Below are positions 1-64,000 of a stretch of 64,000 nucleotides of DNA, piece by piece. The notes below the pieces were generated by a model. That model ran no database searches, was not told the DNA's origin, and worked only from the letters and a program-made list of their open reading frames with translations. This stretch comes from a virus: positions 96,766 through 160,765 of the IMG/VR virus record IMGVR_UViG_3300037475_000032. The stretch is one strand, 5' to 3'. Numbering within the stretch: the stretch's first letter is position 1; the number at the start of each line of letters is the position of its first letter. The translations under genes and the position numbers were made by a program.

Positions 1-2
1 CC

Positions 3-125
3 GCCGTGGAGCAGGCCCGCAGAGCGGAGCTAGCGTCCCGTCAAGAGACAGCGAGGAAGGAGGCATCGGTGCAGGAGGATGACCTATCTGGCATCCCCGA
101 TGATGTCCTCTTCATGGGAAGGTAG
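3..125 (+). CDS. C-terminal end of an unidentified phage protein (partial)
   Basis: An open frame enters from the left edge and stops with TAG three bases before the next ATG. The visible 40 residues are charged and helical-looking (many Arg, Glu, Ala, Gln) and end DDVLFMGR. The position just upstream of portal-cluster genes fits a packaging or head gene such as the large terminase, but no terminase motif lies in this fragment, so the product stays unknown. Confidence 0.6.
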   Translation, partial: AVEQARRAELASRQETARKEASVQEDDLSGIPDDVLFMGR

Positions 126-128
126 AGC

Positions 129-2168
129 ATGAGCGACTTTGGTGGAGTATTCGAGGTTCTTGCATCAGACGACTCACAGGCTCGTCTTGCATCCCGCAGA
201 GCCCTCGTCCTTTCAGAATCACGCATCAACGAGCGTCTAGGCAGCTTCCTTGGCTCATCCAAGACCGCAGACGAGTTCGACGCTCGTCTCTCCTACGTCG
301 AGGATGACTTCAAGGGGATCATTGCTGTAGCGTGTGAGGAGGTCGGCCACGGCAACGCCGAGGCCATCTACGCATCCCTCAAGGCTCATTACCGCCCAGC
401 GGTACAAACTCGTACCGCTTCCGTGGTACACGAGGCCCGCAAGCCCAAGATGTGCCCGTACCACTCGGAGGTCGTGGACATCTCGCTTAGCGCCGGAGAC
501 CCGAAGGCCGGTTACGATGTCATGCAGTCACACGCATGGGGCGGCAACCACTGCCAGGGTGACTGGGAGGGCAAGTGCAACTTCAAGCGCGAGATGGTCA
601 CTCAGTCATTCTGGGATGACCGCCAGAAGGCTCTTGATGACCAGAAGGCTGAGCGTCTACAGGCACAGCCCGATAACCCGGTCCCTGAGGGCGTTGATAC
701 GCCAACCGAGGACATCACCCCTTCCGAGTCCACGGAGCCTATTGGAGACGCCGGAGAGGGCTCTGATAGCAACGTTGTTGAGTTCCCCTCACCAGTGGAT
801 GGCGCACCCGACATCGAGGTGCCTATCGCTGTTGCTGCCTCCGTCCAGGATTGGCAGCGTCACGCAGGACTCATCAAGATGGCACTCACCCGCAAGGACT
901 ACAACCTGCTTGCCGGTGCCATCAAGAGTGCCCCCATCAATAACCACGCCGAGGTTGCGGGGCACTTTGCCGATCATCTAGCCGACACCAACGAGCGCTT
1001 TGATCGTGACCGTTTCGTCAACGCCGCAACGCCTGAAAGCAGCGGAGAAAGCGGGGTCGAGTCCAAGGTGGCTGATGCCGCTCCTTCCCAGGAGAGCTTT
1101 CCGTGCCAGCAGTGCGGAACGACCGTAAGAGGCTTCCACGGGCAGGGAAACGGTGAGTGCCCTAACTGCGGCACCGCTCACCTCACAAACGGGCAGCGTG
1201 CCTCTAAGGACTACAACCCGTCTGACCAAAGCGACGACTCCAACAAGAGCGTTCCATGCCCCGAGTGCGGAGGCGACGGCAAGACCAATGGCGGGAAGAA
1301 GTGCCCCCGCTGCAAGGGTCAGGGCCACGTCAACGACTGGGGACCTAGCACCCTAGACGCCGTTAGCAGCCACACGGCTGTCATTGCCGGTGACAAGAAG
1401 TGGATACAGAAAGCCGTCAAGAAGCCGGGCGAGCTTCACAAGGATCTAGGCGTTCCTGAGGGAGAGAAGATTCCCGAGGAGAAGCTAGAGGAGGCCGAGC
1501 ACAGTGACGACCCTAAGGTTCGTGAGCGTGCTCAGTTTGCCGAGAACGTCAAGGGCCTTGGAAAGGGCAAGAAGTCAGCGCTTGTTGAGCCAGCTAGTGG
1601 CAGCGGTGAGGATAATCTTACCGCGCATGAGCGCCAGTTGATTCAGGAAGGAAGGGCCAAGATCGGTCCAAATGGCATCTTCCAGTTGATAAACCCGGAC
1701 ATGCACACCCCTCCCGGCAAAGAGGCAAAGGTAGCTGATAACGGTAGCGGGAATACTGGCCTTGGTGGTCCTGAGCCTAAGATGGACAAGGCGCTCTGGA
1801 CGCCCAAGAACGTTAAGAAGATCGAGGTCCCGAGCGACGAACATCCTACCAAGGAGAAGGACCCCATCCAGCCTATCAAGGCGGTTAACGATGATCCGCT
1901 TGAGGAGATCGGGGAGAAGACAACTGAGCGCGTGGACCTGCCAGAGGCAGGCATCAACCTCGATGACTCTGGTTTCGCAGGCAACAACCAGGAGCAGGCA
2001 CCCGGCACTAAGACGTGGACGGGCACCGATGGACTGGCCGATCCTGTTACCACACAGGCTTTCGCTAAGGCCGACGACGTAGACATTAACCCGCTTCGTC
2101 CGCTTCTCAATGACGGTATTGCCGGATTTGTTCCAGCATCGGTCATTGATCGTGTTACAGTAAGTTAG
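129..2168 (+). CDS. zinc-finger protein with RKDY module, upstream of portal (679 aa)
   Basis: The product is not a recognised family as a whole. Residues about 100-160 hold scattered Cys/His. Residues about 251-301 carry a module starting LTRKDYN and ending RFDRDRFV, paralogous to the stand-alone gene at 23449. A zinc ribbon (CQQCG...CPNCG) follows at about 325-348, and a DnaJ-type CxxCxGxG pair (CPECGGDG...CPRCKGQG) at about 377-400. The rest is acidic and probably disordered. It lies 3 nt after the preceding stop and upstream of the portal, which suggests a head, packaging or DNA-binding accessory role (inference). Confidence 0.8.
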   Translation: MSDFGGVFEVLASDDSQARLASRRALVLSESRINERLGSFLGSSKTADEFDARLSYVEDDFKGIIAVACEEVGHGNAEAIYASLKAHYRPAVQTRTASVVHEARKPKMCPYHSEVVDISLSAGDPKAGYDVMQSHAWGGNHCQGDWEGKCNFKREMVTQSFWDDRQKALDDQKAERLQAQPDNPVPEGVDTPTEDITPSESTEPIGDAGEGSDSNVVEFPSPVDGAPDIEVPIAVAASVQDWQRHAGLIKMALTRKDYNLLAGAIKSAPINNHAEVAGHFADHLADTNERFDRDRFVNAATPESSGESGVESKVADAAPSQESFPCQQCGTTVRGFHGQGNGECPNCGTAHLTNGQRASKDYNPSDQSDDSNKSVPCPECGGDGKTNGGKKCPRCKGQGHVNDWGPSTLDAVSSHTAVIAGDKKWIQKAVKKPGELHKDLGVPEGEKIPEEKLEEAEHSDDPKVRERAQFAENVKGLGKGKKSALVEPASGSGEDNLTAHERQLIQEGRAKIGPNGIFQLINPDMHTPPGKEAKVADNGSGNTGLGGPEPKMDKALWTPKNVKKIEVPSDEHPTKEKDPIQPIKAVNDDPLEEIGEKTTERVDLPEAGINLDDSGFAGNNQEQAPGTKTWTGTDGLADPVTTQAFAKADDVDINPLRPLLNDGIAGFVPASVIDRVTVS

Positions 2169-2204
2169 GTATGGCTCCTAGCTGGGAGCAATCAAGGAGA
2201 GTAG

Positions 2205-2471
2205 ATGAGCAGAGTTACCGATCTGATCCATCCAGACGACATCCGCAACGGGCGTGTACGACCGCCCAATCACATTGCGAACGTCGTCCTTACTCGTTCA
2301 CCCGCAAACGAGTACAACTACCTCAAGGAAAACTTCCCTGAGATCATTCCCTTCGTTGCCGAAGGTGAGGATATTCCACAGGATGTCGTGGAGGCCATGC
2401 TAGCCCGCCTTGAGGGCGATGAAAAGGACAACAAAGCCGCTTCAACCCAGTCAGTAAGTAGTGATGGCTAG
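2205..2471 (+). CDS. small protein homologous to an internal portal segment (88 aa)
   Basis: ATG follows an AAGGAGAGTAG ribosome-binding site. Residues about 20-68 align with residues about 255-305 of the adjacent portal protein: both share a [KR]SPA-[RN]-E-[WY] core, then L-[QK]-EN-[YF]-x-E-[LI]-IP, a G-E-[DH]-IP step and a hydrophobic end. This is direct evidence of partial gene duplication or of a small portal-like partner. The stop overlaps the portal start. The remaining residues are acidic and Ser-rich. Function unknown; a portal-associated role is inferred from homology and linkage. Confidence 0.75.
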   Translation: MSRVTDLIHPDDIRNGRVRPPNHIANVVLTRSPANEYNYLKENFPEIIPFVAEGEDIPQDVVEAMLARLEGDEKDNKAASTQSVSSDG

Positions 2472-5070
2472 CTCAAGCTCACGACTAGACGCAGATCTCG
2501 CAAGGCTACGCCGCAACGGTCTAGTTTACACGCGCCATCCAGCCCGTGCGTCAAGCACGTACGAGGGTGCCGTCAAGGCATCACGCGACATGCACGAAGC
2601 CGCAGGTACGGATCTGCGCAACATGTCTATGCGCCTTGGCCGTCCGATCACGGAGGCTAACTACGACTCTCCTGAGGTGCAGCGCATCATGGGTGAGAAC
2701 AACGCTCTCACTCAGGCGATGGGAAGCAAGCGCATCGCCTACAAGAAGATGCAGCGTCAGTCGTCCTTGGCTCCGTCGTCACCGATGGGCGGCGATGTCT
2801 ACAATGCCATCCCTCGCTTCTACGACCCGCTTGAGTACTGGGACCTAGCAGGTATCCCCTGGAACGTCGCGGACGAGGGACATCGCCACAAGCTCCATAA
2901 GTGGATGCGTCTCTACTACGCGACCCACTACCTTGTCCCAATCCTCATCGACATCTTTACCCGCTTCCCCCTCGTCGGGATGGAACTTGAGTGCAAGGAC
3001 CCGAAGCTCAAGGAGATCTACGAGAACATCTTCCTCGACAACCTCAACTACGAAGACTTCCTCGTTGCCCTTGGGCGCGAGTTCTGGCTTTGTGGTGAGG
3101 CTTTCCCACTCGGCTCCTTTGACGAGGATTTGGGTGTCTGGGAGCACGAGGAGCTTATCAACCCCGAGGACGTTGTAATCAACAACTTTCCGCTGCTCAA
3201 CACGCAGCAGTTGAAGATCGTCCCGCCCGACTATCTCCGCCGCATCGCTCAGACTAAGAGCCCTGCTCGTGAGTGGTACATGCTGCAAGAGAACTACGAG
3301 GAGTTGATCCCGTACCTTCTCAAGGGCGAGCACATCCCGATCTCGCCAGTCATGTTCCGACAGGTCGGCAACAAGCTCAATCACTGGGACGACCACGGCA
3401 CGCCGATTCTCCTTCGCGGTCTCCGCACGCTTCTCCACGAGGAGAAGCTACTAGCATCCCAGGACGCCATTGCCGAGCGTCTGTACAGCCCCTTCTTGCT
3501 CGCCAAGCTCGGCATCATGGACATGGGAGACGGGCTCCCGCCGTGGCTTCCCGGACCTGACGAGCTTGAGTCCGTACGTGACGATTTGGACATCGCTCTG
3601 TCGAGTGACTTCCGCGTCATGGTTCACCACTTCGGCCTTGACCTTACCTCCGTATTCGGGCGCGAGCAGATGCCTCGACTGGGAGACGATTTCGACCGCA
3701 TCGAACGTCGTCTCATGCAGGTGTTTGGCGTTAACCCCTCTCTGCTCTCGGCAGGCACCAACTCACAGCCCTATGCTAGCTCGGCGCTACAAGCCGAGTT
3801 CATGAACCAGATCCTTCGCACGTTCCAGAAGATGCTCAAGTTGCACTTTAAGGAACGTGCTCTTATCGTGGCCGAGGCACAGGGCCACCAGGAATACGAG
3901 CGCAAGGGTCAGACGCGCATCCCGGTCTTCGAGCGCATCGTTGTGTTCGATGAGGAAGGCAATAAGCAGATCAAGGAGGTTCCGAAGCTGCTTGTACCCG
4001 ATCTCAAGTTTGCCACATTCGATCTTCGTGACGAGGCCACAGAGCGTCAGTTCCTCCAGTCACTACGCGGACTCGGAGTCCCGATTCCTGACGACAAGCT
4101 CATGGTCGGCATCGACTGGAAGATGAAGGATGTCATCGAAGACTACAACCAGGAGCTTAAGACCAAGACCATCGCACAGCAGCGAGCCAAGATGGAGACC
4201 TACATTGCACTCACGGTGCAGGGTCTTCCGGTGCCGCTCGACTTGAAGGCAGAGTGCGAGTCCGTCCTTGTCCACGGCGCAGGAGCCGGTGGAGGTGCCC
4301 CACAGGGCGCTATGGAAGGCGGAGGCGGCATGGGCGGAGCACCGCCCCCAGGCGGAGGGGGAGCAGCCCCAGGAGGACCCCCTGGAGGCCCAGGAGGCGG
4401 TCCTGGGGGCTCACCTATCGTTATGCCTGGCGCACCCCCTGGATTGGGCGGAGGACCCGGTACGGTGCCTCCAGGCGGAGGACCGCCCCCAATCACAGGT
4501 ATGCAGCCTGGACCGGCTGGCACAGTACCACAAGTCTCGAACGAGAGACGACCAGGACTTACCTACAACACGAGCACATCTCGTGAGCGATTTGCTCCCA
4601 AGGAGGGAACAGCGCTTGCGGAGTTCATGGGCGAGCACCCGGACTTGGGTGTCCCGTTCACTGACTACGTGACCGACCATAACTCATCCGACCGTGATGC
4701 TGGAGAGATCGATCAGCTTGACCGTGACGAGATCGAGAGACTTCACTCGGAGTGGCCGGAGCACGCAGGCACCTACGCTCAGAGGGTTGCAGGTGAGATT
4801 GCGCAAAGAGTTTCCGCACTTGTAGAGGCAGAGACAAGTGAAGCTGCTATAGTCGCCGACGAGGAGACAGACGATGGTGAATTCGTTCTTGGTGGTAACC
4901 AGGAACTAACAAAGGATGCAAGCGGTAATGAGATCATCGTGGAGTCACCTCACAAGCGTCGAGTGAAGATCGAGGCAGAGTCGAAGAAGCGCTACTCAAT
5001 AGTAGATCCACTAGCCCCTGAACTAGAAGAGGAAACCGACAGTGAATCAGAATCAAAGCCTGCTAGATAA
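2464..5070 (+). CDS. portal protein (868 aa)
   Basis: The portal forms the dodecameric ring at the capsid vertex through which DNA is packaged and ejected, and to which the tail joins. Residues about 110-560 show the layout of large actinophage-type portals: YWDLAGIPW near the entry, a long mixed alpha/beta body with MELECKDP and EELINPEDV segments, and the typical late segment MQVFGVNPSLLS with helices rich in Gln, Phe and Leu. Residues about 605-690 are a Gly/Pro-rich low-complexity stretch, and the C-terminus is acidic, making the protein longer than a usual portal (about 450-600 aa). ATG at 2464 is chosen; a GTG sits in frame three bases earlier. The start overlaps the preceding gene and the end overlaps the phosphoesterase. 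Confidence 0.88.
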   Translation: MASSSSRLDADLARLRRNGLVYTRHPARASSTYEGAVKASRDMHEAAGTDLRNMSMRLGRPITEANYDSPEVQRIMGENNALTQAMGSKRIAYKKMQRQSSLAPSSPMGGDVYNAIPRFYDPLEYWDLAGIPWNVADEGHRHKLHKWMRLYYATHYLVPILIDIFTRFPLVGMELECKDPKLKEIYENIFLDNLNYEDFLVALGREFWLCGEAFPLGSFDEDLGVWEHEELINPEDVVINNFPLLNTQQLKIVPPDYLRRIAQTKSPAREWYMLQENYEELIPYLLKGEHIPISPVMFRQVGNKLNHWDDHGTPILLRGLRTLLHEEKLLASQDAIAERLYSPFLLAKLGIMDMGDGLPPWLPGPDELESVRDDLDIALSSDFRVMVHHFGLDLTSVFGREQMPRLGDDFDRIERRLMQVFGVNPSLLSAGTNSQPYASSALQAEFMNQILRTFQKMLKLHFKERALIVAEAQGHQEYERKGQTRIPVFERIVVFDEEGNKQIKEVPKLLVPDLKFATFDLRDEATERQFLQSLRGLGVPIPDDKLMVGIDWKMKDVIEDYNQELKTKTIAQQRAKMETYIALTVQGLPVPLDLKAECESVLVHGAGAGGGAPQGAMEGGGGMGGAPPPGGGGAAPGGPPGGPGGGPGGSPIVMPGAPPGLGGGPGTVPPGGGPPPITGMQPGPAGTVPQVSNERRPGLTYNTSTSRERFAPKEGTALAEFMGEHPDLGVPFTDYVTDHNSSDRDAGEIDQLDRDEIERLHSEWPEHAGTYAQRVAGEIAQRVSALVEAETSEAAIVADEETDDGEFVLGGNQELTKDASGNEIIVESPHKRRVKIEAESKKRYSIVDPLAPELEEETDSESESKPAR

Positions 5071-6355
5071 CGAGCCGATCTTCACCTTCGTCAAGGAGCA
5101 GATCGAGAATGGTGAAACCAACGTTTCGACTGCAAAGGCCGTCGAAGAGACCTTCGATTTTCCCACAACTGACGACTCGATCCGACGCTTCCGTGCTCGC
5201 CACGGTCTAGGGATTCCGACGAAGGACAAGGCAGGTGTGAAGGTAGAAGGGGACGAGGCGGTTGTTACTACACCAGCACGTCCCTACCCTCACATGGATG
5301 ACCCGGACACCATGCTCCGTGAGCGTGGCCTTGACCCGGAGAAGTGGAGCATCGAGGGCGCGACCGTTAACGAGTGGGATGGGCCGCAGTCGGGAGGTAC
5401 GACCGTTACCTACCACCAGGCCAAGCTAGTACTCAAGCGCAAGAAGCCTGAGTGCAGCGTTCTTCCGGCACGCTCAGAGGGATGGGTTGCGCCTAAGCGT
5501 ACCCCACGCGATCCGGGCAAGCCGCAGTTGATCGTCGTCACGGGCGACCAGCAGGCACCCTTCCATGACGAGGCCCTACACGCGGCCTTCTGCTCGTGGC
5601 TCGCTGAGAACCAGCCCGACCAGGGCGTCTTGCTCGGAGACACCATTGACCTGCCCGATATCTCCCGTCACCGTCTTGACCCCGAGAACACCGCCATCGT
5701 CAACGAGTGCATCCAGTCGGGATACGATGTCATCCGTGACTACGTGACATCCTCTGCGGATACCGAGTGGCAGATGCTTGAAGGTAACCACGACGAGCGC
5801 CTACGCAACATCCTTCTCGACAAGCCGAGTGTGCGTCCCCTCTACGGGGTCAAGCAGGCTGATACGGCTGAGGAAGACGGCGTACCCGTCCTTGCTGTGC
5901 CTCACTTGCTCCGCTTGGACGAGCTTGGAGTGAAGCACGTTAGCCCGCAAGGAGCTTACGACCTTGGACAGATTAACCTTGGGAACAAGCTCGCAGTACG
6001 ACACGGCTGGATCGCCCGTCAGGGCAGCGGGGTATCGGCGCTGGCAACCCTGGAGCACTTGGGGTACAGTGTCATCGTCGGCCACACTCATCGTCAGTCG
6101 ATCATCTACAAGACGACTCACGACATCGACGGTGCAATCACGACCCTCACCGCTGCCGAAGCAGGGTGCATGTGTCGAGTCAACCAACAGCCGAATTCGG
6201 ATGGTCGCAAGTGGCCGAACTTCACTCCGTTGCCTGATTGGCAGCAGGGATTCTCCACCGTGACTCTTCACCCGAATGGCTTCTTCCGAATCGAGAACGC
6301 AACCTTTGTAAATGGATCGCTCCTTTGGCGCGATCAGTGCTACACCGCCCGATAG
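5042..6355 (+). CDS. metallophosphoesterase with N-terminal rIIB-like helix-turn-helix (437 aa)
   Basis: Residues about 160-410 carry calcineurin-type metallophosphoesterase motifs: GDQQAPFHD, GDTIDLPD, GNHDE and GHTHR, the metal ligands of an enzyme that hydrolyses phosphodiesters or phosphomonoesters. Residues about 8-55 form a separate helical domain ending DDSIRRFRARHG. It closely matches the N-terminus of the rIIB-like protein at 28625, and it looks like a helix-turn-helix. The GTG start lies inside the portal gene and is preceded by AGAGGAA. Substrate unknown; its place after the portal suggests translational coupling with head genes. Confidence 0.85.
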   Translation: MNQNQSLLDNEPIFTFVKEQIENGETNVSTAKAVEETFDFPTTDDSIRRFRARHGLGIPTKDKAGVKVEGDEAVVTTPARPYPHMDDPDTMLRERGLDPEKWSIEGATVNEWDGPQSGGTTVTYHQAKLVLKRKKPECSVLPARSEGWVAPKRTPRDPGKPQLIVVTGDQQAPFHDEALHAAFCSWLAENQPDQGVLLGDTIDLPDISRHRLDPENTAIVNECIQSGYDVIRDYVTSSADTEWQMLEGNHDERLRNILLDKPSVRPLYGVKQADTAEEDGVPVLAVPHLLRLDELGVKHVSPQGAYDLGQINLGNKLAVRHGWIARQGSGVSALATLEHLGYSVIVGHTHRQSIIYKTTHDIDGAITTLTAAEAGCMCRVNQQPNSDGRKWPNFTPLPDWQQGFSTVTLHPNGFFRIENATFVNGSLLWRDQCYTAR

Positions 6356-6364
6356 GAGGGTGAC

Positions 6365-6562
6365 ATGGAAGACAAATCAACCAAGCCAAAGAAGCGTCGT
6401 CGCAATCAGCAGACGTATCGACACAAGACGAACGCTGTACATGTGACCCTCTATGACCCGCACGGGGAGACTGTGCCTGCTACCGTCAGGCACAAGGCTG
6501 AACAGGCAATCCTCGACATCGCCCTATCCAACAACCTTCTCATCAACATCGCCACAACGTAG
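6365..6562 (+). CDS. small basic hypothetical protein (65 aa)
   Basis: ATG follows GATAGGAGGGTGAC, one of the best Shine-Dalgarno sequences in the region. The N-terminus is strongly basic (KPKKRRRNQQ) and could bind nucleic acid; the C-terminal half is a short beta-then-helix segment. No family recognised. It starts 9 nt after the phosphoesterase stop and is probably cotranscribed with it. Confidence 0.7.
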   Translation: MEDKSTKPKKRRRNQQTYRHKTNAVHVTLYDPHGETVPATVRHKAEQAILDIALSNNLLINIATT

Positions 6563-6566
6563 TCAA

Positions 6567-6632
6567 GTGACCCGTACAGAGAAATGGTTGGATCGCCTTG
6601 GTGCGGTCCTCCGTTTCATACTCAGGAAGTGA
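6567..6632 (+). CDS. possible 21-aa amphipathic peptide
   Basis: A short GTG-started frame fills the gap between two clear genes. The peptide reads as a single basic amphipathic helix (WLDRLGAVLRFILRK). There is no strong ribosome-binding site. It is listed because the gap is otherwise empty in a genome with almost no spacing; it could be untranslated. Confidence 0.25.
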   Translation: MTRTEKWLDRLGAVLRFILRK

Positions 6633-6636
6633 AGTC

Positions 6637-6810
6637 ATGGCAACAGTAAGGCTCTCGGATCGAGAGACACCAAAGAGGGCTCCGAAGTGGTGCAAACGAT
6701 GTGGACGTAAGCACAATCGCTTCGAGCCCTGTGGGCTAGTGGAGATCACTCGCACCGCCAAGAGCGGTCGTGAGGTGACACGCCTAGCTCTCCCAGCACA
6801 GGAGGCATAG
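6637..6810 (+). CDS. small CxxC protein (57 aa)
   Basis: ATG at 6637 follows AGGAAG at suitable spacing. The protein contains WCKRCGRKHNRFEPCG, giving a CxxC plus one further Cys with a His, a minimal metal-binding knuckle. Net charge is basic. Its stop abuts the ATG of the dNMP kinase, so the two are translationally linked. Function unknown. Confidence 0.65.
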   Translation: MATVRLSDRETPKRAPKWCKRCGRKHNRFEPCGLVEITRTAKSGREVTRLALPAQEA

Positions 6811-7461
6811 ATGCAACTCATCGGAATCAACGGCTTCATGGGGTCGGGGAAGGACACGACCTACGGCTTCATCGCCAAGCACCACAGGGGCGCTTTGCGC
6901 GTGGCCTTCGCCGACAAGCTCAAGAGTATCGCGGCTCTGGCTATCGGATTCGATCCAGAGATCGACACACAGGGACTTGTCGATCTCATGAACGAGTGCA
7001 AGGAATCCTGGGACTTCGAGGTCACCAAGAGGCTTGCCACGATGCCGGGCGAGCAGGCGTGCATGGAAGTTACGCACTTCACCGGCCGTCAGTACCTCCA
7101 GTGGCTAGGAGCCAATGCCCGAGTCGTGTTCGGAGACACCTTCTGGATCGATCAGGTACTCCCTCAGCCCTACGAGGTCTGGAAGGATCATCGTAAAAGC
7201 ATCGACAACGACCGTGTACTGAGGGAACGCTACCCCGACACGGACCTTGTAGTCGTGACGGACGTGCGCTACCCTAACGAGGCGGAGCGCGTGCAGCAGC
7301 TTGGGGGAAGGGTCTGGGAGGTTGTGAGACCAGGGCTCACTAGCGATGGTCATAGCTCCGAGATCCCTCTGCCAAGGGAGCTAGTTGATACAGTGATTCA
7401 GAACGATGGAAGCCTGGCGGAACTGTCCGCTACGGTCAAGGAGGCGTTGGAGAATGGCTAG
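6811..7461 (+). CDS. deoxynucleoside monophosphate kinase (216 aa)
   Basis: It should phosphorylate dNMPs to dNDPs with ATP, feeding phage DNA synthesis. The N-terminus has a Walker A loop GFMGSGKDT (residues 8-16) followed by a basic helix, as in the T4 gene 1 dNMP-kinase family. A VVTDVRYPNEAE segment near residue 150 matches the family's substrate and Walker B region. The length of about 215-240 aa is typical. ATG follows CACAGGAGGCATAG. It overlaps the next gene by 8 nt in a nucleotide-metabolism pair. Confidence 0.82.
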   Translation: MQLIGINGFMGSGKDTTYGFIAKHHRGALRVAFADKLKSIAALAIGFDPEIDTQGLVDLMNECKESWDFEVTKRLATMPGEQACMEVTHFTGRQYLQWLGANARVVFGDTFWIDQVLPQPYEVWKDHRKSIDNDRVLRERYPDTDLVVVTDVRYPNEAERVQQLGGRVWEVVRPGLTSDGHSSEIPLPRELVDTVIQNDGSLAELSATVKEALENG

Positions 7462-8218
7462 AGAGGCACTACAGCTTGTTAGCAGGGCCGATATCACGGA
7501 ACCGATTCCTCAGCCGCAGGCTGCTCCAAAGCTCAGGCTCGTGCCGTCGTCGGGCCACGATGGGAAGGCCAAGTTCGCTATCGACATTGATAGCATCCTC
7601 TACGACTTCTCGACTCCGGCTCGTGAGGCGTTCTTGAAGCTCTCGGAAACGACGGGAGACAGGGGCCTGCTTCGTGGCACGTACATCTCATGGGTCGAGT
7701 GGCGCACGCCAGCGGATGTCTGTGGCCTTGAGACATGGATGGAGGTCATCTCCATGTGCCATGCCCCGGAGGTCATCTTGCGTCAGAAGCCCTTTGCGGG
7801 CGCAGTCGATACCCTCCAGGCATTGGTCAGCGAGGGCTACGATCTCATGTACTGCTCGAACCGCAATGAGGAAGCAGCAGACGCGACCCGTCAGTGGCTC
7901 CAGCAGGAGGGCTTCCCTCTTGGCGACCACGTTGAAGTGAGATGCACGATGGAGGACAAGTGCTCGTACCTGGCCGAGTGCCAGTACATCATCGATGATC
8001 GTCCCAAGACCCTCATTGACTTCATCCATTCACCCAACTGGGACCAGGCGAAGGGCGAGCGCAAGGGCCTGTCGATCATGTACGAGTACAACCGTGCTCT
8101 GACCGACATCCCGAACATCTTCCTTTCACCCACATGGGCGGGATTGGCCGGATGGTTGGTCCGCAAGGGCTTCCTCCCCACGCCGCCACACACTGCATTG
8201 GAGACACATGCCGGATAG
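7454..8218 (+). CDS. HAD-superfamily 5'-nucleotidase-like phosphatase (254 aa)
   Basis: The catalytic signature AIDIDSILYDF near residues 40-50 supplies the DxD nucleophile and acid/base pair of HAD phosphatases. YCSNRNEEA near 134 fits motif II (Ser or Thr), and IIDDRPKTL near 179 fits the acidic motif IV. Such phage enzymes resemble 5'(3')-deoxyribonucleotidases. ATG at 7454 overlaps the end of the dNMP kinase, so the two may balance nucleotide pools. Substrate is inferred, not shown. Confidence 0.72.
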   Translation: MAREALQLVSRADITEPIPQPQAAPKLRLVPSSGHDGKAKFAIDIDSILYDFSTPAREAFLKLSETTGDRGLLRGTYISWVEWRTPADVCGLETWMEVISMCHAPEVILRQKPFAGAVDTLQALVSEGYDLMYCSNRNEEAADATRQWLQQEGFPLGDHVEVRCTMEDKCSYLAECQYIIDDRPKTLIDFIHSPNWDQAKGERKGLSIMYEYNRALTDIPNIFLSPTWAGLAGWLVRKGFLPTPPHTALETHAG

Positions 8219-8447
8219 CGATACCCCTAACCCCAACCTAGAGACGATCCCAGTCCTCGTACCTCACTTGGAGACGCTTCTCTCCACTTTGGAAAGAGCG
8301 CTCAACAAGAGCATGGCCGAGGATTTGGTCGAACACTACAGGACCCAGCGAGGACGTAACCCTCAGCAGTCCGCTATCACCACTGCACTCGACAAGGCAG
8401 TCCAGCGCGTAGCCGGATACCTGGGAGTCCAAGAGGATTATGAGTGA
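8208..8447 (+). CDS. hypothetical helical protein (79 aa)
   Basis: After a Pro/Asn-rich start the sequence is almost wholly alpha-helical, with heptad-like Leu spacing (LETLLSTLERALNK) and a second helix near the C-terminus. It could be a small oligomerising or adaptor protein. It overlaps its neighbours by 11 and 8 nt, which supports translation. No family recognised. Confidence 0.7.
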   Translation: MPDSDTPNPNLETIPVLVPHLETLLSTLERALNKSMAEDLVEHYRTQRGRNPQQSAITTALDKAVQRVAGYLGVQEDYE

Positions 8448-8787
8448 CTTTCCGGCTGATAGCCATTTCTCTCAGGCTATAGAGGCAGAGAGAAGGGCGC
8501 ATCCTCTCCAAGTTGTTCACCCATCTGAGGCTCCGCGTGATCCTTACGACGATCAGATCAAGGTCGGGCGCACGGAGCTTGAAAGCTGGTACAACGAGGT
8601 GAATGATCTGGTCCGCAGGTTGGGTGTGAGCACCAGCACAGGCTCACAGCAGCCCCGTAGGGACTCCCAGAAGCGCGCACAAAGGGCTTCGAGCAGCCAA
8701 GGAGGGGGAAGGGCCTCTATGGACACGACGGAGCTTCACGAGCGCCTGACGGATCACCGTAACGCCCTCTACCGCTATCTCCACTAG
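8440..8787 (+). CDS. hypothetical protein (115 aa)
   Basis: The N-terminal half predicts helices around WYNEVNDLVRRLG. The middle is Ser/Arg/Gln-rich and likely disordered, and the last 25 residues form another charged helix. The start overlaps the preceding stop. No family recognised and no catalytic motif seen. Confidence 0.68.
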   Translation: MSDFPADSHFSQAIEAERRAHPLQVVHPSEAPRDPYDDQIKVGRTELESWYNEVNDLVRRLGVSTSTGSQQPRRDSQKRAQRASSSQGGGRASMDTTELHERLTDHRNALYRYLH

Positions 8788-8804
8788 GCTGCTATCCTAC
8801 CCGC

Positions 8805-9278
8805 ATGGCAGCGAAGCTATTCATCCTCGTAGGCGTCCCCGGATGCGGCAAGAGCACATGGGCCAGAAGGGTCCTTGGTGGCGTGCATGTAAGCAGCGAT
8901 GAAATCCGTCAGGAGCTATTCGGAGACGAGTACAACGCCAAGCAGAACCAGCAGGTCTTCGAGCGTTTCTACAAGGAAATCGACAAGTTCCTCCTGACCG
9001 GCATCAACGTCATCGCCGATGCTACCAACCTGAACAGCTTCGCTCGCACTGAGCTACGTCGCATCGCCGACATAGTAGGGTGCGAGACTCACTTGTTCTT
9101 CTTCACCAACGTTGAGCAGGCGCTTCTTCGCAACGCCGAGAGAGACGGGGAGCAGCATGGTTCCAAACGAGTCCCCAACGAGGGCATGACGCTCATGCTG
9201 GAGAAGTACGAACTTGCGAGACGCGATATCCCACTGGAGTCGTACAACTCTGTCACCTACATAGGAAGCGTGTCATGA
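8805..9278 (+). CDS. polynucleotide-kinase-type P-loop kinase (157 aa)
   Basis: GVPGCGKST at residues 10-18 is a Walker A motif. It is followed by HVSSDEIR and IADATNLN, the arrangement seen in the kinase half of T4 Pnk and in related AAA_33 kinases; the phosphatase half is absent. It would transfer phosphate to a 5' end or a small substrate, plausibly in RNA or DNA repair. The stop overlaps the next ATG. A TATCCT box sits 6 nt before the ATG, but no convincing -35 box is present. Confidence 0.78.
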   Translation: MAAKLFILVGVPGCGKSTWARRVLGGVHVSSDEIRQELFGDEYNAKQNQQVFERFYKEIDKFLLTGINVIADATNLNSFARTELRRIADIVGCETHLFFFTNVEQALLRNAERDGEQHGSKRVPNEGMTLMLEKYELARRDIPLESYNSVTYIGSVS

Positions 9279-9583
9279 ACCCACAGCAGCCGAGCCTCAG
9301 TGAAAACCTCATCCACGCCCTAGAAGGACTCCCCAAGTTCGCTCTCAGCTATGTCGTGGGCTTCATCGTCATCGCTATCACCGATGTCATCGTGACGAGC
9401 TTGGCGGTAGGGTGCGTATTCCTTGGTATGCTCACGAGCCCCTTGGTGGCTCTCACAGCCTTCTTCCTCATCTACGCTGTCATTCGCACGCTCAATGGGG
9501 TCGGTAACTCAATCAGCAGTGCTGGTAACATGGTGGCACAGGCCCACTTGCAGGGCGGGTTGCAGCAGACTTCCCACCAGTAG
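9275..9583 (+). CDS. small inner-membrane protein, two transmembrane helices (102 aa)
   Basis: Residues about 22-75 form two hydrophobic segments (YVVGFIVIAITDVIVT and LVALTAFFLIYAVI) with a short turn. The C-terminus is polar and Gln-rich, probably cytoplasmic. Overlap with the kinase stop shows coexpression. It could be a membrane effector or holin-like protein, but no lysis partner lies next to it. Confidence 0.7.
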   Translation: MNPQQPSLSENLIHALEGLPKFALSYVVGFIVIAITDVIVTSLAVGCVFLGMLTSPLVALTAFFLIYAVIRTLNGVGNSISSAGNMVAQAHLQGGLQQTSHQ

Positions 9584-9639
9584 CAAGCCCGTAATGGGTG
9601 AAAGGTACTCCGCTTATTTGACAGAAAGACAGACATGAC

Positions 9640-10275
9640 ATGCCCCCCCGAATTCCAGACAACACCCGAGTCAAGCTGCGAGATGGAATCAATCCCGAAC
9701 TCTACGATGGATTTGGGCTTGCAGGGAACGAGGGATGGATTAGGAAGCACCAGGGCGACCGCTACGGGCCGGAACAGGTGTTCATCCAATGGGACAAGGA
9801 CCATTGGTCCTACAACGGGGCACAGGATAAGTGGACGTGGGAGGATCACTTCGACATAGTTGAGGAACCAATGACTGACCAGACACCAACCAGACAAGAG
9901 CAGTTGAAGGACTTGATGGGAGCCTTCACGGATTCTCTCCTAGAGATCGTGGGAGAGGGTGAGCCGACCCCTGCTCAGACCGATGTGCCGCCAGCCCCCG
10001 AGGCAGGACAGGAGCAGGCACCTTCCTACGGCGACATCCTCAAGTCCGCCATCAAGGCCAGTGCCGACGCTGAGTCGTTCTTCGTGATTGCTATTCGCAA
10101 GGACGACGATGAGGGTGTCATCTACCCGCTCGTCTACCACGCTTCACAGACGCCCGAGGCCAGCCTGATTGCGCAGCTACAGCTATCGCACGTAGCTTCC
10201 AGCTTCCATGCAAAGCTCATCGGCGAGGCTCTACAGGCTGTTAGTGAGCCCGGCGAGGACGAGAGTGGCGACTAG
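9640..10275 (+). CDS. hypothetical protein with SH3-like N-terminus (211 aa)
   Basis: The first 75 residues are rich in Trp, Tyr, Gly and Asp with alternating short strands (RVKLRDG, FIQWDKDHWSYNG), resembling a small beta-barrel. A Pro/Glu-rich linker follows, then a helical domain around AIKASADAESFFVIAIRK that may be an independent unit. It is preceded by a 56-nt gap with no clear signal. Its stop abuts the next small gene. No family recognised. Confidence 0.7.
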   Translation: MPPRIPDNTRVKLRDGINPELYDGFGLAGNEGWIRKHQGDRYGPEQVFIQWDKDHWSYNGAQDKWTWEDHFDIVEEPMTDQTPTRQEQLKDLMGAFTDSLLEIVGEGEPTPAQTDVPPAPEAGQEQAPSYGDILKSAIKASADAESFFVIAIRKDDDEGVIYPLVYHASQTPEASLIAQLQLSHVASSFHAKLIGEALQAVSEPGEDESGD

Positions 10276-10422
10276 ATGGCTTGCAGCATCACGCTTACAG
10301 ACAAGGCGTCCTTCCGCACTTGTGACGACGGGCATGTTCACTGCACTCGCTGTGGACGCATCGCTCGTAGGTTTCGCAAGGGCCTGACCTGCGGCTTTGG
10401 CTGCAAGCCTCCTAAGAGGTAG
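10276..10422 (+). CDS. small zinc-ribbon protein (48 aa)
   Basis: The frame fits exactly between its neighbours. Cysteines are arranged CTRCG ... CGFGC with extra Cys and His before them, enough for one zinc site in a very basic C-terminus (KPPKR). Its ATG directly follows the previous TAG. Such mini zinc ribbons recur in this genome and may be regulators; function unknown. Confidence 0.6.
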   Translation: MACSITLTDKASFRTCDDGHVHCTRCGRIARRFRKGLTCGFGCKPPKR

Positions 10423-10424
10423 AG

Positions 10425-10643
10425 ATGAGCGAGCGTAAGGCAGGTGATATCTGCGAGACTTGCTTGCCCCGATGGAAGCACCGCAAGGTGCCTGGCAAGA
10501 AGCTCGTTGAGCTACCAACCCCCACGGAGCTAGGGTTGAAGGTAGTGGTCTGCCCGTACTGCGATGGCTCGGTCATCGTTGCGTTCGCCAACAAGCCCGA
10601 TAACAAGTTCATTCCCGAGCCTGAGCCGGATGAGGACGAGTAG
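10425..10643 (+). CDS. small zinc-ribbon protein (72 aa)
   Basis: CETC near the start and CPYCDG near residue 45 form a plausible four-cysteine zinc site. The C-terminus is an acidic Glu/Pro tail. ATG follows TAAGAGGTAG and the stop abuts the next ATG. It is the second of three consecutive zinc-site genes (10276-11438). No specific function assigned. Confidence 0.68.
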   Translation: MSERKAGDICETCLPRWKHRKVPGKKLVELPTPTELGLKVVVCPYCDGSVIVAFANKPDNKFIPEPEPDEDE

Positions 10644-11438
10644 ATGAACTTGACGATCCAAGACGGTCAGCTAGCCAATAGCCCCCAGGAGGGTGAAGCT
10701 CTGCGATACGCCGGATACGTCAAGTGCTCTACGCCGAACTGCAACTTCTTCATCAGCCCACAGTCTGAGCAAGCTATACTGGAGCACAATGGTTACTACA
10801 CCTGCCCGAAGTGCCAGCGATCCTATGACCTACAGCAGAACCTACCGTGGCACGGAGCCCCCGAAGAGAGTGGGAACTTCGCCCTTGGTAGGGGGGGTGG
10901 AGGAACCCGCATTGGCCTAGACATGACTGAACAAGCTCAGATCGGCGAGGATCTAATCCGCGACCAGAAAGAGCTACCCGGCTACGGCCAGATCATTTGG
11001 TGGCACGAGGGAGCAGCCAACACGCCATCACCTCTCGATGGTGCGACTCGTGACTGGGGCATCGAGGTCAAGACGCTCGGCTACGACGCCATGCACCACC
11101 GCTTCATCCCTGGCCGTGAACAGGAGAAGGAAGCGAAGAACAACCAGGCGGCGGAAATGGGACTCAAGGGAATCCTTGGAGTCCTTGTGCTGCTTGACTA
11201 TCGCCGCTCCATGGCAGACATCTATGTCAAGGAGATGCCCCTCCAGACGTGGCTCAACAACCAGGGCAAGCCACAGACGGGAGTTGCCGCTTTTCGCAAG
11301 AATACGGCAACTCATTTGCTTGAGGAAATCCCCTTCAAGAACCCGTTCATGGACCCCTCCAACCCTTCACCTGGACCGGCGCAAGAGCACGCCTCACCCT
11401 TCGCCCAAGCAGAGCAACAGGAGCCAGTTCCCTTCTAG
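10644..11438 (+). CDS. zinc-finger protein with PD-(D/E)XK-like segment (264 aa)
   Basis: An N-terminal zinc site uses CSTPNC (near residue 28) and CPKC (near 53). After a Gly-rich linker, residues about 110-200 contain WGIEVKT with preceding Asp and later helices. This is the E-x-K core shape of PD-(D/E)XK nucleases, although the upstream acidic residue is not certain. The C-terminus is Pro/Gln-rich. A nuclease or DNA-binding role is an inference; the family is not recognised with confidence. Confidence 0.65.
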   Translation: MNLTIQDGQLANSPQEGEALRYAGYVKCSTPNCNFFISPQSEQAILEHNGYYTCPKCQRSYDLQQNLPWHGAPEESGNFALGRGGGGTRIGLDMTEQAQIGEDLIRDQKELPGYGQIIWWHEGAANTPSPLDGATRDWGIEVKTLGYDAMHHRFIPGREQEKEAKNNQAAEMGLKGILGVLVLLDYRRSMADIYVKEMPLQTWLNNQGKPQTGVAAFRKNTATHLLEEIPFKNPFMDPSNPSPGPAQEHASPFAQAEQQEPVPF

Positions 11439-11444
11439 GGAGTA

Positions 11445-14400
11445 ATGTATATGTGGGACCCGAACAGCATCAGTCAGGATCAGTTGCACGAATACCGCAA
11501 CGCCGCTGAATCGGCATGGGGCGATGACACACGTCATCCTGACTTCGTAGGGCACCCAGACCCAAGTGCGGGCCAGTGCTACGTCACGTCCAAGTGGCTC
11601 ACGGGCGAGCTTGGCGGTCATGTTGGGTTGAAGAATGGTCATTACTTCTGGGTCTCACCGGACAAGAGCCACGTCATTGATCTGACCGGCGATCAGTTCT
11701 CTAGTCCACCACCTTCGGGCAGGATGAACTTCCTGGACGGCCAGCCCGTGGATTCAGAGGACGAAGCCTATGAGCCCGAGACACGCGGATGGCGACCAGG
11801 ACCCATCATGTTCAAGCGTGCTAATCACCCGCTCTACAAGGGATTCAGGATCAAGGCCGATCCTCAGCCTCCGCAGGATCAGAGAGATTGGGAAGACCTG
11901 GAACAGTCACCTCGCATCAACGACCGTCTCCAGCGCTTCACTCGTCGTGCGAACGCTGCTCTCACCAATCCCACGAGTCGCACAGCCGATCTCATGGGAA
12001 TCGGGAACCCGATGAGTGAACCGCAGGCAGAAGAGGATCTGAACCAGCGTTACCTTCACGATACAATGAGTGATCTGCAAATGACGCAGGAACCAATCGA
12101 CCGAGAGTACAAGTTCTTCTATGGACACGGACAACTACACGTATCACCCGTTCATTCTCACGACGAACTCCGAGATCACTCTGGGACATCCCCTGACGAG
12201 AACGGACCAATCGCCGTGGGTTACGTTCATGTTCACGGAGGAGATGCTGTTTGGTCTATTGAGACTAACGTTGCCGCTCGCGGACTCGTTCGCGTCCTTA
12301 AGGACTACAGCAAGACTGTGGGTTGGAAATGGAACGGAGTGGTTGGAGGCGACGGAGCACCCATCCATGATGACTTCGGCGCTACGAAGTCTATGTGGTA
12401 CAAGGCCAACGCTGATGGAGAGGTACAGATCGCAGATGGACCTTTCCGAGGAGCCTCCCGCATCGACATCGTTGGCAGGACCGCCCATTATGCTCGATCC
12501 GCGTCTACCAGCAGTTATGGCGATGCTCTCAGAGAATGGGCCGACGACTTCGGATACCGCCTAGCCGAGTACCCAGGCGGCACGGACATGACCGACCGCA
12601 CAAAGAACTGGGAGGACTTGGAGCTTCACAACAACTCCGACCCCGAATGGGACCCGGAGAAGGCATACGACGGAGCGCCTATTGGTCCTCTCACATGCGG
12701 CACATGCGGCTTCGAGGCACCTGACTTCAATACCCTCATCCTCCATCGCAGACTGCACGAGGGAGAGGACGAAGACCGCATCCAGGATGGTCACTTCCCG
12801 ACGCTCAACGACCGTGACGATACGCTACCGCTTAGGCGCAGGAACGTCAACCCTACGGCGTCACCTCTTGCCTCTTTCCGCGAAGCATCAGTGGTGGATG
12901 GCTTCGACCTGTACGCGAGCCTGTGGGGATACGACCGTGACGAGGGATTGCGCTTCTACGGTGGTTACCTGAATGGTCAACTTCTCGGCTACGGGGTCGT
13001 GCGTCCCGGCGATGATGGAGCCGAGGTCGTCATGATCCACTCATCCATCCCCAACGTCGGCATCGGTACGGTACTCGCTGAGAAGATCAAGCAGCACTAC
13101 CCGGTTCTGACCACGCACGCCGATAGTCCCGAGGGCGAACGCCTTGCCAAGCGCATGGGGATGGTCAATGTCGAGGGTCAGCTATACAAGTGGGCCGCAG
13201 GCGAAGAACCGAAGGACATGATCCAGGCCCCCGTCCCGTTTATCTACGACATCCAGCAAGACCACATCACCACGGGTCATCCGGGCATGAAGACATCGGA
13301 CATCATGGGCCAGTTCACGCCCGGTGGTATAGTTGAGGGCTACTACGAGCCGGGCGGCAAGGTGGTCATCAACACGTCCACCAACATGCCGTACAGCACG
13401 TACCACATGATGCAGCTATGGTATTGGACGCACCCACAAATGCAAATCGTCGGCCTTGAACTAGAAGACCAGCAGGGCAAGAGGCAGAAGCTAGCGGCTA
13501 CTGAGATCGGCCCCTACCTCAAGACGCTCGTGGGAACCGACGCCGCTGCATGGAACGCCTACCAGGCGCTACGCAATGCAGGCGGGAAGGTCTATGCCGT
13601 AGGTGGCGCAGTACGCGATGCTCTGCTTGGCAAGGACCCCAAGGATATTGACCTGATGGTCTCCGGCGTTCCGCCCGAGCAGGTCTCTCATGTCCTTGAA
13701 CAGCTTCCTGGCCGCGTAGACTTGACTGGTAAGCGCTTCGGTGTCTACCGCTACAAGACAAAGGGTCAAGAGGTCGAGATTGCTCTGCCACGCGAGGACA
13801 CCTACGATGGTGAGCGTCGCGGTCAGGGCAAGATCACCGTTGATCCTAGCCTTCCGGTTGAGGATGACCTAAGGCGTCGTGACTTTACTGTCAACAGCAT
13901 GGCCGTGGATCTTGACACAGGTAAGCTCATCGACCCATACGGAGGCGAGAAGGATGCCGAGTCCCACACGCTTAGAACCACTCACCCTTCGTCCTTCGAG
14001 GAGGACCCAACTCGCCTTGTACGTGCGCTTGTGGCTTCTTCCCGCCACGGTCTGGTTCCAGACGAGAGGACCCGTCAGGAGATGGCAGAGAACGCATCGC
14101 GCCTCGACCGTGAGTCCCCCGATGCCCTTAAGCAGCAGCTAGACAAGCTGCTTGAAAGCCCCAATCCGGCAGGGGCACTCAGACTAGCCCATGACACAGG
14201 TGTCCTGCGTCATCTATTCCCTGAGGTCGATGCGAACTTCGACTACGATCAGAACAACACGCATCACTCATACTCGCTGGGTGAGCACTCACTGAACGTG
14301 CTCGACAACGCGAGTCGTCTGACTACGGACCCAGATCTTCGTCTCGCTGCCCTGCTCCACGATCAGGGCAAGCCGGACTCGGCATGGGTAGACCCGGAGA

Positions 14401-14936
14401 AGGGCACGACTCACTACTACGAAAAGTTCATCGACGGCCAGCCTGTAGGAGCCGATCACGCACAGGTGGGAGCCGACATGGCCGAGAAGCGCCTGCGCGA
14501 GACCTACAACTTCCCGGTGGCTCGCATCCGTCGTGTGCGTGAACTGATTGAACACCACATGTTCCCGGCCTTCTCGTCACCCAAGGGCGCACGCAAGTTC
14601 CTCAACCGTGTAGGCGACCACGCTGACGATCTCCTTACGCTGCGCGAAGCCGACATGACCGGCAAGGGGCAGAGCGAGGAGGAAGTCGCTGAAAGGACCA
14701 GCGCCGATAGGATGCGCAATCTCGTGGAGCAGGCCCGTCAGGCAGGCGCACCCACAGATCAGTCGTCCCTCAGTCTCAACGGCAACGACATTGTTGGCAT
14801 GGGAGTGAAGCCCGGACCACAGGTCGGGCAGATCCTCCGCCAGTTGACCAATGATGTGGTTGAGGAACCGCAGTTGAACGACAGAGACGCCCTCACTCAG
14901 CGAGCACAGGAGTACATCAATGCACTTCCAGCATAG
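11445..14936 (+). CDS. multi-domain fusion: papain/cap-like start, C2H2, GNAT, CCA-adding-enzyme nucleotidyltransferase plus HD domain (1163 aa)
   Basis: Residues about 1-100 resemble a small substrate-binding or protease-like fold (QCYVTSKW). Two copies of the shared virion module lie around residues 225-310 and 590-670. A C2H2-type CGTCG...H...H site is near 417. Residues about 486-583 look like a GNAT acetyltransferase (GIGTVLAEK). Residues about 703-840 are a class II CCA/poly(A) nucleotidyltransferase, with YAVGGAVRDALLG, a D-x-D pair (IDLM), RRRDFTVNSMA and DPYGG. An HD metal domain follows at about 940-985 (LAALLHDQGKP). CCA enzymes repair tRNA 3' ends; here the domain sits in a protein far longer than the usual 400-450 aa. 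One of four module-bearing proteins; virion location is inferred. Confidence 0.8.
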   Translation: MYMWDPNSISQDQLHEYRNAAESAWGDDTRHPDFVGHPDPSAGQCYVTSKWLTGELGGHVGLKNGHYFWVSPDKSHVIDLTGDQFSSPPPSGRMNFLDGQPVDSEDEAYEPETRGWRPGPIMFKRANHPLYKGFRIKADPQPPQDQRDWEDLEQSPRINDRLQRFTRRANAALTNPTSRTADLMGIGNPMSEPQAEEDLNQRYLHDTMSDLQMTQEPIDREYKFFYGHGQLHVSPVHSHDELRDHSGTSPDENGPIAVGYVHVHGGDAVWSIETNVAARGLVRVLKDYSKTVGWKWNGVVGGDGAPIHDDFGATKSMWYKANADGEVQIADGPFRGASRIDIVGRTAHYARSASTSSYGDALREWADDFGYRLAEYPGGTDMTDRTKNWEDLELHNNSDPEWDPEKAYDGAPIGPLTCGTCGFEAPDFNTLILHRRLHEGEDEDRIQDGHFPTLNDRDDTLPLRRRNVNPTASPLASFREASVVDGFDLYASLWGYDRDEGLRFYGGYLNGQLLGYGVVRPGDDGAEVVMIHSSIPNVGIGTVLAEKIKQHYPVLTTHADSPEGERLAKRMGMVNVEGQLYKWAAGEEPKDMIQAPVPFIYDIQQDHITTGHPGMKTSDIMGQFTPGGIVEGYYEPGGKVVINTSTNMPYSTYHMMQLWYWTHPQMQIVGLELEDQQGKRQKLAATEIGPYLKTLVGTDAAAWNAYQALRNAGGKVYAVGGAVRDALLGKDPKDIDLMVSGVPPEQVSHVLEQLPGRVDLTGKRFGVYRYKTKGQEVEIALPREDTYDGERRGQGKITVDPSLPVEDDLRRRDFTVNSMAVDLDTGKLIDPYGGEKDAESHTLRTTHPSSFEEDPTRLVRALVASSRHGLVPDERTRQEMAENASRLDRESPDALKQQLDKLLESPNPAGALRLAHDTGVLRHLFPEVDANFDYDQNNTHHSYSLGEHSLNVLDNASRLTTDPDLRLAALLHDQGKPDSAWVDPEKGTTHYYEKFIDGQPVGADHAQVGADMAEKRLRETYNFPVARIRRVRELIEHHMFPAFSSPKGARKFLNRVGDHADDLLTLREADMTGKGQSEEEVAERTSADRMRNLVEQARQAGAPTDQSSLSLNGNDIVGMGVKPGPQVGQILRQLTNDVVEEPQLNDRDALTQRAQEYINALPA

Positions 14937-14965
14937 ACCACTCGACACGCCGGATGTGGATAAAG

Positions 14966-15154
14966 ATGACAGACCAAAGAAGTGAGCCTATCCTAATTCC
15001 TCGTCCGCTCAAGCCGGACGTTCTCTGCTTTGGTATCAAGCGAGCCGGACAGACAGTCATCTTCTACAACGAGGATCGTGAGATCCCCGACGCACCCCAT
15101 CCTGACACGATCCCCAAGTTGCCTCAGAGCATCTTCATCATGGAGAACGAATGA
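14966..15154 (+). CDS. hypothetical protein (62 aa)
   Basis: Two in-frame ATGs are available (14954 and 14966). The second gives a typical MTDQ start and is chosen, but the ribosome-binding site is weak for both. The protein is a compact mixed beta/alpha chain with Pro-rich ends. Its stop overlaps the next ATG by ATGA. No family recognised. Confidence 0.6.
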   Translation: MTDQRSEPILIPRPLKPDVLCFGIKRAGQTVIFYNEDREIPDAPHPDTIPKLPQSIFIMENE

Positions 15155-15348
15155 TGCCCAAGCTGGAGTTTCACGATTACATCGCTATGTGCGAAGATCC
15201 AGAGACGGGTCAGAAAGCCACTTTTCGCTTCCGAGCAAGCTCAGATGCACACGCCGATAGGGAGGCTCGTGATGGCTGGTTTGGCCTTCTAGCACCGCCT
15301 CCTAAGGAGCGCTGGGAAGCATTGAAGGTAGACGTAGCTAGGGTGTAA
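15151..15348 (+). CDS. hypothetical protein (65 aa)
   Basis: It starts in an ATGA overlap and predicts an N-terminal beta hairpin around a single Cys, then a helix (DAHADREARDGW), resembling small phage ferredoxin-like or DUF proteins without a recognisable signature. It precedes the nucleotidyltransferase gene by 8 nt and is likely coexpressed with it. Confidence 0.62.
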   Translation: MMPKLEFHDYIAMCEDPETGQKATFRFRASSDAHADREARDGWFGLLAPPPKERWEALKVDVARV

Positions 15349-15356
15349 TACGTGCA

Positions 15357-16466
15357 ATGCCTGTCGCAAATATCCTCGATCCGATCCACGATACCCTAGA
15401 CGCCCGTGTGTGGGATGATCCGGGCGCAGACAAGCCCGTATTGAAGCCCAAGCACCTCCACTGGATCAAGAAGACGATCTACGATGCGCTTGAAAAGGCG
15501 GGCTACACGGATGTCGAGAAGTGGCTGCATCTCGTACTGACCGGTTCGCTTACAACGTACCAGTATTCGGACGAGTCCGACTGTGACGTTTCACTCTTTG
15601 TGGACACGAAGGTCTTCCCCGAGTGGTCGAGGGCAGAGATGATCGGCGTCATGGTAGGAGAGGTCGATGGGACCACGCTACCGGGCACACCTCACCCGAT
15701 GCAGAACTTCGTTGTGCCCTCACACATCAAGCCCCATGACCTTTACAAGAAGGGCTTGCGCTCAGGCTACGACCTAGATACCCAGACGTGGGTCGAGCCG
15801 CCTGAGCATGATCGTGTCCATGACGTAGAGGCTGAGGAGAACGGCTTCTATGCCTACGCACTCCAGATGGCTGACAAGATGGAGCGCCTGTTGAAGTACG
15901 AGCCCGAGAAGGCAGCCGAGTTCTGGCACGCGATCCACAATCGCCGCAGGCGCGACATGGCATCAGGCAAGGGTGACTTCGCTGAGTCGAACATCGTCTA
16001 CAAGTTTCTTGCCAATCGAGGTCTATTCCCGGCCATCTCGGAGGCCACAGGCGAGTACATCGCACATAAGCTAGGAGCTAATAGTGACCCTTCTATTAGC
16101 CCTGAGCTAATGCAGACACATGTCCTCTACAACCCGTTCAATCCCGAGAAGTTTCATCCTCCCGCTCCAGGGCACGAAAAGTCCATGCCGTGGGTCTATG
16201 ACCCTGATACCAAGACCGTTCACCTTGGTCCTCCGCGAGCATACCACTGGGAGTTGATCGAAAGAACACCGGAGCTACGAGGGCAGTATGAAGGAGCATG
16301 GACGAAGCCCGCTATGGGACAGGCGGGGAATATCCATGGGGCGATGTCGTGGCCCGGCCGTAACACTGACTTCATGGGTGAGCAGGTTGACCCCGAGACC
16401 AAGAGATCTATCAATCAAGCACTAGGCGCACCCGAAGAAGATGAGCACGAGTGGAACTTCGCGTAA
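15357..16466 (+). CDS. Pol-beta-type nucleotidyltransferase with C-terminal virion module (369 aa)
   Basis: Residues about 30-85 contain a long helix then LTGSLTTYQYSDESDCDVSL: the GS...DxD signature of Pol-beta superfamily nucleotidyltransferases. A helical domain follows (residues about 150-235), rich in Arg and Glu. Residues about 280-369 are one copy of the repeated module: PWVYDPDTKTVHLGPP, a His-containing helix, and the terminal EHEWNFA signature. The substrate could be tRNA, another RNA or a protein. Linkage to the CCA-enzyme fusion suggests they act in the same step, perhaps as packaged enzymes. The end overlaps the HNH gene. Confidence 0.75.
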   Translation: MPVANILDPIHDTLDARVWDDPGADKPVLKPKHLHWIKKTIYDALEKAGYTDVEKWLHLVLTGSLTTYQYSDESDCDVSLFVDTKVFPEWSRAEMIGVMVGEVDGTTLPGTPHPMQNFVVPSHIKPHDLYKKGLRSGYDLDTQTWVEPPEHDRVHDVEAEENGFYAYALQMADKMERLLKYEPEKAAEFWHAIHNRRRRDMASGKGDFAESNIVYKFLANRGLFPAISEATGEYIAHKLGANSDPSISPELMQTHVLYNPFNPEKFHPPAPGHEKSMPWVYDPDTKTVHLGPPRAYHWELIERTPELRGQYEGAWTKPAMGQAGNIHGAMSWPGRNTDFMGEQVDPETKRSINQALGAPEEDEHEWNFA

Positions 16467-16905
16467 GCGTAAGGGCGTTCTCTTTATAGAACTGCCTGAG
16501 GCTCCCGATGCTCCGCCCGGTACTTGCCGTTGGTGCGGAGCTACGCTTGTGGGGAAGCGAGCCGTCAGTCGTCGCTACTGCTACCCAGATCGTGAGGGGC
16601 GCAATTGCGTCAAAGAGTTCCGTGACTCGATGACGTGGAATCCCCGCCAAGCTCTACGCATCAAGGCGTTTAAACAGGGAGAGCGTGTCCTACGCTGCAT
16701 CGACTGTGGATTCGTTGTGGAGGAACTGCACAGAGGCTCTAGGGCTCGCGTCATTGTCATGCCATGGGAAGCCGATCACGAGATTCCGCTGTGGGATGGA
16801 GGCGAACACACGGTAGCTAATCTGCGCGTGCGTTGTGTCCCCGACCATCGTGCAAAGACCAACCGTGAGAACGCCATCCGTCGTGCTAAGATGGCTGGCA
16901 CATGA
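16441..16905 (+). CDS. HNH endonuclease (154 aa)
   Basis: Two zinc pairs (CRWCG near residue 28, CIDCG near 82) precede the HNH core WEADHEIPLWDGGEHTVANL and a final CVPDH helix, so the ADHE and N residues of the beta-beta-alpha-metal fold are visible. Free-standing phage HNH nucleases are usually homing endonucleases, sometimes packaging-associated. It overlaps its neighbours by 26 and 4 nt. One GTTTAAAC palindrome lies inside the gene (16668). Confidence 0.85.
   Translation: MSTSGTSRKRKGVLFIELPEAPDAPPGTCRWCGATLVGKRAVSRRYCYPDREGRNCVKEFRDSMTWNPRQALRIKAFKQGERVLRCIDCGFVVEELHRGSRARVIVMPWEADHEIPLWDGGEHTVANLRVRCVPDHRAKTNRENAIRRAKMAGT
16668..16675. repeat. GTTTAAAC palindrome (copy 1, in HNH coding sequence)
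   Basis: One of nine exact GTTTAAAC octamers in the window; here the context is GCGTTTAAACAG and it encodes F-K-Q. Confidence 0.6.
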
Positions 16906-17357
16906 ACTACTACGCCGCCCGTCAGAGACTCGATAACCAGCGCTACGACTACACGCGCATGAACGATGGAGTAGCCCATCCCGAAGGCTACTGTCGAGAG
17001 AAGGTCATCTGCCCTGAGCAGATAGGCGATACCTTCCTCATCGCCAATCCATGCTCTGAGGAATGTCCCACCTGCCACGGCAAGCAGCGTATCCCTAACC
17101 CCGACTACTGTGGTAGCCATGACACGGCCGAGCAGGCGGAAATCTGCTTCGCCGCGTATATCCTTGACCAGGGCACTAAGCCTGTCGCTTATGGTGACTG
17201 GACAGGATGTGAGATCTGCGACGCACCTACCAAGGACGGCATCATGGCCGTTCATCCATTGGGCCAGATGATGGCTCTATGCGATACCCACCGCACTGGC
17301 GCTGTCTTCGCGGCTCATTCGCCCGAGAAGGTCGGAGAGATCGCAGCGAGTTGGTAA
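16902..17357 (+). CDS. cysteine-rich hypothetical protein (151 aa)
   Basis: Ten cysteines, several in CxxC pairs (CPTCHG near residue 64, CEICD near 106), suggest two zinc sites. The N-terminal 40 residues are Tyr/Arg/Asn-rich. The gene is linked on both sides by 4-nt or 1-nt overlaps. It resembles small phage zinc proteins that may bind nucleic acid. No family assigned. Confidence 0.66.
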   Translation: MNYYAARQRLDNQRYDYTRMNDGVAHPEGYCREKVICPEQIGDTFLIANPCSEECPTCHGKQRIPNPDYCGSHDTAEQAEICFAAYILDQGTKPVAYGDWTGCEICDAPTKDGIMAVHPLGQMMALCDTHRTGAVFAAHSPEKVGEIAASW

Positions 17358-17914
17358 TGAGCGACCTTCCAACAGAGACAACTCTGCTTCACGGCGGGGA
17401 GGACACATACGAGCAGCGTGGAGGTGAGAGCTTCCGTCGCTGCTCTTACTGTGGTGGTGTGCATCCCCTTGACCTACTCAAGGCACGCGACGAAGGCAAG
17501 ATCGGTAAAGTGGATCGTTCCGTAGATTGGAAGTACGGATGGCCGCACAAGATCTACGTGGACGTGGATGGCTCATATGCCAAGTTCTACAATATCCATA
17601 CGCTTGAGCCTAATCTGAGTGACGAGGAGCGCAAGAAGCTATTCGAATTCGTTGGCTACTCCTTCTCCATGGAGGGCACAAAGATCAAGTGGAAGCGCTG
17701 GGTCTACGATACCCCACCGGCACAGCCCACGAAGGTCTTCCCACCTCTTGCTCAAGCCTTCCTCAACGTACCCGTGACGTTCAACTTCGATCACAACCCA
17801 CGCGGGGAAGTCATCGACGCTCGTGAAGAAGATGGTGGAATCCATGTCACCATGAGGATGGATGATGGCACGATCTTCAATGCCTCTGTCGGCAACCTAA
17901 TCTACGAGGATTGA
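17357..17914 (+). CDS. hypothetical protein with one CxxC site (185 aa)
   Basis: ATG at 17357 overlaps the preceding TAA. After CSYCGG near residue 29 the protein is a mix of beta strands and helices with many aromatic residues. The last 40 residues look like a small beta-barrel (GGIHVTMRMDDG). Function unknown. Confidence 0.68.
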   Translation: MSDLPTETTLLHGGEDTYEQRGGESFRRCSYCGGVHPLDLLKARDEGKIGKVDRSVDWKYGWPHKIYVDVDGSYAKFYNIHTLEPNLSDEERKKLFEFVGYSFSMEGTKIKWKRWVYDTPPAQPTKVFPPLAQAFLNVPVTFNFDHNPRGEVIDAREEDGGIHVTMRMDDGTIFNASVGNLIYED

Positions 17915-18432
17915 TGTTCAAGTACGCAGGTGTAGGCTCGCGGTCAACACCTCCCGAGATCCTGAAAGCGATGGATCTCTTTGCTAATGCCATCGCTAGA
18001 GACTCGCTCCTTCGCACGGGCGCAGCCGAGGGAGCAGATCAAGCCTTCGAGTTCGGAGCCGTACTTGGTGGTGGCCGAGTCGAGATTTACCTGCCTTGGA
18101 AGGGCTTCAACGGTCGTCAGGATGGCGAGATCGTGGAGCCCGGTAAGGATGCGCTCGAACTGGCTGAGTACTATCATCCGAACTGGAAGGCGCTCAAGCA
18201 GGGCGCACGCAAGCTCATGGCCCGCAACGGCTATCAGGTGCTCGGACCCAACCTCTATGATCCGGTCGAGATGGTCGTGTGCTGGACGCCGGATGGCTCT
18301 TTGGATGGCAAAGGCTCCAAGGTCGGAGGCACGGGGCAGGCGCTACGCATCGCTGACGACTACGAGATCCCAGTCCTCAATCTCCAGCGCCCCGATCACC
18401 TGGCTGAGATCGAATCCTTCTTCGAGTCTTGA
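17914..18432 (+). CDS. SLOG/DprA-like Rossmann-fold protein (172 aa)
   Basis: The N-terminus YAGVGSRSTPPE plus RTGAAEGADQAFE matches the nucleotide-binding loop of the SLOG (DprA/YspA-like) superfamily, which binds nucleotides or nucleotide-derived ligands. Later VVCWTPDG and GGTGQALRIA fit the ligand-facing strands. Phage members are common and of unknown role, with proposed links to NAD or cyclic-nucleotide signalling. Its TGA stop lies inside the -35 box of the next promoter. Confidence 0.78.
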   Translation: MFKYAGVGSRSTPPEILKAMDLFANAIARDSLLRTGAAEGADQAFEFGAVLGGGRVEIYLPWKGFNGRQDGEIVEPGKDALELAEYYHPNWKALKQGARKLMARNGYQVLGPNLYDPVEMVVCWTPDGSLDGKGSKVGGTGQALRIADDYEIPVLNLQRPDHLAEIESFFES

Positions 18433-18457
18433 CATACGCTACGGCATAGGCTAGACT
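18429..18457 (+). promoter_or_regulatory. leaderless-type promoter for the 18466 gene
   Basis: TTGACA, 17-nt spacer ending CATAGGC, then TAGACT. The ATG follows 8 nt after the -10 box, so the transcript would begin at or just before the start codon. The -35 box contains the upstream stop codon. Confidence 0.75.
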
Positions 18458-18465
18458 TCCTTCCC

Positions 18466-18918
18466 ATGAACAGAGTCACGATCACCTCCCTTCACGTCGA
18501 TGCACGCGGAGCTATCCCCTTCATCAAGGCCCTGCGGGAAACCGCCGACATCCCCTTGAAGACTGCCAAGGATGCCTACGACGGACTCAAGGAGGGTACG
18601 CCCTTCACGTTCGACTCGCCGCTCAATCAGGTGCTCATCACTCGCCAACTGCGGCACTACTGCGATATCTCCTTTGGCGGCGCACGGCGGATAGACCAAG
18701 CCATCGCTGCTCTCCACGCCCTCAATCACACAGCGGTCGAAACCGACATGGACTCCGATCCAGAGGGCTTCCGCATTGCTCGTGAGCTTCAACTGATCGA
18801 GGGCGTCAATCCTGTCCCGACGAGAGTGGGCGATGCAGTGCTCATGTTCTTGGGGATGGCCTTCGACAACTTCAATCCCACAAGAAACGGAGCGCAAGAT
18901 GGACGCGACGCAGCTTGA
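18466..18918 (+). CDS. hypothetical protein, L7/L12-like helix near N-terminus (150 aa)
   Basis: Residues about 14-45 (IKALRETADIPLKTAKDAYDGLKEG) have the K..R......LK.AKD pattern of the ribosomal L7/L12 C-terminal domain, which here may mediate contact with a translation factor or ribosome; this is a motif-level guess. The remainder is helical. It is first in a short operon with its own consensus promoter, consistent with early expression, and overlaps the next gene by 20 nt. Confidence 0.68.
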   Translation: MNRVTITSLHVDARGAIPFIKALRETADIPLKTAKDAYDGLKEGTPFTFDSPLNQVLITRQLRHYCDISFGGARRIDQAIAALHALNHTAVETDMDSDPEGFRIARELQLIEGVNPVPTRVGDAVLMFLGMAFDNFNPTRNGAQDGRDAA

Positions 18919-19624
18919 GGACTACCAGGTACGCGACGTGGAGAAGCTGATTGGTCTCTTCACGGCCAAGGACCCTCGCAGCCTGGAGCAGATCATCGCC
19001 GACGACACCGAATACGAAGACCACAAGATCGAGAAGGTGTCGCCCTCCGGGGAGAACGCCTTCGAGCTTGGTTTCGATGGCTCGTGGGTGAGCTTCTTCA
19101 CCTTCCCCGATGGCGAGTGCCCCCCCGCAGTCGGGGATGCGCTCAGGATCTACGGCTCGTTCGGGCATAGGCGTCACGGCTTTGCCATCAACGGCAAGGT
19201 CATTCACTACGAGACCCCATGGGAGCAGTTCGCTGAGCGAATCACGATGCTGGCGGGCTTCGACCGTAAGCACCGTGAGCACCTTGAAGCGGAGCGCACG
19301 GACATGGCGGTCTGGTACGACCTTCTCGAAGGTCCCTTCAAGGCTCGCATCGACCGTATGCGTGAGTCGAAGCCTGACTTCGACGTTGACGGCGGGAGCT
19401 ATGAGATGTACCCGGTCCTCATGGCTCAGCGCATCGCCGCATGGGTCAAGGAGCAGCCGGAGGGCTTGCCCCTGGAGATCATCAAGGGCTTCCGTGACCT
19501 GCCCTACGAGGAGCAGGCCAAGGTCATTCACGCTGGCGAGGAGGACAAGTACGGGATCAGCGGCCACCAGTTCGACTTCGCTTGCGCAATAGCTCGCGCA
19601 CATTGCGAAGGCGAGGACATCTAG
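18899..19624 (+). CDS. hypothetical protein (241 aa)
   Basis: ATG at 18899 follows AACGGAGCG. Residues about 1-100 predict a beta-rich, lipocalin-like or OB-like unit (GSWVSFFTFPDGECPPAVGDALRIYG), and the rest is helical and acidic. No motif points to an activity. It is cotranscribed with the 18466 gene. Confidence 0.7.
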   Translation: MDATQLEDYQVRDVEKLIGLFTAKDPRSLEQIIADDTEYEDHKIEKVSPSGENAFELGFDGSWVSFFTFPDGECPPAVGDALRIYGSFGHRRHGFAINGKVIHYETPWEQFAERITMLAGFDRKHREHLEAERTDMAVWYDLLEGPFKARIDRMRESKPDFDVDGGSYEMYPVLMAQRIAAWVKEQPEGLPLEIIKGFRDLPYEEQAKVIHAGEEDKYGISGHQFDFACAIARAHCEGEDI

Positions 19625-19656
19625 TCAACCATAAAATCTGTTACGATAGGAGCATC

Positions 19657-20001
19657 ATGCCGAAGTTGATGACCACAGACGAGCAGGGCAACGAGTACGA
19701 GATCGGCACTGTCGAGCGGGTGCATCTCGGCTACGAGGACCACGGGCTCTTTGCCTTCGGGGTTAACTTCAAGTTCGAGGGCTCAGGACAGGGCACCGGC
19801 TTGTACGGTCTGCCCGAGGACGCTCCGTCGTCCATCCGTCTCATCAAGCGCGTGACGGATGTCATTGGTCCGATCACGGAGGCGAAAGGCAAGAAGGTGT
19901 TCGCTATTCGCGCAGCAGGAGACCGCTTCGGCAAGATCATCGGCATTGCCCCGCTGGAGGGCGAGCCCGTCTTCTTCGAGGACATCTTCAAGGACGCCTG
20001 A
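19657..20001 (+). CDS. hypothetical beta-rich protein (114 aa)
   Basis: ATG at 19657 is preceded by ACGATAGGAGCATC, giving a good AGGAG site, and perhaps by a TACGAT -10 box. The sequence shows alternating strands (GLFAFGVNFKFEG, GKIIGIAPLEG) and few helices. No family recognised. It overlaps the small zinc-finger gene by one base. Confidence 0.66.
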   Translation: MPKLMTTDEQGNEYEIGTVERVHLGYEDHGLFAFGVNFKFEGSGQGTGLYGLPEDAPSSIRLIKRVTDVIGPITEAKGKKVFAIRAAGDRFGKIIGIAPLEGEPVFFEDIFKDA

Positions 20002-20162
20002 TGCTCTGGCTGGAAAACTTCTTCCTGGCACTCGTCGGCAAGCAGAGGATCGAGTGCCCGCGATGTCATGGTAAGGGCACCAATGGTCGTGGTGATTGGT
20101 GCTGGCCGTGCAAGGGAAGCGGAACGCAGGTAATCCCTAGAAAGGACCCCTCACTTCGATGA
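20001..20162 (+). CDS. DnaJ-type zinc-finger mini-protein (53 aa)
   Basis: Two CxxCxGxG elements, CPRCHGKG and CWPCKGSG, make one DnaJ-like zinc site; a hydrophobic helix (NFFLALVGK) precedes it. The ATG overlaps the upstream stop and the TGA overlaps the next ATG, so translation is strongly supported. The same element recurs in the 129 and 46641 proteins. Role unknown. Confidence 0.66.
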   Translation: MLWLENFFLALVGKQRIECPRCHGKGTNGRGDWCWPCKGSGTQVIPRKDPSLR

Positions 20163-20482
20163 CTTCACTACGCCAACAAGCGCGAGAAGATGCCCGTCGC
20201 AGCCGTATCTCCCAGGAGAGAAGGCGTAGGCGGGCCTATAAACCCACAACAAGGAGAACCGCAATGCCATTCAAGATCGCTGGCATGGTTGGTGGAGGGG
20301 TCGTTGGAGTCCTCTTCTTCATCGCCATCGTCTGGTTCATCAGTGCCCTCTTCTGGGGGGGCGTCACGTTCCTCATCTGGAACGATGCAGGTCTGTATCA
20401 CGTATTCCACGGCGCAGGTACGCTCAACTACTTCTGGCAGTCCGTAGGGATTGGAGCAGGTCTCAGTCTCGTGCTGGGCTAG
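20159..20482 (+). CDS. small membrane protein (107 aa, or 72 aa from 20264)
   Basis: The first 35 residues are strongly basic. Two hydrophobic stretches follow (GGVVGVLFFIAIVWFI and GIGAGLSLVLG). An internal ATG at 20264 has a far better ribosome-binding site (ACAAGGAGAACCGCA) and would drop the Arg-rich leader, so both starts may be used. Membrane insertion is predicted; function unknown. Confidence 0.6.
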   Translation: MTSLRQQAREDARRSRISQERRRRRAYKPTTRRTAMPFKIAGMVGGGVVGVLFFIAIVWFISALFWGGVTFLIWNDAGLYHVFHGAGTLNYFWQSVGIGAGLSLVLG

Positions 20483-20486
20483 CTTC

Positions 20487-20684
20487 GTGAATGGTCGGAA
20501 CAAGGGTCTACGAAAGATCATCAAGGAACTGGAAGCCCAAGGGTGGAGAGTAGAGAAGGGTCCGCACTGGAAGCTATTCTCCCCTAACGGCAAGTCAATC
20601 GTGGTGGTCTCTTCGTCCCCAAAGAGCACTGAGACGCACAAGGTTCGAGCGGATTGCGTGAGAGCCGGAGCAGTCTTCAACTGA
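20487..20684 (+). CDS. HicA-like small RNA-binding protein (65 aa)
   Basis: The GTG start lies 4 nt after the membrane gene. The fold pattern helix-strand-strand-strand-helix with KIIKELEAQGWRVEKG, HWKLFSPNG and THKVRADCVRAG resembles HicA-type mRNA interferases, whose catalytic His follows a G-x-H-x-x-[FY] pattern (here GPHWKLF). No HicB antitoxin is adjacent. It could act on RNA as a host-takeover factor. A hairpin terminator follows. Confidence 0.6.
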   Translation: MNGRNKGLRKIIKELEAQGWRVEKGPHWKLFSPNGKSIVVVSSSPKSTETHKVRADCVRAGAVFN

Positions 20685-20687
20685 GCC

Positions 20688-20713
20688 AACGGCACCTTTC
20701 GGGGTGCCGTTGC
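20688..20713 (+). terminator. strong hairpin, likely transcription terminator
   Basis: A perfect 10-bp stem CAACGGCACC / GGTGCCGTTG with a TTTCGG loop follows the HicA-like gene by 3 nt. No U-tract follows, so termination may be partial. Confidence 0.6.
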
Positions 20714-20728
20714 TACGAGGTAATAGAT

Positions 20729-21934
20729 GTGAAGATCGTTGCTACACAAGACCACGAGTCATGGTTCGTGGATTACGTGCGAGAGGCACTTGCGGAGGCT
20801 CCAGCAGAGTTGCCGCCCAAGGAGCAGACCTTTGGTCACGTCACGGCACGCTGGCATGTCTGCGAGCCTGGAATCGCTCACATCGCCGTCGAGGGCGGCA
20901 CGGTCGATGATCGTCTCCTAGTAGAGACAGTTGTCCGCAGTCAACTTGAGGGTCATGGGTTTAAACAGGCAGCCTACACGCTCTCGTGGGACCTGGGAGA
21001 CAAGAAGCTCGTGAAGGAAGCCACCTGGGACGACATCATGGCGAAGGCCAAGCGTCTCATCCAGTCGGGCGATGTCCAGATCTTGCGCAACGGCTACAAC
21101 ATCATCGTGGGTCAGGTGCAGGGTGACCACGGCACTTACCAGACCGAGATCAGCCGTGACGATCCTAACTCGCAGGCGATCACGCTCTGGCAGTGTGAAT
21201 GTCCGTGGGATCAGTTCGCGTGGCAGCGTACAAGGCAGTGGAAGAAGTATGAGGGACGTGTGTGCTCGCACGTTCTCGCTACCTACTGGCAGGCTCAGAC
21301 CATGCCGTTGGACGAAGACAGCGAACCAGGCCAGAGCCCCGAAGCACCGCAAGGCCCACCAGGCACGGTGGCTCCAGGCGCATCCGTTCCACCAGAAGGC
21401 TCAGAAGCCTTCAACCCCAACATGAAGGCGGATCAGGCTGCACCTGGCAGCATGGCCCCCACGCCTCCACCAGGACAGGCACCAGAACCACCGGATCTAC
21501 TCCCGCCCTACCAGATGAATCCGGCCACTCAGCCTGCCACCAATCCCGTCTCTGTGCCGGGCCAGAAGCCTCAGACACCGCTCAACCCTGTCCAGTATCC
21601 TGGCGGCACGTTCTCGTCCATTCACACCTCTGAGCAAGAGTTTGTCAACGGCATGATGGTGTCGAACAAGCAGGAAGACGTAGGGACACTCGTCGGGCGC
21701 TCACCAGAACATGGCGCAGGCAACCAGGCCAGCATCCCGCAGAACAGCGTGGGTGAGGTACTTGGAGTCGATCCAACTACCGGAATGGTGAATGTCTACT
21801 TCGCAGGCCCGCAGGCAGAAGCGGGCAAGATGGAACCGCATGGCATCGTCGGCTGGTTCTTCCCACAGGAACTAGCCGTGCGTGGGGATGTGAGGGCACC
21901 AGGCCCAGCCATCCAGCGCCGTCGTGCGCTATAG
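20729..21934 (+). CDS. SWIM zinc-finger protein with proline-rich linker (401 aa)
   Basis: Residues about 100-195 carry CECPWDQF ... CSHVLATYW, the CxC(n)CxH signature of SWIM zinc fingers, which bind DNA or protein. Residues about 200-320 are Pro/Gly/Ala/Gln-rich and probably extended. A beta-rich C-terminal domain ends in RRRAL. GTG at 20729 follows GAGGTAAT and sits just past the terminator hairpin; an earlier in-frame ATG would overlap the upstream gene. A GTTTAAAC site (20959) lies inside it. Confidence 0.74.
   Translation: MKIVATQDHESWFVDYVREALAEAPAELPPKEQTFGHVTARWHVCEPGIAHIAVEGGTVDDRLLVETVVRSQLEGHGFKQAAYTLSWDLGDKKLVKEATWDDIMAKAKRLIQSGDVQILRNGYNIIVGQVQGDHGTYQTEISRDDPNSQAITLWQCECPWDQFAWQRTRQWKKYEGRVCSHVLATYWQAQTMPLDEDSEPGQSPEAPQGPPGTVAPGASVPPEGSEAFNPNMKADQAAPGSMAPTPPPGQAPEPPDLLPPYQMNPATQPATNPVSVPGQKPQTPLNPVQYPGGTFSSIHTSEQEFVNGMMVSNKQEDVGTLVGRSPEHGAGNQASIPQNSVGEVLGVDPTTGMVNVYFAGPQAEAGKMEPHGIVGWFFPQELAVRGDVRAPGPAIQRRRAL
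20959..20966. repeat. GTTTAAAC palindrome (copy 2, in SWIM gene)
   Basis: Exact octamer in the context GGGTTTAAACAGG, encoding G-F-K-Q, the same F-K-Q reading as copy 1. Confidence 0.6.
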
Positions 21935-21941
21935 TGACAGG

Positions 21942-22220
21942 ATGCCTTACAAGACTCCGCTCTTGAGTAACCGCTGCGAGGTCAATGGCAAAGAGCTTCC
22001 TCCCGGTATCGGTGTAGATGTTGACCAGATGATGGAGAGGCTAGAGATCCCCATTGGCCCTGTTACGAGCATCCGAGGACCCGAGATCATCTACACCGCC
22101 TACTACCGTTATCAGGACTGTGACGGCGGCTGGCACAAATCGAATAGACGTGTTCGCCCTGGCTCAACCGTCAAACTCTACAGCTATGATGGCGAGAAGG
22201 AGTACGTTGTTCAGGTCTAG
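21942..22220 (+). CDS. hypothetical beta-rich protein (92 aa)
   Basis: ATG at 21942 lies 6 nt after a TATAGT -10-like box (CGTGCGCTATAGT), suggesting leaderless expression, though no -35 box is clear. The protein is aromatic-rich with short strands (YTAYYRYQDCDGGW). No family recognised. Confidence 0.6.
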   Translation: MPYKTPLLSNRCEVNGKELPPGIGVDVDQMMERLEIPIGPVTSIRGPEIIYTAYYRYQDCDGGWHKSNRRVRPGSTVKLYSYDGEKEYVVQV

Positions 22221-22226
22221 CGAACC

Positions 22227-22236
22227 GTAATAGGCG
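22227..22236 (+). promoter_or_regulatory. TAATAGG motif before a tail-type gene
   Basis: GTAATAGGCG abuts the ATG of the 22237 gene. The same motif precedes the genes at 33151, 43871, 45321 and 56054, and also occurs at 31917; it may be a late promoter or start signal. Confidence 0.5.
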
Positions 22237-22686
22237 ATGGCCTTTACGAATATCGAAGTCACCGGCACCTTCAAGGGTCCGAGCAATGAAGCTCTTACGG
22301 GCCGAGTGACAGCCACGCTCTCGACGCCTATCCAGAACGGCACCACGAGCGTCACGCCTACCAAGATCGTAGGCAACGTCACCAATGGCACGCTGAGCAT
22401 GAAACTGGCTGCCAACAACGATCCTGCGACGCTACCCACAGGATCGTTCTACACGTTCCGTGTCGAACTGCAACGAACCGAAGCACGCGAATTCAAGGCC
22501 GTCGTAGAATACAACGTGGCCGAAGGCAAGGTGGACATCTCGAAGCTGTATGAAAGCAGCGGCTTCATCGGGAAGAAAGTCCGCCCGCAGATCTCCGTCT
22601 CACCCACGCTCCAGGAACTATCCGAAGTGCTCGTTGATCTCGGCTTGGTCGAACAAGTGCAGAAGCCCTTCGCCCGAGACCTGTAG
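22237..22686 (+). CDS. tail or decoration protein (149 aa)
   Basis: The N-terminus (FTNIEVTGTFKGP, then TATLSTPIQNG) is a beta-sandwich-like unit of the type found in actinophage minor tail and fibre-associated proteins. The C-terminal third is helical (LQELSEVLVDLGLVEQ). The upstream TAATAGG motif links it with other virion genes. It is isolated from the main fibre cluster. Ligand or partner unknown. Confidence 0.6.
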   Translation: MAFTNIEVTGTFKGPSNEALTGRVTATLSTPIQNGTTSVTPTKIVGNVTNGTLSMKLAANNDPATLPTGSFYTFRVELQRTEAREFKAVVEYNVAEGKVDISKLYESSGFIGKKVRPQISVSPTLQELSEVLVDLGLVEQVQKPFARDL

Positions 22687-22732
22687 CCATGTGGAGGGAG
22701 TTGAAGTACTGGCTCCAATGGGGAACCCATAG

Positions 22733-22761
22733 TGGACACAGACGCCGCCGATTGCTAGGAT
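22733..22761 (+). promoter_or_regulatory. leaderless-type promoter for 22768
   Basis: TGGACA, 17-nt spacer, TAGGAT, then ATG after 6 nt. The -35 box deviates at one position from TTGACA. Confidence 0.6.
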
Positions 22762-22767
22762 GCTGGC

Positions 22768-23082
22768 ATGAGCTACGAGGGCGTCATTGATGCGTCTCCC
22801 TACGACATAGGCTGGGAGGACATCCGCAGGGACTTCATGATCCGAGGCTATATCAGCTTCGGGATCACGGACTACCGCTCAGTCATCATGCCAACGATGA
22901 CGAACGATGTCTACATTCGTCACGCTCAGCGAGCCGAGGAACTGCTACGCATCTTCCATCGCCGCCCCTCGTGGCGTACGTTCATCCGTCTGCTTCGAGA
23001 GGCGTTCCTATCTGGGTTTGAGGATAGTCGCGGCAGTCGGGACAGATACACCCACGGGCGAGCCGTTGGATCTGCCGGTTGA
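22768..23082 (+). CDS. hypothetical protein (104 aa)
   Basis: Aromatic and charged, largely helical toward the C-terminus (YIRHAQRAEELLRIFHRR), then a short Arg/Gly tail. Driven by its own leaderless-type promoter. It is the last rightward gene before a convergent leftward one. No family recognised. Confidence 0.65.
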   Translation: MSYEGVIDASPYDIGWEDIRRDFMIRGYISFGITDYRSVIMPTMTNDVYIRHAQRAEELLRIFHRRPSWRTFIRLLREAFLSGFEDSRGSRDRYTHGRAVGSAG

Positions 23083-23112
23083 GTCGCCAGCGCTTGAAGA
23101 TCGTGATGGGAT

Positions 23113-23364
23113 TCATGGGCGAAGCACGGCTCCTGAGAGATTGGCACCACGCAGGTCAGCCCCTCGTAGGTTGGCCTTCGCCAGTTCGTGGAAGGCACGC
23201 TGCCAGCGCTCATCGAGCGGAGGCGGCACATAGCTTGCGTTTTCCTTACGCACCCGACGATTGTGCGGGTACTGGCGAATCCGTCGTATGGGCTCGTAGA
23301 TGACTAGGGCCATGCCTACGTCGTAGCCGATGATGGCTCCTATGAGGGTCCAAGTAATGTTCAT
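23113..23364 (-). CDS. membrane mini-protein with pentapeptide tail (83 aa)
   Basis: A hydrophobic N-terminal segment (WTLIGAIIGYDVGMALVIY) is followed by a basic region and a C-terminal run of pentapeptide-type units (ANLRGADLRGANLSGA). The whole gene is leftward inside an otherwise rightward region and has its own consensus promoter. ATG at 23364 is chosen because it sits 6 nt after the -10 box; another ATG at 23370 abuts the box. It resembles the start of larger phage pentapeptide proteins such as that at 25528. Confidence 0.6.
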   Translation of the reverse strand: MNITWTLIGAIIGYDVGMALVIYEPIRRIRQYPHNRRVRKENASYVPPPLDERWQRAFHELAKANLRGADLRGANLSGAVLRP

Positions 23365-23370
23365 GCTCAT

Positions 23371-23399
23371 AGCATAGCCTATGTTGCGACCTAAGTCAA
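23371..23399 (-). promoter_or_regulatory. leftward promoter of the pentapeptide mini-gene
   Basis: Leftward TTGACT, 17-nt spacer ending ACATAGGC, TATGCT. It is back-to-back with the rightward promoter at 23413, leaving only 13 nt between the two -35 boxes. Confidence 0.68.
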
Positions 23400-23412
23400 G
23401 CAAAGAAAAGTC

Positions 23413-23441
23413 TTGACATAGGCTACATGAGGGTATATACT
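23413..23441 (+). promoter_or_regulatory. rightward leaderless-type promoter for 23449
   Basis: TTGACA, 17-nt spacer, TATACT, then ATG after 7 nt. The spacer repeats the TAGGCTACA element seen in the 25396 and 26601 promoters. Confidence 0.75.
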
Positions 23442-23448
23442 TCATCCC

Positions 23449-23679
23449 ATGACACGCAAAGACTACAACGCACTGGCCGAGATGGTCCGTACAACACGGA
23501 CGCACTACCAGGGCGCAAAGCCGAAGGCCAAGGTCAGCAAGGACATCAAGGAGCTTGTGAAGGGTGCTTGCACCGATGCCGTTGACCACATGGCTCGTGA
23601 GATCGCCAACATCTGCGAAGCCGACAACCCGCACTTCGACCGTGACCGCTTCATGATCGCCTGTGGGGTGCCGCGATGA
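23449..23679 (+). CDS. RKDY-module phage protein (76 aa)
   Basis: Starts MTRKDYNALAE and ends PHFDRDRFMIACGV. This is a short phage family in which the two conserved ends flank a variable helix. The same module is embedded at residues about 251-301 of the 679-aa protein at 129. A DNA- or protein-binding adaptor role is possible. It is first in the operon running to 25399, under a strong promoter. Confidence 0.74.
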   Translation: MTRKDYNALAEMVRTTRTHYQGAKPKAKVSKDIKELVKGACTDAVDHMAREIANICEADNPHFDRDRFMIACGVPR

Positions 23680-24041
23680 ACCAGCGCTATCTCATCTGGC
23701 CCGTCGAGGATGGCTACGTGGTGCGCGACACCGTACGTGACCATGAAGTCGTCTCGGAGTCGCTGCCCCGCCGAGAAGCACAGGCGGAGGCTCGTCGCAT
23801 GAACAACGAGACCGATCCCGAGGTCACTATTCCTCGTGTGCGTGGAGCGAAGTGGCTCCGCGAGGCCAAGTACATCGACAACGCCCTCAAGCGCGAGGTC
23901 GTGCGAGTCATCGAACTGTGCAAAGAGGAGTTCCCGGATGAGCCAATCATGATCCGGCCAGCCTCATACATCGGCCCTGACGACGACAGCCGTGTGGTAG
24001 TCTGCTACGGGCTCGGTCAGCGAATCTTTAGGAGCGTGTGA
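23676..24041 (+). CDS. hypothetical protein (121 aa)
   Basis: Overlaps its neighbours by 4 nt and 1 nt. An N-terminal beta unit (YLIWPVEDGYVVRD) is followed by a charged helical part. The gene is part of the early-type operon. No family recognised. Confidence 0.66.
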   Translation: MNQRYLIWPVEDGYVVRDTVRDHEVVSESLPRREAQAEARRMNNETDPEVTIPRVRGAKWLREAKYIDNALKREVVRVIELCKEEFPDEPIMIRPASYIGPDDDSRVVVCYGLGQRIFRSV

Positions 24042-24223
24042 TGAAGCTCGTGCTGACTCGAAAGAAGGAGATCGATGTCGTGGAAGACGCGCTAGTCCAC
24101 TTTCTTGGCGGCGCGACTAACCGAGAGCTAAGCGAATGGCTCGGATGGAAAGCGGCAGAGATCAATGCGGCCAATGAGGTCGTCAGCAAGATCAACTCTC
24201 AACGTCTACAGGAGACATCATGA
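24041..24223 (+). CDS. hypothetical helical protein (60 aa)
   Basis: ATG at 24041 follows the upstream TGA by overlap. Helical, with WLGWKAAEINAANEVV suggesting a helix-turn-helix-like turn (GATNRELSEWLG...INAAN), so a small DNA-binding role is possible. Stop overlaps the next ATG. Confidence 0.62.
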   Translation: MKLVLTRKKEIDVVEDALVHFLGGATNRELSEWLGWKAAEINAANEVVSKINSQRLQETS

Positions 24224-24744
24224 TTTACACAGACCAACAGATCGATGTCCTTCTGGAGAAGGCCAACGAAATAGGCTTCAACACGGCACTCGGCATCGTG
24301 CGCTCGTTCGATGAGGACGTGCAGGAGAAGTACAAGGACGCATTGCGTCAGGCGATGCGCGAAATCCTGGAGCTTCTTCCCGATGCTGAGCCGCAAGCTG
24401 AGGAGAGCGTCGTCTATGGCGTGCTCTGCCAGCCGTGGTGGGAAAGCGAGCGAGGCTGGGGTCAGCGCCCCGATGGTTTCACACTCCATGCTTCCTTCGA
24501 GGACCACAAGCGCTTCACGGAAGACCACTGGAAGAAGCAGAAGGCGTACTTCGCCGAGCGTGGTCTGCCCGAGGGTCATGTCCCTGACGCCTACACCTTC
24601 GCCAGCGGCGACCCATTCGTGGTCGAAGTGGACGAGGAGACCTACAGGGCCGTCACCGATCCCGCTGTTGCGGGCATCTGGGGACAGGGCAACAAAGCGC
24701 CTGAGAAGGCGAACCGTCGAGACCTGGAACTGGGGCCGAACTAG
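24220..24744 (+). CDS. hypothetical protein (174 aa)
   Basis: Helical N-terminus followed by a mixed domain with many Trp, Phe and Glu residues (PWWESERGWGQRPDGFTLHAS). The layout is typical of phage DUF proteins. No motif identified. Cotranscribed with the RKDY and macrodomain genes. Confidence 0.66.
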   Translation: MIYTDQQIDVLLEKANEIGFNTALGIVRSFDEDVQEKYKDALRQAMREILELLPDAEPQAEESVVYGVLCQPWWESERGWGQRPDGFTLHASFEDHKRFTEDHWKKQKAYFAERGLPEGHVPDAYTFASGDPFVVEVDEETYRAVTDPAVAGIWGQGNKAPEKANRRDLELGPN

Positions 24745-24746
24745 CC

Positions 24747-24926
24747 GTGACACGACAGCAGGACATCGAGAAGCACATGCAGGAATCTGGCGAAGCGAGC
24801 GAAGACCAGGAATGGCAGGAGTACTACCACAGGGTTCGCTCCCGCAAGTGTACCTGCGATTTGCTGGAGCCGTACGGTCACGTCACTTGTCCAAGCTGCA
24901 ATGAGTCGATTGGAGACTTCCTATGA
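24747..24926 (+). CDS. small zinc-site protein (59 aa)
   Basis: GTG start 2 nt after the previous stop. Cysteines CTC and CPSC near the C-terminus can form a zinc site; the N-terminus is a charged helix (Gln/Glu-rich). The TGA overlaps the macrodomain ATG. Confidence 0.55.
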   Translation: MTRQQDIEKHMQESGEASEDQEWQEYYHRVRSRKCTCDLLEPYGHVTCPSCNESIGDFL

Positions 24927-25399
24927 GCAACATCACACTCACTTCCGGCGACTTGTTCGCATCGAGGGCTCAGACGCTTGTGAACGCCACCAACTGTCAG
25001 GGTGTTATGGGCGCTGGGATCGCAAGAGCGTTCAAGGAACGCTTTCCCACCATGTTCGAGGACTACCAGCGGGCATGTGAGGCCGGAGAGCACACGGCCA
25101 CGCAGCCACACTTCTGGCGCAACCCTGGCGACAAGCCTCCGTGGATGAGCTACGAACGACAGAGCGTGCTCAACATCGCCAGCACACCGCACATGGGCGA
25201 TACGCCGAAGCTCAGCCTCATCGCCGTCAACCTCGTATGGATCGTGGAGAACTACGAGGAGGTCGGGATCAGGTCGCTGGCGGTTCCGGCGCTCGGATGC
25301 GGGATCGGCGGGGGCGACTGGAGTTTGATGAAGCCCCTGCTCGTCAACTTCTTGAGCCTCATCGACATCCCCGTAGAGATCTACGAGCCACAGTCTTGA
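24923..25399 (+). CDS. macrodomain protein, ADP-ribose hydrolase-like (158 aa)
   Basis: VNATNCQGVMGAGIARAF (residues about 20-38) is the ADP-ribose-binding loop of macrodomains, with the Asn and catalytic-type Gly-Ala segment. LAVPALGCGIGGGDW near residue 122 is the second binding loop. This DarG/TARG1-like type typically binds ADP-ribose and removes ADP-ribosyl groups from nucleic acids or proteins. It may counter a host ADP-ribosyltransferase defence, or match the ART-like domain in the 1918-aa protein. Its stop lies inside the next promoter. Confidence 0.84.
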   Translation: MSNITLTSGDLFASRAQTLVNATNCQGVMGAGIARAFKERFPTMFEDYQRACEAGEHTATQPHFWRNPGDKPPWMSYERQSVLNIASTPHMGDTPKLSLIAVNLVWIVENYEEVGIRSLAVPALGCGIGGGDWSLMKPLLVNFLSLIDIPVEIYEPQS

Positions 25400-25424
25400 C
25401 ATAGGTCGAAGGATAGGCTACACT
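25396..25424 (+). promoter_or_regulatory. promoter of the pentapeptide-repeat gene
   Basis: TTGACA, 17-nt spacer with GGATAGGC, TACACT. Transcription would start about 95 nt before the GTG, giving a structured leader. The -35 box includes the macrodomain stop codon. Confidence 0.75.
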
Positions 25425-25438
25425 ACCGCACACCACTT

Positions 25439-25483
25439 TGCCGATTCCCATGCCGAGCTAGCCGCCCGGCAAGGGAATCGGCA
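25439..25483 (+). promoter_or_regulatory. leader hairpin between promoter and pentapeptide gene
   Basis: An 11-bp perfect stem TGCCGATTCCC / GGGAATCGGCA encloses a smaller inner TGCCG / CGGCA stem. It lies in the 5' leader and could stabilise the RNA or act as an attenuator or protein-binding site. Confidence 0.55.
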
Positions 25484-25527
25484 GATATCCCAACAATCTG
25501 CCACACGATTTCAAGGAGCTAACCAAA

Positions 25528-26343
25528 GTGATCCAGATTCACCACATCAATGGCAGCGTGCTATTCACTGCCGAGAACGCACGGGACGTGCGAGAGGCCG
25601 TGGAAGAGGCACGCAGGGTAGGCGCTAACCTCGAAGGCGCTTACCTCCGAGGCGCTAACCTCGAAGGCGCTAACCTCCGAGGCGCTTACCTCGAAGGCGC
25701 TAACCTCCGAGGCGCTTACCTCCGAGGCGCTAACCTCGAAGGCGCTAACCTCGAAGGCGCTTACCTCCGAGGCGCTAACCTCGAAGGCGCTTACCTCCGA
25801 GGCGCTTACCTCCGAGGCGCTTACCTCCGAGGCGCTAACCTCGAAGGCGCTAACCTCCGAGGCGCTTACCTCGAAGGCGCTTACCTCCGAGGCGCTAACC
25901 TCGAAGGCGCTAACCTCCGAGGCGCTAACCTCGAAGGCGCTAACCTCGAAGGCGCTAACGGGGCAAATCCCTATCTCATCAACGATCTGCTCATGCTGCA
26001 CGATCAGGTCGGGAAGATCAGGGCCTACAAGCTGGTCAACGAGGCAGCGGAGGGTCCGACGTACGGTGGCATCAAGTACGAGAAGGGCAAGGAGTACTCC
26101 GTCGATGGCGCAGACACGGACGTAGATGTCCTGTGTGGCGCTGGCATCAACGTGGCGACGTTGCCTTGGTGCATGAAAGAATGGCGAGAGGGCTTCCGCA
26201 TCCTCGTCATCGAGTTCACGGCCAAGGACATCGCAGCCATCCCCACGGCCAGCGATGGCAAGTTCCGTCTGCATCGCTGCAAGGTCGTGGGTGAGAAGGA
26301 CTTGAAGGAGATCGGTCTCGTCCCGGAGATCGAGAAGGCGTAA
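25528..26343 (+). CDS. pentapeptide-repeat protein with C-terminal globular domain (271 aa)
   Basis: GTG follows an AAGGAG site. Residues about 1-30 are a capping unit (VLFTAENARDVREAVEEARR). Twenty-two pentads of the GA[NY]L[ER] type follow and predict a right-handed quadrilateral beta-helix. Such helices can mimic DNA and inhibit gyrase (the Qnr/MfpA principle), but this cannot be claimed for this protein. Residues about 150-271 are a globular domain common in phage pentapeptide proteins, with Cys and charged strands. It has its own promoter and a structured leader. Confidence 0.82.
   Translation: MIQIHHINGSVLFTAENARDVREAVEEARRVGANLEGAYLRGANLEGANLRGAYLEGANLRGAYLRGANLEGANLEGAYLRGANLEGAYLRGAYLRGAYLRGANLEGANLRGAYLEGAYLRGANLEGANLRGANLEGANLEGANGANPYLINDLLMLHDQVGKIRAYKLVNEAAEGPTYGGIKYEKGKEYSVDGADTDVDVLCGAGINVATLPWCMKEWREGFRILVIEFTAKDIAAIPTASDGKFRLHRCKVVGEKDLKEIGLVPEIEKA
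25621..25950 (+). repeat. tandem 15-nt repeat array encoding pentapeptides (22 units)
   Basis: Units differ from GGCGCTAACCTCGAA almost only at the codon for Asn/Tyr and the last codon. This near-identity suggests recent expansion, and unit number is likely variable between isolates. Confidence 0.8.
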
Positions 26344-26349
26344 GCCACC

Positions 26350-26604
26350 ATGGTCTTCCACCGCATCGACACCATACGCTATCGCGTCCTTGATGATGAG
26401 GACGGGAAGCTCCTTGGCACCGTCAACAAGGAAACATTCAGGACGTACCCTGATGGCCTTGAGGGCGATGTCAAGGAGGGGTGCTTCTGGTTGGCGCACA
26501 GTCGGGGATACGTTCAGGTCCCTGGCAAGTTCGCCAGCCGGAAGGCAGCGGCGGAAGCGTTGATCGATAGTCAGACGAAACCAGCGGCCAAGCTAGCTGC
26601 TTGA
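26350..26604 (+). CDS. hypothetical protein (84 aa)
   Basis: A beta-rich N-terminal half with many charged residues and a C-terminal helix (ASRKAAAEALID). It follows the pentapeptide gene by 6 nt. Its TGA stop is embedded in the -35 box of the rIIA promoter. No family recognised. Confidence 0.66.
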   Translation: MVFHRIDTIRYRVLDDEDGKLLGTVNKETFRTYPDGLEGDVKEGCFWLAHSRGYVQVPGKFASRKAAAEALIDSQTKPAAKLAA

Positions 26605-26629
26605 CATTGGTCTCGACATAGGCTACACT
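26601..26629 (+). promoter_or_regulatory. promoter of the rIIA-rIIB operon
   Basis: TTGACA, 17-nt spacer with CATAGGC, TACACT, 35 nt before the rIIA ATG, which also has a good AAGGAG site. The spacer and -10 box are almost identical to the 25396 promoter. Confidence 0.76.
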
Positions 26630-26664
26630 ATCGGTACAACGAACTTCAAGGAGCCCCAAACCCC

Positions 26665-28617
26665 ATGATTCCCTCTGTAGCAGAAGACATCAACGTGGAG
26701 AGCACCGTGACTGGCGAGAAGATCGCCATGTCGCTGGACGAGAACAGTCTCGCTCACCTCATGACGGTGCTGACCAACCTGTACTCCGACCCCGAGATGG
26801 CGGTACTGCGTGAGTACAGCACGAACGCCCGTGACTCCCACATCGAGGCGGGCACCACGCGGCCCATCGAGGTCACGTTGCCTTCGGTCCTCAATCCCTT
26901 CCTGCACATCAAGGACTTCGGCATCGGCTTGAACGAATCTGACATCGCCGAGATCTACAGCAAGTACGGCGCGAGCACCAAGCGTGAGACCAACGAACAG
27001 ACGGGCGTCCTTGGCCTTGGCTGCAAGAGCGGCCTGACCTACAGCCCACAGTTCTCGCTCGTCGGCATCAAGGAGGGTACACGCACGATGGTCAGCATTG
27101 CGCGTGACGAGGATGGCACGGGCTCGATGACGATTGTCGAAAGCTCGCCCACCGATGAGCCCAACGGCGTCGAGGTCATCATCCCTGTGCGTCGCTACAA
27201 CAACCTCGAAGACAAGTCCCGTGACTTGTTCCGCTTCTGGGAGCCGGGCACAGTGCTCGTCAACGGCGAGGAACCAGAACGCATCGAGGGCACGAAGGTC
27301 TCGGATACCATGCTTATCGCCGAGCGTCTGCACACGGACTACATCGTCATGGGCGGTGTCCCTTACCCCGTGTCGCTCAACACTCCGCTGGCGGGCAAGT
27401 ACAAGCTCGTGGTCTTCGCTGAGATCGGTGATATCAACTTCACGCCTAGCCGCGAGGACTTGCAGCAGACCAAGCGCACAAAGGACTTCATTGCCCTGGC
27501 CCAGGAGCGCTTCGTCTCGCAGGTACAGGGAGCGATTCAGCGTGATATCGATGGTGCTGAAAGCCCTCGTGCCGCCTTCTACACGGCCATCAAATGGCGC
27601 GATGCACTTCCGCACCTCAAGATGGACATGACCTACAAGCAGCAGGAAATCCCGCTGGAGTTCGTTGCTCCCGAAGGCAAGAAGATCGTGGTCAGTAACC
27701 GCAACAGCGATGTGTTGAGCCGACACAGCAAGCACACCACGCTTGCGGCTGGCACGTTCATCAATGGCCTGCTCGTCTACGGCTACAACATGACGAACTT
27801 CACGGCCAGTCACAAGAAGAAGCTCAAGAAGTTCGCGGAAGAAGCGGGCATCAACGCCGAACACTTCATCCTCAGCGAGGACCGCATCGAATCTGTGTGG
27901 CTCGATCCGGCCAGCATGGTGGAGTGGGAGGCCATTCGTGCCATCAAGCTCGACAATCACGGCAGAGCCGGGGGGGCAGGTCGAGTCAAGGGCTCGTACG
28001 ACATGTGGGAGCAAGGCACGTTCCGCAACGAGGTCCCGGCCGAGGAGATCGATGGCGAACTGCCCTTGTTCTACTTCACCACACACGACTTCAAGGTTGT
28101 GGGTCGCAACGCTACTCGCAACGGCGATGCTGTGCGCCTTGTCACCAAGCACTTCCCTGACTGCACAGTGGTCCTCATGGGAGCCAACCGCACATCGAAG
28201 TTCTGCCGCGACTTCCCGAGCGCCAAGTCCATTCAGCAGGTGCTTCGTGAGACCTATGAGAGGATCGCGGACGAAATCGATCCCAAGTACATCAAGGCGT
28301 ACAAGCTGGACGGCGCAAGTTCGTACGGTCGTCCTCTCAGTCGCCTGGACGCTTCGTTGATCGATGACCCCGACCTGGCCGAATCAGTGCGTCTGTCGGA
28401 CATGACGGGTGTCGAAGGCGCAGTAGAACCACTGCGCGAGTTCAGCGGCTTGATGCAATACGTCGGGATATCTGATAGACTCCAGTATGACTTCGAGCAC
28501 GACCCGCTCGACAACTACCCACTGCTATCCAACTGCAACTTCCGTAACGAAGTCCCGTCTCACCTTTACCTATACGTCAACGCCGTCTACGCGGCATCCC
28601 AAGCAGAAAAGGAGTAG
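26665..28617 (+). CDS. rIIA: rIIA-like GHKL ATPase protein (650 aa)
   Basis: The N-terminal 120 residues carry the GHKL/Hsp90 ATP-binding motifs: REYSTNARDSH (N box), KDFGIGLNE (G1) and GVLGLGCKSG (G2). The rest matches the extended rIIA layout, and rIIB follows directly. In T4, rIIA and rIIB form a membrane-associated complex that protects against RexAB exclusion and affects lysis timing; the same role is only inferred here. It is of typical rIIA size and precedes rIIB by 7 nt. A strong promoter lies upstream. Confidence 0.84.
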   Translation: MIPSVAEDINVESTVTGEKIAMSLDENSLAHLMTVLTNLYSDPEMAVLREYSTNARDSHIEAGTTRPIEVTLPSVLNPFLHIKDFGIGLNESDIAEIYSKYGASTKRETNEQTGVLGLGCKSGLTYSPQFSLVGIKEGTRTMVSIARDEDGTGSMTIVESSPTDEPNGVEVIIPVRRYNNLEDKSRDLFRFWEPGTVLVNGEEPERIEGTKVSDTMLIAERLHTDYIVMGGVPYPVSLNTPLAGKYKLVVFAEIGDINFTPSREDLQQTKRTKDFIALAQERFVSQVQGAIQRDIDGAESPRAAFYTAIKWRDALPHLKMDMTYKQQEIPLEFVAPEGKKIVVSNRNSDVLSRHSKHTTLAAGTFINGLLVYGYNMTNFTASHKKKLKKFAEEAGINAEHFILSEDRIESVWLDPASMVEWEAIRAIKLDNHGRAGGAGRVKGSYDMWEQGTFRNEVPAEEIDGELPLFYFTTHDFKVVGRNATRNGDAVRLVTKHFPDCTVVLMGANRTSKFCRDFPSAKSIQQVLRETYERIADEIDPKYIKAYKLDGASSYGRPLSRLDASLIDDPDLAESVRLSDMTGVEGAVEPLREFSGLMQYVGISDRLQYDFEHDPLDNYPLLSNCNFRNEVPSHLYLYVNAVYAASQAEKE

Positions 28618-28624
28618 GACCATC

Positions 28625-29755
28625 ATGGCCCAGACAGCAAGCCCACTCGATCAGAACGCGAAGGTCTTTGCGTTCGTCAAGGCTGCGCTTGAGAGGGGCG
28701 ATGGTCCCTCCGTAGTTGCAGCAGCCGTAGAGGACAAGTACGGCATCACCACGACCAAGGACTCGATCCGCAGGTTCCGTGAGCGTCACGGCATCGCATC
28801 GGTCAAGAAGACCACCAAGGCCACGCCAAAGGCGAAGGCATCAAAGCCCAAGCCCGTGAAGGCCGCCTTCCAATACTCGATCATCGAGCAGGACGGCGAG
28901 CAGTGCATCACGGTCTTCGCTCCTGGCGAGACGCCGAAGGTGGCGGACTCGTCGCACCCCAACTTCTCTACGATGGTGGAGAAGGCCAAGGCGGGCGACA
29001 TCGACGTGCTCGATCTCTTCGACGTGGAGAGGGTCATCCGCGAGAACTTCACACGACTCTCTGAGCGCGTGTTGGTCCGCGACGGCCGTATCTACTTCGA
29101 CGGCAACGAGTTGGACAACGCGATCACAGAGCACATCCTTCGCTTCCTCGATGAAGGTGGCGCAGATGGCGACTGGAGCCCGCTCGTGAACTTCCTGGAG
29201 AAGATCCAGGACAACCCCATCGAGCACTCACGCGAGCAGCTTTACCGCTGGCTCGCATCGCACAAGTTCTCGATCACCCACGAGGGCGACATCGTTGCCT
29301 ACAAGGGTGTGAAGCGCAACAGTGATGAGGACGCGGAGCACGAGTTCCAGAGCGTCTACGGTGGTCACGCCATCGTGGATGAGGTCGAGGTGCATGGCGA
29401 GGTGCCGCAGTCTATCGGCTCCGTCGTGGAAATGCCTCGTACCGAGGTGGCTCACAACCCACGCGAGGCGTGCTCCAGTGGTCTGCACGTCGCCACGTTC
29501 AGCTACGCCAAGGGATGGGGCGAGGTGGTCCTTGAGGTCCACGTCAACCCGCGTGACATCGTGTCCGTGCCAAACGGCGAGGCAGAAAAGGCCCGTACGT
29601 GCCGCTACTACGTCGAGGATGTCGTGACGGCTCCTTACGAGGCCGCCATCGTCCTCGACACCACGCCTGCGCCAGTCCCGGCGCAGGATGACGACGAGTG
29701 CCTGCACTGCGCGTGCTTCGACGCAGGCGACCAGTGCTGCGTGTGCGGTGCGTAA
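28625..29755 (+). CDS. rIIB: rIIB-like protein (376 aa)
   Basis: Residues about 14-55 are a helix-turn-helix-like domain ending KDSIRRFRERHG, paralogous to the start of the phosphoesterase at 5042. After a Lys/Pro-rich linker (about 60-78), residues about 85-340 show the rIIB fold, including YRWLASHKFSITHEGDIVAYKG. The C-terminus carries an extra cysteine cluster (CLHCACF, CCVCG), an added zinc or redox site. It should partner the rIIA product. ATG at 28625 follows GGAGTAGGACC. Confidence 0.82.
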   Translation: MAQTASPLDQNAKVFAFVKAALERGDGPSVVAAAVEDKYGITTTKDSIRRFRERHGIASVKKTTKATPKAKASKPKPVKAAFQYSIIEQDGEQCITVFAPGETPKVADSSHPNFSTMVEKAKAGDIDVLDLFDVERVIRENFTRLSERVLVRDGRIYFDGNELDNAITEHILRFLDEGGADGDWSPLVNFLEKIQDNPIEHSREQLYRWLASHKFSITHEGDIVAYKGVKRNSDEDAEHEFQSVYGGHAIVDEVEVHGEVPQSIGSVVEMPRTEVAHNPREACSSGLHVATFSYAKGWGEVVLEVHVNPRDIVSVPNGEAEKARTCRYYVEDVVTAPYEAAIVLDTTPAPVPAQDDDECLHCACFDAGDQCCVCGA

Positions 29756-29923
29756 ATGGAACACACGATTGCACATCTCAGGCGCGATGTAGAGCGTGAG
29801 CGCGCAAGGGCAGACTTCTTGGAGGCTGCCCTGCGCAACTACGCTGAGCACGCCTGGAATGATCTCAAGCGCACGTTGGCAATCGACTATCCACGAGCAC
29901 TACCAACAACTAACGATGACTAA
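29756..29923 (+). CDS. small helical hypothetical protein (55 aa)
   Basis: The ATG uses the last A of the rIIB stop context (TAAATG). The protein is one long Arg/Glu/Ala-rich helix, then a polar tail. It overlaps the next gene by 8 nt. Unknown function. Confidence 0.58.
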   Translation: MEHTIAHLRRDVERERARADFLEAALRNYAEHAWNDLKRTLAIDYPRALPTTNDD

Positions 29924-30167
29924 CGAAGACACCAACATCCTGGACGAGTTCCCCGCTCACATGGGCCGCACTCCTATCTATCCGTGGGACGAGTGGACCG
30001 ATGGTCAGATCAGGGAGCTTGTTCAGGGTGAGGACTTCTACTCGGAGGCCACGTCGTTTCGCACGCTCATCCATCGGACAGCGCGTAGACGTGGGCTCAA
30101 GGCCAAGACTCGCATCAGCGACGACAAGAAAAGCGTGATCGTTGCCTTCTACAAGGAGCAGTCATGA
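29916..30167 (+). CDS. hypothetical protein (83 aa)
   Basis: ATG at 29916 overlaps the preceding gene; a longer in-frame start would run through it. Trp-rich N-terminus (YPWDEWTDGQIRELVQGED), then a basic helical part (TLIHRTARRRGLKAKTRIS), possibly DNA-binding. The stop overlaps the next ATG. Confidence 0.64.
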   Translation: MTNEDTNILDEFPAHMGRTPIYPWDEWTDGQIRELVQGEDFYSEATSFRTLIHRTARRRGLKAKTRISDDKKSVIVAFYKEQS

Positions 30168-30607
30168 CAGACTCAAAGCCCTGTGGTGATTGCTCCCATG
30201 ATCTAGACCGGCACAGCGCCCAGGAAGGCATGTGCTTGGATTGCGAGTGCCATGGTTGGAGCGCTGAGGCGACTCGTGACTGGAAGATCGACAGCGGTGT
30301 GATAGTTGAGCGCATGGAGGGCTATCGCTGGGTCGAGGTCATCCGCTTCGGTGAGGCGTATATCAGGCAGATCAGCGATATCCCTGACCGAGGCCAATGC
30401 TTTGAATTGCGCATCCCTGCCATTCATCCCCGCACGCACAAATGGACGGACGAAGACGGAGATCGCAACTACGTCCGCAAGGAAATGGAGTGCGGTAGAC
30501 TTGACATCCATCGCGGTTGGCCTACTGTGGTAGGCTACATTCAGGATGAGGATACTGGCTCCTACCACAAGGAGCGTTGGAGCCTATACGAAGAGGACAA
30601 GACATGA
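30164..30607 (+). CDS. hypothetical protein with N-terminal zinc site (147 aa)
   Basis: CGDCSHDLDRH and CLDCECHG near the start form a plausible zinc ribbon with the pattern seen in phage mini zinc proteins. The rest is beta-rich and acidic or aromatic. A possible TTGACA-N16-TACTGT promoter lies inside its 3' part (30501-30528), which could serve the next gene. Function unknown. Confidence 0.66.
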   Translation: MTDSKPCGDCSHDLDRHSAQEGMCLDCECHGWSAEATRDWKIDSGVIVERMEGYRWVEVIRFGEAYIRQISDIPDRGQCFELRIPAIHPRTHKWTDEDGDRNYVRKEMECGRLDIHRGWPTVVGYIQDEDTGSYHKERWSLYEEDKT

Positions 30608-30975
30608 GCTACGACCTATACGACTTCAAGGAAAGCCTCCAGATCGCTGGAGTAGAGGCCACACGAGTTGAGCACTGCTCGCTCGGCTTCGGTGACTCGC
30701 CCGAGGGCTATGGCTCATGGGAGGGCGGCTTCGTCTGTCATACACGTAGCGGCAAGCCGTGGATCTTCGTCTTCGGTTGGTGCGACACGACCGGCTGGGG
30801 ATGTCAGGACGGTGCGTACGTCCACGAGTTCGATCACGAGCCCACGCGCGAGGAGATCAGAGAGGCATGGGGCAAGGAGTTGTACTCCAGTGAACGCCTT
30901 GAGAACATGCTCCTGCTCGCCGACGAGGACCCCATCGACATCAACCGCTACCTGCGAGGCGAAACCAATGCCTGA
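30604..30975 (+). CDS. hypothetical protein (123 aa)
   Basis: ATG at 30604 follows an in-frame overlap with the previous stop. Aromatic-rich central strands (GKPWIFVFGWCDTTGWGC) and a charged C-terminal helix suggest a compact alpha/beta protein. Unknown function; operon member. Confidence 0.64.
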   Translation: MSYDLYDFKESLQIAGVEATRVEHCSLGFGDSPEGYGSWEGGFVCHTRSGKPWIFVFGWCDTTGWGCQDGAYVHEFDHEPTREEIREAWGKELYSSERLENMLLLADEDPIDINRYLRGETNA

Positions 30976-31207
30976 GGTCACGGTCATCGACGGTCGCTGT
31001 GGCGACGACTTGTGCGAATACAAGGGCTCTTACTTCGTGGCCGTGCGTTGTGGTAACTGTGGCCTTGAGGGTGAGCTTCATTGCACCAAGGGTCACGAGG
31101 CATGGCGCACAGCGAAATGGGAGGAGTGCCCGCGTTGCTCCTGTGACAGCTTGAACGCAGGCGACTATCTCCGCGATGGCGAGGATGGTGAGCCCGATGA
31201 GGACTGA
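30968..31207 (+). CDS. zinc-ribbon hypothetical protein (79 aa)
   Basis: CGNCG, CTKGH and CPRC/SC pairs give a clear zinc ribbon with four to six ligands. Acidic C-terminus. Overlaps the next gene by 11 nt. Function unknown. Confidence 0.64.
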   Translation: MPEVTVIDGRCGDDLCEYKGSYFVAVRCGNCGLEGELHCTKGHEAWRTAKWEECPRCSCDSLNAGDYLRDGEDGEPDED

Positions 31208-31442
31208 CGGCCGCGTAGAGCTATTGGCGACTGCCCTGGATGGAGTGCTCATGTCCGGGATCTCGGCAGAGACCGAGGCTCGTAGCCTCTTGAGGCTGCT
31301 AGATCAGCATGACGGTTCGATCCCTCCAGAGCCGCCCATGACCTTCCGCCTTGTCGCTAAAGATGGCGAGTGGCAAGTGCATACAGCCGTACGCCCAAGC
31401 GAGGGCTTGGAGGTCACGTTCACGGTTGGCATACCCGTTTAA
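31197..31442 (+). CDS. hypothetical protein (81 aa)
   Basis: ATG at 31197 is preferred over an upstream in-frame ATG because it makes the shorter overlap. Helical N-terminus and beta-rich C-terminus. Its TAA stop is part of an 18-bp palindrome with a GTTTAAAC core, so the gene end is tied to that element. Confidence 0.6.
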   Translation: MRTDGRVELLATALDGVLMSGISAETEARSLLRLLDQHDGSIPPEPPMTFRLVAKDGEWQVHTAVRPSEGLEVTFTVGIPV

Positions 31443-31449
31443 ACGGGTA
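31432..31449. repeat. 18-bp palindrome with GTTTAAAC core (copy 3)
   Basis: TACCCGTTTAAACGGGTA is a perfect palindrome spanning the stop of the 31197 gene. Sequence and position suggest an operator, or a terminator hairpin with no loop; it is one of nine GTTTAAAC sites. Confidence 0.65.
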
Positions 31450-31468
31450 GATACGCAGGAGGAATAGA

Positions 31469-31693
31469 ATGACCATTGAACGACTCTCAGAGGCGCAGTA
31501 CATCGCTCTCGTAGCCGTGATCGACGGTAAGACGCCGAGCAATGCGCCAGAACTAGAACGCGAGGGCCTTATCGAGCCCATCACGCAAATCAACATCGAG
31601 GACGAGTTCCGCTATCGCCTAACAGGCGAGGGCAGGCGTCACTACACGATGTTCCGTGAGCGCATGAGCACAGACAATGCTCATCTCCAGTAG
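31469..31693 (+). CDS. hypothetical protein, winged-helix-like (74 aa)
   Basis: A strong GCAGGAGGAATAGA site precedes the ATG. The helix-then-strand pattern with YRLTGEGRRHY resembles the C-terminal end of a winged helix, so a DNA-binding role is possible. It overlaps the next gene by 17 nt. Confidence 0.62.
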   Translation: MTIERLSEAQYIALVAVIDGKTPSNAPELEREGLIEPITQINIEDEFRYRLTGEGRRHYTMFRERMSTDNAHLQ

Positions 31694-31883
31694 TCACAAC
31701 TTCGATGACTACGACAGCGAGATAGGCTTCTATCACAGCATCACGCGCTGGTTCGACCGCCTGTATGGGCGTTCGTCAGAGTGGTGGCATACACGACATG
31801 AGGAACTAGACTGCTCGCCTCTGTCCGCTCTCTGCGAGGGGAGATTTGACGAGGTTCATGCGGCTTGGCTGCCTCGTCGGTAG
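31677..31883 (+). CDS. hypothetical protein (68 aa)
   Basis: Trp/His-rich, ending PLSALCEGRFDEVHAAW, which is faintly reminiscent of the C-terminus of MbcA/ParS (DUF2384) antitoxin-like proteins (a PL.AL..G pattern). No toxin partner is visible, so this is only a hint. It ends the operon before a hairpin. Confidence 0.55.
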   Translation: MLISSSHNFDDYDSEIGFYHSITRWFDRLYGRSSEWWHTRHEELDCSPLSALCEGRFDEVHAAWLPRR

Positions 31884-31916
31884 TTCGCCAACCTCATTCA
31901 CGGTGAAAGCGTAGGG

Positions 31917-31940
31917 GTAATAGGTGAGTCCTGCTCACCT
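31917..31940 (+). terminator. TAATAGG motif plus 7-bp hairpin, end of operon
   Basis: GTAATAGG overlaps the stem AGGTGAG / CTCACCT (loop TCCTG), followed by a pyrimidine-rich tract. It may terminate the upstream operon and/or start the next one. Confidence 0.5.
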
Positions 31941-31965
31941 TCCCCTTAGCGATCTCCAACCATGA

Positions 31966-32286
31966 ATGAAAAGACATTGGCCCATCACGTTCCGCGACCT
32001 GTTTCTGGGGTCACTGGCGCTAGTTATCCTGTACGACCAGGTTTTCATCGCCAGAGCGGCACAGCCGTTGCTCATCTTCCTCGTGATCTTCCTATTCGCT
32101 TCGATCCCAGCCCTCAGGGGAGACAGCAAAGACGATCAATATGGCCCTTTCGCACGTTTCGTCATGATGGCATTGGGTATCGAGGTGCCGCAGCCCCCAG
32201 AGGGAAGAAATCATGGCATGGACTCGTCATCCGCTACCCCAACCTCATCGGGCTCACAGCCATCGGTGGATTCGGAGCAGTCGTAA
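31966..32286 (+). CDS. membrane protein, possible holin-like (106 aa)
   Basis: Two hydrophobic stretches (FLGSLALVILYD and PLLIFLVIFLFASI) separated by a short basic turn, then a polar Ser/Pro-rich C-terminus. ATG at 31966 is preferred over the out-of-frame ATG four bases earlier because this frame encodes the membrane segments. A second hydrophobic reading frame covers its 3' end and has no ATG. A lysis role is only suggested by size and topology. Confidence 0.58.
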   Translation: MKRHWPITFRDLFLGSLALVILYDQVFIARAAQPLLIFLVIFLFASIPALRGDSKDDQYGPFARFVMMALGIEVPQPPEGRNHGMDSSSATPTSSGSQPSVDSEQS

Positions 32287-32316
32287 CTCAGATCATCTCT
32301 ACCTTGCACTAAGCCC

Positions 32317-33120
32317 ATGAAGAACAGATTCAGAACGTTCATCGTCCTAGCTGTAGCTATAGCCATCGGGCTTGGTGGTTATTCATTCGCGCAGGTAGAA
32401 CATTCGATTCATCAGCAGGGCATCGAGCTTGCACAAGAACGCCTAAACGCCTGTAAGTTCAAGCTCTACGATCTCGCTGTTGGCTACGAGAGCAAGTCGG
32501 CTCATCTCCAGAAGGGTAGCCCGGAGTACAATCCGCGTCAAGCCGCTGTGTTGGCTGGCGCTTTGCGCGTTGTCCTCACCATTCCATCGGCCAAGGAATG
32601 TATCCCAGTCATCAGGGAATCGCTCTCGAAGCAGAAGAATCCGCAGGGCCTTACGCCCAAGGTTGAACGTGAACTTGTGGGTCTAGCGGTACAAGCAACC
32701 AACTCGACTCTCACCCAGCCTCCTGCCAACAACACCACGCATCCGCCTGGCTCATCGACGCCCAAGCATCACGGGCGCACAACCCCTACTCACCCCGCTC
32801 ACCCGACAACGCCACCGCCTGTAGTTCCGCCTGTTACGGTCACCACACCGGCTCCAGCACATCCCTCTACTCCAGCGCCCAAAGTCACGCCCACGACGCC
32901 CAAAAGCACACCACCAGTCAAAACTCCGCCTGTCACAACACCTACGACAACATCACCGATCACGACTCCACCGATTGAAGTGCCTCCTATCACAGTGCCT
33001 AAGGTCGAAGTCCCACCGATCACGTTGCCACCTGTGGAAGTTCCGCCCATCAAGATCAACCTGGAAGAACCTCTTTGCAAGGTGCCTGTGGTCAAGCTCC
33101 TTACCTGCCCCAAGCCCTAA
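32317..33120 (+). CDS. membrane-anchored Pro/Thr-rich protein (267 aa)
   Basis: One N-terminal transmembrane or signal helix (FIVLAVAIAIGLGGYSF), a helical middle with two cysteines, then about 120 residues of Pro/Thr/Val repeats (PPIEVP, TPPVTTP). The extended tail could span the periplasm or cell wall. A spanin- or fibre-like role is possible; no signature proves it. It sits between the membrane protein and the tail fibre. Confidence 0.65.
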   Translation: MKNRFRTFIVLAVAIAIGLGGYSFAQVEHSIHQQGIELAQERLNACKFKLYDLAVGYESKSAHLQKGSPEYNPRQAAVLAGALRVVLTIPSAKECIPVIRESLSKQKNPQGLTPKVERELVGLAVQATNSTLTQPPANNTTHPPGSSTPKHHGRTTPTHPAHPTTPPPVVPPVTVTTPAPAHPSTPAPKVTPTTPKSTPPVKTPPVTTPTTTSPITTPPIEVPPITVPKVEVPPITLPPVEVPPIKINLEEPLCKVPVVKLLTCPKP

Positions 33121-33138
33121 ACGCCCAAGGCGCGAGCA

Positions 33139-33147
33139 GTAATAGGT
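33139..33147 (+). promoter_or_regulatory. TAATAGG motif before the tail-collar gene
   Basis: GTAATAGGT, ending three bases before the fibre ATG; second occurrence directly before a virion gene. Confidence 0.5.
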
Positions 33148-33150
33148 AGT

Positions 33151-34140
33151 ATGGCCCGTGTCCAAATCCCCTTCGCCGTAGAGACAAAGGTCACCGTCTC
33201 CGGTGAACACGTCATTGCTCCCGTAGCGGGAGCTTCTGTGTCTGTGAAGAACCGTGACACATCGGCCACCATCAGCATCTTTGCAGCAGAAACAGGCGGC
33301 TCAACACTCTCGTCTCCTGTCACTGACGAAAACGGCAACATCCCAGGATGGCTTGAAGAAGGATCGTACACGATCACGGTCTCAGGTGGTTCGCCTGCCA
33401 TTGCTCCTGTCGAACGAGCATGGGACGCTGTACGAGGCGATGGTGTAAGCGCTGTGGCAGCAGGCGTCATCACACCCGCCATGCTCGCATCAGCCACTAC
33501 AGCGTTGCTTGTGCCTACTGGCACAGTGCTTCCGTTCGTGTCGGCTGCTCTCCCCACAGGCTATCTATGGGCCACGGGTCAGGCAGTCTCACGCACCACC
33601 TACTCATCACTGTTTGGTGTCATCGGCATCACCTTTGGGGAAGGCAACAAAAGCAGCACATTCAACGTGCCTGACTTGCGTGGTCGTCATCCTGTGGGTG
33701 CTGACAACTTCGGTGGTGCTGGCCGTGCGTTCAGGCTCGAAGAAAAGACGTTCGCCTCTGATGGATTGTTCAATCAGAACATCCTTGGTGGTTCAGGTGG
33801 ACAGGCTCAGCACGTCCTCTCTCAGTTCGAGCTTGCAGAACACAATCACAACGCCGAATCAACGGACTTCGGCCACTTCCACCACGCTGTATCTCCGGGC
33901 CACTTCGCGCTCATGAACAGCAATACAGAAGGTCCGTACCAGATGGTCACAAACCTCAGCATGTCGGGACCAGAGAGTGCGTCGTGGACGAACTTCGACA
34001 TCGGCAACGGACTCTACATTGCTGAAACCACGGCCACAGGCAACGCCAACATCGGCACAACCATCTTCTTCCGTGGTCGTAACGAAGCTCATAACACCAT
34101 GAGCCCGTACCAAGTCTTCAACTGGATTGTGAAGACTTAG
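33151..34140 (+). CDS. tail fibre/collar protein (329 aa)
   Basis: Residues about 1-85 form a beta-sandwich tail-attachment unit (VSGEHVIAPVAGASV, ENGNIPGWLEEG). Residues about 128-190 are a phage tail-collar domain: LPTGYLWATGQ, then FNVPDLRGRHPVGAD. The last part is a receptor-binding or trimerising tip rich in His and Asn (ELAEHNHNAES). The usual collar length matches. It is probably part of the tail tip. A hairpin and the homing endonuclease gene follow. Confidence 0.83.
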   Translation: MARVQIPFAVETKVTVSGEHVIAPVAGASVSVKNRDTSATISIFAAETGGSTLSSPVTDENGNIPGWLEEGSYTITVSGGSPAIAPVERAWDAVRGDGVSAVAAGVITPAMLASATTALLVPTGTVLPFVSAALPTGYLWATGQAVSRTTYSSLFGVIGITFGEGNKSSTFNVPDLRGRHPVGADNFGGAGRAFRLEEKTFASDGLFNQNILGGSGGQAQHVLSQFELAEHNHNAESTDFGHFHHAVSPGHFALMNSNTEGPYQMVTNLSMSGPESASWTNFDIGNGLYIAETTATGNANIGTTIFFRGRNEAHNTMSPYQVFNWIVKT

Positions 34141-34141
34141 T

Positions 34142-34174
34142 TATCTCTTAGTTCTCCTTCTCTAATAAGAGATA
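34142..34174 (+). promoter_or_regulatory. hairpin overlapping the homing-endonuclease start
   Basis: Perfect 9-bp arms TATCTCTTA / TAAGAGATA, whose last base is the A of the ATG. It can terminate the fibre transcript and also hide the start codon. Confidence 0.55.
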
Positions 34175-34596
34175 TGGGATGGGAATGGCTAGGGGGCTTG
34201 TTTGAGGGTGAGGGGCACATTGCTCTGACAGGGCGTAACTCTGTCTCCATCTGCATCAACATGACAGATGAGGACGTGATTCGCAAGGCTCATGAAGTGG
34301 CAGGTGGCATAGTTTCAGGGCCTTACAGTCAAGGAAGACATAAGCCTCTTTGGCGATGGGGAGTCAATCGCTCAGAGGATGTGTTGGTCGTGTTGCAAGA
34401 GATCGAGCCATACCTTGGGGAACGACGCCGAGCCCGTGTTCTGGAAGCATACAAGCGCTTAAAAGGTGTGAGACGCAATGGTTACTGCAAGCGTGGACAT
34501 CCCATGTCGGGGGACAATCTGTACGTGAGCCCAAAGGGCCAGCGTCACTGTCGCACTTGCTCCCGTGACCGCGACCACCGAAGGATCAAGACCTAG
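34174..34596 (+). CDS. LAGLIDADG-type homing endonuclease (140 aa)
   Basis: WLGGLFEGEGHI at the N-terminus is a LAGLIDADG-type catalytic helix (the acidic residue is Glu). Residues about 108-135 contain CKRGHPMSGDNLYV ... CRTCSRDR, a zinc-binding tail common in phage homing nucleases. A single motif implies a homodimer. It cleaves DNA at alleles lacking the element to spread by repair. Located between the fibre and giant genes, its start lies in a hairpin. It is an intergenic insertion, not inside an intron. Confidence 0.82.
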   Translation: MGWEWLGGLFEGEGHIALTGRNSVSICINMTDEDVIRKAHEVAGGIVSGPYSQGRHKPLWRWGVNRSEDVLVVLQEIEPYLGERRRARVLEAYKRLKGVRRNGYCKRGHPMSGDNLYVSPKGQRHCRTCSRDRDHRRIKT

Positions 34597-34644
34597 CCTA
34601 AGCCGTCTGGAGGCGCTTCTCCGGCGACGTAAAAGAAAAGACGA

Positions 34645-37600
34645 ATGAATACGCAAGCAAAGACACCAAACGGCTCAGATCGCCTCACAGTGGATGGCTG
34701 GACTGCCGCTACCCCAAGGCGCTGGAAGCATGAGTGGATAGCAGAGAGCCCGCACGAGGCGGGCTCTCAAAATGTCGCTCTAGCTCAAGTATTCAACTCT
34801 TCTCCTGCTAATGCTCTAGCGGCTCATCGTGATCCTTTCGCAGAAGGTCAGGGTTTCCATGTCGCACCACACATAGTATCGCACGAGGGATGGACTGTCA
34901 AGAGCGACGTGCCGAGCGAGCCACCGAACTACAAGCCAGCGGCCAAGCGTTTAAACGCCCCGCACTGCGGCTCATGCAAGATGTACGATCACGGCAAGTG
35001 CTGGGGCTACGGCAACAAGCCCGTGGAGGAGGATTACGTCTGCGACAGCTACTCTCCCTCAGACAATAGTCATCAAGACCAAGCTGACAACCTGCCAAGT
35101 GGCGAGAACGAAGTTGACAGCACGACATCCTCATTTGCAGGGGATTTGGATTGGAAGTTGCCGGTTTTTGACACTTCACCCTCTGAGTCAGGTTGGCGAT
35201 TGGCCGCAAGTCCTGATGAGTTGTTCATCGCACTCAATGTGCCTAAGCCAACAGCCGACAAGATCCACGCTTGGGCCAAGGAACAGGACTGGCCTGAGGG
35301 CACTGAACTAGAGGAGCCAAGCGAGTATCACATCACTCTGCTTTACTCACCGAAGGGACATGAGGAGCACAAGGAGGCGGAGTGGTGGACGACCGATAAC
35401 TCCGACAACGTTGTGGTCAAGAAGCTGGACGAGTTCCCATCCCAAGAGCGTGGTGAGCAGAACGCCTTTGTGCTCCGAGTGGATCGACCCGACGACGAGA
35501 TCAAGATTAGGATGGAAAGGCTACTGGACAAGGCTGAGGAGGAAGGCGTGGAGGTCAACCGCTATCCAGGTGGCAGCAAGCCTCACATCACCATCGCCTA
35601 TGGTCCTAAGCTGCCTAAGGGCATCAAGCCACCTGACATCTCATTCAGCACCGATGAGGCGCACTGCGGTAAGCCAAGGACAAGCTCAGTCGCCAGCGAT
35701 ACGCTTGGCGATCTCGAAGCAGACGTTGGTTCCGGTTGGACCAGTGATGAGTTCGAGGCCCTGATATCCCCAGAGCCCAAGACACATAGCGCCTGGCACG
35801 TAGATGAGGAGGCACAGGAAGCGCACGATCATCTCAACGATGCCGAGCAGCAGTATGATTGGGAGGGCGCAGTATCTCATGACTTTAGGCTAGCAGACTA
35901 CAACGTGCAAGTGCCAGTGGTGACGCCAAACCAAGGTGTCGGGCTCGCAACTCCGCATCAAGTAGGTGACTTGCTCTCAATCCAGAGCGTGGCCCACAAC
36001 TTGCACTACAAGTATCAGCAGAGCGGGCTAGACCCCAACAGCGCACAACAGTATGCCAGTAAGCTGCTCCAAGCGATTGGCTACACGAATCCAGATCAGC
36101 CGACCATAGACGCAGCATTGCAGGCTTGGAAGGCAATGTACCCTGAGGATGCTCGCTCCGCATATGCTCTGCCTGGGGTTGCGACATCAAGTCACGATGC
36201 TGACGGTGGCTTTGGTGACGCTGCCTTGGACTGGACTGATGCTCACACTGCCTCCGCCACTGATGGCGAGGCTGAGAGTCTTGCCCTTCTTGAGTTCAGC
36301 GGCCTGAGTGGGCGTAACAGCGATGTTGCCGGTGATGGCAAGGACGATAGTTTGGGCCATGGCTGGACTCTAGCACACCCCAACCATGATGCCAACCACA
36401 CAAGCAACAAGGACGAACAACAGGCTGGAGTAGAACAGCCTGCGTCTGCCGTCACGGCCGAGCTTGGATGGAATGAGCCCCAGTGCAGTGAGATAGGCGA
36501 GCAGCCAGATCACATAGACCGCCAGAGCAATCATGAAGACCATGATTGGAGAGTAGCAGGTTCGCCCCAGACAATCTTCCAGCCCATCAGGGCGATAGTG
36601 GACCAAGGCGGCCAAGTCCATACGTTCAACGATGGTCATGTCCCGTACTCGCAGTCTAATGGCATCGACCCAAACACGAACCAAGCACATCTCCAGATCC
36701 ATCAGCCTAGCGGAGAGGTGGAGGATTTGTCAGGCGCTCACTCACAGCATGAGCAAACAGTGGCAGACTACTTGAACCAGCAGACAGGGGAAGATCGATA
36801 CCACGCAAGGCCCAATGACATGGATTGGGTGTTCGGGTCGGCGGCAGGCGGCGCTCCTCAAAAATCTCAGAGAGCGTATCAGTCACGAATAGGTGAGGAT
36901 ATGCACGTCCACGAGCCTAAACTACACGCTACAGGAGCCCAAACACTGTCCAACCCCTCCCGTCAGCCTGTCACTCAGGCACGCGCACACGAGAGCGATA
37001 GCCGAGGAGGGTCACCCTCCGATGAGTTGACCAGCTTCCTGTCACACATTCATGAGGGCGATTCATGGGACACGAGACAATGGCCTGATCCATTGAGTGA
37101 CAACGGCACTGGAGGTAATGTGCCTCGTGGTTGCACTTGTCAGTCAGGACACAAGCTCGATTGCCCCGTTCATGGCCTTGAGGCCAATGGTGAATACGAC
37201 ACCATGGAGTGGACTATCCCTGAGGCTTCACCTGTTGGCTATCCACAGGATCAACCGCGCAACTGGCAACAGGCTGAGTCGTCAGTACGTCAGTCAGTAA
37301 GGACTAGGCAAGAGGTTGATGACAATGATGAGCCCAAGCCCAACAGCAAGGCCGACCAAGACAGAGCCAAGCAACGCACCAACCACGGCACAGAAGCCAA
37401 TGAGTATGAGTGGCATCAAGTTCATGCGCCTAGCATAGCACACGACACAAGTCAAGGCGCATCAGCCACACCACTAGCACACACAGCACAGGATGTCAAT
37501 AGCCGTCCGTCCTATAAGGCATTGCTTAGACCTTCGGGCTTAAGACAGTCCATCGAAATCTCAGGAAGTGAAAACGACCTAGAGTGGTACTCAAGTCACG

Positions 37601-40401
37601 ACTCATCTTATGACCTAAGTCACCAGAAGACTTCGGGTCCCATATCTGATGGAACAGGGACGCCAGGCGTGACGGTAGAGGAAGTAGATGCCCCCACTCC
37701 GCTAGCCAACGACGATCCTTGGAACGAGAGCTTCCGTGACCGTCGTCCTTTGCTCTACCATGTGCCGACAGGGAGAGTCCTCATGGGGCCTCCTGGTTCC
37801 GAGCACGGGTCCCTTTACAACCACCTGGGGCGCACTACTCCCGAGTGGCTTCCAGAAGAGGTACACGAAGGCATCATTGGGAAGGGCGGAGTGAAGTTCT
37901 TCGATGACAACTCATCCAATCCCGAAGGCTACCCACAGGCCGCTGCCGATGCGGTCGTTCACCACACAGGGATAGCCGAGGACCCGGAGGTGGACAAGGA
38001 ATACGGCTGGGACTTCAATGGGTCCCATAGGATGGGTGCTCAGGTCATCAATGTGCCCGGCAACGAAGACTTCGATTTCCAAGGAAGGGTCCCGTTGATT
38101 GCGCATGGAGAAAACATCTATGCCGGGACTAACGGAGAGACCCACGATTCGTTGAAGGCCAGGCTCGGAGACAGGCTCCAGGGCGTTCATCCCAACGACA
38201 TCGCTCATGGCGGCATGTTCGTGGACCACAACGCCTCTGAATACGGGATCACTCCGGGATCTTATGAGTGGTTCGATACGAACTTCTTCCAGCCCGGTTC
38301 TCCACACAATCAAGCCGTCGAGGATGAGATCAGGCGAAGGGGCCTGGAGCCCAAGAACCTGGATGACGGATTCACCTTCTCCAAGGTTGCGGCCGTGCCT
38401 GTCCAGTACCACGGGGACATCGATCCATCCGAAGGATATCCTGGATGGGAGGATGGGGATATGTTCGGGGACCCCATTGGATACGCGGGTCGCTGGCCGA
38501 CAGTGGTCCATGACGGCACAGTGCATATCGGGCCTGAACAGTCCACTCATGGACAAGTCAGGCAGAAACTAGGCTTGCCTGCCACTGGCGAGGAGCCCGA
38601 AGGCTGGATCGGACCAAACCCTGAGGCCGAAGAAGACAACCACGATCACGAGGGCGTCGAATTCCTGCCAGGCGAACCCGAGGACGGAGAGGGAGCCCCA
38701 TACGGCTGGTACGGGCACAAGGGCGTGCCTCATCAAAACACAGGCATTACCGAAGCCATGATGAACTACTGGAACACGTTCTTGAGGCATCGAGAGCCTA
38801 CGCCCGGAACCGGCTATGGTCATGGGCCACGCATGTCAGGAGTCAGCGTCCATGAAGTCGGGGAGCCCACAGATAGCGGAACTGAGTGGCACGGGACCCG
38901 TCGTCCTTTCACCTACTTCCCCCACACTCAGGATTTGATCCTTGGGGCACCCGGAGCCGACCATGCAGCGATGCTCTACGCGGACAAGAGGCTCTTTCAG
39001 AAGTACAGGCGACAGCAGCTAGAGCCCGACACGGCGCAGGGCGGCGTCTACAATGACCCGGAGGGCAACAAGGTCGTGGAGTACTACTACGGGACGCCCG
39101 AGGATGAGCATGTCCAGGCCGTTCAGAACGCCCTTGGGGCACAAAGGTCACAGCTAAACGAGTGGCATGTCGGCGATGATGTTCACGACAACCCCGACAA
39201 GACCTGGGACTTCAACTCCAAGATCGCTCAGACAATGTACCACTGGGCTCCGAGGGCAATGCGCGACCAGATCTCCCAACAGGGTCTTAGGGCCGCGTTG
39301 CCTGAGGGTGATGAGTACGTGGACTATGACAACCCAGATGCCTACAAGGGCGTCTACTTGTTCAATCGTGTTCCTGCCTACACACCAGGAGGCTCCAAGG
39401 GCTTCTACGGGGATGATTTGTGGGCCGTGGACACCCATGGCTTGAATCCACAAGTAGATGAGGGCGAGTGGGACGCTTCCATGATTCCTCACGACATCAC
39501 TCCCGATAGGATTCAGTTCCTCAACTCACCAGCACATCGCAAGGCATGGGAACAGCAGGAAGAGGAGCGCTACGGAAAGGCTCCCAGAACGTCACAGGAG
39601 GGTCCTACAGGCGATGAATTGCAGAACATAGAGGATTCACAGCCTCAAGAGCGTCAGGGCCTTATACCGCTCTCCTGGGAGCCCGGATTGCACGGCAAGG
39701 GCTTGTACTTCCCCGAGGCCGACAAGCTCACCACCTGGAGTGATCCACGACACCACTCAGATGTCTGGTACGACGATGAGCACTACCCACTCCCCGGCGT
39801 AGCTCACCACCTGGATATTCAGCCTAACGGCCAGTACGTGGATCAGGGCGGCTTCAACCGAGAGATGGAAGACAACAACGAAGGTCTGGACGAAGTTGAC
39901 CTTGCTCAGGCCCTCAAGCGTCACGATCCGAGGCTCACTGACCGTGATCCTGGACACGAGTGGTCATTTGCCAAGGTTGCGCACGCACTCGGCTGGCAGC
40001 CGGGAGAACACGGAAAGGGACTTATCCACGACGGAGAAGTTCATACCTGGGGAGTCGGGGACGATCCAGACGGCCAGCCTACGCATCCCGAATATGCACA
40101 GCAGAACTTCAACATGAACGAAGGTCAGTACGCGAATCACCAGATGTTCGAGTCGGCCTTCCAAATGGACCCCAAGGGCAACGTCAACATCTACGAGGAT
40201 CATCCCGATACCATCAACCAGGTTGCTCAGGCCGTGGAGTCAGCCGACCCGAGACTGAAAGCCAATGTGCTCCATGACTACGACTGGGACTTTGGGAACG
40301 TAGAGCCTATGAAGACAGAGCCCGACATGGACGAACACGGCAACCTACATGGCGTGCAGTTCACCAACGATGAGCCCGGAGTCTCTACAGTCGATGCGTG
40401 A
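34645..40401 (+). CDS. giant modular virion-type protein with 2H phosphoesterase and ADP-ribosyltransferase-like domains (1918 aa)
   Basis: Residues about 107-136 hold a Cys-rich unit (CGSCKMYDHGKC, then CDSY). Residues about 190-340 are a 2H phosphoesterase, with two H-x-T motifs (HITLLY and HITIAY) and a fold like LigT/CPDase. A low-complexity, His/Gln/Ser-rich stretch runs from about 380 to 1030. Seven modules of about 90-110 aa follow, some interspersed, each starting with a strand and G-x-[VL] and mostly ending in a W-x-F signature (DWVF, GWDF, FTF, WDF, EWSF, DWDF). Residues about 1530-1630 (YHWAPRAMRDQISQQGL, GVYLF, DLWAVDT, ITPDRIQ) look like an ADP-ribosyltransferase/RES fold. Function in the virion is inferred; no exact family is known to me. 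Confidence 0.75.
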   Translation: MNTQAKTPNGSDRLTVDGWTAATPRRWKHEWIAESPHEAGSQNVALAQVFNSSPANALAAHRDPFAEGQGFHVAPHIVSHEGWTVKSDVPSEPPNYKPAAKRLNAPHCGSCKMYDHGKCWGYGNKPVEEDYVCDSYSPSDNSHQDQADNLPSGENEVDSTTSSFAGDLDWKLPVFDTSPSESGWRLAASPDELFIALNVPKPTADKIHAWAKEQDWPEGTELEEPSEYHITLLYSPKGHEEHKEAEWWTTDNSDNVVVKKLDEFPSQERGEQNAFVLRVDRPDDEIKIRMERLLDKAEEEGVEVNRYPGGSKPHITIAYGPKLPKGIKPPDISFSTDEAHCGKPRTSSVASDTLGDLEADVGSGWTSDEFEALISPEPKTHSAWHVDEEAQEAHDHLNDAEQQYDWEGAVSHDFRLADYNVQVPVVTPNQGVGLATPHQVGDLLSIQSVAHNLHYKYQQSGLDPNSAQQYASKLLQAIGYTNPDQPTIDAALQAWKAMYPEDARSAYALPGVATSSHDADGGFGDAALDWTDAHTASATDGEAESLALLEFSGLSGRNSDVAGDGKDDSLGHGWTLAHPNHDANHTSNKDEQQAGVEQPASAVTAELGWNEPQCSEIGEQPDHIDRQSNHEDHDWRVAGSPQTIFQPIRAIVDQGGQVHTFNDGHVPYSQSNGIDPNTNQAHLQIHQPSGEVEDLSGAHSQHEQTVADYLNQQTGEDRYHARPNDMDWVFGSAAGGAPQKSQRAYQSRIGEDMHVHEPKLHATGAQTLSNPSRQPVTQARAHESDSRGGSPSDELTSFLSHIHEGDSWDTRQWPDPLSDNGTGGNVPRGCTCQSGHKLDCPVHGLEANGEYDTMEWTIPEASPVGYPQDQPRNWQQAESSVRQSVRTRQEVDDNDEPKPNSKADQDRAKQRTNHGTEANEYEWHQVHAPSIAHDTSQGASATPLAHTAQDVNSRPSYKALLRPSGLRQSIEISGSENDLEWYSSHDSSYDLSHQKTSGPISDGTGTPGVTVEEVDAPTPLANDDPWNESFRDRRPLLYHVPTGRVLMGPPGSEHGSLYNHLGRTTPEWLPEEVHEGIIGKGGVKFFDDNSSNPEGYPQAAADAVVHHTGIAEDPEVDKEYGWDFNGSHRMGAQVINVPGNEDFDFQGRVPLIAHGENIYAGTNGETHDSLKARLGDRLQGVHPNDIAHGGMFVDHNASEYGITPGSYEWFDTNFFQPGSPHNQAVEDEIRRRGLEPKNLDDGFTFSKVAAVPVQYHGDIDPSEGYPGWEDGDMFGDPIGYAGRWPTVVHDGTVHIGPEQSTHGQVRQKLGLPATGEEPEGWIGPNPEAEEDNHDHEGVEFLPGEPEDGEGAPYGWYGHKGVPHQNTGITEAMMNYWNTFLRHREPTPGTGYGHGPRMSGVSVHEVGEPTDSGTEWHGTRRPFTYFPHTQDLILGAPGADHAAMLYADKRLFQKYRRQQLEPDTAQGGVYNDPEGNKVVEYYYGTPEDEHVQAVQNALGAQRSQLNEWHVGDDVHDNPDKTWDFNSKIAQTMYHWAPRAMRDQISQQGLRAALPEGDEYVDYDNPDAYKGVYLFNRVPAYTPGGSKGFYGDDLWAVDTHGLNPQVDEGEWDASMIPHDITPDRIQFLNSPAHRKAWEQQEEERYGKAPRTSQEGPTGDELQNIEDSQPQERQGLIPLSWEPGLHGKGLYFPEADKLTTWSDPRHHSDVWYDDEHYPLPGVAHHLDIQPNGQYVDQGGFNREMEDNNEGLDEVDLAQALKRHDPRLTDRDPGHEWSFAKVAHALGWQPGEHGKGLIHDGEVHTWGVGDDPDGQPTHPEYAQQNFNMNEGQYANHQMFESAFQMDPKGNVNIYEDHPDTINQVAQAVESADPRLKANVLHDYDWDFGNVEPMKTEPDMDEHGNLHGVQFTNDEPGVSTVDA
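34949..34956. repeat. GTTTAAAC palindrome (copy 4, in giant gene)
   Basis: Part of the 12-bp palindrome GCGTTTAAACGC, also found at 48695 and 53797; here it encodes R-L-N-A. Confidence 0.6.
36580..40296 (+). repeat. seven protein-module repeats ending in W-x-F
   Basis: Approximate spans: 36580-36840, 37741-38010, 38088-38385, 38490-38850, 38897-39213, 39670-39969 and 39990-40296. The last two are closest (W-x-PG-x-HGKGL opening and DPRL before the W-x-F end). The repeats are at protein level; nucleotide identity is low. Confidence 0.65.
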
Positions 40402-40522
40402 ACCAGTTCTCATCAAAGTACGAACCTCTTTGGCTAGAGACTTGGCGGAAGCCGCTGAGAGGAACGGGAACACTACCGGAGCGGTGGAACCTCCCCAATC
40501 CCACCGCCCGGTAGCGAGATAG
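40394..40522 (+). CDS. ribbon-helix-helix-like mini-protein (42 aa)
   Basis: ATG lies within the last codons of the giant gene. PVLIKVRTSLARDLAEAAERNG has a strand followed by a helix, as in Arc/CopG repressors; the second helix would be short. It could be a small regulator acting at nearby palindromes, which is speculation. It is the last rightward gene before a convergent block. Confidence 0.4.
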   Translation: MREPVLIKVRTSLARDLAEAAERNGNTTGAVEPPQSHRPVAR

Positions 40523-40534
40523 CCGGACCACCTC

Positions 40535-40574
40535 CTTTCCCGTCCACGCTTACGCACATTACGCAACGGGAAAG
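40535..40574. terminator. inverted repeat between convergent operons
   Basis: CTTTCCCGT / ACGGGAAAG, 9 bp, with a 22-nt loop, between the rightward mini-gene and the leftward fibre gene; candidate bidirectional terminator. Confidence 0.5.
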
Positions 40575-40606
40575 CACCTGGGGACAGGGACAAGTCCGCT
40601 TAGCCC

Positions 40607-40614
40607 GTTTAAAC
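40607..40614. repeat. GTTTAAAC palindrome (copy 5, at gene stop)
   Basis: It contains the TAA stop of the leftward fibre gene ending at 40609, as copy 3 contains the stop of its gene. Confidence 0.6.
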
Positions 40615-42234
40615 CTCGACCGTCTGTTGTCGAGGCTTGTTCACTGCATCCGGGAACGATGTAAGCTGATACGAGAAAACGTCAGGATTGTCGCCTCTGG
40701 GGAAGATGCGACCCTCGAAGATCTGCAAGTCGTTGATGACTTCGGCTCCGCCAGGCTGGAGGATCAACTGTGTCACGTCCCCGACCGTGTTTCTGATGAC
40801 TTCTGTCTTCCCAAACGCCTGCGGAGTCTCCGCAAGGTTGTTCTGGATGATCTGACGAGCTTCTCCTGTGACAAGTGTCGGAGGCGCAGGGGTTTCTTCC
40901 GTCGTCACGAGTTGCGGATTCGAGTACGGGATGAGCAGTGTGTCGGTTCCGAGCACCCAGATGAGTCGCCCCATCGTGTGGATAGCGACGGCAAACGCCG
41001 CATCCGTGGCAATCGCATTGTCGGAGGTGTGTCGATTGAAGGTACGAACACGAGTTGCTGCATCCGTCAAAGTAGCTGTATCGACAGCCGTACGGGATGT
41101 GAACGTGACGTGTCGCGCAACATCGGTCGAGACGGCTTTGTCCGCTCCTCTGACGCTCAGGTTGAGCAGGCGATGGGCCGTGTCCGAAACTGTTGCGCTG
41201 TCGCTAGCATTTCGTCCGCCGATGTGAATGTGTCGGGTCGCAGCGTCCATGGACAACGCGGTCTCTGCGGTGCTGCGCAGAAGTGCGAGGATGCGATGTG
41301 ACGTATCCGCTACACCCGATGTATCGGATGCGCTACGGTGACGACTCGACGTACGGGTAGCGGCATCGATACTGACTGCCAAATCGGCCGCTGCACGGTG
41401 CAATGCCTTACGGACTACGGTTGCATCGGTAGCAGTACTGGAATCCGCTAGGAGGCGCGTGAAGGCCAGCATACGGGATGCTAGATCAATGGTGACTACC
41501 GAGTCGGCTCCTCCGCGTGTGAAGCGCTTCCCGGCTTCCGTAACTACGTCCGTCTCGGCGGCAGTGTCGGCAGTTGTGCGAATGAAGTGGAGAAACGCCC
41601 TCGTGGCCGCATCGGTGGCTGCCGCATTGTCTGTGCCCGTGCGTGGGTAGGTGACCGTGCGCCCCGTGTTGGCATCTACGGTAGTGAGTACATCTGAGGC
41701 GCTACGTGTGTGCGAGGCGAACCAAGTTGCGGCATCCGCTGTGGCCGACGCATCGGCTGTGTTCTTGAAGTAGTGAATCCCAAACGTCGGGGCATCGGTC
41801 TCGACGGCGTTATCCGATGGGTGACGAATGAGGTTGAGGACACGGGACGTAGCATCGACTGAGGCAGCCGGGTCGTAGAAGATGCCGCCTGGGTACACTT
41901 CGTTTCCAGGGAACAAGGTTTCCGAGGGGAAGAGACCATTGATGACACCACGGGCGAAGTGCTGGATCTTCGTGGCTGCGTCCGTGGTGACGGAGTTATC
42001 CGCCCCTGTGCGGTTGTGGACGATTTCGTTCTGAGTAGCGACATCAACCGATACCGAAGCATCGGAGGTTGTGCGAGCGACGCTCAGGAGGTGAACACCG
42101 ACATCTGTGTCAACGGCATTATCGGCACCAGTGACCGTGACGGTGATGAGTCCCGCCTTGCCCGCCGACTGGAAGCTGTAAGGCCCTCTGCCAACATCCT
42201 GCCTACCGATGAAGCCACGACCGAAACGAGGCAT
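40609..42234 (-). CDS. repeat-rich fibre protein (541 aa)
   Basis: From about residue 30 to 430 the sequence is a series of some 17 units of 19-21 residues with the pattern R-x-x-[AS]-D-x-A-x-[ST]-x-D-A-[AT], interrupted once by a Gly/Pro segment near residue 105. This periodicity predicts a regular beta-fibre or coiled repeat. The last 110 residues are a distinct beta-rich tip (LIWVLGTDTLLIPYSN). It is probably a tail or side fibre, unrelated to known enzymes. A GTTTAAAC site sits at its stop. Confidence 0.72.
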   Translation of the reverse strand: MPRFGRGFIGRQDVGRGPYSFQSAGKAGLITVTVTGADNAVDTDVGVHLLSVARTTSDASVSVDVATQNEIVHNRTGADNSVTTDAATKIQHFARGVINGLFPSETLFPGNEVYPGGIFYDPAASVDATSRVLNLIRHPSDNAVETDAPTFGIHYFKNTADASATADAATWFASHTRSASDVLTTVDANTGRTVTYPRTGTDNAAATDAATRAFLHFIRTTADTAAETDVVTEAGKRFTRGGADSVVTIDLASRMLAFTRLLADSSTATDATVVRKALHRAAADLAVSIDAATRTSSRHRSASDTSGVADTSHRILALLRSTAETALSMDAATRHIHIGGRNASDSATVSDTAHRLLNLSVRGADKAVSTDVARHVTFTSRTAVDTATLTDAATRVRTFNRHTSDNAIATDAAFAVAIHTMGRLIWVLGTDTLLIPYSNPQLVTTEETPAPPTLVTGEARQIIQNNLAETPQAFGKTEVIRNTVGDVTQLILQPGGAEVINDLQIFEGRIFPRGDNPDVFSYQLTSFPDAVNKPRQQTVEV

Positions 42235-42245
42235 ACGTCACCGGC

Positions 42246-42734
42246 CTAACTTGGTCCTGAGATAAACTCCATGTAAGCGCGAGCACTCACGGCGTTTGGT
42301 GCAGTAAGGCGCAGTCCAAGTCCCATGGAGGGAACGATTTCCGCCTCACGGCCGAGGGGAAACTGAATCAACTGACCCGATGTCGGCGGGACCCAGTAGC
42401 GCTTGAGAACCGTCAGGACGGTCGGCTCTGAGGTTGAGGCAGAGAAGGCCGTGAATAGAGACGCTAGACCTGCTCCAGAGGTGTTGGATGCACCCCTCGA
42501 CTGGACAGGCGTGACGGATGTGTTGTTGGTTCCCGGAGTGGAGTTGGTGGCCCCCGAGTTCTTCACCAACTCAACAAGGACAGGTTCGTTGGCGGCGTTC
42601 GTGCCGTTAAAGAAGACACCAAACTCGATCAACTGCCCCGAGGAGGTTGAGGGAGCAAGGATCATCAAACTCGTCTTAGCCGTAGTGGCTGAGAGGGAGA
42701 CGACGGTGGAACCTGTATCGGCGACGTATTGCAT
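42246..42734 (-). CDS. decoration/fibre protein (162 aa)
   Basis: A beta-rich, Ser/Thr/Asn-heavy protein of the phage minor-structural type (LIEFGVFFNGTNAANEP), with Pro/Gly turns and one cluster of hydrophobic strands near the end (MGLGLRLTAPNAVSARAYMEF). It lies between two other structural genes. No exact family. Confidence 0.62.
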   Translation of the reverse strand: MQYVADTGSTVVSLSATTAKTSLMILAPSTSSGQLIEFGVFFNGTNAANEPVLVELVKNSGATNSTPGTNNTSVTPVQSRGASNTSGAGLASLFTAFSASTSEPTVLTVLKRYWVPPTSGQLIQFPLGREAEIVPSMGLGLRLTAPNAVSARAYMEFISGPS

Positions 42735-42764
42735 CTACTGATTACTGGCTAGAGGTGGCTTGGC

Positions 42765-43385
42765 TTAGAGGATCATGGCAAGCATCTTGCCGCTGAATAG
42801 TGTGCCTGCGTGAAGGCTCTGGAAGTGCGGGTTAGAACCAGAACCATCCATCCCGACGTTCCCGGTGTTGTAGGTGGAGTCGGCGTGTGACAAGAAGCTA
42901 GCCCATTCACCTGAGACCGGCTTGCGCCACGCTTCGAGAGTACCGGCATTGTTCCAGAGCGCAAGTTCTTGACCCGTGAGTTCTTCGGTCTGTTCCGTCG
43001 AGGCTCCAAGTTCGGTTTCCGTACCGGCCGTGACCTTGTAGAGGATGGCCTTCCACTTGTGTTCGGTGTTTTCAGTCGTGTTGACGACCTTGAGCCTATA
43101 CCCGTTGTGGGAGGCAGGAGCGATATCGACCCACAGGGCGAAGTATCGTTCGTTGGCCTGCGAACCCGACTGATACTTGACAGTGACGGCGCTGCCTGAT
43201 CCGAAGGAAGCAGCGTTCCAGTAGGAGCCCGTGGTCGCGGAGAAGGATACGAAAGCGGCACCCGAAGCAGACGGCTGGAGGGGCGAAGTACACCACGACA
43301 TCTTCGTCCAGTTCCCAGTTTCATAGTACCCTGCCGTGCTGCTCGTCAAAGCATCCAGGAGGGTAAGTTCGCTGAGGGACGCCAT
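42765..43385 (-). CDS. lectin-like decoration protein, paralog A (206 aa)
   Basis: A jelly-roll-type beta-sandwich (concanavalin/LamG-like): NWTKMSWC, GSYWNAASFG, ERYFALWVD, HNGYRLKV, DSTYNTGNVGM. The proteins at 48742 and 49389 share the same landmarks, so this is a three-member family on both sides of the rightward block. Such proteins may decorate fibres or bind cell-surface glycans. Start codon ATG at 43385; overlap with the next gene is nil (1-nt spacing). Confidence 0.7.
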   Translation of the reverse strand: MASLSELTLLDALTSSTAGYYETGNWTKMSWCTSPLQPSASGAAFVSFSATTGSYWNAASFGSGSAVTVKYQSGSQANERYFALWVDIAPASHNGYRLKVVNTTENTEHKWKAILYKVTAGTETELGASTEQTEELTGQELALWNNAGTLEAWRKPVSGEWASFLSHADSTYNTGNVGMDGSGSNPHFQSLHAGTLFSGKMLAMIL

Positions 43386-43871
43386 CTAGCAGATGATTTC
43401 GATGTAGAGAGTGACCGTGAGCCCTACAGGTGAACCTTCGACGGCGCTGATGAGGATGCCAAGCGAATCACTGTTGCTCAGTGCTACGGCGGTAGGTTCG
43501 GTCGTGGCCGCCGTGCCTGTAGCCGAGAGCGGAGAGCCTTCCGTTCCAAACCCTGTAACGTTGGCACCGTTTCTCTGGAGCCTGAACTTGACGGCGGTCC
43601 CAGATTCGATCTTGTAGCGGCAAGCAATGAGCTTGGCTTCGGTGCCCGCCTTCTCCGGTGCGTAGAAGATCGGGACGGCAAGAGAGGATGAGAGCGACAC
43701 GGCTCCCTGCAAAGCGAATGAGGCAGGGATGATGAACGACTTTTTAGGAACGATGGTCCCGTTTTCGACCGCTTCCGTGATGCGACGTTCCATGTCTTCG
43801 AGCGCAGGCCCGTTGACGGGGGTTTCCGTCGAAGGAACGTTGTGCCAACTCTTGATGCTGAAAATCCCCAT
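43386..43871 (-). CDS. minor tail/fibre-associated protein (161 aa)
   Basis: The start MGIFSIKSWHNVPSTETPVNG, then a helix (LEDMERRITEAVENG) before beta strands, is typical of actinophage tail-tip proteins beginning with a W-HN-P-S/T-T-P segment. The C-terminal half is beta-rich. The TAATAGG motif lies immediately upstream. Confidence 0.7.
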   Translation of the reverse strand: MGIFSIKSWHNVPSTETPVNGPALEDMERRITEAVENGTIVPKKSFIIPASFALQGAVSLSSSLAVPIFYAPEKAGTEAKLIACRYKIESGTAVKFRLQRNGANVTGFGTEGSPLSATGTAATTEPTAVALSNSDSLGILISAVEGSPVGLTVTLYIEIIC

Positions 43872-43873
43872 CG

Positions 43874-43881
43874 CCTATTAC
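43874..43881 (-). promoter_or_regulatory. TAATAGG motif, leftward
   Basis: The leftward strand reads GTAATAGG then CG-ATG, identical to the arrangement at 22227. Confidence 0.5.
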
Positions 43882-43895
43882 AGGCGCGCGGAGGA

Positions 43896-44525
43896 TTAGG
43901 TTCCAGTGACGGTCTCTGTGATGGCGACGTTATCGCCGATGCTGGAGAGCGTAGCTGTGGATGAGAGCAGCGTTTCGAAGAGGAGGCGTCCACCGTTCTG
44001 AGCATTGAAAATGCCGATCTTTGCCAACGTGACCGGAAGCGAGTCCGAGCCATTGGCCGTGAACGTGTTGGTGAGCGTGTATGTGTTCGTGCCGGTGGTG
44101 TGAGCCCATGTCGCAAGAGCACGAATCAAGCCTCCACCAGCGGTCGTGATCTCACCTGTAAGAGTCGTGCTGGAGCCACCTACTGTCGGAGAGGTGTTGT
44201 TGGCCGTAAGAGCCATCCAAGCAGCCGGGCAGTTACCGGACTGGATCACGTAGACACCCGAGGCTGGAGTTGAGGCAACAGCACCTCCACGAGATCCAGG
44301 AGTCTCCCAACGAGCAATCGTCAGAACCGTAGCCGAGTTGGAGAGGATCGTACCGACGACACCACCAATCGTCACATCCTGTCCGGCCCACTGGTTCGTT
44401 GTCCAAGTGGCACCCGAGTTAGTGGCGGTTGTGGCGGTCGGGGCAGAAGTAGTCGAGCCGGTTGTTCCAGCTACGCTTCCAAGTGCCTGAGCCCAGAGGT
44501 TACGTCCAACTTCCTGAATAGCCAT
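43896..44525 (-). CDS. tail/decoration protein (209 aa)
   Basis: A Thr/Ser/Gly-rich protein of beta type with a late segment NGGRLLFETLL and SSIGDNVAITETV, which resembles the end of many phage structural proteins. Start ATG at 44525 overlaps the previous stop by one base, so it is coupled to the 134-aa gene. Partner unknown. Confidence 0.68.
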   Translation of the reverse strand: MAIQEVGRNLWAQALGSVAGTTGSTTSAPTATTATNSGATWTTNQWAGQDVTIGGVVGTILSNSATVLTIARWETPGSRGGAVASTPASGVYVIQSGNCPAAWMALTANNTSPTVGGSSTTLTGEITTAGGGLIRALATWAHTTGTNTYTLTNTFTANGSDSLPVTLAKIGIFNAQNGGRLLFETLLSSTATLSSIGDNVAITETVTGT

Positions 44526-44929
44526 TACGCTGTTGCCTCCGGTGTTGGAGCCTCTGCGACGACTGCGGCCGGAACCGTAGCGACATCAGCGGCAGTGATG
44601 GTCTGGGTCTCTGCGGCTGGCTCAGCCTCAACCGGAGTCGTGTCCCAATCGTTAGGACGCCCAACCGGACAACCAAACTCACGAGAGAGGGCCTGTGCCA
44701 CAACCTCGTCGTCGGACTCAACCCAGGCTGGCTTCTCATCGGAGTGATGGGAGGCGAAGACTGACGAGACAGTCTGTAGGGCCTCACCTACTCCAACGCT
44801 GTCAGGAACCACGAAGGTTGTGACCTGGTTGCCAAGGTCGGGACGAGGCACACGCTCAACAGCGGTGCTCTCATCGTCGGCCTTCACTGCCTGAATTGGG
44901 GCTGTATTTCCAAGGACGATTGTGGGCAT
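44525..44929 (-). CDS. structural-type hypothetical protein (134 aa)
   Basis: ATG at 44929 follows GGTAAGAGTTGAAG; a TTG two codons earlier could also start. Ala/Pro/Glu-rich C-terminus and a central charged stretch (REFGCPVGRPNDW). Acidic overall. It resembles small linker or capsid-associated proteins; unproven. Confidence 0.6.
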   Translation of the reverse strand: MPTIVLGNTAPIQAVKADDESTAVERVPRPDLGNQVTTFVVPDSVGVGEALQTVSSVFASHHSDEKPAWVESDDEVVAQALSREFGCPVGRPNDWDTTPVEAEPAAETQTITAADVATVPAAVVAEAPTPEATA

Positions 44930-44961
44930 CTTCAACTCTTACCTCGACGTTGGTATCTCTT

Positions 44962-45321
44962 TTAGAGTGAGCCTACGGCCGTAAGTCTGCCGGTCAGGAG
45001 GGGAAGGGTCTCGTGGGTAGTCGGGTTGACTACCGTGAGGGTGTAGTTGGCGCTCGTCCATCCCAGTGCTTCGGTTTGTTCCTTCGTGAGGATGAGGTCG
45101 ATGTTGCCGCTCGTGCCGTTGAACACGATCCCTCCGTTTTCGTCCGTGAGTGTCTGATACGTGGTGAGGCCATCGATACTCGTAATCGGCATGGAGCCGT
45201 GAAAGCCCGTGAGGTTCTGAGGCGTGTCTACGTTGTCAGCCTGGAGCAACCACTGAAAGCGGTAGTGAAAGGTGGTCTTGACGAACACCTTGAAGTTCTG
45301 ACGAGCAGGCAAGTACGACAT
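44962..45321 (-). CDS. small tail-associated protein (119 aa)
   Basis: The sequence FKVFVKTTFHYRFQW, NLTGFHGSMPI and LILTKEQTEALGW has the beta-strand pattern of phage tail-completion and decoration proteins. ATG at 45321 follows the leftward TAATAGG motif. It is the first gene of the leftward fibre block, which has a divergent neighbour. Confidence 0.62.
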   Translation of the reverse strand: MSYLPARQNFKVFVKTTFHYRFQWLLQADNVDTPQNLTGFHGSMPITSIDGLTTYQTLTDENGGIVFNGTSGNIDLILTKEQTEALGWTSANYTLTVVNPTTHETLPLLTGRLTAVGSL

Positions 45322-45323
45322 CA

Positions 45324-45331
45324 CCTATTAC
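45324..45331 (-). promoter_or_regulatory. TAATAGG motif, leftward block start
   Basis: GTAATAGG then TG-ATG on the leftward strand, first gene of a 4.7-kb block, which supports a promoter role. Confidence 0.52.
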
Positions 45332-45345
45332 CCCTCCGGTTGGGG

Positions 45346-45374
45346 TTGATGAAACAGTAAATGGCTGCTAGCGT
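45346..45374 (+). promoter_or_regulatory. weak leaderless-type promoter
   Basis: TTGATG, 17-nt spacer, TAGCGT, then ATG after 6 nt. It diverges from the leftward block. Confidence 0.45.
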
Positions 45375-45380
45375 GCCTCC

Positions 45381-45524
45381 ATGATTGTTTTGATTGCAGT
45401 TGCAGCCGTAGTTGTGGTGGTCCTCGTGCTATCGTTGTGCGTCACGGCCAAGAGAGCAGACGAGCAGTCCGCTCGATTCTTTAGGAGCCTACGTGGCAAC
45501 GCTAGTCAACGATCCGACCGCTAA
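45381..45524 (+). CDS. single-span membrane mini-protein (47 aa)
   Basis: An almost pure Val/Leu/Ala helix (IVLIAVAAVVVVVLVLSLC) followed by a basic cytoplasmic tail. It overlaps the next gene, whose GTG has a good ribosome-binding site. Small hydrophobic phage proteins often affect membranes; nothing more specific is visible. Confidence 0.6.
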   Translation: MIVLIAVAAVVVVVLVLSLCVTAKRADEQSARFFRSLRGNASQRSDR

Positions 45525-45825
45525 CTGGCCGATCTCTCCGGGAGAGGAGGCTATCCCCGGAACTATCATCGGGCAGATCCTCGATCCCGAGTCCGAGGAG
45601 GGGAAGGCCGCTATCCGTATCAACGAGCTTGGCCTGTGCCACAAGTGCGGCATCCGCAAGGGCACGGGCGAGTGGGGCAACTCCCTGTCGATCTCCCATG
45701 GCTGGACGACTCCACGCTGCGACACCTGCACCTACGGAGCTATGCTGGATCACGCCTGGGGCAGAGCCAAGGCCCTTCCATCGCTGGCCTACAAGTACGC
45801 CCTTGCAAGATTCTTCCACACGTAG
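45493..45825 (+). CDS. zinc-site hypothetical protein (110 aa)
   Basis: GTG at 45493 follows TTTAGGAGCCTAC. CHKCG near residue 51 and CDTC near 76 form a four-cysteine zinc site, and WG-N-S-L-S-I-S lies between. The C-terminal helix is Trp/Arg-rich. A longer upstream start would read through the mini-protein gene and is rejected. Confidence 0.62.
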   Translation: MATLVNDPTANWPISPGEEAIPGTIIGQILDPESEEGKAAIRINELGLCHKCGIRKGTGEWGNSLSISHGWTTPRCDTCTYGAMLDHAWGRAKALPSLAYKYALARFFHT

Positions 45826-45826
45826 C

Positions 45827-45856
45827 TTGACAAGCGTGCCGCCCGTGCGCTAGACT
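45827..45856 (+). promoter_or_regulatory. leaderless-type promoter for 45864
   Basis: TTGACA, 18-nt spacer, TAGACT, ATG after 7 nt, 1 nt beyond the upstream stop. Confidence 0.68.
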
Positions 45857-45863
45857 ACCGGCC

Positions 45864-46100
45864 ATGCTGCAAAGTACGCAGACGAAGTTTGGCGAAGACG
45901 AGGCTATCGAGATGTACGACCGGCTGGCCGCAGCAGGCTTCCGGGGCGGGCTCGACTTGTCCGCCCACGCCCTACCCCGTGGTCTCTGGCGCGTGACGTG
46001 TACGCCGATCAGGGACGACGCTCGTCAGCGTGCTATCGAGGCTGCCGGGCGCGAGCCCAACTCTGAGCACAACGGGACCCTAGTCTGGGGAGAGCAATGA
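45864..46100 (+). CDS. hypothetical protein (78 aa)
   Basis: A helix with Glu/Asp/Tyr, then strands (LWRVTCTPI), and an acidic Asn-rich tail. First gene of an operon to 48680 with its own promoter. Stop overlaps the next ATG. Confidence 0.66.
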   Translation: MLQSTQTKFGEDEAIEMYDRLAAAGFRGGLDLSAHALPRGLWRVTCTPIRDDARQRAIEAAGREPNSEHNGTLVWGEQ

Positions 46101-46432
46101 ACGCCGTCCATGAGTTCCAGATGTACCCGGAGACCGAGATGACCTTCCGGCTGCCGCACAACGCCAAGGTACTAGGTCTCGTGACCCGACCTGCACGTCT
46201 GCGCATCGAAGCCGATGACAGCGTTCAGCCTCAGGAGATGCGAGTCTTCCGTCTCGTGACGCCGGTCGATGTCGATACCTTCGACACGACGGGATGGACG
46301 CACGTCCACACATCCTTGATCGGCGGAGAGAACCACCATGACATGTGGTACACCGTCCACGTCTGGGAGTTCAAGCTAGGGGATGAGCTTGACTCGCTGG
46401 AAATCGAGCGTCAACTACTGGAGCGACCATGA
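46097..46432 (+). CDS. hypothetical beta-rich protein (111 aa)
   Basis: Alternating strands with MTFRLPHNAKVLGLV, then VDVDTFDTTGWTHVHT, and a helical end (LEIERQLLERP). Overlaps the next ATG. No family. Confidence 0.64.
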   Translation: MNAVHEFQMYPETEMTFRLPHNAKVLGLVTRPARLRIEADDSVQPQEMRVFRLVTPVDVDTFDTTGWTHVHTSLIGGENHHDMWYTVHVWEFKLGDELDSLEIERQLLERP

Positions 46433-46644
46433 ACATGCTTGAGAAGCTGATCGAGTTGAACGCACGGCTCGATGAATACTCCAGGGTGCTCACACGCACG
46501 CGGGAGGAACGCGACATCATCCACAAGTGCTTGAAGATTAGTCTTCAAGCGCTGGGTGACATCGTGAACAAAGGACTCACGGGAGACGAGGCTCGTGAGC
46601 GTGTCGAAATCGCTATGGACGCAATCGAGGTGCTTTGCTCATGA
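46429..46644 (+). CDS. coiled-coil hypothetical protein (71 aa)
   Basis: MLEKLIELNARLDEYSRVLTR shows a heptad pattern and probably forms a coiled coil; a second helix ends MDAIEVLCS. Possible dimerising adaptor. Its stop overlaps the next start. Confidence 0.66.
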   Translation: MNMLEKLIELNARLDEYSRVLTRTREERDIIHKCLKISLQALGDIVNKGLTGDEARERVEIAMDAIEVLCS

Positions 46645-46970
46645 ACGACACACCTTTCCGGGCCTCCGAGAACTTGGCGGCCAACGTTCGAGAGTTCCTT
46701 CTCGATCCCACGGACGAGGAGAAGCGCAAGGCGACGCATGTTGCTCTCCTGCGTTACGAATCGATCACCTTGCTCAGCAAGCACGATCCTCGCTGTGAGG
46801 GCGACTGTGGACCGTGCGGCGGAGTAGGAGGTGTCCCGGATACCGGCCCGAACGGTGAGATGGCGATGACCTGCCTGACCTGCGGAGGCAGTGGCAAATG
46901 CCCCGGCTGCTCGGAGTTCTACCATCTTCGTGTCGAGGAAAATCTTCGAGCATGGGCTAGCGAACCGTGA
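46641..46970 (+). CDS. DnaJ-type zinc-finger protein (109 aa)
   Basis: ATG at 46641. After a helical N-terminus there are CGPCGGVGG, CLTCGGSGKCPGC and a nearby CEGDC, DnaJ-like zinc elements. Probably binds DNA or protein. Same element as in the 129 and 20001 proteins. Confidence 0.64.
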   Translation: MNDTPFRASENLAANVREFLLDPTDEEKRKATHVALLRYESITLLSKHDPRCEGDCGPCGGVGGVPDTGPNGEMAMTCLTCGGSGKCPGCSEFYHLRVEENLRAWASEP

Positions 46971-47131
46971 CGTACCGGGAACGGATACGTCTGAGACGCT
47001 ACAAGAAGACCCTCTGGGGTAGTGCTCTGGAGGCGTTTGGAGGAAAGCCTGCGCCTCCTGGTATGCTACGCAGGACAAGAACCGTGTGCTTCTTCCTCAA
47101 GTGGGCGGAGCACGCGGGTATCTACGACTAA
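46967..47131 (+). CDS. small basic hypothetical protein (54 aa)
   Basis: GTG start overlaps the upstream TGA. Highly basic (RIRLRRYKKTLWG, RRTRT), could bind nucleic acid. Fits exactly before the AAAGGAG site of the next gene. Confidence 0.55.
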   Translation: MTYRERIRLRRYKKTLWGSALEAFGGKPAPPGMLRRTRTVCFFLKWAEHAGIYD

Positions 47132-47144
47132 AGGAGCAACAACG

Positions 47145-47438
47145 ATGGGATTCTACATCGAGACGGGAACGAACGTCGGGAAGGCGACCGCCCTCCTGGA
47201 GCAGTACCCGCAGCAGGTCATGAGCGGGGGGGCAATCACGTCCTTCGAGGACATCCCCGAGGGTAAGACGGCCGTGTGCGTCGTGAGCAATCCGATGTTC
47301 GATGCGGCCGGTATCGCCTACGACGCAGACGAGTTCGAGGCGTTCCGTGAAGCGGGAGATACCCGTCCGAAGACGTGGCTTCTCGTGGACACGGATCTCG
47401 CCAAGGAGCTTTGCCCGCGCTTCGCCGAGCGCGTGTGA
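47145..47438 (+). CDS. hypothetical protein (97 aa)
   Basis: A strong AAAGGAGCAACAACG site precedes ATG 47145. Acidic alpha/beta protein (TAVCVVSNPMFDAAGIAYDADEF). No signature. Confidence 0.66.
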   Translation: MGFYIETGTNVGKATALLEQYPQQVMSGGAITSFEDIPEGKTAVCVVSNPMFDAAGIAYDADEFEAFREAGDTRPKTWLLVDTDLAKELCPRFAERV

Positions 47439-47452
47439 GGTAAGATGATCTG

Positions 47453-47680
47453 ATGGACGCCTGTGGCTGCAATGAGAATCGAATGGCCGAGCTTGGTCTT
47501 GAGAAGAGGCGCTTGCGAAATCGTCTCGATGAGATCAACGCTGAGATGAGGAAGTTGGCTCCCGAAACCGACCTGCCTGTAACGGTCGAGATGGAGGGTC
47601 ATGCGGTCCTTGTCAATAAGCCACTCTACTCAGGGCTGCCACAGGTGACCGTCACTCGAATCTGTAGCGGAGGATCATAG
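47453..47680 (+). CDS. small coiled-coil protein with N-terminal CxC (75 aa)
   Basis: MDACGCNENR, then a charged heptad helix (LEKRRLRNRLDEINAEMRKL), then short strands. A TAAGAT box lies 6 nt upstream of the ATG, without a clear -35 box. No family. Confidence 0.6.
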   Translation: MDACGCNENRMAELGLEKRRLRNRLDEINAEMRKLAPETDLPVTVEMEGHAVLVNKPLYSGLPQVTVTRICSGGS

Positions 47681-48060
47681 TGCCCGAGAGAGCCAGAGCC
47701 GTGTGTGCAATGGTCGATCACCTTGAGGGAGGCGTCTCCTTCAATGCGGTCGATGACGTTGCACGTCTCGGTCCAGCCGACGACAAGCGCGACATCCCCA
47801 TGGATGAGTACTACGAGCGCTACGACGGTGCTTTCGTAGCAGCCATGGATCGTGTCAACTGGAACCGAGTACTGCTCGAAGCACAGGCCCGTCACATGAC
47901 CTTGAAAGAGAAAGACCCGGACCACAAAACCGCCTTCGATGAGTACGGAGACGACATCTGTCCTGAATGTCTCGGAGAGGCCATACTAGGCTCTGGGTAT
48001 CAGAACTGGGATCGTGAACCAACCTCTTCCCGTACCCGACTGGAGCAAGATCGACTATGA
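47680..48060 (+). CDS. hypothetical protein (126 aa)
   Basis: GTG start overlaps the upstream TAG by one base (the sequence reads TAGTG). Acidic and aromatic helices, with one CPEC site near the C-terminus. Overlaps the cupin gene by 4 nt. No family. Confidence 0.62.
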   Translation: MPERARAVCAMVDHLEGGVSFNAVDDVARLGPADDKRDIPMDEYYERYDGAFVAAMDRVNWNRVLLEAQARHMTLKEKDPDHKTAFDEYGDDICPECLGEAILGSGYQNWDREPTSSRTRLEQDRL

Positions 48061-48680
48061 CCGCCATACCTCATTACGCAGACTTGCGTAAAGCGAAGTT
48101 CCGTCCTCGTGTCCATCCGAACGGCTTCATTCAGTTGAACCTCGATGACACCGGCTGCTACCGACTTCACGTATGGCCCGACGATGATCTTGTGAAAGGG
48201 CAGAAGACAAATCACCCGATCCACGATCACATCTTCACCATGCACAGCCGAGTCATCTGGGGCGCACTCATGCAGGTGACGATGGATGCCAGCCTCACAC
48301 CGGATTTCGACTACTACAACATCACCTGTGGGGAGGAAATCTTCACCCACGAGATCTTCACGGCTTCCTACTCCACGGCACACGAGTCGGTCCTGTTGCC
48401 GTCCGGGGTAAGGGTACGTCTGCGTAATCTCATAGAGCGCCCCTTCGTTGCAGGCAAGGAGTACACGCAGCCTGCGGGCACGTTCCACGAAACGCGCACC
48501 CTGGAGGGCTTGACCGCTACCTTGATGACGAAGGTGAAGTTGTTCCCCAAGCACACTCCTCGTATCCTGATCCCGCTCGGCGTGGAGCCCGATAACGATT
48601 TCGTGCGCGAGGCGGCCTACGAGGACGACGTACTGTGGGAATACATTGAGCGTGCTCTTGAGCGAGCGCACGCCCTCTAG
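48057..48680 (+). CDS. cupin-fold metalloprotein, dioxygenase-like (207 aa)
   Basis: A cupin pattern: RLHVWPDD, IHDHIFTMHS (metal-binding H-x-H), and TFHETRTL further on, resembling cysteine-dioxygenase-type cupins. It would bind a transition metal; the substrate is unknown. It closes the operon. The palindromic region follows. Confidence 0.68.
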   Translation: MTAIPHYADLRKAKFRPRVHPNGFIQLNLDDTGCYRLHVWPDDDLVKGQKTNHPIHDHIFTMHSRVIWGALMQVTMDASLTPDFDYYNITCGEEIFTHEIFTASYSTAHESVLLPSGVRVRLRNLIERPFVAGKEYTQPAGTFHETRTLEGLTATLMTKVKLFPKHTPRILIPLGVEPDNDFVREAAYEDDVLWEYIERALERAHAL

Positions 48681-48683
48681 TGA

Positions 48684-48726
48684 TCCATATGTGGGCGTTT
48701 AAACGCTATACCGCACCACATATGGA
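48684..48726. promoter_or_regulatory. nested inverted repeats in a convergent junction
   Basis: Outer arms TCCATATGTGG / CCACATATGGA (11 bp) enclose GCGTTTAAACGC (copy 6 of the octamer, 48697). A second pair, CGCTATAC / GTATAGCG, overlaps it (to 48741). It may terminate both operons or be a regulatory locus. Confidence 0.6.
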
Positions 48727-48741
48727 CCCTTATGTATAGCG

Positions 48742-49389
48742 CTAGATATTAGAGGCTCGTGCGTTAGCCTGGAGCCTGATGCGTGCAGGCCAAATCTTGC
48801 CGGTAATAGCGCTTTCGCTGCCACCGTGGAATTCGGAAAACTGCGGATCTGATCCCTTTCCTCCCCAACCGACGTTGCCCGTTGTGTAGGTTGAATTAGT
48901 TGCGGAGACTGCCGCAGTCCACGCACCAGACGGATGCTTGTAGTACGCCTTGATCGAGGTCCCTTCCTTCAAGAGTCCAAAGGTGTCACCAACTTCTGCC
49001 GTGACAGCAGCACCTTCTCCAAGCGACGTTTCTATGCCTTCCGTCACTACGAATAGTCTTGGCGTAAACGTGGCTTCGGCAACGTGAATGAACTGCGCTC
49101 GATATCCGTTGTGATGTTCGTTGTTGAAACAGATCCAGAGTTCCCAGTATCGTTCGGCGATGTCCGAACCTCGGTTCGTAACCATCGAGCACGCTTGATT
49201 ACCCGTAAACGATGCGGCGCTCCAATATGTAGCGGAAGTCGAAGAGAAGGATTCAGGTCGGCTACCTGTTTCTTCGGCCGTAGGAACGGTCGCGGCCCAT
49301 GCTTGCTTCGCCCAGTTGCCTGATTCAAAGTAAGGTTTACCGCCTGCGTGCTTTAGGGTATCAAGTAGAGGGATGGTTTCGAGAAGCAT
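48742..49389 (-). CDS. lectin-like decoration protein, paralog B (215 aa)
   Basis: Shares landmarks NWAKQAW, ATYWSAASFTG, ERYWELWICF, HNGYRAQF and NSTYTTGNVG with the 42765 and 49389 products. A beta-sandwich is predicted. The C-terminus is Arg/Ala-rich. It overlaps the upstream gene by one base and ends at the palindromic junction. Confidence 0.7.
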   Translation of the reverse strand: MLLETIPLLDTLKHAGGKPYFESGNWAKQAWAATVPTAEETGSRPESFSSTSATYWSAASFTGNQACSMVTNRGSDIAERYWELWICFNNEHHNGYRAQFIHVAEATFTPRLFVVTEGIETSLGEGAAVTAEVGDTFGLLKEGTSIKAYYKHPSGAWTAAVSATNSTYTTGNVGWGGKGSDPQFSEFHGGSESAITGKIWPARIRLQANARASNI

Positions 49390-50057
49390 TAGAAAGAGGA
49401 AGACCTAGATAGTGATTGTGCTGTGATGATGCGTAGGCGACGAGGGATGACGTTTAGTGGTGCCCCCCCAGCCGCAAAGTTGATCTGCCCGAAGTCGGAT
49501 GATTTGCTTTTTGTTTCCATCCCTACATTGCCGTTCGTGTACGTGGAGTCGGCGATGGCTTTCAATTCTTCCCACGCTCCACCTGCACCGATTTTGTGCC
49601 AAGAGATGACTTTACCGGATACGGCACTGATGCCAAGCAGATCTTTGGCTGCGATTTTCAGATTGGCTGTTTCGCCAAGTGTCGTGGCCGTGCCACCCGT
49701 GACTCTCTCGGAGATGATCTTGAAGTTGGCTTCCGCCCCAAGCGATTCCGCACGTAGCCTGTAGCCATTATGGGATGTGGGGTTGAGACAGGCCCAGAGA
49801 GCGAACCACTCTTCTTTCAAGTTTTCGGGAAACAACGGTTCCCATGACACACCCGGTTCGGTGAATTCAGCAGGCGTCCAGTAGCAGCCGTTCAGTTCGA
49901 CGGCCGCCGTAGCAGACGTGTACCCATCCGCTGATCCGTGAATCTCTCCTGCGTTTACGCACCAGGAGAGGATTTTCCACTTGCCACCTTCGTTGATCGG
50001 GTTTTCAGCAGTCGAGCCGTTCAGGGCGGCTAGGATCGATGTGCTCGGAAAGGCCAT
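49389..50057 (-). CDS. lectin-like decoration protein, paralog C (222 aa)
   Basis: Third member: GGKWKILSWCV, GCYWTPAEFTEPG, EEWFALWAC, SHNGYRLRA, DSTYTNGNVGM. Its stop overlaps the paralog B start, and its own start overlaps the 827-aa gene's stop, so all are leftward and coupled. Its distance from paralog A (about 6 kb and one rightward block away) suggests an insertion or inversion. Confidence 0.7.
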   Translation of the reverse strand: MAFPSTSILAALNGSTAENPINEGGKWKILSWCVNAGEIHGSADGYTSATAAVELNGCYWTPAEFTEPGVSWEPLFPENLKEEWFALWACLNPTSHNGYRLRAESLGAEANFKIISERVTGGTATTLGETANLKIAAKDLLGISAVSGKVISWHKIGAGGAWEELKAIADSTYTNGNVGMETKSKSSDFGQINFAAGGAPLNVIPRRLRIITAQSLSRSSSF

Positions 50058-52540
50058 TACGCCTTACCTGCGTTCTCCTGCAACTGCTCCCATACTTCCG
50101 GTGTGGATAGATGAAGTGACTGAGTAGCGTGTTGCATGATGGTCTGTCCGGGTTCACCCTGGACATGCTCACCCGTCTGGGGATGGGTGAACCAAGGTGC
50201 TCGTACCTGAGCCGCAATCTTGGAGATCGTTGGCACGTACTCGCCGTAGGGGATCTGGTTCTTCGGGTAGTTGGGCGCGATGTTCTGATCCCAGCTTTCC
50301 CCCACTTGATCCCTGAGCGGCTTGGTGTTTTCCCACCAGTCAGGTAGCTTAGACTCCTGCCCCTGTAGGCCAGGGTTGAGCTTGGCAGCCCAGTCAATGG
50401 ACTCGTGCGGGAGCGGGTCGAGCACCTTGAGCCCAGAGTGATCTTGATGCGATCCTTCGCCCGTGCGTCGATTGTCCCACATGCCCCACTGGAAGGCTCC
50501 TAGCGGAACGTGGCTGTAGCCCGCAGCGTCACGCCCGGTCTGTAGCTCGCGCTCGAACTTGAAGTAGTCACGGTTGTTCATCTCCTTGTCGTAGTTGTGG
50601 CCCAACACAGCCATCATGTGAACGTCGATGGTTGCCAACTGCGACGTGACCGGCTGGAGCAACAGCCAAGCAAACGAGCAGACCTTCGGACCCACTCCCG
50701 ATACTCCCATCTGGAGAACGGCTGCGCGGAAGTGGTGGCCCGTTCCGTCGTGTTCATGCACGTCTTCCAGGGCAGCCTTGAGGATCGCGTCTGCGTGCGA
50801 CGAGATCTGTGAGATGGCCTTGAGGTGGCTTCCCATCCATGCCCCATAGCGACCTGCCCTCACAGGCTCCTGTGGGCCTTCCTCCGGGGCGTCGAATAGC
50901 TGGTCCTGGGAAACCCTCGCTGCGAAGTCCAACTGCGGCTGAAAGTCCTTGATGTACGTCTGGAGACGTTTCGCTAGAGCCTCGTTTGCACGTCGCTCGA
51001 TTTCGTCCGTCGAGCGTTGCTTCTTCTTGTCCACGTCTTCGCGCATGATGCGATTCTGCTCCTCAGTCTGCCAGTCGAAGACGAGATCCTTTGCGCGTTG
51101 TGCAGCGGCCGGATAACCCGCCTGCGGGTTCATCTGGAAGATGATGTTCTCAAACGGCTTGAGGAACTTGGCATACGGCATGTGCGCGTAGCGCTCACCC
51201 TCGCCGAAGCGAGCGACGTTCCAGGATTGACGCTTCTGCTCCAGCGTGTTCCAGTAGGTAGCCGGATCGGTGGCTCCTGCCGGGACACTCTGTAGATCCT
51301 GGTAGTGGATGGTGTTCCAGCGCAAGTCCTTCCTGGGGCTCAGGAGCACGGCCCTAAAGGCGTTCACGATGGCCTGCTTCATGCGTTCGTAGTCGGGCTT
51401 GCCCTCACCCGTCGTCAACTGCGCCCACTCGGTATCGATGAGTCGAGCGTTGTCCACGGTCGCTTGCGCCTGTAGAGGATCGCCGTGGTCAAGGTAGGCG
51501 TTAGGTGACTGCGCCTGTACCCCCGATGACCACTGAGCGTTCGGGTCCGTGTTCCCTTCTACACTCCCAGCGTGTATTCCCGTACTCGGGAAGTAGCCAC
51601 TCGGTTCGGTCTGGAACATGTTACCCACCCCATAGTCCGAGTATTCGTGGGGGGGCACGTTATCCTTCGGCAACCCGACGCCAGGTGACTGCGGCAGACC
51701 GGGCATAGCAACCGGGGCGACAGACTGTGAAGGGTGAACACCTTGGGCGGCAGGACCGACACCCTCAGCGCTCTGTGCTGGTTCAGTGAACTGCGGGAAT
51801 AGCGCCACCTTCTGCGGCCCGAAGGCACGGTAGTAGGCGGCGTATCCGGTCTGCGCAATGCACTCCGTAAAGAGGGCCTTCTGAGCGTTTGCACTCAATA
51901 GCGGGAAGTGAGCGGCGCAGGCACGATTCTCGCCTTCCCAGCCGAAGTCACCTCCGCTGACGGCGTGTCCGAGAACATCGTGGACGGTGCGGAAGGCGAC
52001 GTTCTGCTCCGGGGTCCAGATAGGATGCTCAGAGTGTGCCCTAGAGACAACGAAGTGCTTGTGCTTGTGGATGTCTTCGGCCATCTCCTGAGCGTTCGCG
52101 TAGGGCTCGGGGTTGTCCGTGACCTCGATCTTGAGTTGTTTCGCCAAGACGGCCGCACGCTTCACCGAATCGTCGGCTAGCTCCTTAAAGGCTTGGGCGG
52201 CCTGCGGTTCGTACGTCGGAGCCGCTGCGTAGGCTTCGGCAATGGGCCTTAGCTGGTCCGTGAACGTGGTTTTCCACATCCCGACCTTCCACATCGCCGT
52301 CGTACGCATGTGGTTCTTGCGCGTGACTGCGATGAGCAGATTGGCAACAGCGGTCTTGTCTGTGTTGCCCGTCTTCTCTACCTCCTCGCCGTGCGGACTC
52401 TGAGCCGTGGCGACGAAGCACTCACGCTTGTTGTCCCAGCCGACCTTCTTGACACTCCAGCCAAGATCACCGATCTTGGTGTACAGTTCGGGAAGGGGAG
52501 TAGTTATGCCCTGAAAGGCGCTCGTGACATCGACCGGCAT
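50057..52540 (-). CDS. 827-aa virion-type protein with HhH-GPD-like motif and truncated module
   Basis: ATG at 52540 follows AACTGGTG; a GTG lies one codon before. Residues about 150-250 contain an unusual HDVLGHAVSGGDFGWEGENR metal-site-like segment. Residues about 607-650 contain MGVSGVGPKVCSFAWLLL and TIDVHMMAVLG, the helix-hairpin-helix plus D-x-H pattern of HhH-GPD DNA glycosylases; the overall fold is not verified. The C-terminal 60 residues (TISKIAAQ, then PWFTHPQTGEHVQGEPGQ) match the opening of the shared module, here apparently truncated. Pro/Gln-rich linkers lie between. Confidence 0.68.
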   Translation of the reverse strand: MPVDVTSAFQGITTPLPELYTKIGDLGWSVKKVGWDNKRECFVATAQSPHGEEVEKTGNTDKTAVANLLIAVTRKNHMRTTAMWKVGMWKTTFTDQLRPIAEAYAAAPTYEPQAAQAFKELADDSVKRAAVLAKQLKIEVTDNPEPYANAQEMAEDIHKHKHFVVSRAHSEHPIWTPEQNVAFRTVHDVLGHAVSGGDFGWEGENRACAAHFPLLSANAQKALFTECIAQTGYAAYYRAFGPQKVALFPQFTEPAQSAEGVGPAAQGVHPSQSVAPVAMPGLPQSPGVGLPKDNVPPHEYSDYGVGNMFQTEPSGYFPSTGIHAGSVEGNTDPNAQWSSGVQAQSPNAYLDHGDPLQAQATVDNARLIDTEWAQLTTGEGKPDYERMKQAIVNAFRAVLLSPRKDLRWNTIHYQDLQSVPAGATDPATYWNTLEQKRQSWNVARFGEGERYAHMPYAKFLKPFENIIFQMNPQAGYPAAAQRAKDLVFDWQTEEQNRIMREDVDKKKQRSTDEIERRANEALAKRLQTYIKDFQPQLDFAARVSQDQLFDAPEEGPQEPVRAGRYGAWMGSHLKAISQISSHADAILKAALEDVHEHDGTGHHFRAAVLQMGVSGVGPKVCSFAWLLLQPVTSQLATIDVHMMAVLGHNYDKEMNNRDYFKFERELQTGRDAAGYSHVPLGAFQWGMWDNRRTGEGSHQDHSGLKVLDPLPHESIDWAAKLNPGLQGQESKLPDWWENTKPLRDQVGESWDQNIAPNYPKNQIPYGEYVPTISKIAAQVRAPWFTHPQTGEHVQGEPGQTIMQHATQSLHLSTPEVWEQLQENAGKA

Positions 52541-52579
52541 CACCAGTTACTATACAGGATCGCCCCTGTTCTCTGCGGT

Positions 52580-53618
52580 TTATGCCTGGATCAGAGACTC
52601 CCTCATCTCCTGTTCGCGCTCGTAGTCTTCCAACTCCTGGGGAGTCAGCAGACAATCGAGGTTATCGGGGAACTCGTCCTCGTCATCTGCGAGGTAGGTC
52701 ATGTCACGCCAGTCCTCATCGGGGTCCGGCTCACCCTCGACCTCGACATCCGATTCGATGTCCTCTGAGTCCTCCAGATCCTTGTAGGTCAATAGACCCA
52801 CGCTGATGGACTCGATCAAATCCAAGGCATCCTGACGGCCCTCTGCGGGCGTGATCCGAGCCTGTCGCTGACCGAAGATGATGGGATCGCCCCAGTCGAA
52901 CACGTACCACTTGCCGTTCATGCCTCGCTTGACGAGTCTGACTGTGAAGCGGTCGTTGCCCTTCAACCTGTACTCGATGCTCGACTCGGCCACCTGCAAC
53001 GGACTCTCGACTTCGCCCTCTGCGTCCGGCTCGATGAACTCGGCGTGACACTGCGGGCAGATCGGCGTCCCGGCCTCGTCCAGCCACATGCGCGTGATAC
53101 GAGCGATGTAGCCACACTCCGGGCAAATCGTCTTGAGCAGTGGGTTCCGGGTCTTGCGGTTGGTGGTCGCATCCAGGGCGGCGTGCGGGTAGGGACCCAA
53201 CTCCTCCAAGATGACGTTCAGCTTCTCCACAAGGGCGTCGCCTGCGTGCGTCGATGTCGGCTTGCCCTCCAGTCCCACGCCCTTCGCCAGTCTTGCGAAT
53301 GGCCCACGATGGCCGGTGCCGGGAGGCAGAGCCGCGTGCAGCATCTCGTGGAGCGTCGTCTCCGCCACCTTGATGGGGTCGGAGAGCAGCGGCGAAATGA
53401 ACATCTCGTGCGTCTTGTCGGCTGAGGATTCGGCTCCCCAGCACTCCCCGATACGGTGAGCGTTTTTTTGTGGTCGGGCGTGCGCGTGTACCGGGGAATC
53501 CGCACGAGATCCGCCACTTCGAGAGTTTGTGTCCACGCTCGGCAAGCATGGGCTCCAACCGCTTGACTAGCTCATTCAGCCAGTGCTCGCGGTTGATGAT
53601 CGTGGCATCAGAAGACAT
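52580..53618 (-). CDS. SprT-like metallopeptidase, frame interrupted at A7 homopolymer
   Basis: Read as one gene with a +1 break, the leftward product begins at 53618 (SSDATIINREHW) and, at the T7/A7 run 53463-53469, shifts into the frame that reads IGECWGAESSADKTHEMFISP. It then shows LHEMLHAAL with later His (GHRGPF), the zinc-metalloprotease H-E-x-x-H core of the SprT family, and a zinc ribbon (CPECG...CPQC). An acidic C-terminus follows. SprT/Spartan proteases degrade DNA-protein crosslinks. One fewer A restores a single frame of about 345 aa, so either the base is an assembly or sequencing insertion, or the gene uses slippage. Without it the N-terminal part would stop near 52731. Confidence 0.7.
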
Positions 53619-53781
53619 CTTCGTCCTCCCAGTCGTAAGGCTTCCGGGCCTGCGCCTCCATCTGCGCTAGGGCAAGCTCAGGGTGCTGGATCTGAGCAAA
53701 CGTCCGCTGCCAGTCGCGCGTCTCATGCGCTCCAGCACGAATGTAGATCAGATCGTCAGTTGAGAGATCCGGGTTATCCAT
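53608..53781 (-). CDS. hypothetical protein (57 aa)
   Basis: ATG at 53781 lies 7 nt after a TATACT -10 box. Acidic, with helical segment RTFAQIQHPELALAQMEAQ and a DWEDEDVF tail. It overlaps the SprT gene start by 11 nt and is the first gene of that leftward transcript. Confidence 0.64.
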   Translation of the reverse strand: MDNPDLSTDDLIYIRAGAHETRDWQRTFAQIQHPELALAQMEAQARKPYDWEDEDVF

Positions 53782-53788
53782 GCCAGGT

Positions 53789-53817
53789 AGTATAGCGCGT
53801 TTAAACGCTGATGTCAA
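53789..53817 (-). promoter_or_regulatory. leftward leaderless-type promoter containing GTTTAAAC in its spacer
   Basis: TTGACA, 17-nt spacer that consists mostly of GCGTTTAAACGC, TATACT. The palindrome (copy 7, 53799-53806) between the two boxes is an ideal repressor site. Confidence 0.76.
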
Positions 53818-53863
53818 ACAAGTCGTAGCATGAAGTTGGACCCTACCTGCGACCTAATGGGCG

Positions 53864-54223
53864 ATGATCGGCCTCCTCGCTACCCTCCATTTCGTAAGCC
53901 AGGCTCAGCAAGCAGGCGAGTCCGTCATCATCACGTCCTGGGTCGAATTGCTGACCATCACGGTCATCATCACGGGCCTCTCGGCCTTCTGGCACAAGCA
54001 CAACTGCCACGAACACCATTGTCTGCGCCTAAGCTGGCATCCTGACGAGAACGGACACCCTGTTTGCAAGAAGCATCACCCAGATCATCCGTCACGCGGT
54101 CTGTGGTGGGAGATCAAGCACTTCCTCAAGACGGGCCAGTTCGGGGACCACGATCATCCCCGCCACGCCAAGAACAACGCTCAGCCGGGCCAAACCCCGC
54201 CGATCTCGTCAAGCAACTCGTAG
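53864..54223 (+). CDS. small membrane protein with His/Cys-rich tail (119 aa)
   Basis: N-terminal hydrophobic segments (LLATLHFVS and SWVELLTITVIITGLSAFW), then a dense His/Cys stretch (HKHNCHEHHCLRL ... CKKHHPDHP) that could bind metal. It is divergent from the SprT operon. The 3' end overlaps a leftward gene by 43 nt. Unknown role. Confidence 0.6.
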   Translation: MIGLLATLHFVSQAQQAGESVIITSWVELLTITVIITGLSAFWHKHNCHEHHCLRLSWHPDENGHPVCKKHHPDHPSRGLWWEIKHFLKTGQFGDHDHPRHAKNNAQPGQTPPISSSNS

Positions 54224-54372
54224 TAGCGATCCTCCCAGTAGTCGCGGTCCTCTTGGACTTCCTTCAACTCCTGTTGCAGATCCTTCACGTCTTGCTCGAC
54301 CTGTGAGCCAGCGGTCGAGCAGATGTCGAGGGAGAGGATGTTCTGGCCGGAGCCTAGCGGGTCACGATCCAT
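54181..54372 (-). CDS. coiled-coil hypothetical protein (63 aa)
   Basis: VKDLQQELKEVQEDRDYWEDRYYELL forms a plausible coiled coil. It overlaps the upstream stop and, in antisense, the membrane gene. Real translation is likely but unproven. Confidence 0.55.
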   Translation of the reverse strand: MDRDPLGSGQNILSLDICSTAGSQVEQDVKDLQQELKEVQEDRDYWEDRYYELLDEIGGVWPG

Positions 54373-54697
54373 TGCTCAGCACCTCCTCCATCGTAGCGTT
54401 CTTGAACAAGGGCTTGTAGCCAACGGGTCGGCGTTTAAACAGGCGCTTGTACCATGGCAGAGCATACCACGCGATCCACTCGCGTTCGCCCTCTACCTTC
54501 TCTGTGTGGTACTCCACTAGCTTGCGATCAACCTCTTCTATCGTGTCCGGGTCGCGGCTCAACAGGAGAGGGATTTTGACTACTCGGGCCGGTTCGAGCC
54601 AGTAGTCCTGCGTCGAGGATGCGTACCAGCGCCGACTCTTTGGCGCTTGGTGGTACGTCGTGACCCTAAGCAGGTGGTTCGAGTTCTGCGATGGCAT
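54362..54697 (-). CDS. hypothetical protein (111 aa)
   Basis: ATG at 54697 gives a short overlap with the 87-aa gene; a longer frame would read through it. Basic N-terminus, Tyr/Trp-rich centre (DYWLEPARVVKIP), and YALPWYKRLFKRRPVG near the end. A GTTTAAAC site (54433) encodes L-F-K-R. No family. Confidence 0.56.
   Translation of the reverse strand: MPSQNSNHLLRVTTYHQAPKSRRWYASSTQDYWLEPARVVKIPLLLSRDPDTIEEVDRKLVEYHTEKVEGEREWIAWYALPWYKRLFKRRPVGYKPLFKNATMEEVLSNGS
54433..54440. repeat. GTTTAAAC palindrome (copy 8, in coding sequence)
   Basis: Context GCGTTTAAACAGG, identical to copy 1 over 11 bases. Confidence 0.6.
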
Positions 54698-54929
54698 TGC
54701 GGCACATGGTTCGGACGTAATCGGGATACGTGGCTGGGTCGCCCATGATGCCAGCGCCTTCGGCGATAGCCCTGCAAGTCTGGACGGCATCGGCGCAGCG
54801 AGCCATGGCGCTCCTGTAGCCGTGGTCGAACGCCTCGTAAGGCTGGATGGGACCTGCGGAGATGTCCTGCATCCCCAGGTCTTCCCAACACGCCTCTTTG
54901 TGGTTCTCTGGAAATCCGTCTCTGTCCAT
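54666..54929 (-). CDS. hypothetical protein (87 aa)
   Basis: ATG at 54929, 1 nt after the upstream TGA. Starts MDRDGFPENHK and has five Cys/His-type residues (MARCADAVQTCRAI, VRTMCRN), possibly redox or metal-binding. Helical. No family. Confidence 0.58.
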   Translation of the reverse strand: MDRDGFPENHKEACWEDLGMQDISAGPIQPYEAFDHGYRSAMARCADAVQTCRAIAEGAGIMGDPATYPDYVRTMCRNAIAELEPPA

Positions 54930-54930
54930 G

Positions 54931-55083
54931 TCAGTACCAGCTTGCAATGTCCTGAGCGCCGCACTTGCGACACCAACGTACACGGTAACTGAGTCCGAGA
55001 AGATTCTGAAAGCGCCGTGGGTCCCAAGCGCCCCAGTCATGCCCCGACCACGTAGCGCACGCTAGCCACCGGAGCGGTCTCAT
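54931..55083 (-). CDS. small Trp-rich zinc-site protein (50 aa)
   Basis: ATG at 55083 overlaps the upstream stop (ATGA). Trp-rich, with CRKCG near the C-terminus and a preceding Cys and His as possible partners. Small basic protein; function unknown. Confidence 0.55.
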   Translation of the reverse strand: MRPLRWLACATWSGHDWGAWDPRRFQNLLGLSYRVRWCRKCGAQDIASWY

Positions 55084-55481
55084 AGATAGTCGCCCTCGCG
55101 TTGCGGCGGAACGTCTGTTGGCATCCCGTGATGACGGATATGCGGCAGAGGCTTGTGCGGCTGCTCGCCCTTGAGGGCAGCGATGACCTGCTTGATGACG
55201 AACGGGTCCTCCAGCTTCTTGTGATCGTCCGTCGTGATCCTGAATCCGCCCTGGATCTTGTAGGCATAGCCGTTCAGGCGGCCAGGGTGCGTGACTTCGG
55301 GGGCAAGCTCGTCGTGAGTCTTGGCCTCCGCACGCGACGTGTCCTCGTTGTGATGGACCGTGACGTGGCCGCTCTCGGGATCGAAGACCCAGAGCCAGTA
55401 GATCGGCCCGTCGTAGGGCTCGTGCAGGATCGCTGTGCGATGCGGCAGAAGCTCTTGGAAGTCTGGAGCAATGTCGCCCAT
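55080..55481 (-). CDS. hypothetical protein (133 aa)
   Basis: A beta-rich N-terminus (GPIYWLWVFDPESGHVTVHHN) and the segment RLNGYAYKIQGGFRIT typical of conserved phage proteins. The GHVTVHHNED stretch resembles the opening of the shared virion module (strand, H, G-x-V), which could be a short copy. Function unknown. Confidence 0.64.
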   Translation of the reverse strand: MGDIAPDFQELLPHRTAILHEPYDGPIYWLWVFDPESGHVTVHHNEDTSRAEAKTHDELAPEVTHPGRLNGYAYKIQGGFRITTDDHKKLEDPFVIKQVIAALKGEQPHKPLPHIRHHGMPTDVPPQREGDYL

Positions 55482-55499
55482 ACCCCAAAGAATACCAGA

Positions 55500-56054
55500 T
55501 TAGAAGGTCGCTGGCAAGTGTTCTGAGGTGCTTGAAAGCGTCTCGTCCGACACCGTAGCTTCGGACACGAGGAAGGACGCATACTTGCCGTCCTTGTTGG
55601 TCGAGATGGCAGCCTGTCCGTTGGCGTCGAAGCCATCCACAGCTTCGAATCGATTGATGATTTCGTACTTCGACTGCGAGGGATTGAAGAACAGCACCAT
55701 CCAGGCTCCGCCCGATGAAGGAGAGCCAGGAGCCTGGAGGAACAGCCCGTAGGGGTCTCGGGCTTCGGCGAAAATACGGAAGGCGGTCTGAGTGATCCCT
55801 TCGTTGGCGAAGCGGATGCGGAAGTGCTGGGCGACTAGCGGGACCTCGAAGCCCTCTCCGGTGCCGCCTGTGATCGAGTAGGACGACGAGACATCGAAGT
55901 CCGTGCCGTCTCCGCTCTGCTCAATAAAGAGAGTCCCGTTGGTGTTCGAGAAGACCGTACCGCTGATGTTGATGGCCCTCTGGACGGTCTTTGTGGGGCT
56001 CACGTAGACCTGAGAGGCTTCGAGCGGAGTGGTCGTTTCAATCAAGGCGGCCAT
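55500..56054 (-). CDS. tail/decoration protein (184 aa)
   Basis: ATG at 56054. A beta-sandwich-like protein with VFSNTNGTLFIEQSGDG and FRIRFANEGITQTAF, the signature of a phage tail or virion component in which a decorating jelly-roll carries an Asn/Gly loop. The TAATAGG motif lies just upstream. Location on the virion not resolved. Confidence 0.66.
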   Translation of the reverse strand: MAALIETTTPLEASQVYVSPTKTVQRAINISGTVFSNTNGTLFIEQSGDGTDFDVSSSYSITGGTGEGFEVPLVAQHFRIRFANEGITQTAFRIFAEARDPYGLFLQAPGSPSSGGAWMVLFFNPSQSKYEIINRFEAVDGFDANGQAAISTNKDGKYASFLVSEATVSDETLSSTSEHLPATF

Positions 56055-56059
56055 AGTCA

Positions 56060-56067
56060 CCTATTAC
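56060..56067 (-). promoter_or_regulatory. TAATAGG motif, leftward
   Basis: GTAATAGG then TGACT-ATG on the leftward strand; sixth occurrence, again before a virion-type gene. Confidence 0.5.
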
Positions 56068-56082
56068 GCCCGTGGTTCGAGG

Positions 56083-56472
56083 CTACTTATCAGCGTAGAT
56101 GTCCCCGTTGCGCTGCATATCGCCCTCGTATTTGATCCCGAAGTAGTCGCTGTAGAAGTTGTCCATGTAGTCGGCCAAGTAGTCGAGGATGAACAGCTTC
56201 TCCCTAGATGTCTCCCAGTGACGCCTACGTTCGTACTCGCGCTTGGCGATGGATAGGCTGCCGAAGAAGACTGTCAGTTGTTCTGGCCTTGCGTCACGCC
56301 TGTCTTTGGGAAGGTAGCGTTCAACGAGATCGGGGAGGCTTTCGCTGAGGTGAATCTCCTGGTTCTCATGATCCAGGATCGCCTTCGTGAGGAGGTACTG
56401 CAAGTCACTCGACGTGACGACATGCGACCTCGGATTCTCCAGGTGCTTACGACGACTCTCAGCCAGATACAT
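56083..56472 (-). CDS. hypothetical helical protein (129 aa)
   Basis: Helical and charged (Arg/Glu/Tyr-rich), ending RNGDIYADK. No family. Overlaps the HNH-frame stop by 14 nt. Confidence 0.62.
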   Translation of the reverse strand: MYLAESRRKHLENPRSHVVTSSDLQYLLTKAILDHENQEIHLSESLPDLVERYLPKDRRDARPEQLTVFFGSLSIAKREYERRRHWETSREKLFILDYLADYMDNFYSDYFGIKYEGDMQRNGDIYADK

Positions 56473-56857
56473 GGTCTATTCCGTGTGTTTGTAGATGACG
56501 GGGCATGTGCCAGTGGACAATCTTCTTGCCGCACTCCTCACATTCTACACGATGACCACGTTCCTGCATAGTCCTCGCGTAGTTCTCTCCTGCATTGGGC
56601 TTGCTCCATCGGATCGTTCGCATACGCTCCAGGTTGGATCTATCTCCGTCCTGACGATAGTGAAGTCTCTGATGGCAGGGACGATGGGTCGCAACTAGAT
56701 TCTTCGGGTCATTGTTGCGATCATTCCCGTCAAGGTGGTGAACGCACAGCGTCTCGAATACAACAGGTTCTCCGCACTCATAACAAGTCCAAGGCCCCGG
56801 ACCATTCCAGCGGAGGAAGATGCGTCGATACTTGCGGTTCTCACGAACTAGCAGGAT
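56459..56857 (-). pseudogene. HNH endonuclease frame without a standard start codon
   Basis: The leftward frame holds YRRIFLRWNGPGPW, CYEC, HHLDGNDRNNDPKNL, CHQRLHYR and a terminal CEECGKK...H...H site: a clear HNH/zinc endonuclease core. No ATG, GTG or TTG exists between the frame's upstream limit and the HNH core; the frame runs into the last bases of thyX. It is probably a truncated copy, or uses a CTG (near 56854). Not part of an intron that can be seen. Confidence 0.72.
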
Positions 56858-57741
56858 CGAGCAGCGAGTAGTTCTGCATAGTTGTCTTGATACGGGATAT
56901 CGGCCCTGTACTGGTGCCAGGCGAAGAAGTTGCCGCTCCAGTTGTAGCGATTACGACGACTCGGCGGAGGCTTGAGCGCCATGGGAGTGGCAACGTGCTC
57001 AAACGGAGATAGGTGTCCGTTCCCCATCAGGCGGTCGTGCAGTTCGATGTCCTTCTCGAAGTCACGCTTGCCATCGTGAGTCAAGTAGCTGACCCTTGCG
57101 CAGCGGCCGACACTGAGCTTCTTGCCAAGCTCCCAGTCGGTTCGGCACGGCCCGGTCATGTCACCTGGGTACTTGGTGATTTCCTCACGTTTGACGAGCG
57201 GGAGATGCCATTCACCTGGTTTCACGACGGTCGGCGTGTGGAGAGCAAGAAGCTCCTGCATTTCCAGAGCCGTCCTACGGATCTCCGGCTGAGCGTTCTT
57301 GTCCGTGCGCAGCGCCAAGAAGTTGTCCCACTCGGTAGCCGTGATGATGGCTGTGTGCCACTTGAACGGCTCCAAGATGCGGTTAGCCAGCGCCTTGTGT
57401 AGCTCAAGGCGCTCCAGTGCCGTTGCGGCACCCAACGCAGCCCACTTGGCAGCGTGCCAGGTGATTCTAGCGGCATCGGCCTTCCAGTCCTCCAGTACGA
57501 AGTCCCCGGACATGCCCGGCTGATTCTGCACGAACGCCTCGGGCACGAACGGGTCCTCACGCACCATCCCAATGGCCTTCTTGACCGGGATGGCACGAGA
57601 GGATGCGCTGTTGCGGGAGAGAACACGGTGAGTGTTCATCTCCGCTAGCACGAGTCGAGGGAACGTGACCTCGAATGTCGTGAGACGGACTCCTGAGTCA
57701 GGGGAGAGGGAGTCCGCCAGTATCCTAGCTGTGTACGCCAT
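56848..57741 (-). CDS. thyX: flavin-dependent thymidylate synthase ThyX (297 aa)
   Basis: Makes dTMP from dUMP using FAD and methylenetetrahydrofolate. The phage variant of the ThyX motif, THRVLSRNSASSRAIP, lies near residues 35-50. WHAAKWAALGAA and the GNGHLSPFEHVATP segment with the later SGNFFAWHQYR fit the family. ATG at 57741 is preferred since the longer upstream frame is not protein-like. The C-terminus ends AELLAARSC. The gene overlaps the HNH frame by 10 nt. Confidence 0.86.
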   Translation of the reverse strand: MAYTARILADSLSPDSGVRLTTFEVTFPRLVLAEMNTHRVLSRNSASSRAIPVKKAIGMVREDPFVPEAFVQNQPGMSGDFVLEDWKADAARITWHAAKWAALGAATALERLELHKALANRILEPFKWHTAIITATEWDNFLALRTDKNAQPEIRRTALEMQELLALHTPTVVKPGEWHLPLVKREEITKYPGDMTGPCRTDWELGKKLSVGRCARVSYLTHDGKRDFEKDIELHDRLMGNGHLSPFEHVATPMALKPPPSRRNRYNWSGNFFAWHQYRADIPYQDNYAELLAARSC

Positions 57742-57742
57742 C

Positions 57743-58171
57743 TCAGCGAGGCTGTCCGATCTCACACTCGGCGAGGATCGATTCTGCGAGTCCCTTGATG
57801 ACCTCGACGTTGTTGCCGCCGTAGAGGGTGATGGAGTTGACGACATGCAGGACGAAGTTCTGCTGCGCCTCACGGATGGAGACAAGTCTCTCCAAGCCAT
57901 CGACCAACTCCTCGGAGGCAGCAAGTCCGGCTTCGGCGATGCGAAGTGACTCCTGCAAACCGCCGATGCGCCTGCTTTGATCCGCAATGATCCTTGCGTC
58001 CTCGGAGCGTCGGGCCTGCTCGTCGCATAGCGCGTAGTAGTAGCTGTCCGTCTGCTGCATGAGTCCGGCGTTGGACGATTGCAGGATCTCGATGTCGGAC
58101 TGAGCGACCTCAAGCTGAGCTTCGAGATCCTTCTTCGTTACCTTCGTGGATGCTACTGCCTTATCGGCCAT
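57743..58171 (-). CDS. coiled-coil hypothetical protein (142 aa)
   Basis: KKDLEAQLEVAQSDIEILQSSN and the following heptads indicate a long coiled coil. A more hydrophobic C-terminal segment follows. Start codon is 10 nt after the next upstream gene. Scaffold- or adaptor-like; function unknown. Confidence 0.66.
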   Translation of the reverse strand: MADKAVASTKVTKKDLEAQLEVAQSDIEILQSSNAGLMQQTDSYYYALCDEQARRSEDARIIADQSRRIGGLQESLRIAEAGLAASEELVDGLERLVSIREAQQNFVLHVVNSITLYGGNNVEVIKGLAESILAECEIGQPR

Positions 58172-58181
58172 GCGACTCTCC

Positions 58182-58457
58182 TTACGTGATCTGGATTGGC
58201 TTGTCTAGCTTCCTGCGAAAATCGTCATAGACGGCCTCAGGAAGCTCACCCGCCGTCTCAACCCTAAAGTATTCAAGTGCCTCTTGGAGATCGAGCCACG
58301 CATCTGCCTCGTCGCGTAGTGCCTCGATTCTCGCCCTGCCAGCCTCGATCTGATCCCAGGCTCGCTTGTTCCCACGGTCGCAGTCGCCACTCGTGGTCTG
58401 TGTGAAACGCCTTGAGGTGAAACCTCCGAGCGTGGATTCGTCACTGATTACCGGCAT
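58182..58457 (-). CDS. hypothetical helical protein (91 aa)
   Basis: ATG at 58457 lies within the preceding gene's last codons. Helical, acidic and basic mix (WDQIEAGRARIEALRDEADAW). No family. Confidence 0.6.
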   Translation of the reverse strand: MPVISDESTLGGFTSRRFTQTTSGDCDRGNKRAWDQIEAGRARIEALRDEADAWLDLQEALEYFRVETAGELPEAVYDDFRRKLDKPIQIT

Positions 58458-58635
58458 CGTCTCTCCAGTAGGCAACAATCTCGTCGGTCACGGGCCACTC
58501 GACTACCTCGTAATGACCCTCGTCCCAATGGAACGACGCCATGAACGTGTACCCGATCTGCGGGTCCGCGATCTCAACGTAGTCCCCATTGTAAGGACCG
58601 TCGCAACACAGCACTGACGTTAGCTTGCTTGTCAT
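58441..58635 (-). CDS. hypothetical protein (64 aa)
   Basis: ATG at 58635, overlapping the membrane gene by 4 nt. Beta-rich with CCDGPYNGDYVEI, similar in style to small conserved phage proteins. No function. Confidence 0.58.
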   Translation of the reverse strand: MTSKLTSVLCCDGPYNGDYVEIADPQIGYTFMASFHWDEGHYEVVEWPVTDEIVAYWRDDAGNQ

Positions 58636-58895
58636 ACCTCTCCGGTTCTGGCCTGTAGTGCTCGGCTGAGCAAGATGATCCATCCTAGCACGTTCAGTGC
58701 CTCTACCACCATCACGTACCAGTATTCCATCGTGAGATAGTTGAGAGTGAAGACGAGCAACGTGCCGCCGATGGCGACGCACGACTTCACAGGGAGGATC
58801 ACTTTACTCATGATCTGAGGAATAAGTCCCCAGAGCAGCACGAGCGCTCCGATGGAGAAGATCAAATCGTGTACCTGGGGACTGATTCCGAACAT
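58632..58895 (-). CDS. small membrane protein, about three helices (87 aa)
   Basis: Segments LIFSIGALVLLWGLIP, SCVAIGGTLLVFTLNYL and VEALNVLGWIILLS suggest three transmembrane helices. It starts 2 nt after the next membrane gene's stop. Together they may form a complex. Confidence 0.66.
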   Translation of the reverse strand: MFGISPQVHDLIFSIGALVLLWGLIPQIMSKVILPVKSCVAIGGTLLVFTLNYLTMEYWYVMVVEALNVLGWIILLSRALQARTGEV

Positions 58896-58897
58896 AT

Positions 58898-59168
58898 TTA
58901 GTCGTTCTCGTTTGCGTAGATGGACATGTTACGGGCAAAGAACTTGGCGCTCCAGAAGGCGAGCGCGAAGGCTGAGATCACACTGCTGACTGTGAAATCA
59001 ACACCCAGAGCCGTCCAGTAGTTGACGGTCCCGAGTCCATGACCTATGGCTTCGTGTACCTGGAAGATGTTCCAGTAGAGGCAGAAGGCCGCCGCCTCAA
59101 GCGGGCCAAGAAGGAGTTGTGCGATTACTTTCGCGCCCTTGGATGGGGGGGGTACTGCGATTGCTCAT
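58898..59168 (-). CDS. small membrane protein with frame break at C8 (about 89 aa)
   Basis: From ATG 59168 (good AAAGGA site) the frame stops after about 23 codons. Deleting one base of the C8 run (59145-59152) continues it into a hydrophobic protein (VIAQLLLGPLEAAAF, TALGVDFTVSSVISAF, ending YANEND). The reading is thus either a one-base insertion error, a phase-variable tract or a slippage site. Two transmembrane helices are likely. Confidence 0.6.
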
Positions 59169-59178
59169 GGCTTTCCTT

Positions 59179-59523
59179 TCATAGACCGACTGCTCTGCGA
59201 ACGGTGTCTAGTGTAGCACACACGAAGTACGGATCTGCACAACTTTTCATGTTGAGCAGTTCTGCGTCCGTGCTGTCGGGCGTGATCGCACAATGACAGT
59301 TCTGGGATTTGGGATGAGAGATGATACCGGCGATGATGCCTCGTCGGTTTTCTTCGGCCTTGCGAGCACGACCTTCCTGCATCTTGCTCACAGACTTCTC
59401 TTGTTTCGCCGAAGGCTTGGGTGTGTGGTCGGGGCAGTTGGCGGGGATGCGACCACGTTTGCTGGGCCGCTCCCACTCGTGATTGCCCGCCTCACAGCGG
59501 AGGGTTATGGTCTTACCACTCAT
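59179..59523 (-). CDS. hypothetical protein with zinc-like sites (114 aa)
   Basis: N-terminal beta segment with CEAGNHEWERPSKRG, then CPDHTPK, a possible metal site; a central Lys/Arg/Glu helix; and CHCAITP later. No family. Confidence 0.6.
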   Translation of the reverse strand: MSGKTITLRCEAGNHEWERPSKRGRIPANCPDHTPKPSAKQEKSVSKMQEGRARKAEENRRGIIAGIISHPKSQNCHCAITPDSTDAELLNMKSCADPYFVCATLDTVRRAVGL

Positions 59524-59686
59524 ACTCGTTCTGGATTTCCTGATCTTCTAGCTCGGCCGTGTACTCGGCGTCAGGATCAATGTCGGGATCGATGTTCTCA
59601 CAGATCTCGCAGTAGGGTCCGGGGCGCTCGGCCTCCGAAAGTACTTTGCCACAGTCGTCACAGAAATCGATGTCCAGGTCAGTCAT
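59513..59686 (-). CDS. small acidic zinc-site protein (57 aa)
   Basis: ATG at 59686 is in an ATGA overlap with the next upstream gene. FCDDCG and YCEICE pairs form a zinc site; the remainder is Asp/Glu-rich. It overlaps the 59179 gene by 11 nt. Confidence 0.58.
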   Translation of the reverse strand: MTDLDIDFCDDCGKVLSEAERPGPYCEICENIDPDIDPDAEYTAELEDQEIQNEYEW

Positions 59687-59994
59687 CTGCCCCATGCGTC
59701 CATACCTCGGTACAGTTCGATGACAAGAATCTCTACGTTACAGTCGTCACGGATATAGACCCCGATCTGAGTATCAGAGACGTATGGTCCTGTCTCTGAC
59801 ATGGGGTGTCCGAGTGCTACATTCTCGTCACCATAGCGGCGCTGTAGTCCGCGTATGTTGTAACGAGCCATGTTGTTGGCGCTGTGACAACTGATACCCA
59901 GATTGCACTCAAAGCGCCAACCCTCTCCTCGCCAGTGGTCCCAGTCTGCCGCCCAAACAATGGGCGTGTCAGGGTGAATCCCGTAGCGGTCCAT
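59683..59994 (-). CDS. hypothetical protein (103 aa)
   Basis: Trp/Arg/Asn-rich beta protein (WAADWDHWRGEGWRF) with a two-Cys element (NLGISCHSANN). ATG at 59994 overlaps the upstream TGA. Function unknown. Confidence 0.6.
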   Translation of the reverse strand: MDRYGIHPDTPIVWAADWDHWRGEGWRFECNLGISCHSANNMARYNIRGLQRRYGDENVALGHPMSETGPYVSDTQIGVYIRDDCNVEILVIELYRGMDAWGR

Positions 59995-60167
59995 CAAGTA
60001 GCCGCCATGATCTCGTTGACTGCCATCATTCTGAGATGGTCACAGTACGTCTGCACAACCATCTCAGGGCTACCTCCCAGTCCGCCGCAGTCTACGATAG
60101 CACGGCTGAAAGCCGCCTGTAGCTTCTCTGGTCCATAGCCTTCAACGATGGAGTCAATCGAGTGCAT
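59994..60167 (-). CDS. hypothetical helical protein (57 aa)
   Basis: ATG 60167 is preceded by AAGGAG at 10 nt. Helical (IVEGYGPEKLQAAFSRAIV), then a short Cys-containing tail. No family. Confidence 0.58.
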   Translation of the reverse strand: MHSIDSIVEGYGPEKLQAAFSRAIVDCGGLGGSPEMVVQTYCDHLRMMAVNEIMAAT

Positions 60168-60181
60168 GACGGAAGGGCTCC

Positions 60182-60394
60182 TTAGGAGATGTGGGCTTCT
60201 GCGCCGAGTTCTTCGAGGAAGTCGCCCCACGAGCCGAACACGGTGACGATCTGGTCCACTGACGGAAGCTCGGGGTCGGCCTTTGCCAACGCCCTCCACT
60301 CGTCGCGCGTAGGAGGAATCCCACCGCTGTTGTCCAGATAGTCCTCTCCGGCCTCCAGGTAATCGTCTTCTCGTTGGATTTGAGTTGCGGACAT
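60182..60394 (-). CDS. stand-alone homing-endonuclease-associated repeat protein (70 aa)
   Basis: PPTRDEWRALAKADPELPSVDQI and FGSWGDFLEELGAE match the HNH-associated DNA-recognition repeat (two helices and a W/G-containing turn). No nuclease domain is attached. It may bind DNA alone as a regulator or be a remnant. ATG follows CAAGGAGAACGG. Confidence 0.66.
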   Translation of the reverse strand: MSATQIQREDDYLEAGEDYLDNSGGIPPTRDEWRALAKADPELPSVDQIVTVFGSWGDFLEELGAEAHIS

Positions 60395-60426
60395 CCGTTC
60401 TCCTTGCCGTGTGATTTGTCTCGATG

Positions 60427-60455
60427 ACTCTAGCAAAGCACCACGGGCACTTCAA
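60427..60455 (-). promoter_or_regulatory. leftward promoter of the small-gene operon
   Basis: TTGAAG, 17-nt spacer, TAGAGT, about 33 nt before the 60394 ATG, which has a normal ribosome-binding site. It may drive the leftward operon toward ThyX. Confidence 0.62.
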
Positions 60456-60490
60456 GAGTCATATCTGGTTGGGGACCATCATAGCACGGC

Positions 60491-61381
60491 CTAGCCGACC
60501 GCCGCCTTGAGCAGCTTACGGGCCTCGGGGTCTTGGATCAAGGACCAATCCATGTTCCCCGTGTTGATTTCGCCGCCCTTCTGGGCCGCTGATGGGGATT
60601 CCGACCATACAAGAGCCTTGATCCACGGACGAGCACGCAACGAGCCATGTAGTTGACTGAGCCACGAGTATCGATTCCCGTACGTGACCTTCATCTCGGA
60701 CAAGATCATGGGCTTGTGATAGGTTGCGTGGAGGAAGTCAATACGTTGGAAGAAATACGCTTGACCGTACACTACGTTCAATGCGAAGGCGACAGTCGTC
60801 ATCCCGACATAGCTGACGTACTTGCTGCCCGGATACCATTGAGTCACGATGGACTTCCAATGCGCTGGAAGTTGGCCGATCATGCCATCCGGGGACCAGA
60901 CGAAGCGTACATTGGAAGCTCCAAGGTTGTGGAAAATCGTCCAGACGTGTCTCCATGCAGCTATGAAGTCTGTTGGTCCGGTCGCGTACCAAGGAGACCA
61001 CATGCCGTTCATCTCCTGGGCTAGGCGAATATAGACGACATGTTTATATTCCCTCAGAGCCGTCGCCCATGAGGCGATATACGAGTCATACTGGCCTGTG
61101 ATGATGCTGGGGATGATGTTCGGAGAGCCAAACACAGCCCCAGACTTCGGCATCCAGGTGATGAACGGAGTAGCTTTTAGTTCATCAGACTCGGCTAGGA
61201 AGCGTCCAGGAGTTGCTTCGCTCCACGACATGAAGCCTCCGAAGATCTGCTGTCCAAGCCTCTGATTGCGAAGCGTCTGGTACTGCTGCGTCGAACCTGT
61301 CACGCCTAGCATGACATGTGCCTGAGTGCTCGCCGGAAGGGCAAGGAGTAGTATGACGATGAGAACTAGCGAACGCCTCAT
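60491..61381 (-). CDS. secreted GH26-like glycoside hydrolase (296 aa)
   Basis: A signal peptide (RRSLVLIVILLLALPASTQA) leads a TIM-barrel-type GH26 (beta-mannanase/licheninase) protein: VVYIRLAQEMNGMWSPWY (acid/base Glu in an EMN-type turn), VRFVWSPDGM, YPGSKYVSYVG, and the late ILSEMKVTYG with the nucleophile Glu. It should hydrolyse a mannan- or glucan-like polymer outside the cell. It overlaps the glycosyltransferase stop by 4 nt. Start chosen at 61381 (the longer upstream frame is not protein-like). Confidence 0.78.
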   Translation of the reverse strand: MRRSLVLIVILLLALPASTQAHVMLGVTGSTQQYQTLRNQRLGQQIFGGFMSWSEATPGRFLAESDELKATPFITWMPKSGAVFGSPNIIPSIITGQYDSYIASWATALREYKHVVYIRLAQEMNGMWSPWYATGPTDFIAAWRHVWTIFHNLGASNVRFVWSPDGMIGQLPAHWKSIVTQWYPGSKYVSYVGMTTVAFALNVVYGQAYFFQRIDFLHATYHKPMILSEMKVTYGNRYSWLSQLHGSLRARPWIKALVWSESPSAAQKGGEINTGNMDWSLIQDPEARKLLKAAVG

Positions 61382-62737
61382 ATCTCCACCTCGACCTTTG
61401 AGCGCGTTCCCCAGCCGGTTCGATAGCAGGTCACGATGGCGAACATGCGCAATGGCCTCAGCACGAACGCAGTCCAGATCAACATAAAGGGAGCCAGGAG
61501 GAAAGTCGTGATCTGGAATAGAAGACCCTGATCGCTCCTCCAGATCGTCAGATACTTCAAGCTGACGATATAACACACCAACAAGCTGAACAACAGCATC
61601 AATGGTGTAAAATCGACCGTATGCAGTAGGGGGCCAAGGATGAAGATGTACACAAACGCAAAGGAGATCAGCGCGAAGTTCACCCAGGCGATGAAGTGCT
61701 CCCAGTATGCGAAGCCTTTGAGCGGTAGGTAACGGAACCTCCATACTGAGCGGATAGTCGATCCTCGCATCCAGCGAAGTTGTTGCCTCAGATGATGAGA
61801 TACATTGTCCGGCAACACCGTGAAGGCAAAGCTAGATGGCTGCTGTACAGTGCGCCCCTTCAAGTGTGCCAGGAGAGTAAGCAGCGAATCGTCTGAGAAC
61901 TGCACGGGGCGACCCATGAAGGTCTCGTTCTCGTAGGTTGCAATGCCCCCCCCGAATCACGTCTGAGCGATACATGGAGAAGTTGCCGCTGTTGACGAGC
62001 ACGCATCCGAGCTTGCTCATAGCTCCGCGCACCGCAAGCTGGAAGGCCAAGAGCCACGGATCGGTGAGACGGACAAACAGGTCTCGGTTGTTGTACGCGA
62101 GGATTACGGACGCGACCGATGCCACCTTGGCGGATGCAAAGGGCTTCATGCCCTCCTCGACACAACGGGGGTCGAGTACGGTATCAGAGTCCATGGTGGC
62201 GAAGATGTCAGAGTCATCCCCTCGGAACGTCGTTAGCTGAGCGTGACGCTTGCCTGCGTTTGGCACATCGACCCACTCCAATGTCGAGTGTGGATGATCC
62301 TGCGACAACCACCATCTCTTGATTGCTGCCAACTCATCCAGATACGCTGTTGAGCCATCATTTACAACCTGTACGCGCTGGATAGGACGTGTTTGGTCAA
62401 GGATCGATTGGAGAGCCGTACGGAGCGCTACCGGGTCCTCGTTGTAGGCCGGGACATTCAGGGTGATCGTCAGATCATCCAGTTCTCGCCCTTGATCCTC
62501 CGTTACCGTGAATGGCTTCTCGAACCATGCAAGGGTCAGGTGCCACACGAGCGAGAGAAACGTGAGACTCCACAGAAACGCGAACGCATGACTGCTCGTG
62601 GCACCCATGATTGCGTTGTAGTCGGAGATAAGGTGACGGGTCGTCCATGCGAGGCCGATGACGAGCAGCACAGGCACGATGAACCATCGCGCCCGTCTGC
62701 GAATGAACGCAGAAGGGATGAGATTTGTCTCAGGCAT
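61378..62737 (-). CDS. processive family-2 glycosyltransferase, frame break at G8
   Basis: The N-terminal two-thirds has transmembrane helices, VNDGST (first Asp), TMDSDTV (DxD) and TFRGDDSDIF. After the C8/G8 run (61946-61953), deleting one base joins it to SDDSLLTLL and QQLRWMRG (QxxRW), then more membrane helices: the cellulose/hyaluronan-synthase layout. Such enzymes extend a polysaccharide chain from UDP-sugars through the membrane. The joined product is about 452 aa. ATG at 62737 follows GAGGAAAGAAGG. The G8 tract could be a phase-variable switch or an indel error. Confidence 0.75.
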
Positions 62738-63816
62738 CGGTGGCCTTCTTTCCTCGACGGAAACCAAATCGGATGGCGACAGCGGCAATCACGATGAGGG
62801 ATACGCAGAGAATGGGAATCCACATCTGCTGCCATGCCATCGCCCCGATAACCGCCAGGCTGAACCCGCCAGAGTGAATTGAGTTGTCGTAGTCCATTGC
62901 TTCTTGTTGTCCTTGGGTTGGTGTTTAAACGATCTCGATGAAGACGCACGGTCTGATCGTGGAGCAGGTACAGCTTCTCGACATCCAGCCATGAACGAGC
63001 GGGGTCCCAATCGCTCCAACGCTCCACTGCGGCCATGTCCATCCAGCCATGACCCTCGCAGGTCGGGCACGTTGATTCGATGCCAAGCACCTCACATCGG
63101 TTCTGGACGAGGATCATGCGATTGATCCCATCGTGGCTGTCCGTGCCGACATCGGTGTTCAGGGCGTTGATCTCAGCGGCCGTGCGAGGAACGCTCACCC
63201 AGCCCTCCTCCTTGCCTTTCCACTCACGCAGGCGACCGGCCGCTATGAGTGCATCGACCTCAGCCTGACCGATCTTGTCGTGCCAAGCCAACTCCTTGGC
63301 GTTCGGGCCGCCGATCTGATGCGGGTAGAAGGTCTGGGAGATAGCCCTTGCCGCAGGCGTCAAGCCGTCTCCAGCCTCTTCGTTGTGGATGGCACCGTAG
63401 CCACCGCCAGCGGCCGGACCACAAGCCGTGCAAGCCTGCGGAGTTGGAGGCTCAGGGCCACGATCCGGCTTGACGCCCACGTAGGGACCGTACTCGCTGT
63501 GCATGATGCGCAGAAGCTCACCAGTTCCCAGCGTGTGGATGCTCCCGACTGTCGCGGCCTCATCCTCGTCAGGAGGACCCTCGCCACGGGCGAAGTCGCC
63601 GATGTGACCCGACTGACGGGTCTCCAGGACTTCGGCCTTGAGCGTTGCGGTCGAGCCGAATGGAAGATCCTCGACGGCGGTCAGGAAGGCATCGGATAGC
63701 GGTTCCCCTCCGGGCGTGGAGAAGAGACCCACGGAGCCATAGCGGTCACTCACGCGCTCGCTTTTGTGCCAGCCGAGTACGCCGGTCCCGATGTCGATGG
63801 TCTGTGTGTCAGTCAT
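62536..63816 (-). CDS. hypothetical protein with DnaJ-like zinc element; 3' end doubtful (426 aa as read)
   Basis: ATG at 63816 follows ATAGGAGACATCCGC. The convincing part (to about 62918) is acidic alpha/beta, with CTACGP near residue 125 and CPTCEGHGW near 250. It then continues without a stop through the small membrane gene and into the glycosyltransferase, where its composition turns Ser/Arg/Cys-rich and non-native. The true end is probably near 62918 and an unseen frameshift hides the stop. Function unknown. Confidence 0.5.
   Translation of the reverse strand: MTDTQTIDIGTGVLGWHKSERVSDRYGSVGLFSTPGGEPLSDAFLTAVEDLPFGSTATLKAEVLETRQSGHIGDFARGEGPPDEDEAATVGSIHTLGTGELLRIMHSEYGPYVGVKPDRGPEPPTPQACTACGPAAGGGYGAIHNEEAGDGLTPAARAISQTFYPHQIGGPNAKELAWHDKIGQAEVDALIAAGRLREWKGKEEGWVSVPRTAAEINALNTDVGTDSHDGINRMILVQNRCEVLGIESTCPTCEGHGWMDMAAVERWSDWDPARSWLDVEKLYLLHDQTVRLHRDRLNTNPRTTRSNGLRQLNSLWRVQPGGYRGDGMAADVDSHSLRIPHRDCRCRHPIWFPSRKEGHRCLRQISSLLRSFADGRDGSSCLCCSSSASHGRPVTLSPTTTQSWVPRAVMRSRFCGVSRFSRSCGT
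62730..62897 (-). CDS. small membrane protein (55 aa)
   Basis: A clear leftward ATG frame: polar start, then two adjacent hydrophobic segments (SLAVIGAMAW, PILCVSLIVIAAVAI), and a basic tail (RFGFRRGKK). It overlaps the glycosyltransferase start by 8 nt and is likely a partner or regulator of it. Confidence 0.62.
   Translation of the reverse strand: MDYDNSIHSGGFSLAVIGAMAWQQMWIPILCVSLIVIAAVAIRFGFRRGKKATDA
62923..62930. repeat. GTTTAAAC palindrome (copy 9, intergenic)
   Basis: Just upstream of the membrane mini-gene, in the short gap before the 426-aa frame's likely end; context GGTGTTTAAACGATC. Confidence 0.6.
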
Positions 63817-63827
63817 GCGGATGTCTC

Positions 63828-63998
63828 CTATAGAGCGTTGTAGGATGCGATTGCGTCGTCCATCCATTGGGCGACCTTACGGATGTTCTTGACCTTGCCT
63901 CGCAACTCGAAGCGGATGGTCGTGAACAGGAAGTGCTTTTCCTCCTCGACAACGCACTCCACATCGTAGTTCCAGCAAGTGGTCTTGAGCGCACTTGC
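63828..63998 (-). CDS. C-terminal end of a hypothetical protein (partial)
   Basis: A leftward frame enters from the right edge and ends YNAL-stop 11 nt before the next ATG. The 56 visible residues are alpha/beta with FLFTTIRFEL and AQWMDDAIASY. The N-terminus is outside the window; no family assigned. Confidence 0.6.
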   Translation of the reverse strand, partial: ASALKTTCWNYDVECVVEEEKHFLFTTIRFELRGKVKNIRKVAQWMDDAIASYNAL

Positions 63999-64000
63999 AG

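Follow-up and report, generated by a model that had tools for sequence, protein, structure and literature searches.

What kind of protein is encoded by the long reading frame at 34645..40401 (+), and what could its repeated segments be for? The first-pass annotation described a repeated virion module spread over four proteins, and it delimited this frame correctly at 1918 aa. The window, that is, the whole stretch of 64,000 nt analysed here, covers bases 96766-160765 of an IMG/VR record of 160,765 bp in total, whose products include a major head protein and its maturation protease, terminase, portal, sheath and DNA polymerase. By portal and head protease, the nearest named phages are Rhodococcus E3 and Finch and the mycobacteriophages of the Phrappuccino and Bxz1 types; its marker genes, at 30-40% protein identity, group the phage with large myoviruses of actinobacteria such as E3, Bxz1 and Finch. 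The 1918-aa gene shares its strand with the portal region and comes after a tail-fibre gene and an HNH gene, about 30 kb from the portal gene. Two further genes treated below, a CCA-adding enzyme fusion and a nucleotidyltransferase fusion, are no more than about 11 kb away from the portal. Genes related to the lysis inhibitors rIIA and rIIB are also found nearby (window 26665-29755).

Pairwise comparison of the 1918-aa protein's segments without relatives gave barely any alignment, the signal being too weak. A tblastn search with the whole protein against 50,697 named phages returned 0 matches, a single-sequence search of viral contigs with its C-terminal half returned nothing, and a peptide pattern, sensitive to close relatives only, found no module relative in 84,980 bacterial and archaeal genomes. 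With the head protease as bait we obtained 37 related loci, several of them on records of 130-170 kb; it was the addition of these relatives that made the module profiles succeed. All module-bearing relatives are IMG/VR records, and their genes are mechanical longest-ORF calls. Iterated HMMs seeded with the last segment of the 1918-aa protein recovered 17 copies of a module of about 105 aa (type I), with the short signature W-x-P-G-x-x-G-K-G ... H-T-W ... H ... W-x-F and the consensus LxWxPGxxGKGLxxxxGxVHTW...HxxY...FxIxPxGxV...ADPRLK...WxF. HMMs seeded with the end of the nucleotidyltransferase and with aa 1416-1524 recovered 13 copies of another module (type II; consensus RxPLIYDPxTxxVxxGxxGxxHxxL...W). 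Profile searches of whole records revealed additional copies absent from the models: of 19 related IMG/VR records, 10 carry type I and 11 carry type II, and E3, Finch, Phrappuccino and Eggerthella phage LE2-3 carry neither.

The repetition is thus real and far beyond chance, but it involves two domain families. The annotation had proposed at least seven segments of one unit and a profile test of whether they align mutually: there are indeed seven, and they align within type I (three copies, one weak) and within type II (four copies), but not across both. A single family was rejected because profile-profile comparison does not join the two types, and we kept them apart despite their matching order of secondary-structure elements, which does not prove a common origin.

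All seven modules are read from the + strand. The weak first type I copy, m1 (aa 640-731; 36562..36837), ends in D-W-V-F and matches the profile with E 0.003 over 36592-36783 (aa ~650-713). The four type II modules occupy aa 1030-1125 (37732..38019; G-W-D-F end; HMM E 1.9e-15), aa 1145-1248 (38077..38388; F-T-F-S-K-V-A end; E 3.5e-12), aa 1280-1378 (38482..38778; degenerate; E 4.7e-9) and aa 1416-1524 (38890..39216; T-W-D-F end; E 3.6e-25). The last two type I modules, m6 (aa 1671-1776; 39655..39972; E-W-S-F end; E 5.3e-20) and m7 (aa 1777-1884; 39973..40296; D-W-D-F end; E 4.8e-34), stand side by side. Among the other proteins said to carry the unit, the 369-aa nucleotidyltransferase does end in a type II module (aa 273-369; 16173..16463, +; E 6.5e-22), closing with E-W-N-F-A and the stop. 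For the CCA-adding enzyme fusion, two copies had been claimed; profile-profile comparison recovered a divergent type II module at aa ~593-690 (13221..13514, +; E 3.5e-5 / 1.4e-5) and not the one at aa ~216-300. The truncated copy at the end of the leftward 827/828-aa protein had to be dropped, its best stretch reaching only E 13. Beyond the window, at genome 8510-12469, a head-region protein of 1319 aa contains a further type I copy (E 8e-26), and in several phages a type I copy lies in the gene adjoining the head protease.

Structure prediction of one module, which the annotation had suggested, gave a hairpin-helix-hairpin-helix arrangement for type I (AlphaFold2 model of m7 from 13 type I sequences; pLDDT 84.6, pTM 0.76), with the W-x-F tail disordered in this one model. 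The type II model, built for the nucleotidyltransferase end from five sequences, arranges its elements in the order predicted for type I, with a low-confidence pLDDT of 67. Type I matched nothing below E 0.07 in Pfam, PHROGs and PDB sequences, and its fold matched no described fold below E 0.2 among PDB and viral folds. For type II, Pfam gave no credible match, only weak Kelch matches, and the low-confidence model matched no viral fold. The literature searched, largely without subscription journals, contains no report of the modules or of the joint motif described below. By these comparisons, type I and type II are two undescribed small-domain families.

Between the modules lie other units. 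Near the N-terminus, Cys-rich cassette A (aa 85-142; 34897..35070, +; CGSC..CWGYG..CDSY) has phmmer/HMM matches in a 1558-aa protein of relative G002 and a 562-aa protein of relative G003. It is followed by a 2H phosphoesterase cassette (aa 187-347; 35203..35685, +) with both H-x-[TS] motifs present as HIT, in 'EYHITLLYSP' and in 'KPHITIAYGP'; it matches phrog_755, and its matches to Pfam Acb1 (E 3e-4) and TIGR02258 (E 0.002) both fall short of the curated cut-offs, while the 2H copy of one relative passes that of Acb1. The copies in relatives are 33-46% identical. Cys-rich cassette B (aa 802-888; 37048..37308, +; CTC..GHKLDCPVHG..SPVGYPQD) occurs in two copies each in a 780-aa protein of G001 and a 1390-aa protein of G003; A and B recur as independent cassettes, at most two per protein. 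An HMM-defined ART-like domain (aa 1529-1640; 39229..39564, +) appears KptA/DarT-like: its best PDB matches, both sub-threshold, are RNA 2'-phosphotransferase (KptA; E 0.09) and DarT (E 0.13), and the 1216-aa protein of G001 matches NCBIfam KptA with E 0.03. The C-terminal tail (40297..40398, +; ..EP..H-x-V-Q-F-x-N-D..) has similar counterparts in the same G001 protein and in a 545-aa protein of G003.

The CCA-adding enzyme fusion (11445..14936, +), conserved in five phages, combines a YunG-like N-terminus (Pfam E 2e-5) with PolyA_pol (E 2e-26) and HD domains, and the nucleotidyltransferase cassette of the 369-aa protein (15357..16046, +; phrog_36119 E 4e-5) recurs in a 934-aa protein of G001 and a 2581-aa protein of G009. 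Proteins of the relatives also carry cREC, PcfJ-like, CCA, nucleotidyltransferase and GNAT or GNAT-like units beside 2H, ART and Cys-rich A and B. In the 1558-aa relative (G002, IMGVR_UViG_3300048502_000015, 150456-155132, equal to L093:5456-10132), the PcfJ-like domain is interrupted by an intein (Hint, intein splicing and LAGLIDADG domains). The enzyme set of 2H, ART, cREC and CCA/nucleotidyltransferase resembles phage RNA-repair toolkits (PMC9503650, PMC7824862). ARAGORN found 0 tRNA genes in the 64,000-nt window, yet the phage codes for CCA-adding and other tRNA/RNA-end enzymes.

The order of cassettes, mapped by our own profiles, varies between phages. After the nucleotidyltransferase comes a type II module here and 2H plus ART in G001, and in G009 the domain is embedded within the 2581-aa protein. 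Two insertions fall exactly at K-x-A sites. In the CCA fusion of G009, an ART cassette ending G-G-W-K-F-A directly follows K-L-A, while four homologs continue without the insert; and a 996-aa protein of G009 carries a 2H cassette where its 828-aa homolog in the window has S-K-I-A-A. The latter two proteins (window 50057-52543, -, and G009:144142-147132) have most of their length in common and belong to phrog_3170, and the 2H cassette near the end occurs only in the 996-aa homolog.

The 1918-aa product and its relatives are polyvalent proteins of exchangeable cassettes. One polypeptide unites disparate activities (in the 1918-aa protein, 2H and ART together with modules and Cys-rich cassettes), and the phage that encodes these proteins has head and late genes, close to the CCA and nucleotidyltransferase fusions and farther from the 1918-aa gene. 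Like the polyvalent proteins of phages and conjugative elements described by Iyer et al. in 2017 (PMC5512222), these proteins are very large and join unrelated enzymes (ART, 2H, GNAT, NTase) to unassigned small domains. The earlier view that no described family is involved stands for the small modules and falls for their host proteins, and the single "repeated virion module" becomes two families, two Cys-rich repeats and several enzymes. The proteins here also differ from that class. The modules match no Pfam model; the available text of PMC5512222 says nothing of cassettes ending in W-x-F; and no zincin (MPTase) or other peptidase domain was found by Pfam in the proteins scanned, the MPTase processing domain being, in that same text, a common but not universal theme of polyvalent proteins. 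We propose instead that a separate head protease may cut at K/R-x-A.

This proposal starts from the joints between cassettes. A strict pattern of W-x-F plus K-x-A is only mildly enriched genome-wide (21 matches, against a mean of 9.8 and a maximum of 19 in shuffles and 3 for the reverse pattern), so we tested the two motifs separately against the boundaries. Of 29 module copies, 13 have W-x-F at the end, where 1.2 would be expected (a level reached in 0 of 2000 random placements); the count has to be read with the fact that the HMM end columns include W-x-F. In the 12 proteins with mapped cassettes it occurs 28 times (F-x-W, 5), and 17 of the 28 lie within 20 aa of a boundary drawn from our own profiles, whose last columns include W-x-F, against 7.7 expected (0 of 5000 placements). 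Three whole proteins, as well as ART and PcfJ-containing stretches, also finish with W-x-F, so the motif marks the ends of cassettes and not one domain. The annotation was right that W-x-F often ends the module; as a mark specific to type I and II modules, the motif is ruled out.

The second motif, [KR]-[VTI]-A, occurs 36 times in the same 12 proteins, while its five permutations occur 8-24 times. Nineteen of the 36 lie within 20 aa of a boundary, against 9.7 expected (4 of 5000 placements), and one lies deep within a cassette; the motif is short, and disordered linkers and folded domains differ in composition, and two of the five permutations are mildly concentrated near boundaries too (A[KR][VTI] 11 vs 6.1, [VTI]A[KR] 8 vs 4.9). 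In the 1918-aa protein all four sites are at joints: R-V-A at aa 636 (36550..36558, +) directly ahead of m1, K-V-A at aa 1247 (38383..38391, +), K-I-A at aa 1526 (39220..39228, +) between a type II module and the ART, and K-V-A at aa 1777 (39973..39981, +) between the last two type I modules. Across the proteins, the motif lies close to only 9 of 29 modules, and some junctions are without it.

The same motif recurs in head proteins. In an unselected tripeptide count, KTA, KVA and RTA were among the top signals of polyvalent and head proteins and not of the other 542 proteins, and [KR]-[VTI]-A is the top tripeptide signal common to the cassette proteins and the head-protease gene product. When all proteins of six genomes were ranked by [KR][TV]A, the top four were head-protease gene products, followed by genes of the terminase-portal interval, the head-region protein and polyvalent proteins. 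Among the head-protease products of 28 relatives there are 169 copies, where 33 would be expected. In nearly all major capsid proteins, R-x-[AV] occupies a fixed position near the N-terminus and is possibly a processing site; it lies shortly ahead of [DE]-Y (L002:16901-18007, relatives, E3, Finch and Phrappuccino) and is absent in G009. Phages of the E3, Finch, Phrappuccino and Bxz1 types also have K/R-T/V-A frequently in several head-region proteins, as here; Finch gp12 (L110:2469-4868), beside the portal, holds 11 copies of K/R-[VTI]-A, mostly K-K-T-A, and in the isolated phage E3 the effect is weak.

There are precedents for such a site. In other large phages, the prohead protease recognises a motif of three residues that propeptides contain in many copies (PMC10052503, in its available text), and T4, which also packs the ADP-ribosyltransferase Alt, loads internal proteins via short capsid targeting sequences adjoining the site that gp21 cuts (PMC9026906). 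Because the motif is common to head proteins and these precedents exist, a head-protease site is the best reading of K-x-A. The comparison with T4 concerns a short peptide next to a protease site, here a candidate one, on host-directed proteins packed in the head, here putatively so, including an ART; T4 internal proteins have a single N-terminal propeptide each, whereas here a putative tag would close every cassette, with K/R-x-A as candidate site (PMC9026906). In Salmonella phage SPN3US, with its ejection proteins and its prohead protease gp245, head proteins are cut at a three-residue motif that propeptides contain in multiple copies; that motif is A-x-E, measured by mass spectrometry, and no multi-enzyme cassette polyprotein is reported in the available text (PMC10052503).

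We consider a head-packaged precursor, cut by the prohead protease into cassettes, to be the best reading, with an even chance of being correct. The protein is a string of small, predicted two-hairpin two-helix modules, Cys-rich mini-domains and enzymes probably acting on RNA ends or NAD (2H, KptA/DarT-like ART, cREC, CCA-adding and other nucleotidyltransferases, PcfJ-like and GNAT-like units), in which each cassette tends to finish with a flexible acidic linker bearing W-x-F and then [KR]-[VTI]-A. As a precursor it would be packed into the prohead, where the phage head protease would cut at [KR]-x-A, and the pieces, many with a C-terminal W-x-F peptide, would travel into the host with the DNA. 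The small modules may be adaptors without enzymatic activity, retaining cargo in the head or tethering it. Gene context, the head-region protein with its type I copy and the analogy with polyvalent proteins suggest a location in the virion. The annotation's idea that the W-x-F / K-[VI]-A junctions are processing sites or tags is accordingly the best-supported one, by inference from their clustering at joints and the sharing with head genes.

The proteins might also be packed and injected whole, with K-x-A and W-x-F as residues of disordered linkers favoured by recombination. Packing and injection are the presumed fate of the polyvalent proteins described so far, many of which have no known cleavage site (PMC5512222, in its available text); many junctions here have no K-x-A either. 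Since the order within the motif is specific, with K-x-A above all permutations, and the motif is common to the head-protease product and other head-gene proteins, we judge this unprocessed form unlikely. It is more improbable still that an unpackaged RNA-repair scaffold is made during infection, with modules that bind tRNA or hold 2H, KptA-like ART, cREC and CCA/nucleotidyltransferase together: the enzyme set fits the phage RNA-repair toolkits (PMC9503650, PMC7824862) and the CCA-enzyme fusion is kept in five phages, but PcfJ-like and Cys-rich cassettes do not fit in a simple way, and the motif sharing with head genes and the type I module beside the head protease would be left unexplained.

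Small beta-containing modules in tandem, in a gene downstream of tail-fibre and HNH genes, could also bring to mind a structural or receptor-facing virion protein with surface domains like Ig-like decorations. The modules share their polypeptides with intracellular enzymes whose active-site motifs look intact, and fold searches with the type I model found no resemblance to Ig-like, carbohydrate-binding or tail folds, which makes this reading very improbable.

Returning to the precursor cut in the head, its most specific form is that these are true head-borne polyproteins, in which the prohead protease cuts at K/R-x-A to give separate injected RNA-repair and NAD-using enzymes, each of them keeps a terminal W-x-F peptide as a head-loading tag, and evolution swaps enzymes at the cleavage sites. 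We put this forward tentatively, as possible but rather doubtful. If it is true, the sequence itself would reveal a rule by which polyvalent proteins are processed, showing where pieces start and end and tied to head maturation; W-x-F would be a candidate for a short peptide with which chosen proteins could be loaded into a phage head; and RNA-repair enzymes would enter with the DNA, able to act before phage gene expression.
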